Positions 1-33,390 of a stretch of 33,390 nucleotides of DNA are shown here, one piece after another. Origin of the DNA: Chlorobiota bacterium. GTDB taxonomy: Bacteria; Bacteroidota; Bacteroidia; Bacteroidales; JAADGE01. Below the pieces are notes generated by a model, which had not been told where the DNA came from, did not search any database, and saw only the letters and a list, made by a program, of their open reading frames with translations. The DNA lies in assembly GCA_013152535.1 (NCBI GenBank), contig JAADGE010000090.1, positions 1 to 33,390 on the forward strand, in the 5' to 3' direction. The position numbers were made by a program, and so were the translations under genes. Every line of letters starts with the position of its first letter. The stretch's first letter is position 1.

Positions 1-41
1 TTTGAAAACTACGAAATTTCTTTGAGGTCGAAAATTGCAAC

Positions 42-1179
42 TTGCAAAATAACCGAATATTTCAAAAGCTGCATTTCCTGAAAGTCCCTAATTATTCCGT
101 GCGTAAATTGGGAACATATATCCCGATTGTAAAACATTTTTATAACAATAAATATAGGCATTACACGGCAAATTCAACAGCATTTATCGAAGCCGTAAAT
201 ATGAATAATATAAATGTCGTTAAAAAATTTGTAGAACTCGGTGCCGATGTAAATAAAGTGTCAAAAGACGGAGAATATCCTTTGAATACGGCTGTTTTTC
301 ACAATTCAAAAGGAATATTTGATTTTTTGCTCGAAAAAGGTGCTGATATTTCAGTTATTGATTTATCTCGAAATAAAGATATTGACTTTATAGAATATGC
401 GGTTAAAAAAGGTGCAGACCCTAAAACGATAAATATAAATTTTGCTTTGAAAGGCGGTGAAGAACTTAAAAGAATTTTGGCTCTTAAACCCGATATAAAT
501 AAATTCCCGTTAGATTACGAAGTAATATTTAAAACGACATTTTATTGTTATTTCTTCTTAAAAACGGATTAAATAATTCGGTAAGAGGAACATTTCCCGA
601 CGATTGTCCTATGATATACGGTGCAATTCGTTATGCAGATTTGAATGCGGTTAAAACATTAAAAAATTTAGTATTAATATTTTTGATAATTGCGGCGGAA
701 TTAAAAGTAATGTTTTATTTGAAATTATAAAAAAAGAAAAAAAAGAGATACTCGATTATTATTTGAATGTTGAAAAAGCCGACCCTGACACAAAAGACCG
801 GTCGGCTAAATCTGCATTGTCAGTTGCAGTAAGTACCGACAATGATGAAATTATAAAACTCTTGATAAAAGCAGGTGCAGATATTGAATATGACGGATAT
901 TTTAATAAAACACCTTTGATGCAAGCAGCATCCTACGATAAATATATTTCGGCACAAACACTAATAAATGCCGGAGCAAACGTAAATTATAAAAATAGAT
1001 ACGGTGAAACTGCATTGGTAAAAGCAATCACCAAAAAAAATCTTGCTGTGATAGAATTACTGGTCGAAAACGGTGCCGACACAAAAATTAAATATAAAAA
1101 AATGTCATTATCGGAATATGCCGAAAGTATAAATGCTCAGAATATGATTATTGAATATTTGAAGGATGCCGAAAAATGA
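42..1179 (+). pseudogene. Ankyrin-repeat protein, broken by two frameshifts
   Basis: Three consecutive reading frames (42-572, 545-730, 763-1179) join into one ankyrin-repeat protein if the frame moves back one base near 531-535 and again near 661-666, both in runs of A. The frame used by the third piece is open from about 664, well upstream of its first start codon, and reads on smoothly. Ankyrin hallmarks of the type 'LLxxGADIN' and 'TPLMxAA' recur in all parts: ELGADVN, EKGADIS, KAGADIE, NAGANVN and ENGADTK. Ankyrin repeats are protein-binding modules; no partner or enzyme domain is visible. The first 40 or so residues do not look like ankyrin sequence, no ATG sits at the 5' end (TTG at 42; in-frame stop at 3-5), so the true start may be missing or altered. 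Either a decayed gene or homopolymer sequencing errors. Confidence 0.7.
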
Positions 1180-1210
1180 AATTTTGTATTTACTTTGTAA
1201 AATGCTGTTT

Positions 1211-1243
1211 AAACCCTGCGGGTTTTTAAAACCCGCAGGGTTT
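1211..1243. repeat. Near-perfect 16-bp palindrome
   Basis: Two 16-base arms (1211-1226 and 1228-1243) built on AAACCCTGCGGGTTTT are perfect inverted copies around one central base. It lies 31 bases after the ankyrin stop and is not followed by a T-run longer than TTT, so it may be a terminator or a dispersed intergenic palindrome. Its core differs from the GTGCCACG palindromes further right. Confidence 0.75.
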
Positions 1244-1320
1244 ATTGAAAAATTATATGTAAACCGTGTTAATATTTTGCGACGATAATAATGTATGAAA
1301 AATAAATTAATGTCGGAATA

Positions 1321-1977
1321 ATGAAAAAAATAAACATAAGTGATACAATAAAAAAAGCCGTTCCGAATATAAAACTCGGATTATTATCTGCCGATGTTGT
1401 TTTTGAAAAAGAAAATAAGGAGTTGCAAAATGCTGTAAATGAGGAAATAAAAAGGATTTTTAATATCTCAATTGATACAGTAAAAGAAATTTCTAAAATT
1501 AAGAGTTCGCGTGAAGCATATAAAGCACTCGGCAAAGAACCTGCACGATACCGTTTATCTGTCGAAGCATTGCACAGAAGAATTATAAAAGGCAAGGGAA
1601 TTTATCAAATCAGTAATTTGGTTGATACAATAAATTTAGCATCAATAAAAACCGGTTATTCCATAGGTGGTTACGACGAAGCAAAAATAAAAGGCGATAT
1701 TTTGTTCGACCTCGGCAAAGCCGGCGAAGATTACGAAGCCATAGGCAGAGGCAAGATGAATATCGAAAATTTGCCCGTTTTCAGAGATGATGTTTCGGCA
1801 TTCGGCAGTCCTACTTCCGATTCGGTGCGAACAATGATTACCGAAAATACTTCTCGAATATTTTTGATAGTAATCAACTTCGGCGGACACGAAAATTTTG
1901 ATGCCGAACTGAACGAAACAGCGGATTTATTCGGCAAATTTTGTTCGGCAAAGAATATTGAAATCAAAATAAAATAA
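1321..1977 (+). CDS. B3/B4 tRNA-binding-domain protein
   Basis: A 218-residue stand-alone protein resembling the B3/B4 domain of the phenylalanyl-tRNA synthetase beta chain (COG3382 type). Supporting segments are SREAYKALGKEPARYRLS and SVEALHRRI around residues 60-86, followed by a stretch about siting 'NLVDTINLASIKTGYSIGGYD' type sequence and a C-terminal part with FRDDVSAFGSPTSDS. In the synthetase this fold houses the editing site for mischarged tRNA; free-standing copies are presumed to bind or hydrolyse aminoacyl-tRNA or a related ligand, but the function here is unproven. The ATG start is clear, with no Shine-Dalgarno sequence, as usual in Bacteroidota. It stands alone, convergent with the carbamoyltransferase gene and separated from it by a shared terminator. 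Confidence 0.8.
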   Translation: MKKINISDTIKKAVPNIKLGLLSADVVFEKENKELQNAVNEEIKRIFNISIDTVKEISKIKSSREAYKALGKEPARYRLSVEALHRRIIKGKGIYQISNLVDTINLASIKTGYSIGGYDEAKIKGDILFDLGKAGEDYEAIGRGKMNIENLPVFRDDVSAFGSPTSDSVRTMITENTSRIFLIVINFGGHENFDAELNETADLFGKFCSAKNIEIKIK

Positions 1978-2014
1978 AAAACCTCTTAAACTTTAATGCT
2001 TAGGAGGTTTTTTT
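1976..2014. terminator. Bidirectional rho-independent terminator
   Basis: AAAACCTCTTAA (1978-1989) pairs with TTAGGAGGTTTT (2000-2011) as a 12-bp stem with one G-T pair and a 10-base loop. It is flanked by A- and T-runs, so it can serve the plus-strand B3/B4 gene and the minus-strand carbamoyltransferase gene ending at 2021. Confidence 0.85.
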
Positions 2015-2020
2015 AATATA

Positions 2021-3211
2021 TTAAAATACTCTTTTCTTGCTTCTTTCAAGAATTGCTTTAAGAGTTTCTTCCGGATTTTTAAATTTACCGGCAAAAATCA
2101 TTGCTGCGATAATATAAGGTTTCCAACCGGCTTCTTTGTAAGTTTCAATACGATAACGTTCGAATATTTCGTTCGTAACTTCTCCGTTTTCGCAATTTAA
2201 ACCGGAAATGTCTGCCGGAAGCGGGTGCATATAAAGAGCATTTTTATTCTTTGTAAGATTTACCATAGCCTCGTTTACTTCCCAGTCTTTATGTTGAGCA
2301 TTTTCTGCAAGTGCTTGTTGTTCAAGTTTTTTCAGACCTTCATAATCGCTGTTTTGCAGTAATTTAGTTCTGTTTTCCATTACCCAATAGGGTGCCCAGC
2401 TTTTAGGATAAATAATATCAGCATTTTCAAAAGCATGGCTCATTGAGTTTGTAATTTCAAAACTTCCGCCGCTTTCTTTTGCTTGTTTTGCAGCAAGTTT
2501 TTCAACTTCCGGAATTAAATTATAATTATCGGGATATGCTAATGAAACATCCATTCCCAAGCGTGTCATTAATCCTATAATACCTTGCGGAACCGATAAC
2601 GGTTTTCCGTAACTCGGCGAATATGCCCAAGAAACAGCAATTTTTTTACCCTTCAAGTTTTCCGGGCTGCCGAAATGTTTAATTAAATGTTGCAAATCAG
2701 CCATTGATTGGGTCGGGTGGTCCACATCACTTTGCAAGTTTACGATAGTAGGACGCGAGGGTAAAACACCTTGCTTATATCCGTCGGTAAGGGCATCACC
2801 GAATTCTCTCATATAGGTTTCTCCTGCACCGAGATACATATCATCTCTTATTCCTACGGCTTCCGTTAAGAACGAAATCATATTTGCGGTTTCTCTTACG
2901 GTTTCGCCGTGGGCAATTTGGGCTTTCTTCTCATCTAAATCCTGAACCGTTAAACCGAGCAGACTTGCTGCTGAAGAATATGAAAATCGGGTTCTGGTTG
3001 AATTATCTCTGAAAAGCGATACAGCCAATCCGCTGTCAAAAACTTTAGGAGAAATATTTTTATCCCGCATTTCTTTTAAAGTTTCTGCAATTAAAAGAAT
3101 TTGTTTTAAATCGTCTTCCGATTTTTCCCAAGTGAGCAGAAAGTCTTTGTTGTAAAGATTGTTTGCCTGCAATGATGCTATTTTCTCTGTTAATGTTTTT
3201 ATTTTTTCCAT
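2021..3211 (-). CDS. ygeW: Knotted carbamoyltransferase, YgeW family
   Basis: A 396-residue carbamoyltransferase-fold protein. The carbamoyl-phosphate loop FRDNSTRTR is at about residues 67-75, the HPTQ motif at 165-168 and the HPLP motif at 329-332; the insert around SRPTIVNLQ is as in the knotted YgeW group, and the length equals E. coli YgeW (about 395). Known YgeW proteins have a knotted transcarbamylase fold but no settled second substrate; in enterics the gene sits with ygeX (diaminopropionate ammonia-lyase), ygeY and ygeZ. Here it is last in a minus-strand run after ygeY and two secreted paralogues, with GC-rich palindromes in the gaps. A housekeeping ornithine or aspartate carbamoyltransferase is unlikely given length and insert. 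The ATG at 3211 is the only sensible start. Confidence 0.88.
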   Translation of the reverse strand: MEKIKTLTEKIASLQANNLYNKDFLLTWEKSEDDLKQILLIAETLKEMRDKNISPKVFDSGLAVSLFRDNSTRTRFSYSSAASLLGLTVQDLDEKKAQIAHGETVRETANMISFLTEAVGIRDDMYLGAGETYMREFGDALTDGYKQGVLPSRPTIVNLQSDVDHPTQSMADLQHLIKHFGSPENLKGKKIAVSWAYSPSYGKPLSVPQGIIGLMTRLGMDVSLAYPDNYNLIPEVEKLAAKQAKESGGSFEITNSMSHAFENADIIYPKSWAPYWVMENRTKLLQNSDYEGLKKLEQQALAENAQHKDWEVNEAMVNLTKNKNALYMHPLPADISGLNCENGEVTNEIFERYRIETYKEAGWKPYIIAAMIFAGKFKNPEETLKAILERSKKRVF

Positions 3212-3249
3212 ATTTTTGAATTTAAAATTTTATATTTTTTTTCTTTACT

Positions 3250-3273
3250 CGTGCCACGCTCCGGCGTGGCACG
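3250..3273. repeat. GTGCCACG-type palindrome, copy 1
   Basis: Perfect 10-bp arms CGTGCCACGC (3250-3259) and GCGTGGCACG (3264-3273) enclose the loop TCCG. It is far more GC-rich than its surroundings and lies between the ygeW start and the upstream secreted-protein gene. Copy 3 at 5315-5340 is the same element in opposite orientation. Confidence 0.85.
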
Positions 3274-3320
3274 GATTATTAACTTTTCCCATAAAAAAAA
3301 CTTCTCGGATATAACTAAGG

Positions 3321-4256
3321 TCAAAAATGGTTATTTCCGTAAAATTTAAAACCTAATTTTAAATAAAGCATATTCATATCTCCGAAAGTATTGTAATTAA
3401 CTGAAAATTCGGGATAAATATAATGAATCGTTTTGCATTTTTTTTTAATATTCGGAAAACGAATAAGACCGCCCGTTTGAAACGAAACCTTTCCTTCGTA
3501 AAATTCAATTCCGTTGCGGTAAGTAAGAAAAATATAAGGATATTTAGAAATAATAAATTTCTTATTAAAAGAAAATTTAACCGACGAAAAAGATTTATTA
3601 TCAAAAAAATCAATATTGTCGGAATAGAAAACCCCCAATGTTAAATCTTCCTTTTTTAAATGTTTACTTATTCCGAATTTATGTCTTAACAGATTAATAT
3701 TCCTGTTTTGGAAATTAAAATTCTCAAATTCATAATTAAGATTAAACTTGAAAAACACATTAAAATAAATACTTGCTTTTTTGTAAATATTATTTTCTCT
3801 GTCGGACGAATAAGAATATGATAAATCGACCAATGATTTTAATAAAAATATTTCCGCATTATATCCGTAATTGTCAAAACCGTTTAAAGATAAGCCGGAG
3901 ACAGAAAATAAAGGATATGAAGTTAATAGAAAACAAACAGCTATATCAGAATTTTTATTTTCTTCTAAAAAAACATTTAACATGGTATCATTTTCATTTT
4001 TAATAATGATATTTTTTTCTAGAAATCCTATATAACTGAAAATTAAAGTATCCGGAAATGTTTTTTTTGTTAAAGTAAGAGCAAAATTACCATCTTTATT
4101 TGTCAGGGTTGTGTTTTTTGTTCCTTTTTCAATAACGTCGGCTCCGGGTAATGTTTCTTTTGTTCCGGCTTCAAAAACAACACCTTTCACTATCGTTTGC
4201 GAGAAAGAAACTCCGGTTATAAGAAAAAATAATATTGTGAATAATAATTGCTTCAT
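3321..4256 (-). CDS. Secreted protein with carboxypeptidase-regulatory-like domain (paralogue A)
   Basis: A 311-residue exported protein. Residues 1-19 form a signal peptide ending VSFS before Gln20. Residues about 22-95 resemble the CarboxypepD_reg-like beta-sandwich common at the N-terminus of Bacteroidota outer-membrane proteins: VVKGVV-like start, LPGADVIEKGT, NKDGNFALTL, DTLIFSYIGF. The remaining 210 residues are rich in alternating aromatic residues (FNLNYEFENFNFQNRN, YPEFSVNYNTFGDMNMLYL), suggesting a small outer-membrane beta-barrel, which is an inference. Its first 27 codons are nearly identical in DNA to those of paralogue B upstream, whereas the rest is strongly diverged. It lies between ygeY and ygeW on the same strand with palindromes on both sides. 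No enzymatic function can be assigned. Confidence 0.75.
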   Translation of the reverse strand: MKQLLFTILFFLITGVSFSQTIVKGVVFEAGTKETLPGADVIEKGTKNTTLTNKDGNFALTLTKKTFPDTLIFSYIGFLEKNIIIKNENDTMLNVFLEENKNSDIAVCFLLTSYPLFSVSGLSLNGFDNYGYNAEIFLLKSLVDLSYSYSSDRENNIYKKASIYFNVFFKFNLNYEFENFNFQNRNINLLRHKFGISKHLKKEDLTLGVFYSDNIDFFDNKSFSSVKFSFNKKFIISKYPYIFLTYRNGIEFYEGKVSFQTGGLIRFPNIKKKCKTIHYIYPEFSVNYNTFGDMNMLYLKLGFKFYGNNHF

Positions 4257-4263
4257 TTTTTTA

Positions 4264-4330
4264 CCTGTGCCGCACTACAGTACGGAAATTTTATAGTTTT
4301 TCCTTTTTACCCGTGCCACGCTGTAGCGTT
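4264..4330. repeat. Degenerate remnants of GTGCCACG-type palindromes
   Basis: Two imperfect units sit in the 76-bp gap between the paralogues: CTGTGCCGCACTACAGTACGG (from about 4265, imperfect arms around CTACAG) and CCGTGCCACGCTGTAGCGT (4311-4329), whose right arm breaks off before GGCACGG. They look like decayed or half copies of the elements at 3250 and 5315. Confidence 0.55.
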
Positions 4331-4332
4331 TA

Positions 4333-5301
4333 TTAATATTGTCCAAATCTGAAAGGCCAATAAGGTATATCTCTGAAATTAAATTGTAAAGAAATATTCA
4401 ATAAATCAAAGTCCATAAAAGTATCGTAATTGATGCCTAACAAGATATTCATTCTATGAAGTTTTCCTGTATCAAAATTTAAATTAGCTTCCGCTTGATA
4501 AGAAAAATTACTGTAATATTCGGTTCCTGCAGATAAAAAAAACGAAAAATATGATTTATTAATCACTCTTTTTGTTAATGAAAATTTATAAGCAGAAAAA
4601 GAATTATTAAGAATATTATCTTTATTAAAAGAATAAGATAAAGTCGGATATATTCCCATATCGTAACAGGATTTTGTTAAATCAATTTTATTTCTGATAA
4701 GATTATAATTATCATCTTGATAATTATAATCCTGATAAATGTATTTTATTGAAAAATTGTAATAGTAATTATGAATGCCTATCTTTAATTCTTTAAATTT
4801 ATTATTCGATTGGTTTGTTGAATAATTATATGCCGTAAATAAGTTCGTTCTGAAAAAAGGGTTAGTAAAATAAATTTTAACTCCTAAACCAAACGGTGTA
4901 TATTTGTTTGATGATGAATAAATTGAAAAATTAGTAAATGAATAATAAGCAAAATCAATTATATCCGAAGATAAATTTAGTGTTACTGAAACTGAAGTAT
5001 CTTTTGGATGATTAATAATAATTTCTTTATTTTTATATCCCATATATGAAAATATAATTGTATCAGGAAAAGATTTTTTTGCTAAAATTAGACTAAATTC
5101 GCCGTTTCTTAATGTTATTGTTGCATTTGATGTGCTTTTTTCAGAAACAATAACTCCGGGTGTTATCTTAGTTTTTACTTTTGAGTATAAATCGCAATAT
5201 TTTTTTTCTTCAGTTATATATACAACACCTTTCACTACCGTTTGCGAGAAAGAAACTCCGGTTATAAGAAAAAATAATATTGTAAATAATAATTGCTTCA
5301 T
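4333..5301 (-). CDS. Secreted protein with carboxypeptidase-regulatory-like domain (paralogue B)
   Basis: A 322-residue exported protein of the same design as paralogue A. Residues 1-19 are an identical signal peptide. A carboxypeptidase-regulatory-like domain follows to about residue 108 (PGVIVSEKSTSNATITL, RNGEFSLILAKKSFPDT, FSYMGYKNKEI), and the C-terminal two thirds is rich in Tyr, Asn and Phe with alternating hydrophobic strands (YNYSTNQSNNKF, SFSAYKFSLTKRV), again suggesting an outer-membrane barrel. The domain carries an extra 13 or so residues before PGVIV compared with A. It is separated from ygeY by 80 bp containing an intact palindrome. Likely product of tandem duplication; role unknown. 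Possible jobs (surface binding, structural) are speculation. Confidence 0.75.
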   Translation of the reverse strand: MKQLLFTILFFLITGVSFSQTVVKGVVYITEEKKYCDLYSKVKTKITPGVIVSEKSTSNATITLRNGEFSLILAKKSFPDTIIFSYMGYKNKEIIINHPKDTSVSVTLNLSSDIIDFAYYSFTNFSIYSSSNKYTPFGLGVKIYFTNPFFRTNLFTAYNYSTNQSNNKFKELKIGIHNYYYNFSIKYIYQDYNYQDDNYNLIRNKIDLTKSCYDMGIYPTLSYSFNKDNILNNSFSAYKFSLTKRVINKSYFSFFLSAGTEYYSNFSYQAEANLNFDTGKLHRMNILLGINYDTFMDFDLLNISLQFNFRDIPYWPFRFGQY

Positions 5302-5314
5302 TTTTTTCTTTTAA

Positions 5315-5340
5315 CCGTGCCACGCCGGAGCGTGGCACGG
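5315..5340. repeat. GTGCCACG-type palindrome, copy 3 (inverted relative to copy 1)
   Basis: Arms CCGTGCCACGC (5315-5325) and GCGTGGCACGG (5330-5340), 11 bp, with loop CGGA. The loop is the reverse complement of the TCCG loop at 3260-3263, so the whole unit is copy 1 in opposite orientation. It separates ygeY from paralogue B. Confidence 0.85.
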
Positions 5341-5381
5341 ATTTCTAAACTAACGTTTTTCTTTTAACTTTCTTCTTTGTT

Positions 5382-6569
5382 CTAAATAAAATAAGCAAAA
5401 GCAGCATAAAAAGCACTTGCTTTTACGAGATGTTCTACGGGAACTTTTTCGTTCGGGGCGTGAGCCATAACTTCATTTCCGGGACCGAAACCGATAACCG
5501 GAATACCGTGTTTTCCTCTGATTGTTACACCGTTGGTCGAGAATGTCCACTTATCAATTTTAGGTGCTTTATTCCATAACGCTTCAAATGCTTTTTTTCC
5601 GGTTTGTACCAAAAGATGGTCTTCTTCCAATTTCCAGGTAGGAAAATATTTTTCCATTCCGTAGGTTAAGCCTGTCCAAGCAGTTTCTTCGTAATAAGGC
5701 ACTTCAACCGTGCCGCCGAGTGGTTTTGCTATTTTTTCGATTTCGGCAACGGCAGATTCTTTGGTTTCGCCCCAAGTTAAACGACGGTCGAGATAAAGTT
5801 CGGCATAATCGGCAACGGCACAAAGCGAAGGACTTCCGGATTTGAATTGACTGATTGTTACGGAACCTTTGCCGAGAAATTCGTCAAAAGCTAAATTTTT
5901 GTGTAATTTTTCAATTTCAAGTGCCGCACGTGATGCTTTGTAAATGGCGTTGTCGCCGCGTTCGGGTGCCGATCCGTGCGACGAAATTCCGTTAAATTTT
6001 ACGGTCATTTCCATTCGCCCTCTGTGTCCTCTGTATATATTCAAATTTGTCGGTTCGGTACTGATTACGAAGTCAGGTTTAATTTTTTCTTCTTCAATAA
6101 GGTAATTCCAGCATAAACCGTCGCAATCTTCTTCCATTACGGTTCCGGTAAAATATATGGTTAAATCTCTGTCAAAATTCAGTTCTTTTAAAATTCTGCC
6201 TGCTGTAACAAAAGAAGCGGCACCGCCTTCTTGGTCAACGCTTCCGCGTCCGTGTACAAAACCGTCTTTTATTTCGCCGGAAAGCCAATCAAATGACCAG
6301 TTGTCAGGATTTCCTTGTCCTACGGTATCCATGTGAGCATCAATTGCTAATATTTTTTTTCCGTTTCCTATTCTTCCTATGACATTTCCCAATCCGTCAA
6401 TTTTGACTTCATCAAAACCGACTTCTTCCATTTGCCTTTTTAACTCTTTCTGCACAAGTTCTTCGCCCATGCTTTCGGATTGAAGTTTTACAATTTTCGA
6501 TAAATTTTCAGCCGTATAATTTTTGTATTTTTCGGCTAACTCATTGATTTTACTAATATAATCGTTCAT
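5382..6569 (-). CDS. ygeY: M20 family zinc amidohydrolase, YgeY family
   Basis: A 395-residue M20 metallopeptidase/amidohydrolase with all metal-centre motifs: AHMDT (His79, Asp81), GRGSVDQEGG (Asp112), MEED with catalytic Glu146 and metal-binding Glu147, STEP (Glu172) and MAHAPNE (His370). The dimerisation-domain SSHGSAPERG supplies His198. Length and the AHMDTVGQGNPDNWSFD stretch match the YgeY group ('selenium metabolism-linked hydrolase' in many annotations), which acts on an uncharacterised N-acyl or carbamoylated amino-acid-like substrate in the cytoplasm. It heads the minus-strand run ending with ygeW, supporting a joint pathway; ygeX and ygeZ are absent here. General peptidase T or ArgE/DapE roles are less likely. 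ATG at 6569, divergent from the S9 peptidase gene. Confidence 0.88.
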   Translation of the reverse strand: MNDYISKINELAEKYKNYTAENLSKIVKLQSESMGEELVQKELKRQMEEVGFDEVKIDGLGNVIGRIGNGKKILAIDAHMDTVGQGNPDNWSFDWLSGEIKDGFVHGRGSVDQEGGAASFVTAGRILKELNFDRDLTIYFTGTVMEEDCDGLCWNYLIEEEKIKPDFVISTEPTNLNIYRGHRGRMEMTVKFNGISSHGSAPERGDNAIYKASRAALEIEKLHKNLAFDEFLGKGSVTISQFKSGSPSLCAVADYAELYLDRRLTWGETKESAVAEIEKIAKPLGGTVEVPYYEETAWTGLTYGMEKYFPTWKLEEDHLLVQTGKKAFEALWNKAPKIDKWTFSTNGVTIRGKHGIPVIGFGPGNEVMAHAPNEKVPVEHLVKASAFYAAFAYFI

Positions 6570-6759
6570 AATATATATTTATATAATTTTTTTCAGAAAA
6601 AGGTTTGCAAATTTAATAATCTTTACGAAAATAATCGGTTTTTGTTTCATTGAAATTTTATGTATTCGTAATTCGGTTATTGTTATTTGAAAATTTAATA
6701 ATGTAATTTGAAGTTTTTTTCGTTATTTTGTCATTTCTATTTATAAAAAACATAAACTC

Positions 6760-8694
6760 ATGAAAAAATTACATTTATTAATGTCATTAACTTTAATAAT
6801 CGGCTTAATGATTATGAACAGTTGCAATAATGATAATAAAAAAACTATTGTGAAAGCGAAAAAGATTGCATTAGAAGATTTTTTTAAAAATCCCGAAAAA
6901 ACATCGTATCAAATTTCGCCTGACGGAAATTATTTTTCATATACGGCACCCTATGAAAAACGAATGAATATTTTTATTAAAAAAAGAGGACAAGATTCTG
7001 TTATTCAATTAACAAAAGAAACTGACAGAAATATTGCCGGTTATTTTTGGCCTAATAATGAACAAATTCTCTATTTGAAAGATAACGGCGGAGATGAAAA
7101 TTATAAAATTTATTTAGTGAATATTAACGGAGGCAAACCGAAATGTTTAACTGACTTTGATGGTGTAAGATCCGGAATTATTGATGATTTACCTGAAATT
7201 CCGGATGAAGTAATTATTGCTATGAACAAAAGAAACCCACAAGTTTTTGATCCTTACAGGCTTAATTTAAAAGACGGCAGTTTAGAAATGTTGGCGGAAA
7301 ATCCGGGTAATATTCAGGGGTGGTTATTTGATCATAACGGCAAATTACGCGTGGCAACAGCTATTACAGACGGAGTTAATACTTCAATTTTATACAGAGA
7401 AACAGAAAAAGACCCTTGGAAAACAATTCTTACAACTAATTTTAAAGAAAGTTTCAGTCCTTCATTTTTCACTTTTGACAATAAAAATTTAATAGGTTCT
7501 TCGAACATCGGAAGAGATAAAAGTGCTATTGTAAGGCTTAACTTGTCGGAAGGCAAAGAGGACAGTGTTTTATATAAAAATCCGGATTACGATGTTAACA
7601 GTGTTTCATATTCTCAAAAGAGAAAAGTTATTACATCTGCATCTTATACTTCTTGGAAAAGAGAACGACATTTTTTTGATAAAGAAGCTGAAACTATTTA
7701 TAAATTTCTTGAAGATACTTTACAAGGATACGAAGTTGCGATTACCGGTGAAAATAAAAATGAAGATATGTTTATTGTAAGAACATACAGTGATAAATCA
7801 TTAGGTGCGTATTATATTTATGATGAAAATAATAATACAATTGAAAAAATTACGGATGTCAGTCCGTGGTTAGATGAGAATGAAATGGCAAATCAGTTGC
7901 CGATTGAATATAAATCAAGAGACGGTTTGACCATTCACGGATATTTGACTTTACCTAAAGGTTATACAATTGAAACAGCCAAAAATCTTCCCGTTGTTGT
8001 TAATCCTCACGGAGGACCTTGGGCAAGAGATTCTTGGGGTTTTAACCCGGAATTACAATTTTTGGCAAACAGAGGATTTGCCGTTTTGCAAATGAATTTC
8101 AGAGGTTCTACCGGTTACGGCAGAAAGTTTTGGGAAATATCATTTAAACAATGGGGAAAAGAAATGCAGGATGATGTTACGGACGGTACCAAGTGGCTGA
8201 TTGAAAAGGGAATAGCAAATCCGAATAAAATTGCCATATACGGAGGAAGTTACGGAGGTTATTCAACATTAATGGGTTTGGTTAAAGAACCGGATTTATA
8301 TGCAGCAGGTGTTGATTATTGCGGTGTTTCAAATTTGTTTACATTTATGAAAACTATTCCGCCTTATTGGAAACCGATGTTGGAAATGATGTATGAAATG
8401 GTGGGAAATCCGAACAACGAGAAAGACAGCATTATGATGAGAAAAAATTCTCCTGTATTTCATGTAGAAAAAATAAAAGCACCACTGTTTATTGCACAGG
8501 GAGCAAATGATCCCAGAGTTAATAAAGATGAATCGGATCAAATGGTAAAAGCTATGAAAAACAGAGGATTGGATGTTGAATATATGGTTAAAGAAAATGA
8601 AGGACACGGGTTTCGTAATGAGGAAAACAGATTTGATTTTTATAGGGGAATGGAAGCATTTCTTGAAAAACATCTTATAAAAACTGATTGGTAG
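6760..8694 (+). CDS. S9 family serine peptidase, lipoprotein
   Basis: A 644-residue prolyl-oligopeptidase-family peptidase (dipeptidyl/acylaminoacyl-peptidase branch). Residues 1-21 are a lipoprotein leader with Cys22 after MNS, so the mature protein is probably membrane-anchored in the periplasm. Residues about 40-390 form the beta-propeller that gates access; residues about 395-644 are the alpha/beta-hydrolase. The triad reads Ser497 in GGSYGGYS, Asp584 in GANDPRV and His616 in ENEGHGF; the oxyanion/HGGP motif is in VVNPHGGPWARDSWG. Such enzymes trim short peptides taken up from outside. Monocistronic to judge from the 190-bp divergent upstream region and a strong terminator just downstream. 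Exact peptide specificity cannot be read from the sequence. Confidence 0.9.
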   Translation: MKKLHLLMSLTLIIGLMIMNSCNNDNKKTIVKAKKIALEDFFKNPEKTSYQISPDGNYFSYTAPYEKRMNIFIKKRGQDSVIQLTKETDRNIAGYFWPNNEQILYLKDNGGDENYKIYLVNINGGKPKCLTDFDGVRSGIIDDLPEIPDEVIIAMNKRNPQVFDPYRLNLKDGSLEMLAENPGNIQGWLFDHNGKLRVATAITDGVNTSILYRETEKDPWKTILTTNFKESFSPSFFTFDNKNLIGSSNIGRDKSAIVRLNLSEGKEDSVLYKNPDYDVNSVSYSQKRKVITSASYTSWKRERHFFDKEAETIYKFLEDTLQGYEVAITGENKNEDMFIVRTYSDKSLGAYYIYDENNNTIEKITDVSPWLDENEMANQLPIEYKSRDGLTIHGYLTLPKGYTIETAKNLPVVVNPHGGPWARDSWGFNPELQFLANRGFAVLQMNFRGSTGYGRKFWEISFKQWGKEMQDDVTDGTKWLIEKGIANPNKIAIYGGSYGGYSTLMGLVKEPDLYAAGVDYCGVSNLFTFMKTIPPYWKPMLEMMYEMVGNPNNEKDSIMMRKNSPVFHVEKIKAPLFIAQGANDPRVNKDESDQMVKAMKNRGLDVEYMVKENEGHGFRNEENRFDFYRGMEAFLEKHLIKTDW

Positions 8695-8713
8695 CAAATA
8701 TTTTGATATTTAG

Positions 8714-8747
8714 AAAAAGGACCTTCGTTATTCGGAGGTCTTTTTTA
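8714..8747 (+). terminator. Rho-independent terminator after the S9 peptidase
   Basis: GACCTTCG (8720-8727) pairs with CGGAGGTC (8733-8740), 8 bp with one G-T pair and a 5-base loop, followed by six T. An A-run precedes the stem. Confidence 0.85.
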
Positions 8748-8805
8748 TTATTCTTTGCAGGTTGATTAAAATATTTTATTTTTGAAAATAATAATTTAAA
8801 AACTT

Positions 8806-9528
8806 GTGTTGTATAATTCATTATTCAAAAGTAAAGGAAAAAAACTTGCCGTTTTAATTGATCCGGGTAAAACCGATAATATAAAACTAAAGAATACCGT
8901 TAAAACAGCTGATAAATCGGGTGCTGATTTTTTCCTTGTCGGAGGCAGTATTATTTCTCAAAATATTGATAAAACAATCGAAATAATTAAAGACAATTCT
9001 GATTTGCCCGTAATTTTATTTCCCGGAAGTATTTATCAATTATCCGAAAAGGCCGATGCAGTTTTATTATTATCTTTAATTTCCGGCAGAAATCCTGATT
9101 TTTTAATAGGAAATCATGTTACGGCTGCACCTTTTTTAAAAAAAAGTAATCTTGAAATTATTTCAACCGGATATATTTTAATTGACGGAGGAAATAAAAC
9201 ATCCGTAGAATATATGAGCAATACAAAACCCATTCCGTCCGACAAAACTGATATTGTTACAGCAACAGCTGTTGCCGGAGAAATGTTGGGTCTGTCCGCT
9301 GTATATTTGGAAGCCGGCAGCGGAGCTTTAATGTCTGTAAGTAAGGAGCTTATTGCAGCCGTAAAAGAAAATGTCCGAATACCTTTAATTGTAGGAGGCG
9401 GGATGCGAAACAAACAAAATATCCTGGATGCTTGCGATGCCGGAGCAAATATTATTGTTATAGGAACAGCTTTTGAAAAAGAACCTGAATTGATAAAAGG
9501 ATTTTCTGAAATTATAAGAAGTTCATAA
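8806..9528 (+). CDS. Geranylgeranylglyceryl phosphate synthase family protein
   Basis: A 240-residue TIM-barrel protein of the PcrB/GGGPS family. Diagnostic segments are LAVLIDPGK (near residue 15), FFLVGGS, LPVILFPGS, YLEAGSGA and IPLIVGGGMR with the phosphate-binding IVIGTAFEK at the end. Family members transfer a polyprenyl chain to glycerol-1-phosphate; archaea use the product for ether lipids, and Bacteroidota homologues form their own group, but the physiological product in these bacteria is uncertain. The start is probably GTG at 8806 (next in-frame codon TTG); no ATG fits. The stop codon TAA (9526-9528) takes its last two bases from the end of the MITE, so the original C-terminus may have been changed. 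Sits 59 bp after the S9 terminator, so probably independently transcribed. Confidence 0.87.
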   Translation: MLYNSLFKSKGKKLAVLIDPGKTDNIKLKNTVKTADKSGADFFLVGGSIISQNIDKTIEIIKDNSDLPVILFPGSIYQLSEKADAVLLLSLISGRNPDFLIGNHVTAAPFLKKSNLEIISTGYILIDGGNKTSVEYMSNTKPIPSDKTDIVTATAVAGEMLGLSAVYLEAGSGALMSVSKELIAAVKENVRIPLIVGGGMRNKQNILDACDAGANIIVIGTAFEKEPELIKGFSEIIRSS

Positions 9529-9794
9529 CCTGAGTTCGATATAAGCTTTGCTCACAGTTTCAAGGAATTAGTTCACAGACGACTCATATTTATGAAGTAC
9601 TATCGGGATAATTCAAGTAAATAGGAGGAAGTATGTGAACTAATTATTGAAATTTATATGTAAAAAAACTGACGGCACATCATCTTTGCACTAAAAATCT
9701 CTTGATATAACCCGTTATAACATCGTGATTTTTAGCAACAAATATAATGCACCGTCAGCTTTCTGTAAGAAAAATCTTATAGCGCACTCAGGTT
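9527..9794. mobile_element. 268-bp MITE-like element with IS982-type ends
   Basis: The left end AACCTGAGTTCGATATAAG (9527-9545) and the right end CTTATAGCGCACTCAGGTT (9776-9794) are inverted copies with two mismatches. The first 18 bases equal the terminus at 33158-33175 of the IS982-like element at the window edge. Inside there is no gene, but two hairpins: AATTAGTTCACA (9566-9577) with TGTGAACTAATT (9634-9645), and CTGACGG (9669-9675) with CCGTCAG (9752-9758), the latter enclosing CTAAAAATC (9691-9699) with GATTTTTAG (9727-9735). No clear target-site duplication. It exactly fills the space between the stops of two convergent genes and may act as their terminator. Confidence 0.75.
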
Positions 9795-9795
9795 A

Positions 9796-10218
9796 TTAGT
9801 CATCAAAATCGAAATCAAATTTTTCAAATTCTTCAGGTTCGAATATTTCGGTAACAAACGGAACGTCTGAAATAATATTTAATTCAATACCTGTATTTTC
9901 AATTAACTCATCGCCTCTTTCATATTGCCAAACCAACAGCACATCAATATTCTTTTTATAGTTTTTTTCAAACATATTTATAATGTTGGAAATTTGAATA
10001 GCCGATGATGAGTTCAAATAATCAAAATTTAAGATTAATTTAGTTAATTTATTCGGATGTTTGAAATATTCTGTCAGCCAATCTTTTATAGGTAAAAAAA
10101 ATTCATGAGAATTTTCTGAAATAGAACGCCCTCTTATTTGAAAGATATTATTTTCTTTATCAAATATTACTTCCGGAGTTTTTACTGTAGGTTCTAAAAT
10201 AATAGGTTCCGGGAACAT
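9796..10218 (-). CDS. SiaC-like regulatory phosphoprotein (DUF1987), copy 2
   Basis: A 140-residue protein of the DUF1987/SiaC family. Supporting features: start PIILEPTVKTPEVIF, FQIRGRSISENSHEFF, and the central FDYLNSSSAIQI motif (Asn69-Ser70-Ser71-Ser72) in the place where family members carry the phosphorylated Thr or Ser. In Pseudomonas aeruginosa SiaC is phosphorylated by SiaB, dephosphorylated by SiaA and in its free form activates the cyclase SiaD. It follows copy 1 by 24 bp and shares its plan and motif order, so it is a paralogue made by duplication. An acidic tail (EPEEFEKFDFDFDD) is longer than in copy 1. Its stop abuts the MITE. The downstream target here is unknown. Confidence 0.82.
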   Translation of the reverse strand: MFPEPIILEPTVKTPEVIFDKENNIFQIRGRSISENSHEFFLPIKDWLTEYFKHPNKLTKLILNFDYLNSSSAIQISNIINMFEKNYKKNIDVLLVWQYERGDELIENTGIELNIISDVPFVTEIFEPEEFEKFDFDFDD

Positions 10219-10242
10219 TCTGTTTGTTTATATTAAATTCAA

Positions 10243-10635
10243 TCAAAAATCTTCTGAAGGATATTCACTAATTTCAAAATCCAGTTTTGAAACTAATTTT
10301 ATTTCATCTCCGCGTTCTTTAGACATTTCATCACCTTCTTCATACAACCACAAAACTTTTACTTTATTACCTGTTTCGGGAATTTTTTCAAGAAGCATAA
10401 TCAATTCCATAATTTGTCGGGCAGACGAAGAGTTAAAATATTCTAAATCAAACGTAAAGTCAGTATTTTTTAACGGAGTTTTGATATATTCTTCAAGCCA
10501 ATTGTATATCGGAGAATAAAATTCCTTCGGGTCTTCAACAATAGAACGTCCTGCTATTTTGAATTCAGCTTCTTGTTTGTTCAAAATAATTTCAGGACTG
10601 TTTTTGGTTTTTTCTAAGTTTATAGGTTCTAACAT
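10243..10635 (-). CDS. SiaC-like regulatory phosphoprotein (DUF1987), copy 1
   Basis: A 130-residue DUF1987/SiaC protein. The segments INLEKTKNSPEIIL, FKIAGRSIVEDPKEFY, LEYFNSSSARQIMELI (Asn68-Ser69-Ser70-Ser71) and VKVLWLYEEGDEM follow the family pattern closely. Its ATG lies two bases after the stop of the tandem SiaB gene, so the two are almost certainly co-transcribed and perhaps translationally coupled. Together with copy 2 it provides two potential substrates for the two kinase domains. The family resembles STAS-type anti-anti-sigma partners in being switched by phosphorylation. No diguanylate cyclase or PP2C phosphatase is adjacent. Confidence 0.85.
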   Translation of the reverse strand: MLEPINLEKTKNSPEIILNKQEAEFKIAGRSIVEDPKEFYSPIYNWLEEYIKTPLKNTDFTFDLEYFNSSSARQIMELIMLLEKIPETGNKVKVLWLYEEGDEMSKERGDEIKLVSKLDFEISEYPSEDF

Positions 10636-10637
10636 AA

Positions 10638-11723
10638 TTAAAATTTAACTGTTAAAGAATAGAAAGAATAGGTATCATTAATTTTTACAAATTCATAATT
10701 AATTTTATCTTCGGTTTCCCTTGCTAAATCAATTAATCCGAGACCGGCACTTCCTGATTTTGTTGTTTTTCCTTCTCTTAAATATTTACGATACATTTCA
10801 TTGAGTTCATCAACTGTTTTGTTGTTGACTGTATCTAATTGTGTTTTTAAATTCTTAATTTCGGTATTCAGAATAAAATTTCCGGTACCGATATTATATC
10901 TTTTATTTTCGTAACCTATTTGAAAAATACCTTCATGTTTACCGTTAACGGCATAGGAATGTTTGCTGATATTCTGAAGTATTTCAACAAGAAAATGGAA
11001 TATTTTTTTATGAATTTTTAATGAAACATTTTGCATGTTTTCTTCAACCATTTTCAGCATAGGACCGATTGCATCTTCAGAATAATCTCCTTTATGCATC
11101 ATTAAAATATTTTCTTGAGCCACAAGAGCTTGTATTTGTTTGGCATCGGAAAGAGAAATTGAAGGTAAACCGTCATCTTCTTTAGGATTTCGTAATTCTA
11201 TTTGCATAAAAAACATTGATCGTTTATTATCAATTGTAACAAAATCAAACGGTAATTTCCCTTTTGTTTTTCTTACCATTTCAATAAATCCTAATCCGGC
11301 ACCGCCCTTTTCGTTAATTTGCTTATTCGTCAGAACTTCTCGATATAATTTGTTTAATTCCGATTTATCAAGAGTATTTACACGTTCTAATTTTTCCCGT
11401 ACCGTCGGGATTTTGTCATTATCAATTAAATTTGCCGAAATAACATAAAATGTATCACCGATATTTCTTGTCATAAAAAATTCAGAATTTTCATCTAAAT
11501 TTAATGATTCTTCTGTATCAGCATATCTTGAAATGTTTTGAAAACTTTCAATCATCAAAAAAGATAACTTATTTCTGAGTCTTTCATGTTTTTCCTCAAC
11601 ATTATCTTTAAACAGTTGGGTTGCCATTGTCAGCACGTTGTTGCTAAAACTTCCTCTGTATGAGAAACTTATAGCATCTTTTTCAAGAAGACGATAGAAT
11701 TGATAAATCGTATTTGTAGTCAT
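10638..11723 (-). CDS. Tandem SiaB-like protein kinase (two GHKL domains)
   Basis: A 361-residue protein made of two successive SiaB-family (DUF6272, GHKL/anti-sigma-factor-like) kinase domains, about residues 1-178 and 190-361; usual SiaB proteins have one domain of about 180. Each half has an N-box helix (Glu59 to Asn63 in MIESFQNISRYAD; Glu247 to Asn251 in VEILQNISKHSY) and a glycine-rich lid (GGAGLGFIEM at 140-149; GSAGLGLIDL at 324-333), in the same order. The domains share the plan but only limited identity. In Pseudomonas SiaB phosphorylates SiaC; here two SiaC-like genes follow directly. No membrane segment or sensor domain is seen, so it should be cytoplasmic. Alternative: one half may be a regulatory, non-catalytic copy. 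Confidence 0.85.
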   Translation of the reverse strand: MTTNTIYQFYRLLEKDAISFSYRGSFSNNVLTMATQLFKDNVEEKHERLRNKLSFLMIESFQNISRYADTEESLNLDENSEFFMTRNIGDTFYVISANLIDNDKIPTVREKLERVNTLDKSELNKLYREVLTNKQINEKGGAGLGFIEMVRKTKGKLPFDFVTIDNKRSMFFMQIELRNPKEDDGLPSISLSDAKQIQALVAQENILMMHKGDYSEDAIGPMLKMVEENMQNVSLKIHKKIFHFLVEILQNISKHSYAVNGKHEGIFQIGYENKRYNIGTGNFILNTEIKNLKTQLDTVNNKTVDELNEMYRKYLREGKTTKSGSAGLGLIDLARETEDKINYEFVKINDTYSFYSLTVKF

Positions 11724-11793
11724 AGTATAAATATCTTTGTGGTAAAAATATTACATATTAACCAATTTTGAAAATTTTTTTGCTTAATAATCA

Positions 11794-13242
11794 TTATTTC
11801 TTTATAAAATTACTTTTCTTAAGTAAAATAATGTTTTCAATATGGTGTGTATGAGGGAACATATCAACGGGTTTAATTTTCTCGACTTTATACGCAGAAT
11901 CTAATAATTGAATGTCTCGTGCTTGTGTTGCCACATTGCAACTGATATAAACAATTTTTTCGGGTAAGGAATGTAAAATGCTCTTTATTACATCTTTATG
12001 CATCCCTGCTCTCGGAGGATCAAGTATTACTACATCCGGTTTTCCGTTTTGTAAAATAAAATTATCAGTTAAAACATCTTTCATATCTCCGGCATAAAAC
12101 AGTGTATTTTTTATATTATTAAGTTCCGAATTCTTTATTGCATCATCAATAGCTTCTTTTACATATTCAATTCCTATAACTTTTTTAACCCTTGATGCTA
12201 TAAAATTAGCAATAGTTCCCGTTCCGGTGTATAAATCATATACGATTTCATCTCCTTTTAAATCGGCAAATTCCGTTGTTGTTTGATATAATTTTTTTGC
12301 TTGTGCCGAATTTGTCTGGTAAAATGATTTCGGACCGACAATAAACATAATATCATCCATTTGTTCAAGAATATGGTCTTTTCCTTTGTAATTTATTACT
12401 TGTAAATCCGTAATGTTGTCATTCAGTTTATTATTAATAACATAATTAATTGAAGTAATTTCGGGAAATTTTTCTGCAACGGCATTTAATAAGTTTGTTA
12501 TTTTTTCATTATTATTTTCGAAAAAAGAAATGATTATCATTATTTCTCCGGTCGAAGATGTTCTGATTATGAGATTTCTTAAAAAGCCGATTTTTTTATA
12601 CAAATTAAAGAATTCATAATTATTTGATACAGCATAATTTTTTACAAATAATCGGATTGCATTGGAAGGGTCTTTTTGCAGCAAACACTCCTGTATATCT
12701 AAAATTTTGTCATATCTGCCGGGAATGTGAAAGCCAAGTCCTTTATAATCATTAATATCGGTGTCAGTATTAATTTCGTCGTGAGTTAACCAGCGAGAGT
12801 GAGTGAACGAAAATTCTAACTTATTTCTGTAATGAAAAATTTCGGGAGCGGGCAATATGGGTTGTATTTCAGGTAATTCAACTTTTGATATGCGAATAAG
12901 AGTCTCTTCAACTTGTTTTTGTTTATATTCCAGCTGTTCTTCATAATTTAACTGTTGGCGAGTACAACCGCCGCATATTCCGAAGTGTTGACAAGGAGCT
13001 TCAATGCGCTTATCAGAATATTTGTGAAACTTTACCGGATACCCTTCTTTATAATTTTTCTTTTTTTTGTTAATTTGAACATCAACCACATCACCGGGAA
13101 CTGTTTTGCTGACAAAAATTGTTAAATCACCTTGTTCCGGATTATTATTTTTTATTTTTCCGACAGCTTTTCCTTCTATTGCTAAATCAATAATTTCAAC
13201 TTCTGTATATAAAGGGTATCGTTCTCTTCTTCGTCTTGACAT
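11794..13242 (-). CDS. rlmD: 23S rRNA (uracil-C5)-methyltransferase RlmD-like
   Basis: A 482-residue TrmA/RlmD-family RNA methyltransferase that methylates uracil C5 in rRNA using S-adenosylmethionine. Visible are an N-terminal TRAM domain (about 10-70), an iron-sulphur site of four cysteines (Cys84, Cys90, Cys93 in CQHFGICGGC and Cys186 in IQECLL), the SAM loop YDLYTGTGTIANF, DPPRAGM and the catalytic ISCN (Cys435). The start is placed at the ATG at 13242 because it gives the normal SRRRRERYPLY basic start; a TTG at 13269 would add nine residues. Which uridine is modified (U1939 or U747) cannot be told from sequence alone. It is 58 bp downstream of the lipoprotein gene on the same strand and may be read with it. 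Confidence 0.88.
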   Translation of the reverse strand: MSRRRRERYPLYTEVEIIDLAIEGKAVGKIKNNNPEQGDLTIFVSKTVPGDVVDVQINKKKKNYKEGYPVKFHKYSDKRIEAPCQHFGICGGCTRQQLNYEEQLEYKQKQVEETLIRISKVELPEIQPILPAPEIFHYRNKLEFSFTHSRWLTHDEINTDTDINDYKGLGFHIPGRYDKILDIQECLLQKDPSNAIRLFVKNYAVSNNYEFFNLYKKIGFLRNLIIRTSSTGEIMIIISFFENNNEKITNLLNAVAEKFPEITSINYVINNKLNDNITDLQVINYKGKDHILEQMDDIMFIVGPKSFYQTNSAQAKKLYQTTTEFADLKGDEIVYDLYTGTGTIANFIASRVKKVIGIEYVKEAIDDAIKNSELNNIKNTLFYAGDMKDVLTDNFILQNGKPDVVILDPPRAGMHKDVIKSILHSLPEKIVYISCNVATQARDIQLLDSAYKVEKIKPVDMFPHTHHIENIILLKKSNFIKK

Positions 13243-13300
13243 TTGAATTTTTTTCTGAATTTTCGACAAATATATTTAAAAAGGAAGAAATTTGAACTAT

Positions 13301-14761
13301 TTATTGAAATTCATAACATCCGATATCCGGAGCTGCATCATTTATGCGTGAAACATTATTTAAATCATTGTTAAGAAGTGATGGAAATAAATTTGTAATT
13401 TGAATATTTCCGCTGTTTATAGCCGGAGAATTTTCTTTAAGCATAAAATCATATTCGTAGTAATCTTTAAACAGAGGATCGGAATTAAGTATTATATTTT
13501 TATAATGTGATATGTCGTTTGTGTTTATATTACTTTTTGGGTCAATTTTTAAAATACAGTTATCAAACTGATAATTAAATAAAACTCCTTGGTCTGCATA
13601 GCCGTCAGCAACGGATTCGGTTTCTTTATTTCCCCAAATAATACAATTCCCGAAATAGGCATTTTCTAAATCATAAACATAAGTAGTTCCGTTTGCAGAA
13701 AAATAATTATTTATAAAAATTGCGGGAGTATTTCTAATCCCTTTCCAGTAATTATCAATAGTACAGTGATAGAAATTATAATTACCGCCTCTTGTTAACG
13801 CAATATTATAATATCCGCAATCACTTATAAGACAGTTTGTTGCAAAAATATTGCTTACTTGTGCTAAAATTCCGGCATAGGAATGATGTTCGATTATTGA
13901 ATTATAAATTGATAATTGAGGATTTGAATTTATAACTGAATCAACTTGAATTCCGATATCTGCATTTTTAATAACAGCATAATTTATTTCATTATCAGAA
14001 CTTAATTTTGTTAACCAAATTCCCCCCCATTGTCCGGCAACATCGTAATAATTATCAGTTGAATCATTATCAAAGACATCATCAAAAATTGATGAATGAC
14101 CGTTTAATCTGTCAGCTTCAAAAATCACGGGATTGTCAAAAGTTCCGTTTACCGTTAAAGTGCCCAATATCATAATACGAGATGCTCTGTGAGAATAAAT
14201 ATGTGTTCCCGCTTCAATTGTTAAATGTTGATTTTTATCTAATGCAACGGAGTTATATATAAGGTATGGTTTGTCATTTGTCCAAGTTTGCGATTGTATG
14301 ACAGAATCCCGAAAAAAATGTACATCTTGTCCGAAAGCTTCGAGATTAACAGCTTGTTCATTTTTATCAGTTTTAAAAATTATCCTGTCAGTTTCTAAAA
14401 TATCATCATTATTTGTATTAATTGTTACATTTACAAATATGTACAAACTGTCTTTTGCTCCTATTTCAACATCTTGTGCCAAATTGCCCGGAGTACCGTT
14501 GATATTTAAATTGAATTTTGATTGATTTCCTTTTTCTAATTGAATTTCGGAAATATTAACCGGTAAATTATAGGTATTTTTAATTTTAAAATATCTTACA
14601 GCGGAACCTACACCGCTGAAAACAGTATCAAATAAAATTGTATCTTTTGAAAATTGAAGAATAATTTTTCCTTCTTTATAATAATTTGTTTTGTTACAGC
14701 TTACTATTACGAACAAACTTAAAATTAAAAAAAAGATATAAAAACTATGTTTTGATTTCAT
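13301..14761 (-). CDS. Parallel beta-helix (choice-of-anchor Q type) lipoprotein
   Basis: A 486-residue lipoprotein: hydrophobic leader ending VIVSC with Cys22 as lipid site. Residues about 25-150 look like an immunoglobulin-like beta-sandwich (FDTVFSGVGSAVRYFKIKN resembles the ASPM/DUF1573-like N-domain of Bacteroidota surface proteins). Residues about 165-400 are right-handed parallel beta-helix repeats with patterns such as LTIEAGTHIY, ILGTLTVNGT, NPVIFEADR, YNSIIEHHSYAGILA. The C-terminus SPAINSGN and DAAPDIGCYEF is typical of the choice-of-anchor Q domain that follows such helices. Probably exposed at the cell surface and binding or cleaving a polysaccharide, but no catalytic residues can be pointed to. 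Divergent from the tRNA-Pro gene. Confidence 0.85.
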   Translation of the reverse strand: MKSKHSFYIFFLILSLFVIVSCNKTNYYKEGKIILQFSKDTILFDTVFSGVGSAVRYFKIKNTYNLPVNISEIQLEKGNQSKFNLNINGTPGNLAQDVEIGAKDSLYIFVNVTINTNNDDILETDRIIFKTDKNEQAVNLEAFGQDVHFFRDSVIQSQTWTNDKPYLIYNSVALDKNQHLTIEAGTHIYSHRASRIMILGTLTVNGTFDNPVIFEADRLNGHSSIFDDVFDNDSTDNYYDVAGQWGGIWLTKLSSDNEINYAVIKNADIGIQVDSVINSNPQLSIYNSIIEHHSYAGILAQVSNIFATNCLISDCGYYNIALTRGGNYNFYHCTIDNYWKGIRNTPAIFINNYFSANGTTYVYDLENAYFGNCIIWGNKETESVADGYADQGVLFNYQFDNCILKIDPKSNINTNDISHYKNIILNSDPLFKDYYEYDFMLKENSPAINSGNIQITNLFPSLLNNDLNNVSRINDAAPDIGCYEFQ

Positions 14762-14865
14762 TTTAAAAAACCTGATTTCATATAAAAACGATAAAAATAC
14801 AGTTTTATTTCAGTTTTAAATAATTAATATTTTGACAACAATTTTTAAAAAAATAAATAAAATTA

Positions 14866-14893
14866 TTGTTTTTAAATAAATTTAATAATTTTG
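14866..14893 (+). promoter_or_regulatory. Bacteroidota-type promoter for tRNA-Pro
   Basis: TAATTTTG (14886-14893) fits the TAnnTTTG -7 box of the Bacteroidota sigma factor, with TTG (14866-14868) 17 bases upstream as -33 box. The tRNA 5' end lies 11 bases downstream, consistent with a start just before it. Confidence 0.5.
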
Positions 14894-14903
14894 CATTCCC
14901 ATT

Positions 14904-14978
14904 CGGGGTGTGGCGCAGTCCGGTTAGCGCGCTGCGTTCGGGACGCAGAGGCCGTGAGTTCGAATCTCACCATCCCGA
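14904..14978 (+). tRNA. tRNA-Pro (anticodon CGG)
   Basis: The cloverleaf folds: acceptor CGGGGTG with CATCCCG, anticodon stem CTGCG/CGCAG around TTCGGGA (anticodon CGG, codon CCG) and T-arm GTGAG-TTCGAAT-CTCAC. Discriminator A; CCA is not encoded. A terminator-like hairpin follows. Confidence 0.95.
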
Positions 14979-14991
14979 CGGATTGATTATC

Positions 14992-15026
14992 AACGGTTTG
15001 CTAATAATATGCAAACCGTTTTTTTA
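14992..15026 (+). terminator. Terminator after tRNA-Pro
   Basis: AACGGTTTGC (14992-15001) pairs perfectly with GCAAACCGTT (15011-15020), 10 bp with a 9-base loop, followed by TTTTTT. Confidence 0.85.
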
Positions 15027-15151
15027 TTTTTATATCTAATCATTGTTAATCTTTCTTGATTAATTTCTCTATATTTTTTTTGCTGAATTCCGGTAATTTT
15101 TTTTATCAAAAATATGTTTAATAAAAGCTGTAAAAATTAAATTTATTGTAT

Positions 15152-15159
15152 TAAATTTG
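15152..15159 (+). promoter_or_regulatory. Candidate -7 box for the glutamate dehydrogenase gene
   Basis: TAAATTTG (15152-15159) fits TAnnTTTG and sits 41 bases before the ATG at 15200. No good -33 box is seen at the usual distance, so this is a tentative call. Confidence 0.35.
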
Positions 15160-15199
15160 TATGTAATTAATTACAATATTAAACTAAAATAAAATAAAC

Positions 15200-16537
15200 A
15201 TGGATTCAAAAGTAAAAACATTTATGGATGACGTTATCGCCAAGAATCCCGGCGAAAAAGAATTTCATCAAGCAGTTATGGAAGTTGTAGAATCACTTCT
15301 GCCTTTCATCGACGAAAATCCTAAATACAAAGAAGCTAAGATTCTTGAAAGAATGGTAGAGCCTGAAAGAGTTATTATGTTTCGGGTACCGTGGATGGAT
15401 GATAACGGAGAAGTTCAAATAAATAAAGGATACAGAGTTGAGATGAACAGTGCAATAGGTCCGTATAAAGGCGGTCTTCGTTTACACCCGACTGTATATC
15501 TCGGTTTATTAAAATTTCTTGCTTTTGAACAAGTATTAAAAAACAGTTTGACAACACTGCCAATGGGCGGCGGTAAAGGCGGTTCTAATTTTGATCCTAA
15601 AGGAAAATCAGATATGGAAGTGATGCGTTTCTGCCAAAGTTTTATGACTGAACTTCAACGTCATATCGGTCCTAATACAGATGTGCCGGCAGGAGATATT
15701 GGTGTAGGCGGAAGAGAAATCGGTTTTATGTACGGACAATACAAACGTTTGCGTAATGAATTTACAGGCGTTCTAACCGGTAAAGGCTTAGAATGGGGCG
15801 GAAGTCTTATCAGACCGGAAGCTACCGGGTACGGTACTGTTTATTTTGCAAAAGAAATGCTTGCTACTAAGGGAGATAATTTTAAAGGAAAAACTGTAGC
15901 TATTTCAGGTTCAGGAAATGTTGCACAATATGCAACTCAAAAATGTATTCAACTTGGTGCAAAAGTTGTAACTTTATCTGATTCTAAAGGATATATATAT
16001 GATCCTGACGGAATAACTGCTGAAAAATTAGACTTTGTACTCGAACTTAAAAATGTTAAACGAGGCAGAATTAAAGAATATGCCGATAAATACGGTGTTA
16101 AATATTTTGAAGGCGAACGTCCTTGGGGAGTGAAATGTGATGTAGCATTACCTTGTGCGACACAAAATGAAATTAATAAAGCACAAGCTGAAACTTTAGT
16201 TAAAAACGGTTGTAAAGTTGTAGCAGAAGGTGCTAATATGCCTTCGGAACCGGATGCAGTAGAAGTATTCTTGAAAAATAAAATTCTTTTTGCACCCGGA
16301 AAAGCTGCAAATGCAGGCGGTGTTGCTGTTTCAGGTCTTGAAATGTCTCAAAACTCAATGAGATACAGTTGGACGCGTGAAGAAGTTGATGCAAAATTAC
16401 ATCAAATTATGAAAGATATTCATTCGACTTGCGTAAAATACGGAAAAGAAGGTGATTATGTAAATTATGTAAACGGAGCTAATGTCGGCGGTTTTGTAAA
16501 AGTTGCTGATGCTATGCTTGCTCAGGGTTTGGTATAA
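15200..16537 (+). CDS. gdhA: NADP-type glutamate dehydrogenase
   Basis: A 445-residue hexameric-type glutamate dehydrogenase joining ammonium to 2-oxoglutarate in the cytoplasm. The substrate pocket is seen as [16 protein letters not shown] (Lys90), QVLKNSLT (Lys114) and [17 protein letters not shown] with catalytic Lys126; [14 protein letters not shown] supplies the catalytic Asp. The nucleotide domain has [13 protein letters not shown], and the C-terminus [10 protein letters not shown] and [21 protein letters not shown] is fully conserved. Length and these motifs match GdhA of the 450-residue NADP class; cofactor preference is inferred from family. It is monocistronic: a terminator hairpin follows, and the tRNA terminator precedes it. 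ATG at 15200 is clear. Confidence 0.95.
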
Positions 16538-16560
16538 TTTTATATTATTGTAATATTTTA

Positions 16561-16587
16561 AACGCCTCTTTTAAGGGGCGTTTTTTA
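16561..16587. terminator. Terminator shared by gdhA and era
   Basis: AACGCCTC (16561-16568) pairs with GGGGCGTT (16575-16582) with one G-T pair and a short loop, followed by TTTT. It lies between convergent gdhA and era, overlapping the complement of the era stop (16585-16587). Confidence 0.8.
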
Positions 16588-17463
16588 ATATCCGAAACGT
16601 TTTAATTTATTATCGTCGGAGCGCCAATTATCGGCAACCTTTACGAAAAGTTCCAAGAAAACTTGTTTTTCAAAAAATGCTTCAATATCTTTTCGGGCAT
16701 CAATGCCGACGTGTTTAATTGCTTTTCCCTGATGACCTATGATAATGCCTTTTTGAGATTTGCGTTCAACATAAATAATGCTTCGTATTTTGATAATGTT
16801 TTCTTCTTCTTTAAATTCTTCAACTTCAACTTCAACAGAGTAGGGGACTTCCTTTTTGTAACGTTTTAAAATTTTTTCGCGAATTATTTCGGACACAAAA
16901 AAACGTTCTGTTTTATCCGTAAGTTGATCTTTAGGAAAAAAAGGCGGAGATTCCGGAGCTAATTCAATAATTCTGTTTAATAAATTTTTAACATTAAATT
17001 TTTCAAGTGCCGAAGTCGGGAAAATTTCAGCGTCGGGTAATTCCGTTTGCCATTTTTCAACATATTTTACAATGTTTTCCTGACTTGATAAATCAATTTT
17101 GTTTATGACCAGTAATACCGGAACAGCAGCATTTTTTACTCTTTTAAGAAAATTAATATTTTTGTCAGTTTTTTCGTATATATCTGTTACATAAACTATT
17201 ATATCTGCATCAGTTAATGCTGTTTCAGAAAATTTTAACATTGATTCCTGAAGCTTGTAATTAGGTTTCAGAACACCCGGTGTATCGGAAAAAACAATTT
17301 GAAAATTTTCTCCGTTAACAATTCCTTTAATATTATGCCTTGTTGTTTGAGATTTTGAGGTAATTATTGATAGTTTCTCACCTACAAATTCATTCATCAG
17401 TGTTGATTTTCCTACATTCGGATTACCGATAATATTTACAAATGCTGCTTTGTGTTTTTTCAT
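16585..17463 (-). CDS. era: GTPase Era
   Basis: A 292-residue Era GTPase, needed for 30S subunit assembly by binding the 3' end of 16S rRNA. G-motifs: GNPNVGKST (residues 13-21), the switch threonines in SKSQTTRHN, DTPG (60-63), NKID (121-124) and the SALEK motif. The C-terminal KH RNA-binding domain starts near residue 195, with VERKSQKGIIIGHQGKAIK and GIDARKDIEAFFEKQVFLEL, as in all Era proteins. The ATG at 17463 starts MKKHKAAFVNIIG, the normal beginning. Only nine bases separate it from the lytic transglycosylase gene upstream, so they are probably co-transcribed. Confidence 0.95.
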   Translation of the reverse strand: MKKHKAAFVNIIGNPNVGKSTLMNEFVGEKLSIITSKSQTTRHNIKGIVNGENFQIVFSDTPGVLKPNYKLQESMLKFSETALTDADIIVYVTDIYEKTDKNINFLKRVKNAAVPVLLVINKIDLSSQENIVKYVEKWQTELPDAEIFPTSALEKFNVKNLLNRIIELAPESPPFFPKDQLTDKTERFFVSEIIREKILKRYKKEVPYSVEVEVEEFKEEENIIKIRSIIYVERKSQKGIIIGHQGKAIKHVGIDARKDIEAFFEKQVFLELFVKVADNWRSDDNKLKRFGY

Positions 17464-17472
17464 TTCGGAAAG

Positions 17473-18453
17473 TTAAAATTCAATAGTATTTATAATGCTG
17501 TCGGGATTTTTAATATCTTTAACATAGTTTTTAGAACGACTGCCTTCAGCAGGAATTTTAACAGTATATTTTTTATTGTTTTTATTAGTTAAGAAGCTGT
17601 CTCTTAACCACGGATTAAAATATTTTAATATTTTATAATTTGTATTATAATTCTCAGCAAACTCAGCAAAATCAGTAACAGCGGAATCTATTGTTATTTT
17701 TTGAAAAGGAATTTCGGGATATAAATCACATTTACGAAATTTAAATCCGTAATTTTGAGGATTTTCCATAATAATTTTAAAAGCAATGATACGGTAAACA
17801 TATCTGGCAGTTTCTGAATTTAGCAGTAAATCATAATAGGAAGATGCATGTTGTCTTTTTAATTGTTTGTCAAGATTCCCTTGTCCCAAATTATATGAAG
17901 CAGCAGCCAAAGCCCAGTTATGATATTTTCGGTAAGCATTATTTAAATATTTACAAGCTGTTTGGGTTGATTTCTCAAAATTATAACGTTCATCAATTTC
18001 ATCATTTATTTCTAAACCGTAACTTTTTCCGGTTTTCATTAAAATTTGCCAAAATCCGGCTGCACCGGAAGGTGAAACACTGTTAGTCAATCCGCTTTCG
18101 GTAACAGCAAGATATTTAAAATCATCGGGAATTCCGTTTTCTTTTAAGATTTTTTCTATTTGAGGAAAATAACGATGGGCTCTTTTCAGATATAAAAAAG
18201 TTTCGGAATGCCAATATGTAATTTTATGAAGCTCTTTGTCAACGGCTTCTTTAACGTCAAAATATTTTACAGGAACCTTTTCTCCGGCAAAAGTTATATT
18301 CTCAGGAACCGGCAGTGCATATACAGAATATGTACTGTCGCGTAAATTGTTGTATTTTTTTATTTCGGAATAATATCTGCCGGCATAAACAAAAAGTGCC
18401 GAAATGCCGATTGCGGCAAATATAATTAAAAGTGTTTGTGTTGTTTTGTGCAT
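17473..18453 (-). CDS. Lytic transglycosylase, membrane-anchored (SLT domain)
   Basis: A 326-residue murein lytic transglycosylase of the SLT/MltD-like type. One N-terminal membrane segment (about residues 6-24) anchors it, with the rest in the periplasm. The catalytic domain spans about 95-230: YLAVTESGLTN supplies catalytic Glu119, followed by SPSGAAGFWQIL, EIDERYNFEKSTQTACKYLN and ALAAASYNLGQGNL, all standard. The C-terminal 100 residues have a LysM-like stretch (NTNYKILKYFNPWLRD...KYTVKIPAEG). The ATG at 18453 is preferred over an upstream TTG (18501), which would add 16 residues before the membrane segment. It cleaves the glycan between MurNAc and GlcNAc. Read together with era just downstream. 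Confidence 0.88.
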   Translation of the reverse strand: MHKTTQTLLIIFAAIGISALFVYAGRYYSEIKKYNNLRDSTYSVYALPVPENITFAGEKVPVKYFDVKEAVDKELHKITYWHSETFLYLKRAHRYFPQIEKILKENGIPDDFKYLAVTESGLTNSVSPSGAAGFWQILMKTGKSYGLEINDEIDERYNFEKSTQTACKYLNNAYRKYHNWALAAASYNLGQGNLDKQLKRQHASSYYDLLLNSETARYVYRIIAFKIIMENPQNYGFKFRKCDLYPEIPFQKITIDSAVTDFAEFAENYNTNYKILKYFNPWLRDSFLTNKNNKKYTVKIPAEGSRSKNYVKDIKNPDSIINTIEF

Positions 18454-18640
18454 TATTAGTCTCTGTTTTATAAATTTCAAATTTTGCTCAAATATAATCA
18501 ATTTTCATCCGATTTAAGCAAGCCTTTTTTACAGATTATTTGATTTTTTAAAAAGCAGTATCAAAAAAACTGCGTAAAGTTAATTTCCCTTCTTCCGTCA
18601 TTATAATTTTTCCGGTTTTTAGCTTAGTTCTTTGTTATGC

Positions 18641-19708
18641 TTAGTGTTTCAATATTTCAATTAATTTTTCATTTATATAATAATTTCCTGTTCCTAATTT
18701 TCCTTTTTTCAGCAATCCGTCTTTTGCTAATTGGTTGAGATATTTTGATGCTGTTATTCTCGATACACCCAAATCTGCTTCAATAAATTCTATTTTAGTA
18801 TAAGGGTGTTTGAATAAATTATTGAGTAAATCTTGACTGTAAAATTTGTAATTGTTTCTTAATAAATTTTTGTATTCAAATATCAATTCTTTAATTTTTC
18901 CGATTAATACAATGGTTTCTTTTGAAATTTGTTCAACTGCATCAAGCATATACAAAATCCAATTTCCCCAATTATCTGTTTCTCTTACTTCTTGTAAAAG
19001 TTTGTAGTATTGTCCTTTATTTTTTATGATATATCGACTTAAATACAATATCGGTAAATCCAATAAATCGTTCATAACTAAATACAGCACATTGATTATT
19101 CTGCCTGTTCGTCCGTTTCCGTCGTAAAAAGGGTGAATACTTTCAAATTGATAATGTATTATTCCCATTTTTACCAGTGGGTCCAAATCAGATATTGTTT
19201 CCTCATTGATAAATTGCTCCAAATTTGCCGTTAATTCCAAAATTGTATCATAATCTTGCGGCGGTGTGTAAACAATTTCTCCGGTTGTTGCATTTTTTAG
19301 GGCTGTTCCGGGAACTTTTCTAAATCCTGCGTTATTTTTTTCTAATTCTGATTGAATTTGGATAATATCATTATTCGTTAGTATCTTGTTTTCAGATATT
19401 AGTGAAAATCCTTTTTTTAGTGCTGAAATATAGTTTTGAACTTCCTTTGCATTTAAGGATTTAAATCCGTCCAAATTTAGTTCGGTTTTAAATATATCAT
19501 CGTGTGTTGTAATAATATTTTCAATAGCTGAACTGTCTTTTGCTTCTTGAAGTCCTAAGGTATTTATCAATATGTTTTCATTTGGAATACCGGAAACAAA
19601 ACCTTTTAGTTCTGCAAGTGCTCTGTGTGCAGAAGTTGTTTTTTTTAGTATCGTTTTGCTCTCAATATCCTTTTTTATGGGCAGTTTGCTTAATTCATTT
19701 AATTTCAT
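18641..19708 (-). CDS. Fic family protein with C-terminal winged helix
   Basis: A 355-residue Fic-domain protein that probably adds AMP to a target protein. The FIC motif HPFYDGNGRTGR is at residues 192-203 with catalytic His192 and the phosphate-binding Gly/Asn/Arg. An N-terminal inhibitory motif of the S/TxxxE(G/N) kind is seen as SSAIEN (Ser59, Glu63, Asn64), as in the class II (inhibitory helix at N-terminus) Fic proteins; it keeps the enzyme off. Residues 300-345 (YTKIEFIEADLGVSRITASKYLNQLAKDGLL) form a winged helix-turn-helix, suggesting DNA binding and autoregulation. Repeats in its promoter fit this. No antitoxin gene is adjacent. A mobile or accessory region follows upstream. Confidence 0.9.
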   Translation of the reverse strand: MKLNELSKLPIKKDIESKTILKKTTSAHRALAELKGFVSGIPNENILINTLGLQEAKDSSAIENIITTHDDIFKTELNLDGFKSLNAKEVQNYISALKKGFSLISENKILTNNDIIQIQSELEKNNAGFRKVPGTALKNATTGEIVYTPPQDYDTILELTANLEQFINEETISDLDPLVKMGIIHYQFESIHPFYDGNGRTGRIINVLYLVMNDLLDLPILYLSRYIIKNKGQYYKLLQEVRETDNWGNWILYMLDAVEQISKETIVLIGKIKELIFEYKNLLRNNYKFYSQDLLNNLFKHPYTKIEFIEADLGVSRITASKYLNQLAKDGLLKKGKLGTGNYYINEKLIEILKH

Positions 19709-19710
19709 TA

Positions 19711-19778
19711 TGTAAAGATTTTCCGATTTTCTTTACAAAGATATAACATTATGATAAGAAAAAGCAATTTTCTTTACA
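19711..19778 (-). promoter_or_regulatory. Fic promoter with repeated TGTAAAGA operators
   Basis: In gene orientation TGTAAAGAAAAT occurs at 19778-19767 and 19737-19726, 41 bases apart (about four helical turns). A facing inverted copy, TGTAAAGATTTT, lies at 19711-19722 on the plus strand, so 19711-19737 is palindromic at its ends. TATCTTTG (19743-19736, minus) fits the -7 box and overlaps the inner copy. The start codon is three bases beyond the last copy. Probable autoregulatory operator, by inference. Confidence 0.55.
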
Positions 19779-19973
19779 TAGTTGATGTTTAATGATAAGT
19801 TTTTTCGTTTTACTTAGCATTATGATTTTTCGGTGAGGATATTATGGCTGACGGTTATGTATAAGAATAGTAGTGGGATTTCTCGCACTATTGTTTATTT
19901 TTGTACTACCGTTTATATTATTCATATTTGTTTTATTTTTAGCACTTTGCGTGTTGAAAAAGGCATGGTTTAG

Positions 19974-20213
19974 GGAAAGATACAAACCGTTGATTCGGCA
20001 CCGGTTAAAGCCAATGCATCCATGGACAGTTTGGAACTTAAAGTTCCTGCGGAAGAGCTAGAAGAACATCTTCGTAAAGTAAGAGTAATGAGTTGCCCCG
20101 ACAGAAAAACAAAGTACCATAAAGCCCCTAAAGAACAGCAAAAGATAACAGCAAGCCAAAGGGAATTAAAAAAACTAAACTACTATGGATTAGAAATCCA
20201 TAGGTTTTTATAA
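19974..20213 (+). pseudogene. IS1182-family transposase remnant, internally deleted
   Basis: An open frame from 19974 (after a stop at 19971-19973) to TAA at 20211-20213 carries QTVDSAPVKANASMDSLELK and then ELEEHLRKVRVM, which I recognise as the DDE-site region of IS1182-type transposases of Bacteroidota. Near its end it jumps to KKLNYYG, which in full-length relatives I recall lying some 50 residues further on, so an internal deletion is likely. No start codon, N-terminal third, or C-terminal half is present. A membrane-like run just 5' of it (19873 onward in another frame) has no clear relation. Assignment from memory of the family; a database search would settle it. Confidence 0.5.
20183..20210. 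terminator. Perfect hairpin followed by T-run
   Basis: CTATGGATT (20183-20191) and AATCCATAG (20195-20203) form a 9-bp perfect stem around AGA, followed by GTTTTTA. Looks like an intrinsic terminator within the end of the transposase remnant; orientation plus if active. Confidence 0.45.
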
Positions 20214-20284
20214 GCAGATATTTGTCGGCTGTTTTATTTTTTTGGGGTTGTGCAACGGTTACCGGTGTTATAGGTTTTATTTCT

Positions 20285-21050
20285 TTAATCTAATCTATAA
20301 GTCAAAGTGAGTTCATATATATATTTATGAAATCTTCCGTGCATTTTACCTGGTTTCCACAAAGGTGAATTTTCAATTATAGATATGATTTCTTTGTCAA
20401 TAGAAGGGTGAACACTCTTTGTAATTTTTACAACTCCTGTTTTTCCTTGTTTGTCAATATAAAATTTAGCGACTTCATCTCCCTGAAAACCATTTTCTTT
20501 TGCTTCGTTAGGATACCTAACTAACCGAATAGCCCAATTGTAAAAAGTTTTTATATCTCCTCCCATAAAAGTCGGTGGAAATTCAGCTTGCGTTATATCA
20601 ACTTTTATTCCTTTTTCATTCCAGAACTTTGTATCAACACGTTTGTCGTTAATGTAATTTTCTTTTGCAGAGAGTTGACCGTTTTCAAAGTACCAAAGCC
20701 ATTCTCCGTCTTTTTTATCATTTTCATATATAATTTCAAAATCTTTATTCCCATTTTCATAATATTGAACCCATTTCCCGTTTTTTAAATTATTAGAGTA
20801 ATTTTCAATCGATTTAATCTTTCCTGAATTAAAAAAATAAACAAATTTTCCATTTTTATCTTTCCATTTCTTGTCTTTATAAATCCCTGACATTCTTTTT
20901 GTACCATTAATATCATACTCATTAACGATCCAAGTGTTTTTGATATTTATTATTTTTATCATAATAGTTTACAATTGTATCTTGCCCATACAACATTATG
21001 GTTTGAAATATTGTAAATAATATTACCAAAAAAAGATGTTTTGTTTTCAT
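20285..21050 (-). pseudogene. MORN-repeat/TonB-C protein, frameshifted
   Basis: The main reading frame (20285-20962) encodes MORN-like repeats (NGKFVYFFNSGKIKSIENY, NLKNGKWVQYYENGNK, KDGEWLWYFENGQL) followed by a TonB-C-like domain (TFMGGD, YPNEAKENGFQGDEV, HPSIDKEI, SPLWKPGKM). It lacks a leader. A second frame from ATG at 21050 supplies one: MKTKHLFLVILF followed by TIMLYGQDT, a signal peptide, and runs into the first frame's register within 20930-20966. One extra base there (an A-rich stretch) breaks the gene. The intact protein of about 250 residues would be periplasmic, of the toxin-antitoxin/energy-transducer-like MORN family common in Bacteroidota. Either decay or a sequencing error. 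Confidence 0.75.
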
Positions 21051-21347
21051 GTTTATATTTGTTTTTTAGTTGATTTACTCCAACTAACATCATAATTAGT
21101 CGCTGATTATCAATTGTTTATATTTGTTGCAATTTTTCATTTTTCCGCTATCTTTTAGCCATCTCTTACGATGTTATCTAAAATATTCAACAATATTTTC
21201 ATAGTAGTGTAATTGCCTATAACTTCTGTAAATATATCCGTACATTCTGAATTGGCATTATTATAAAAAACAATGTTACGTTTTTTATTTGTTTTAATAA
21301 TTAACCGGATATTTGTATTTTATTCAAAAGTTTTAAAAAACATAAGT
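21051..21347. other. Intergenic region without recognised feature
   Basis: This 297-bp stretch between the broken MORN gene and the histidine kinase shows no ORF with homology. TTAGTTG and CAACTAA (about 21066-21087) form a small hairpin. No promoter of good match was seen; it may be decayed sequence. Confidence 0.4.
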
Positions 21348-22616
21348 TTATTCTTTAACAGGTGAGAAGTCGACAATAAAATTATGAAGATCATTACTAA
21401 AATCATATTTTACCGTAAAATGATTAAAATCACAGATCTTTTTCACAATCTCTAAACCTAATCCGGTTCTTCTAATATCATTAGATCCTTTAACAAATCT
21501 TTTGAAAAGATTTTCGGATTTAAGCGCCGAACCTTTTCCTGAATTTGATATCCGTAATAAAGAGTTTTCTGTTGAAATTTTTATTAAACCGCCGCGATAA
21601 TTATGAACTATTGCATTTTTAATAAGATTTGAAATTAATACATCTGACAAAACAGGATTTATTTCAATATATAAATCAGATATCTTTTTTATCAATTTGA
21701 AATTTCCGGCATTAATAAGCATTTCAAAATTATTGATATATTTATCTATCGTTTCTTTTACATTAATTTCTTTTGTTTTTTCAAATTGATTATTCTCAAT
21801 TTTAGAAATCATTAACAGTGTTTGATTAAGTTTTGACAGTCTGTCGGATGTATTTAAAATTGAATAAACTAATTCTATGTCTTTTTTTGAGATATTTTCG
21901 GATTGAAGTAAAATTTCAGCTTTGCTTTTAATAACTGCCAAAGGTGTTTGTATCTCATGTGAAGTGTTTTCGGTTAACTCTTTTAGGGTAGTAAAGTCCG
22001 TTTGAATCTTTTTTACCATTTGTTTTATAACTGAGTTCAGTAATTCAAATTCGTCAATTTCTGACTTTTCTAACATTAATTTTTCCCTGCTGTTAATATT
22101 ATATCTGTGAATTTTTCTGAGATTACTGAAAAAATTCGACCAAACATTTACAAAAATAAAGCGGTTAAGAGTATAAATAACAAACAAAAAACTTAAAACC
22201 AAAAATATTGAAGCAACTGTTATACGTTCAATCAATTTATTGGATGAAAGCATTGATTTAAATATCGAAATCAAATATGTCTGACCCTCAAACTTGTAAG
22301 TGAATTTTAAAGCTTTATGAGGAATGTATTTTCTTTGCAAATTGTCATACAGAACCGTATCGAAAATAACCGGGCTTAGTTTTTTTTCTTTTTCAAGTAC
22401 TCTGATTGATACATCATCTTTATAGAATTCACTATTAATATCAACTCCTTCATGATTGACGGCATTAATAATTTCATACATTTGCGTGTTCAATTCATTT
22501 TTGACATGGTCATTGATCATATTTTTTAAAACATAAAAAAAGACAATATTTCCGGTCATAAAAATAAATATACTGACGGTAATAATTAACAAGCTGGTTT
22601 TCGATAGCAGTCTCAT
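21348..22616 (-). CDS. Two-component sensor histidine kinase
   Basis: A 422-residue membrane histidine kinase. Two membrane segments (about 8-30 and 132-152) enclose a periplasmic sensor of about 100 residues, with no recognisable ligand fold. The HisKA helix has ENTSHEIQTPLAVIK with phospho-accepting His220; the ATPase domain has the N-box (LISNLIKNAIVHN), a G1 loop region (LRISNSGKGSAL) and the G2 motif TGLGLEIVKKI. The gene starts with ATGA overlapping the stop of the response regulator gene, so the pair is translationally coupled. The membrane protein gene of the DUF819 family lies just upstream of the regulator. The signal is unknown; a link to the DUF819 protein's solute is an inference. 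Confidence 0.9.
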   Translation of the reverse strand: MRLLSKTSLLIITVSIFIFMTGNIVFFYVLKNMINDHVKNELNTQMYEIINAVNHEGVDINSEFYKDDVSIRVLEKEKKLSPVIFDTVLYDNLQRKYIPHKALKFTYKFEGQTYLISIFKSMLSSNKLIERITVASIFLVLSFLFVIYTLNRFIFVNVWSNFFSNLRKIHRYNINSREKLMLEKSEIDEFELLNSVIKQMVKKIQTDFTTLKELTENTSHEIQTPLAVIKSKAEILLQSENISKKDIELVYSILNTSDRLSKLNQTLLMISKIENNQFEKTKEINVKETIDKYINNFEMLINAGNFKLIKKISDLYIEINPVLSDVLISNLIKNAIVHNYRGGLIKISTENSLLRISNSGKGSALKSENLFKRFVKGSNDIRRTGLGLEIVKKICDFNHFTVKYDFSNDLHNFIVDFSPVKE

Positions 22617-23293
22617 TCTGTCAAGAATTTATATCCTACACCATATACTGTTTTGATATAATCTTTACAGCCGGCATCAAGCAATTTTTTTCGCAAATTT
22701 TTTATATGCAAATAGACAAAGTCCAATGAATTCATAATATCAACATATTCTCCGACCAGATGTTCCGCAATAGAACTCTTTGAAAGAACTTGGTTTTTAT
22801 TTGTCATTAAATAGTATAACAGATTATATTCACTTTTTGTCAGATTAAGTGAAATACCGGATATTTTAACTTCTCTGTTTTGGAGATTTAATGTTATTTC
22901 ATTTATTAAAAGATCGTTGCCACCCTCTAATTTAAGACGTCTTATCAAAGAGTAAATCCTTGCATTAAGTTCAGACAGATGAAAAGGTTTTACTAAATAA
23001 TCGTCAGCCCCCAAGTTTAAACCGCTTATTTTATCATCCAAAGCATCTCTGGCAGAAATAACTATAATACCGGTTTTACTTTTATCTGACTTAGCCTTAC
23101 TTATAATATCTAAACCGTTGCCGTCAGGCAATCCGATATCAACAATAATGCAATCATAGTCATATAAACCGCACAAATCAACAGCTTTATGATAATTATC
23201 GGCAATATCACAATTGAATTTTTTATTTTTTACAAGATAATCAGCAATAGATTGTGCTAATTCTCTTTCATCCTCTATAAGCAATATTTTCAT
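22613..23293 (-). CDS. OmpR-family response regulator
   Basis: A 226-residue response regulator with a receiver (about 1-115) and winged-helix DNA-binding domain (about 130-226). The receiver has Glu7-Asp8-Glu9 acidic pocket, phospho-accepting Asp52 in IIVDIGLPDGNG, the ISARDA switch and Lys in LVKPF. The DNA-binding part has LTKSEYNLLYYLMTN and YGVGYKFL as in OmpR/PhoB proteins. Its target promoters are unknown. Overlaps the kinase gene by four bases (ATGA) and follows the DUF819 gene by 53 bp, so the three form a probable operon. Confidence 0.93.
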   Translation of the reverse strand: MKILLIEDERELAQSIADYLVKNKKFNCDIADNYHKAVDLCGLYDYDCIIVDIGLPDGNGLDIISKAKSDKSKTGIIVISARDALDDKISGLNLGADDYLVKPFHLSELNARIYSLIRRLKLEGGNDLLINEITLNLQNREVKISGISLNLTKSEYNLLYYLMTNKNQVLSKSSIAEHLVGEYVDIMNSLDFVYLHIKNLRKKLLDAGCKDYIKTVYGVGYKFLTE

Positions 23294-23346
23294 TAAAAGC
23301 TAAAATCTGATTATATTCAAAAATAATTAAAAAAACGTATATTACA

Positions 23347-24513
23347 TTAAATAAGTATAACTGCAATAGAAACACCAATAAAGGTTCCGATAATATATCC
23401 TAAAATTCCGACTAATATCCCGGGTGTAATCAATTTTTTTTGTCCCATTGAAGCAGCCATAGGTGCAGCAACAGAGGGTCCCATAACATTAGCAGCAGAA
23501 GCAATTACAACTTCATAAACATCAAGTTTAAATAATTTTGCCAATGCCACCATAAAAATAAAATGAAAGGTTAATATAACTGTATAAAACAACAAAACTG
23601 AAGGACCGATTTGAAATATCTCTTTCAAATTTGTTGCAGCTCCGATTACCGCCAAAAAAATATACATCATCCATAATCCGACAGAAAATGAAGTTTCTGA
23701 AAATTGCTTAATGGATTTAGGAAAAAGATTTGCTGCTAATACAGCAAATATCGTAATCAGAAGAATACTCAGATTAAGTTCTGTATTTATCAATTTTTCT
23801 AAATATGGTGAAATAAGAGTTCCCGTACCTGCTATGAATAAAGCAATAAAAACAGAGACTGCAATTCGTTCTATAGTTATCGGATATTTTACTTCTTCAT
23901 CTTTTTTTTCAATAACAGAATTCTGCTTCTTACTTTTTGCAAAAAAGCGTGATAAAAAAGCAAGCGAAGGTACCAGGAATAAAAAAACAGTGAATAAATT
24001 TGATATTAAGTTATCAACGGCAATTGTTGCCGTAAATAACGGATTTGTACTAAAATTTAAAATTTCGGCAGAGGCAATAAAATTAACACTTCCTCCTATT
24101 AATGTAGCTGAAATAACCCCGGCTGTTTTACCTGAATCAGGACCGAGATCAATCAATCCGAAAGCAATAAAACTTCCGATTACGACTCCTATTGCTCCTA
24201 AGATATATGCCAGCAATAATTTTCCGCTTTCCTTAATAATCTTTACTATATTAGAACTTAACAGTAACAAAGGTATTGCTACGGGAATAAAATATTTAAA
24301 AACCAAGTCATAAGCCGGTACTTCAACGTTCGGATTTGATGCAACAGGTACAAAACCAACCATAGAAAGTATTGACATTGAAATCATGGTAACTAAAATT
24401 CCTGACAGGTTCCCAAACCATCTTTTATGCTCAGAATAAATCCCGAAAGCTGCAGCAAAAGCAATTATTAAAAAGAGAATTAAATGGTCAGAAGGATTAA
24501 CTATTGTATTCAT
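23347..24513 (-). CDS. DUF819 family integral membrane protein
   Basis: A 388-residue polytopic membrane protein of the DUF819 (YjcL-like) family, with about ten hydrophobic segments. Conserved-looking parts are VAIPLLLLSSNIVKIIKESG, ISATLIGGSVNFIASAEIL, NVMGPSVAAPMAASMGQKKLITPGILVG. The two glycine- and serine-rich loops resemble those of sodium-coupled transporters, but the substrate is unknown in this family. Lies first in a minus-strand run with the response regulator and histidine kinase, suggesting its expression or substrate is linked to this system. Divergent from the heme operon across a 350-bp gap. Confidence 0.85.
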   Translation of the reverse strand: MNTIVNPSDHLILFLIIAFAAAFGIYSEHKRWFGNLSGILVTMISMSILSMVGFVPVASNPNVEVPAYDLVFKYFIPVAIPLLLLSSNIVKIIKESGKLLLAYILGAIGVVIGSFIAFGLIDLGPDSGKTAGVISATLIGGSVNFIASAEILNFSTNPLFTATIAVDNLISNLFTVFLFLVPSLAFLSRFFAKSKKQNSVIEKKDEEVKYPITIERIAVSVFIALFIAGTGTLISPYLEKLINTELNLSILLITIFAVLAANLFPKSIKQFSETSFSVGLWMMYIFLAVIGAATNLKEIFQIGPSVLLFYTVILTFHFIFMVALAKLFKLDVYEVVIASAANVMGPSVAAPMAASMGQKKLITPGILVGILGYIIGTFIGVSIAVILI

Positions 24514-24684
24514 ATCTTAATTTTTCAAGGCCAAAAGTAGTTTGATTTTAATTGACAGCCAAATTTATTTAATTTATTGTTTTTCAGAATTTTACAAATG
24601 TAACAAAAAAATATAATCGAAAATTTGTTGTTTATCAATGATGTATATGCTATAAAACATTTAGCATGTACACATTAACATATT

Positions 24685-24692
24685 TAGATTTG
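24685..24692 (+). promoter_or_regulatory. Candidate -7 box for the heme gene run
   Basis: TAGATTTG (24685-24692) fits TAnnTTTG in the 350-bp divergent region (24514-24863) between the DUF819 and hemA genes. It would give a leader of about 165 bases; no good -33 box or riboswitch fold was recognised in the gap. Confidence 0.3.
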
Positions 24693-24863
24693 ATCTTGTA
24701 TATAAATACCAGATTAACAAGACCTTAAAAATAATATTTTCGATTTGAAATATCAGTTCGGTTAGCTGTAGTCAAAATTGCCGTATTTATAATTAGAATC
24801 ATTTTAAATAAAAGAATTTCTACAAAATTGAAGTCTATATTTACATCAAATTTAAGAAAAGAC

Positions 24864-26117
24864 ATGATAGGTTTAATTGGAATAAACTATAAAACATCTA
24901 TACTTGAGACAAGAGAAAAATTTTCTTTAAATGAACAACAAATAAAAGAATTTGGTATTTCTCTGATGAGAAAACAGGGTTTCTCCGGAATAGTTGTTCT
25001 TTCGACATGCAACAGGTCAGAGTATTATTTTCAAATGCAAGATTGTTGCGAAGCTGCAGCTTTTAAATTTATGTTAAAAAGTCTGAAAGAATTTTGCGGG
25101 GTTAAAGAAAACGTACGTGACTTTTTCTATTTTAAGTCTGATGATGAAACCTTTAAACATCTGTTCTATGTAATTTCGGGAGCAAAATCAATGGTTATAG
25201 GGGAAGATCAAATTGTAGGTCAGGTAAAGCAAGCTCTGCAAATCAGTTTAGAAAATAATCTTTCAGACACAGAATTGACACGCTTATTTACAAAATCTTT
25301 TGAAGTAAGTAAGAAGATAAGAACCAAAACGAAAATAAATAAAGGTGCGTTTTCTGTATCATATGCAGGTGTCGAGAAATGTATGTCTGTCTTTTCAAAT
25401 ATTACAGACAGAGATATTTTATTAGTCGGTGCAGGTGAAACAGGAACATTAACATTAAAAAGTTTACGAAAAAAAGGATGCAGCAATATTGTTATTACCA
25501 ATCGTACAGAAGAAAAAGCTGTTCATTTAGCTGAAAAGTATAAAGTAAAATCAATTCCTTTTGCATCACTCACGTCTCAACTGGAATTCAGTGATATAAT
25601 AATTGTTTCAACATCCTCTCAAAAAACTCTGATTACAAAAGAAATTGCGGAAAATGCATGTTTAAAAAGAGATAATAAAAAACAATTATATATTGATCTT
25701 TCCGTACCGCGTATTGTGGATAATAAGGTATCAAGTATTGAGAATGTTATAGTTTTTGATGTAGATGATCTGCAAGAAGTTGTAAATGCAAATCAGGATA
25801 AAAGAAAAAAACTTATCACAGATATTGATACAATGCTTGAAGAATATATTACAGAATTTAATGATTGGTTATCAACTCGTAATTTAAGTTCAATAATTTC
25901 AAATATTAAAACTAACTTCACATCTATTAATAAGAAAGAACTTCAGGGGTTTAAGAAAATTAATAAAGCAGATGAAAATCATTTACTTGACAATTACAGT
26001 GAATTCATTGCTGAAAAATATTCTCGCGTCCTTATTAAAAATTTGAGAGAAGTAACAGGAAACGGCAGAAAAGTTGAATATATAAAAGTATTAAATAAAT
26101 TTTTTGAACTTCAATAG
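24864..26117 (+). CDS. hemA: Glutamyl-tRNA reductase
   Basis: A 417-residue enzyme that reduces glutamyl-tRNA to glutamate-1-semialdehyde, the first step of tetrapyrrole synthesis. Catalytic Cys49 is in VLSTCNRSEYY; substrate-contact GAKSMVIGEDQIVGQVK and the NADPH-site GAGETGTLTLKSLRKKG with ITNRT follow; a helical dimerisation domain closes the protein. The ATG at 24864 begins MIGLIGINYKTS, the normal family start; a TTG at 24828 would add 12 residues. First of the heme run, 57 bp before hemC, so it may carry the operon's promoter. Confidence 0.93.
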   Translation: MIGLIGINYKTSILETREKFSLNEQQIKEFGISLMRKQGFSGIVVLSTCNRSEYYFQMQDCCEAAAFKFMLKSLKEFCGVKENVRDFFYFKSDDETFKHLFYVISGAKSMVIGEDQIVGQVKQALQISLENNLSDTELTRLFTKSFEVSKKIRTKTKINKGAFSVSYAGVEKCMSVFSNITDRDILLVGAGETGTLTLKSLRKKGCSNIVITNRTEEKAVHLAEKYKVKSIPFASLTSQLEFSDIIIVSTSSQKTLITKEIAENACLKRDNKKQLYIDLSVPRIVDNKVSSIENVIVFDVDDLQEVVNANQDKRKKLITDIDTMLEEYITEFNDWLSTRNLSSIISNIKTNFTSINKKELQGFKKINKADENHLLDNYSEFIAEKYSRVLIKNLREVTGNGRKVEYIKVLNKFFELQ

Positions 26118-26174
26118 ACAAAAAACCATTTTCCTTTTTCTTACATAACAATGTAATAAATAAAGATTCAAAAA

Positions 26175-27113
26175 ATGAATATCAAAGAAATCAGAATAGG
26201 TACAAGAGGAAGTCAACTCGCATTATACCAAGCAGAAAAAGTAAAAGAAGAAATTGAAAAAAAGTTTCACGACATAAAAGCTAAACTTATTATTATTCAT
26301 TCTAAAGGTGATAAGATTTTAGATGTTGCCTTATCAAAAATCGGAGATAAAGGTTTATTTACAAAAGAGTTGGAAGTAGCGTTAATCAATAATGAAATTG
26401 ATATTGCCGTTCACAGTTTAAAAGATCTTCCGACTAGTTTACCAACCGGTTTAAAATTGGGTGGTGTTTTAAAACGAGGAGAAGTAAGAGATGCCGTTGT
26501 AAGTAATAAGGGAATTAAATTCAATGATATTACTGAAAAAATGATTGTTGCTACATCAAGTCTCAGAAGAAAAGCACAATTATTAAAGTTCAACCCCAAA
26601 TTTAATATCATTGATATTCGAGGAAATGTAAATACACGATTAAGAAAAATGGAAGACGGATATTGTGATGTGATGATTATGGCAGCAGCAGGTCTTCAAC
26701 GTGTTAATTTGGACAAATATATATCAGAGATAATTGAACCGGATAAAATATTACCGGCAGTTTCTCAAGGAGCAATTGCAATTGAAACAAGAAGTAAAGA
26801 TGTGAATGTCGATGAAGTAATGCAAGCCGTAAATGATGAAATGACTTTTAAAATTACAAATGCAGAGCGAGTCTTTTTAAGAAAATTAGAAGGAGGTTGC
26901 CAAATACCAATTGCTTGTTACTCAGAGGTTGAAAAAGATAATCTTACTTTATACGGCTTTATGTCATATATTGACGGTACAGAAATTATAGAACATAAGA
27001 TTAAAGGGAAGATCGAAACAGCAGATAAAACGGCAAGTGAACTTGCTGACTTTTTTATAAAAAGAGGATCTGCATTATTACTTGAAAAAATCAGAAAATC
27101 AAACAAAGATTAA
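26175..27113 (+). CDS. hemC: Hydroxymethylbilane synthase
   Basis: A 312-residue porphobilinogen deaminase joining four porphobilinogen units. IGTRGSQLALYQA at the start, IAVHSLKDLPT, ATSSLRRKAQL and the cofactor site EGGCQIPIACYS with dipyrromethane-carrying Cys242 are diagnostic. Two bases separate it from hemD. Confidence 0.95.
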   Translation: MNIKEIRIGTRGSQLALYQAEKVKEEIEKKFHDIKAKLIIIHSKGDKILDVALSKIGDKGLFTKELEVALINNEIDIAVHSLKDLPTSLPTGLKLGGVLKRGEVRDAVVSNKGIKFNDITEKMIVATSSLRRKAQLLKFNPKFNIIDIRGNVNTRLRKMEDGYCDVMIMAAAGLQRVNLDKYISEIIEPDKILPAVSQGAIAIETRSKDVNVDEVMQAVNDEMTFKITNAERVFLRKLEGGCQIPIACYSEVEKDNLTLYGFMSYIDGTEIIEHKIKGKIETADKTASELADFFIKRGSALLLEKIRKSNKD

Positions 27114-27115
27114 TT

Positions 27116-27886
27116 ATGTCCGGCTTAAAAGGAAAAATAATAATATCAACCTGTACAAAAGAAAAGGCAAAACGAATGTCTGAGTCTTTTAAATCTGAAG
27201 GTGCAGAAGTTTTTAATTTTCCTTTGAATGAAATAAATAAAGCCGGAAACAATTTAAATTCAATAACTAAGACTCTGCAAAACATTGATTCTTATAACCT
27301 GATAATATTTACGAGTACTAATGGTGTCAAATATTTCTTTTATTGGTTAGAAAAAAACAAAGTAGTTCTGAAATCTGACAAGGTAAATTTCGCCCTGATA
27401 GGAAAAGCAACAGGTAATTATTTAAGATCCTACGGAATAGAACCCTATCATATTTCAAATGTTAAAGATTCTAAAGAGTTTGCAAATGAATTGTTAAACA
27501 TATTACCAAATACTTGTAATAAGATTCTTATTCCAACAGGAAATTCGGCATCAAATAACTTAAAAGATATATTAAGCAATAAGTTTGAATGTGATTATCT
27601 GACAGTATATAATACAAAAGAAAAAAATAACTTAGATACTTCTTTACTAAACAGATTAAGCAATAAAGAATATGATTATATTTTGTTTATGAGTCCTTCA
27701 GCCGTAAAAAGCTTGATTAAAAAATTACCTGAAGACATTAAAATTGTGAGTAAAAAATGCATTGCATTGGGTAATACAACAAAACAATCACTTTCAGAGG
27801 AAAATATTATTCCTCACTTTATTCCTTCTGAACCTAACATTGAAGTACTTGTAAATGAACTAAATGAATTTATTACTATAATTTAA
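27116..27886 (+). CDS. hemD: Uroporphyrinogen-III synthase
   Basis: A 256-residue HemD-family protein. The family is poorly conserved, but FTSTNGVKYFFYWL, FALIGKATGNYLRSYGI, ILIPTGNSASNNLKD, YLTVYNT, FMSPSAVKSLI and IALGNTTKQSL match its two-lobed pattern, and the position between hemC and hemB supports it. It cyclises hydroxymethylbilane with ring-D inversion. Confidence 0.88.
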   Translation: MSGLKGKIIISTCTKEKAKRMSESFKSEGAEVFNFPLNEINKAGNNLNSITKTLQNIDSYNLIIFTSTNGVKYFFYWLEKNKVVLKSDKVNFALIGKATGNYLRSYGIEPYHISNVKDSKEFANELLNILPNTCNKILIPTGNSASNNLKDILSNKFECDYLTVYNTKEKNNLDTSLLNRLSNKEYDYILFMSPSAVKSLIKKLPEDIKIVSKKCIALGNTTKQSLSEENIIPHFIPSEPNIEVLVNELNEFITII

Positions 27887-27897
27887 AATTTAAAATT

Positions 27898-28866
27898 ATG
27901 ACATTCCCAGTTACCAGATTAAGAAGATTACGTAAAAATGAAACAATTAGAAATATGATTGAAGAGACCATACTAAGACCTGCAGACTTAGTAATGCCTT
28001 TATTTGTTCGTCCGGGTAAAGGAGTAAAAAAACCTATAAAATCAATGCCCGGAAATTATCAATTATCTGTAGATATGATGGTTGAAATGTGTAAAGAACT
28101 CTACGGCAGAGGTGTGAAATCAATTTTACTTTTCGGTATCCCCGAAGAAAAAGATGAACACGGACTGGTTGCAACCCATGACGATGCTATTGTTCAAAGA
28201 GCCGTTATTGCAATTAAAAAAGAAATACCTGAAATGTTTATTATTGCAGATATTTGTAATTGTGAATATACAACACACGGTCATTGCGGTACAATAGTAA
28301 ACGGAGATGTTGATAATGATTTAACATTGGAAACACTTTCAAAACAAGCACTTTCATTTGCAAGAGTGGGCGCAGATATGGTTGCTCCGAGTGACATGAT
28401 GGACGGAAGAGTCGGTCATATGAGAACAGAGTTAGATAAAGCGGGATTTTACAATATGCCTATAATGTCATATTCAGCTAAATATGCTTCAGCTTTTTAC
28501 GGTCCTTTCAGAGATGCAGCTGAAAGTGCACCACAATTCGGAAATCGAGCAACATACCAAATGAACCCATCAAATTCTGATGAAGCAATCAGAGAAATTG
28601 AATTGGATATTCAAGAAGGTGCCGATATTGTTATGATTAAACCTGCGTTAAGTTATTTAGATGTGATTCGCAGAACAAAAGATACATTCAATATGCCTAT
28701 ATCTGCATATAATGTGAGCGGTGAATTCTCAATGGTAAAAGCTGCAGCAGAAAAAGGATGGATAGACGAAGAACGAATAGTAAAAGAAATACTGACTTCT
28801 ATAAAAAGAGCAGGAGCTGATATTATTTTATCCTATCATACACAAGATATTATTGACAAAATTTAA
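27898..28866 (+). CDS. hemB: Porphobilinogen synthase (delta-aminolevulinic acid dehydratase)
   Basis: A 322-residue enzyme condensing two 5-aminolevulinate molecules. Both active-site lysines are present: Lys195 in SYSAKYASAFYGPFRDAAES and Schiff-base Lys248 in VMIKPALSYLD. A zinc site is seen as ICNCEYTTHGHCG (Cys120, Cys122, Cys130), so this is a zinc-type enzyme. Eleven bases after hemD. Confidence 0.95.
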   Translation: MTFPVTRLRRLRKNETIRNMIEETILRPADLVMPLFVRPGKGVKKPIKSMPGNYQLSVDMMVEMCKELYGRGVKSILLFGIPEEKDEHGLVATHDDAIVQRAVIAIKKEIPEMFIIADICNCEYTTHGHCGTIVNGDVDNDLTLETLSKQALSFARVGADMVAPSDMMDGRVGHMRTELDKAGFYNMPIMSYSAKYASAFYGPFRDAAESAPQFGNRATYQMNPSNSDEAIREIELDIQEGADIVMIKPALSYLDVIRRTKDTFNMPISAYNVSGEFSMVKAAAEKGWIDEERIVKEILTSIKRAGADIILSYHTQDIIDKI

Positions 28867-28875
28867 CACAAAAAC

Positions 28876-30165
28876 ATGCGATATAACAAATCAATAAATG
28901 AATTTAAAAGAGCAAATAAATTCATTCCCGGCGGTGTTAATTCACCGGTTAGAGCATTTAAAAGTGTAAACACCGATCCTGTATTTATAAGTCACGGAAA
29001 AGGTTCCAAAATAATTGACATCGACGGAAACGAATATATTGATTTTGTTTCATCATGGGGACCGCTTATTTTAGGACATTCTTTTCCTAAAGTAGTAGAT
29101 GCAGTGAAAGAAGCTGCTGAAAGAGGAACAAGTTACGGCGCACCTACTGTTATAGAAAGTGAAGTTGCAGAATTGATTACTCAAATGGTTCCTTCAATTG
29201 ATATCGTTCGTATGGTAAACTCAGGTACAGAAGCTACCATGAGTGCCCTTCGATTAGCCAGAGGGTATACTAACCGAGAAAATATCATAAAGTTTGCAGG
29301 GAACTATCACGGACATGCAGACAGTTTTCTCATAAAAGCAGGTTCCGGTGCTATAACACTTGGATTACCCGACAGTCCCGGTGTAACTAAAGGAACAGCA
29401 AAAGATACTCTTTTGGCAAAATACAATGATTTAGAATCAGTTGAAGATTTGTTTAAAAAACATAGAGATAAGATTGCAGCAGTTATTTTAGAACCCGTTG
29501 CAGGGAATATGGGAGTTGTACCGCCAAATGAAAACTTTTTAAAAGGGTTAAGAGACTTGACAAATAAATACGGCTCTCTGTTAATATTTGATGAAGTTAT
29601 TACAGGATTCCGTTTAGCAAAAGGCGGAGCACAAGAATATTATGGTGTAATGCCCGATCTTACAACTTTAGGTAAAATAATAGGAGGCGGGCTTCCTGTT
29701 GGTGCCTATGGCGGCAGGAAAGAAATAATGGAACATTTAGCTCCGGAAGGATCTGTATATCAAGCAGGAACTTTATCCGGAAATCCTTTAGCTATGAATG
29801 CGGGATTTGCCATGCTCAATGAACTGAACACCAACGAAAGTATATATCCTGAGTTGGATAGAAAAGCTGATATATTAACAAAAGGAATTGAAAATAATTT
29901 GAAAAAAACAGGTGTAAAAGGTTTGATAAACAGAGTAGGATCAATGATGACACTTTTCTTTACGGAAGAAGAAAAGGTTGACTCCTTTGCTGCAGCGATG
30001 AAATCTGATACAAATAAATATGCAAAATATTTTCGCATGTCATTAGACTCAGGCATATATATAGCACCTTCACAATTTGAATGTACATTTATTTCCTATG
30101 TTCAAACTGATGATGAAATAAACCAAGCAATTCAAGCAAATTTAAATGCTTTAAAACAATTATAA
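28876..30165 (+). CDS. hemL: Glutamate-1-semialdehyde 2,1-aminomutase
   Basis: A 429-residue PLP-dependent aminomutase producing 5-aminolevulinate. [13 protein letters not shown] at the start, [41 protein letters not shown] and PLP-binding Lys267 in [18 protein letters not shown] are diagnostic. It works together with hemA in the C5 route. Starts nine bases after hemB. Confidence 0.95.
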
Positions 30166-30170
30166 ATATA

Positions 30171-31202
30171 ATGAATTCAATATTTCTCGACACTATAAAA
30201 GGAAAAACTCATAACAGACCGCCTGTCTGGTTTATGAGACAAGCGGGCAGAGTATTGCCGTCATATTTGGCATTGAAAGATAAATATACTTTCAGAGAAA
30301 TGATGCGAGATCCGAATTTAGCTGCAGAAGTTACATTACTCCCGATAAAAGATTTGGGGGTTGATGCGGCTATTTTATTTTCTGATATTTTAGTGATTCC
30401 TAATGCGATGGGAATGGGATTAGAATTCACTGATAACGGGCCTGTTTTTGAAAAACCTCTTAAAGATGTTGAATCACCGTTTTCAAAATTGAATCCGGAT
30501 TCTGCAAAACTAAATTATATTTATGATGTAATTGACACAATTATTGAAAAACGACCAAAGGATACCCCTCTTATCGGCTTTTGCGGAGGTCCGTTAACTG
30601 TTATGTGTTATATGATCCAAGGGTTAAGCACAAACCATTCTTTCCCCGATGCTGTAAAATTTTTTTATAAAAACAAAAGTGAAACTAAAAAGATTATAGA
30701 AGCTGTTACAAATTTATCTGTTGAATATTTGAATAAGCAGGCTGACCATAAAATAGATGCTTTTCAGTTGTTTGAAACCCATGCCGGATTAGTTCCCGTA
30801 GATGTTTACAAAGAATTATTTCTGCCGTCTGTTAAAAAAATGGCAGCAGCAGCAAGAGATAAAAACATACCTTTTATTTTCTTTCCGAAAGGGTTTAGTA
30901 CAGGGCTGAGACTTTTAACTCCCGAATATTGTGATTATGTCGGAATAGATTGGCAAATTGAAATAGAAGAAGCCGGAAAATTAGTTCATTCCGAGCTTGG
31001 AATTCAAGGAAATTTAGATCCGAGACTACTCTATGCAGATCAAACTGTTATTGAAAATACTTTAAATAAGTATATTGAGTTTGGTAAAGATAACAGAAAT
31101 TGGATATTTAACTTAGGACATGGGTTTATACCGGGTACACCTTATGAGAATGCGAAATTCCTTGCCGATTGGGTAAAAAATGCAAATTGGAAAAGAGATT
31201 AG
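30171..31202 (+). CDS. hemE: Uroporphyrinogen decarboxylase
   Basis: A 343-residue cofactor-free decarboxylase making coproporphyrinogen III. The N-terminal RPPVWFMRQAGRVLPSY (Arg23, Arg27), FSDILVIPNAMGMGLEF and GFCGGPLTVMCYMI are the substrate-binding signature; FNLGHGFIPGTPYENA near the end is also typical. Two bases before hemN. Confidence 0.95.
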   Translation: MNSIFLDTIKGKTHNRPPVWFMRQAGRVLPSYLALKDKYTFREMMRDPNLAAEVTLLPIKDLGVDAAILFSDILVIPNAMGMGLEFTDNGPVFEKPLKDVESPFSKLNPDSAKLNYIYDVIDTIIEKRPKDTPLIGFCGGPLTVMCYMIQGLSTNHSFPDAVKFFYKNKSETKKIIEAVTNLSVEYLNKQADHKIDAFQLFETHAGLVPVDVYKELFLPSVKKMAAAARDKNIPFIFFPKGFSTGLRLLTPEYCDYVGIDWQIEIEEAGKLVHSELGIQGNLDPRLLYADQTVIENTLNKYIEFGKDNRNWIFNLGHGFIPGTPYENAKFLADWVKNANWKRD

Positions 31203-31204
31203 AG

Positions 31205-32575
31205 ATGTTAAAAGACTTATTGATAAAATATAATAAACCCGGACCGAGATATACAAGCTATCCTCCTGCAAATTTTTTTACGAAGAATTTTAAACCTGAA
31301 GATTATGTCGAAGCTTTAAAAAGCTCGAACAATGAGAAACCGGATAGTATTTCATTATATTTTCATGTGCCGTTTTGCCCGAAAATGTGTCATTTCTGCG
31401 GATGTAACACAGCTAAACCTGATAATAAAAATACCCTTGAGGCGTATTTTGATGCAATGTTAAAAGAAATCAGCAACGTAAGTTCCTTACTTTCAAAGAA
31501 AAGAAAAGTAACACAAATTCATTGGGGGGGCGGAACTCCGAATTCTGTTGCCTTTCGTTTTATTGAAAGTGTAACGGAAAAAGTTTATTCATTTTTTTCT
31601 GTTTCCGAAAATGCAGAAATTGCAATGGAATGCAGTCCTGCATACCTTTCACACACTTACATTAAAAAGCTGAGAAAACTGGGTTTCAACAGAATTAGTC
31701 TCGGTGTTCAAGACTTTAATGAAAATGTTTTAAAAGCAGTAAATCGTTCAGGACCTAAATATCCGATTGAAGAAATAATTTCAGATATTCGCTCTGAAGG
31801 ATTTGACGGAGTAAACATTGATTTAATCTATGGCTTACCGCTTCAAAACAGAGATAACTTTTTAAACACTGTAAAAAAGGCAATTAAATTGCGTCCCGAT
31901 CGATTGGTTACTTTTTCTTATGCCCATGTTCCGTGGGTTAATTCGGCCCAAAAGATTCTTGAAGATTTTGGTTTACCGAGTTCAGATGAAAAGTTAAATA
32001 TGTTATTGACAGCATATCATGAATTAATTAATTCAGGTTATGAAGCTATCGGTATGGATCACTATGCTCTCCCGAATGATAATTTGACAATTGCAAAAAG
32101 GGAAAAGCTCTTACACAGAAATTTTCAAGGATATTGTACAAAAGAAACAACCGGTCAGGTGTATGCATTCGGATCATCGGGAATTAGTCAGTTATATAGT
32201 ACTTATTCTCAAAATTCAAAAAAAACTTCTGAATATATAAGACTCATCAATGAAGTCGGCTATGCTGCCGTAAGAGGTTATTCATTATCTGATAATGAAA
32301 AAATTATAAGACAAATAATAAACGAAGTAATGTGCAACGGAGTACTTGATTTTAATGAATTATCAAAGGAAACCGATATATCTGTTGAAATTTTAAAAAA
32401 AATATGCAATTTTGATAAAAATAAGTTCTCCGAATTTGAACAAGATAATCTTATTGATTATTCCGATGAGAAACTTAATATTTCTGATTTAGGAATGATG
32501 GTTGTAAGAAATATTGCTATGACTTTGGATCCGAATTTAGCTGAGAATATTAATTTGTATTCAAAGACTATATAA
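31205..32575 (+). CDS. hemN: Oxygen-independent coproporphyrinogen III oxidase
   Basis: A 456-residue radical-SAM enzyme that decarboxylates coproporphyrinogen III to protoporphyrinogen IX without oxygen, so heme can be made anaerobically. The cluster site HVPFCPKMCHFCGCN has Cys58, Cys62, Cys65 (plus Cys67 of the HemN CxxxCxxCxC pattern); IHWGGGTPN and NRISLGVQDFN follow. The characteristic N-terminal YNKPGPRYTSYPPANFF distinguishes true HemN from HemW. The ATG at 31205 is chosen; a TTG at 31169 overlapping hemE is less likely. Confidence 0.93.
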   Translation: MLKDLLIKYNKPGPRYTSYPPANFFTKNFKPEDYVEALKSSNNEKPDSISLYFHVPFCPKMCHFCGCNTAKPDNKNTLEAYFDAMLKEISNVSSLLSKKRKVTQIHWGGGTPNSVAFRFIESVTEKVYSFFSVSENAEIAMECSPAYLSHTYIKKLRKLGFNRISLGVQDFNENVLKAVNRSGPKYPIEEIISDIRSEGFDGVNIDLIYGLPLQNRDNFLNTVKKAIKLRPDRLVTFSYAHVPWVNSAQKILEDFGLPSSDEKLNMLLTAYHELINSGYEAIGMDHYALPNDNLTIAKREKLLHRNFQGYCTKETTGQVYAFGSSGISQLYSTYSQNSKKTSEYIRLINEVGYAAVRGYSLSDNEKIIRQIINEVMCNGVLDFNELSKETDISVEILKKICNFDKNKFSEFEQDNLIDYSDEKLNISDLGMMVVRNIAMTLDPNLAENINLYSKTI

Positions 32576-32622
32576 AACAAAATAAACGTTTAAGAATACA
32601 TATACAATCAAGTTAAATACAA

Positions 32623-33066
32623 ATGCAAGAAATTTATCCTTACTTTATTAAGTTTCATGTAATATTTAGTATTGTTTTTTTGATCATCGCTGTCGGAATC
32701 TCCTTTCATTCTTTGTATGGTTGGCTTACAAAAAAAGAATATGCAATTTTTGAAAAAAAATTCAGACAAGTTTTTCTGACATTCTTATACATTGATCTTT
32801 TATTAGGAATCATACTTTATTTTTTCTTACAAAAACCATATGATATAGTAACTGCAGATGAAGCAATGAAAAATTCAACACTGAGATTTTGGGCAATTCA
32901 ACATTTTTCAAATATGGTATTTGTTGTAATATTAAGTCAAATCGGAAGTATTTTTATTAGAAAGACAGCAAATTCAAATAAAAAGTTCAAATATTCTTTA
33001 CTTTATTTTGGTGCAGCAACAGTTATTATTCTTGTATCAGTCGGACTTTTCGCTCTCAGAAAATAA
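32623..33066 (+). CDS. Small four-helix membrane protein, cytochrome b-like family
   Basis: A 147-residue integral membrane protein with four predicted membrane helices (about 9-31, 48-68, 88-108, 122-143). His12, His29 and His94 lie in or near helices and could bind heme. The LLGIILYFFL...MKNSTLRFWAIQHFSNMVF pattern matches a family I recall from Bacteroidota annotated as cytochrome b or hypothetical. It is the last gene after hemN (47 bp gap), and may be read with the operon. Its role may be linked to heme or to the step after HemN, but I cannot show this; it does not look like HemJ. Function unknown. Confidence 0.7.
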   Translation: MQEIYPYFIKFHVIFSIVFLIIAVGISFHSLYGWLTKKEYAIFEKKFRQVFLTFLYIDLLLGIILYFFLQKPYDIVTADEAMKNSTLRFWAIQHFSNMVFVVILSQIGSIFIRKTANSNKKFKYSLLYFGAATVIILVSVGLFALRK

Positions 33067-33203
33067 TATATTGGTATCGGATAGATTTTATTTCATCAAC
33101 ACAGAATGCACTTCATTTTTTCAGAGCTGTATCCGGTAAACTTTTTCGACAAGTTGTAACCTGAGTTCGATATAAAAAACACCAAAAATATTTACAGATA
33201 AAA

Positions 33204-33260
33204 AAGATTGTTTATATTTTAACAAGCTGAAATACAAATACTTAAACACAAAACAATCTT
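33204..33260. repeat. Inverted repeat in front of the transposase start
   Basis: AAGATTGTTT (33204-33213) and AAACAATCTT (33251-33260) are perfect 10-bp inverted copies, ending one base before the ATG at 33262. In RNA they could hide the start region and limit translation (inference). Confidence 0.6.
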
Positions 33261-33261
33261 T

Positions 33262-33390
33262 ATGAATAATAGCGTAAATTTAATGGAAATTTTTTATTTA
33301 GCAGACGAATTTTGCAAAGATTTTAATAAAAGTATGGCAGGGTACCGGATTGACGAAAAAAGCGGTAAGAAACGAAGAAATAAGCCTTCT
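33262..33390 (+). CDS. IS982-family transposase, N-terminus only
   Basis: Forty-three codons are open to the window end. FYLADEFCKDFNKSMAGYRI followed by a basic stretch (EKSGKKRRNKPS) resembles the start of IS982-family transposases, where FCKDF-like residues begin the protein. DDE residues lie outside the window. Assignment rests on this short match plus the shared terminal repeat. Confidence 0.65.
   Translation, partial: MNNSVNLMEIFYLADEFCKDFNKSMAGYRIDEKSGKKRRNKPS

Follow-up and report, generated by a model that had tools for sequence, protein, structure and literature searches.

A tandem SiaB-family kinase with two unequal halves, encoded beside SiaC genes in Bacteroidales

A single protein of the Bacteroidales genome studied here carries two SiaB-type kinase units in succession, and its gene is followed by two genes for SiaC, the substrate of such kinases. 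The gene lies on contig C17, which is the window of this work (the whole stretch of DNA analysed, 33,390 nucleotides). We read the locus as a SiaB/SiaC partner switch in which the SiaB homodimer has probably been made into one polypeptide with two unequal halves, and we place the probability of this reading at roughly 0.6. Several observations lead to it: the two SiaB units, the SiaC neighbours, the Ser/Thr at the acceptor position, the lid divergence of the C-terminal halves, the single clade formed by the N-terminal halves, the largely co-inherited SiaC clade and a genome with no detected GGDEF domain. The doubled kinase is a recurrent design of the lineage. Searches of the open-licence papers of PubMed Central listed no work on a tandem SiaB; neither DUF6272 nor the names under which the SiaB and SiaC families are annotated were found in those papers, and DUF1987 was found in one.

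Table 1 Features of the tandem kinase locus. Base coordinates of the N-terminal unit, the N-boxes and the lids were counted by hand from residue numbers.
Feature	Position	Strand	Basis
SiaC copy 2 (140 aa); Ser70 of its NSSS motif predicted as phospho-acceptor, residue number by hand count	9796..10218	minus	PF09345 E 2.6e-28, 98.5 bits
SiaC copy 1 (130 aa); Ser69 of its NSSS motif predicted as phospho-acceptor, residue number by hand count	10243..10635	minus	PF09345 E 4.7e-35, 120.3 bits
Tandem SiaB-family kinase, 361 aa	10638..11723	minus	two DUF6272 / SiaB_fam_kinase stretches, alignment with 11 orthologues, AlphaFold model
C-terminal SiaB unit, residues 188-361, altered lid	10641..11162	minus	structural alignment to SiaB 6kko_A, Z 15.2
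Lid of C half, residues 324-329 GSAGLG, Ser for first Gly of GxGLG	10737..10754	minus	alignments
N-box of C half, E247 to N251	10971..10985	minus	alignments
N-terminal SiaB unit, residues 1-180, canonical lid	11184..11723	minus	alignment and AlphaFold model
Lid of N half, residues 140-145 GGAGLG	11289..11306	minus	alignments
N-box of N half, E59 to N63	11535..11549	minus	alignments

Profile searches place both halves in the SiaB family. Pfam DUF6272 (PF19788) matches two stretches of the protein (E 2.7e-64 and 215.2 bits for the whole protein, against a cut-off of 26.6), as does NCBIfam SiaB_fam_kinase (NF038262; 246.9 bits, curated cut-off 85), and in the search of the whole genome the halves score 113.5 and 113.2 bits with DUF6272. 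The narrower equivalog for the biofilm regulation kinase SiaB (NF038264) scores the protein below its curated cut-off (102.4 bits vs 225). The pairs E59/N63 and E247/N251 and both lids are invariant in all 12 aligned sequences, which are the window protein and 11 orthologues. The original prediction had described two successive SiaB-like domains with these N-boxes and lids in 361 residues, and it is confirmed at each residue. The GxGLG core of the lid reads GAGLG in the N half and SAGLG in the C half, where the first glycine is lost. A chance or erroneous fusion is rejected, given two domain matches of about 113 bits, purifying selection, and an open frame of comparable length in each of the 11 aligned orthologues (66-90% identity).

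An AlphaFold model of the tandem kinase, computed from an alignment of these 12 close sequences, reaches only moderate confidence (mean pLDDT 77.9, pTM 0.75). The same order of helices and strands occurs twice in the model, with a helix-strand-helix ahead of each DUF6272 core, so that each half looks like a full SiaB. Superposition of model residues 188-361 on Pseudomonas aeruginosa SiaB (6kko_A) aligns 163 residues at 2.4 Å with Z 15.2, and Foldseek returns the same entry (6kko_A, E 4.2e-7; 6kko_B, E 3.0e-6). The next-best structures are anti-sigma kinases at Z of about 8 (8ih8_C, Z 8.1; 1tid_A, Z 7.6). The original prediction was to fail if the second half turned out to have an unrelated fold; the modelled second half has the SiaB fold, and the alignment to 6kko_A rules out an unrelated one.

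The two SiaC genes follow in a run. Only 2 bp separate the kinase from SiaC copy 1 and 24 bp separate copy 1 from copy 2, as the original prediction had it for the DUF1987/SiaC gene two bases downstream and the second one in the run. Both copies exceed the curated PF09345 cut-off of 24.5 bits, and copy 1 matches the SiaC chains 6k4f_U and 6kko_C; both fall below the cut-off of the SiaC equivalog NF038265 (72.3 and 66.2 vs 150). Both window copies have Ser where P. aeruginosa SiaC has T68, and each of the 120 SiaC sequences compared, that of P. aeruginosa among them, carries S or T at this position.

The closest known system is SiaABCD of P. aeruginosa (SiaB-SiaC, 6kko; SiaC, 6k4f; SiaC-SiaD, 7e6g). 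There, SiaB is reported as a dimer (PMC7278518); according to PMC7647112, it phosphorylates SiaC at T68 and E61 is its predicted catalytic glutamate, with which we equate E59 of the window kinase by reading the alignments. Common to both systems are a SiaB-fold kinase with a catalytic Glu, a SiaC substrate with a conserved YxN-S/T motif, and the adjacency of the genes. The window differs in that the kinase is doubled in one chain with unequal lids, in that SiaC is present twice (two to five times in orthologous loci) with Ser in place of Thr68, and in that an adjacent SiaA is missing and no GGDEF protein (SiaD) is found in the genome. The departure from the SiaABCD arrangement that had been proposed, doubled kinase and doubled substrate, is thus borne out by the gene layout. 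Two other systems are more distant. SpoIIAB/RsbW with SpoIIAA/RsbV shares the principle of a GHKL serine kinase acting on a STAS-like protein, but its fold match is the weaker one given above, the window proteins belong by sequence to the SiaB and SiaC families, and the only STAS match, to SiaC copy 2, is below threshold. The slr1658/slr1659 superfamily regulators (NF047703/NF047705) show weak sequence similarity to the kinase and to both SiaC proteins, yet the scores lie far under the curated cut-offs (42 vs 100 for the kinase; 18.1 and 17.4 vs 100 for the SiaC copies).

The tandem is no singular case. The window genome (3.3 Mb in 92 contigs, 98.19% complete) holds 11 DUF6272 domains above cut-off, distributed over three tandem kinases (the window's, one on contig C76 and one on C8) and five single ones (two adjacent genes on C15, and one each on C39, C71 and C92), together with 14 SiaC domains above cut-off and 24 SpoIIE-type PP2C domains. 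DUF6272 exceeds the cut-off in 18 of 296 genomes of a phylum sample, where the tandem form occurs in the window genome and one other (G045); within the window's order it is found in 165 of 393 sampled genomes. At least 32 of these 165 carry a tandem, a tally made up of 27 genomes among the matches listed with a tandem-size frame, the window genome and its four family members. Every locus that was opened (those of the 27 order genomes and of G045, 28 in all) proved to be a true tandem.

The tandem kinases keep close company with SiaC. Of the 28 loci, each from its own genome, 25 have a SiaC gene on the same strand as the immediate neighbour, and in one (L157) SiaC is fused to the kinase; at the other two (L151, L154) it was not found in the stretch fetched. 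The neighbourhood survey that the original prediction had called for thus shows a recurrent design with SiaC adjacent or fused in 26 of 28 loci. For kinases of the window type, SiaC stands downstream in 16 of the 16 loci for which that side is available (the window, L130-L132, L134-L141 and L178-L181; the sequence of L133 ends at the kinase). These kinases lie 3' of an RNA-methyltransferase-like gene and mostly 5' of a PcrB-family gene. In six proteins of 505-518 residues, SiaB-SiaB-SiaC is a single chain: the C76 tandem of the window genome, L157, and L170-L173, which come from the four family members of the window genome. The C8 tandem has a SiaC gene tail to tail with it on the opposite strand. 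Among genomes chosen from the phylum and order samples, SiaC is present in 24 of 24 with DUF6272 and in none of 20 lacking it. Gene clustering around 34 tandem loci returned no recurrent output gene, the largest shared cluster covering 5 loci.

Unfused and unlinked arrangements occur as well. On C15 of the window genome (L066:7608-9134), a pair of single kinase genes with degenerate lids (GNIGL, PNIGL) precedes one SiaC. Among four further loci with unfused kinase genes (L186, L187, L188, L189), two genes precede one SiaC in G398 and G497, and unfused degenerate-lid genes number one in G644 and three in G581. On C76, an unlinked SiaC is followed by four short genes and a PP2C protein (L061:392-5934), and the first two of the short genes, the only ones scanned, match hemerythrin; elsewhere on that contig, genes for an ion-channel-domain protein and a polyphosphate kinase come after the SiaB-SiaB-SiaC fusion (L061:12888-18529). 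On C79 (L071:6339-10518), beside a PP2C protein, two SiaC genes flank a DUF4388 protein and two short proteins, the latter two giving no Pfam match.

The two halves of the tandems are not equivalent. In 43 non-redundant tandems, counted over related sequences and hence not as independent events, the N half always keeps the Glu, the Asn and all three GxGLG glycines, while the C half keeps the Glu in 42, the Asn in 43, the middle glycine in 40 and the last in 42, and retains the first lid glycine in only two. That glycine is mostly replaced by S, K or E. Single-domain kinases have it in 46 of 49 readable rows. The SAGLG of the window C half is one of the milder changes; in the same genome, the C half of the C76 tandem is partly decayed and that of the C8 tandem strongly so, with Glu changed to Lys, the lid reading PDIN and most of it gone.

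Phylogeny and rates of divergence were compared between the halves as well. In a kinase tree thinned from 134 to 96 rows (two L088 fragments left out), the N halves form one clade of 32 rows with SH-aLRT 99. On the free tree, the C halves fall into two main groups and one lone row, with 3 label changes; a single C-half clade is not rejected (AU p 0.568), which is no proof of a single origin. Of 66 window-type pairs (L135 left out, as its N half is cut), 58 show closer similarity in the N half than in the C half, and so do 427 of the 435 other pairs. A single pair, which involves L135, has unsaturated dS; its dN/dS is 0.039 in the N half and 0.073 in the C half. Faster divergence together with low dN/dS argues that the C half is constrained but unequal.

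Two readings of the C half other than ours bear on these data. The tandem could consist of two active, redundant kinase domains that raise the kinase dose or local concentration, the lid change being drift. Purifying selection on both halves and the near-complete retention of the catalytic Glu and Asn in C halves speak for redundancy; we nevertheless consider it unlikely, as the loss of the first lid glycine is one-sided (41 of 43 C halves vs 0 of 43 N halves, related sequences though these are) and the C8 C half has lost its Glu. At the other extreme, the C half could be nothing but a pseudokinase scaffold, holding SiaC or some other partner and turning over no ATP, as the lid divergence and the decay seen in C8 and C76 would suggest. 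This is the more improbable of the two, because Glu and Asn are kept in all C halves but one, the window protein included. With nearly all of them keeping both residues the C halves may still be active kinases, which also counts against our own reading.

The original prediction had left two possibilities for the doubled kinase, one domain per substrate or one regulatory domain. If each half served only one of the two SiaC proteins as its kinase, the Glu, Asn and GLG present in both halves of the window protein and the two SiaC genes of its run would be accounted for. The number of SiaC genes does not follow this rule. It can be counted in 14 loci of orthologous kinases, where it is two in five (the window, L130, L132, L134, L135), three in L138-L141 and at least three in L179 and L181, four in L136 and L137, and five in G497, which belongs to the same genus as the window genome. 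Behind the 26 SiaC-linked tandems of other types, exactly one SiaC lies in the stretch fetched in 20 cases; the rest comprise two loci with one adjacent SiaC and another about 2.5 kb off, three with two and one with four. In addition, a further SiaC of the window clade is found unlinked on C24 of the window genome. Since orthologous kinases precede two, three, four or five SiaC genes and most other tandems one, an assignment of one domain to each SiaC is unsupported and we reject it, a pair of dedicated halves being very unlikely. The alternative of one regulatory domain is favoured because the C-half lid diverges consistently.

The SiaC clade is largely co-inherited with the tandem kinase. 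In the SiaC tree, 63 of 65 tandem-associated sequences and one unlinked gene group together with moderate support (84; few columns), the tandem-associated SiaC of L003 and L084 falling outside. The acceptor is S in 33 of 65 tandem-associated and 2 of 46 single-associated SiaC. Five residues past the acceptor, 55 of the 65 tandem-associated SiaC carry a Q, as does 1 of the 9 unlinked ones; none of the 46 single-associated SiaC has it. These too are related sequences rather than independent events. According to PMC8457831, the residues beside T68 in P. aeruginosa, including Y65, N67, S69 and I71, touch SiaD. A change in this helix may therefore be due not only to a new kinase but also to a new target.

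As to what the switch acts on, its usual partners were looked for in the genome. The original prediction had noted no phosphatase or GGDEF gene nearby, and this extends further: none of the 24 SpoIIE-type PP2C matches of the genome is on C17, and a GGDEF search that allowed E values as high as 1 gave no match in the window genome (9 of 14 control genomes were positive in it), so that a GGDEF output encoded elsewhere in this genome is rejected. A PP2C gene does adjoin the kinase locus in the orthologous loci L140 and L141. GGDEF was not found in 69 of 71 DUF6272-positive genomes (70 chosen from the order sample, and G045); the two matches are G360:C122:4066-4539 and G684:C4:10782-11228. It was likewise not found in 22 of 22 DUF6272-negative genomes of the order and in 3 of 3 positives elsewhere in the class, which argues that its absence belongs to the lineage and is not tied to the kinase. 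Outside the class, the phylum sample has 13 genomes with DUF6272, and all 12 of these that were tested gave a GGDEF match: one weaker hit each in seven, and six to nine hits in five. Of four of these genomes that were opened, two (L174, L175) encode the phosphatase, a single SiaB, SiaC and a GGEEF protein consecutively, which is the canonical order, and two (L176, L177) show only SiaB and SiaC in the stretch fetched. With no GGDEF detected here or in nearly all kinase-bearing genomes, SiaC is unlikely to switch a diguanylate cyclase in the window genome. The history was likely one of cyclase loss, with the A-B-C part retained and expanded; the direction is one that we infer.

In the mechanism we propose, the two halves would pair in the manner of SiaB subunits. 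Phosphate would go from the N half to the leading Ser of NSSS in both SiaC proteins, and the C half, with its Glu and Asn kept under a non-canonical lid, would serve mainly in pairing, docking or nucleotide-dependent regulation. The phosphate would be removed by a PP2C phosphatase whose gene lies elsewhere, and unphosphorylated SiaC would bind a target other than a diguanylate cyclase. A kinase that is fused to its own dimer partner offers an easy handle for learning which half is at work and what SiaC binds.

SiaC is known as the activator of one diguanylate cyclase. Its abundance, together with the kinase, in genomes with no detected GGDEF domain suggests that here the pair probably has a different function. 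As a broader and more tentative proposal, which we hold at somewhat less than even odds, Bacteroidota devoid of GGDEF cyclases may have a SiaABC switch that shed its cyclase, grew in copy number and gave rise to an obligate two-headed kinase, composed of a canonical and an altered SiaB half and sometimes of SiaC as well, that would read or set several SiaC proteins at once, each steering a different non-cyclase target.
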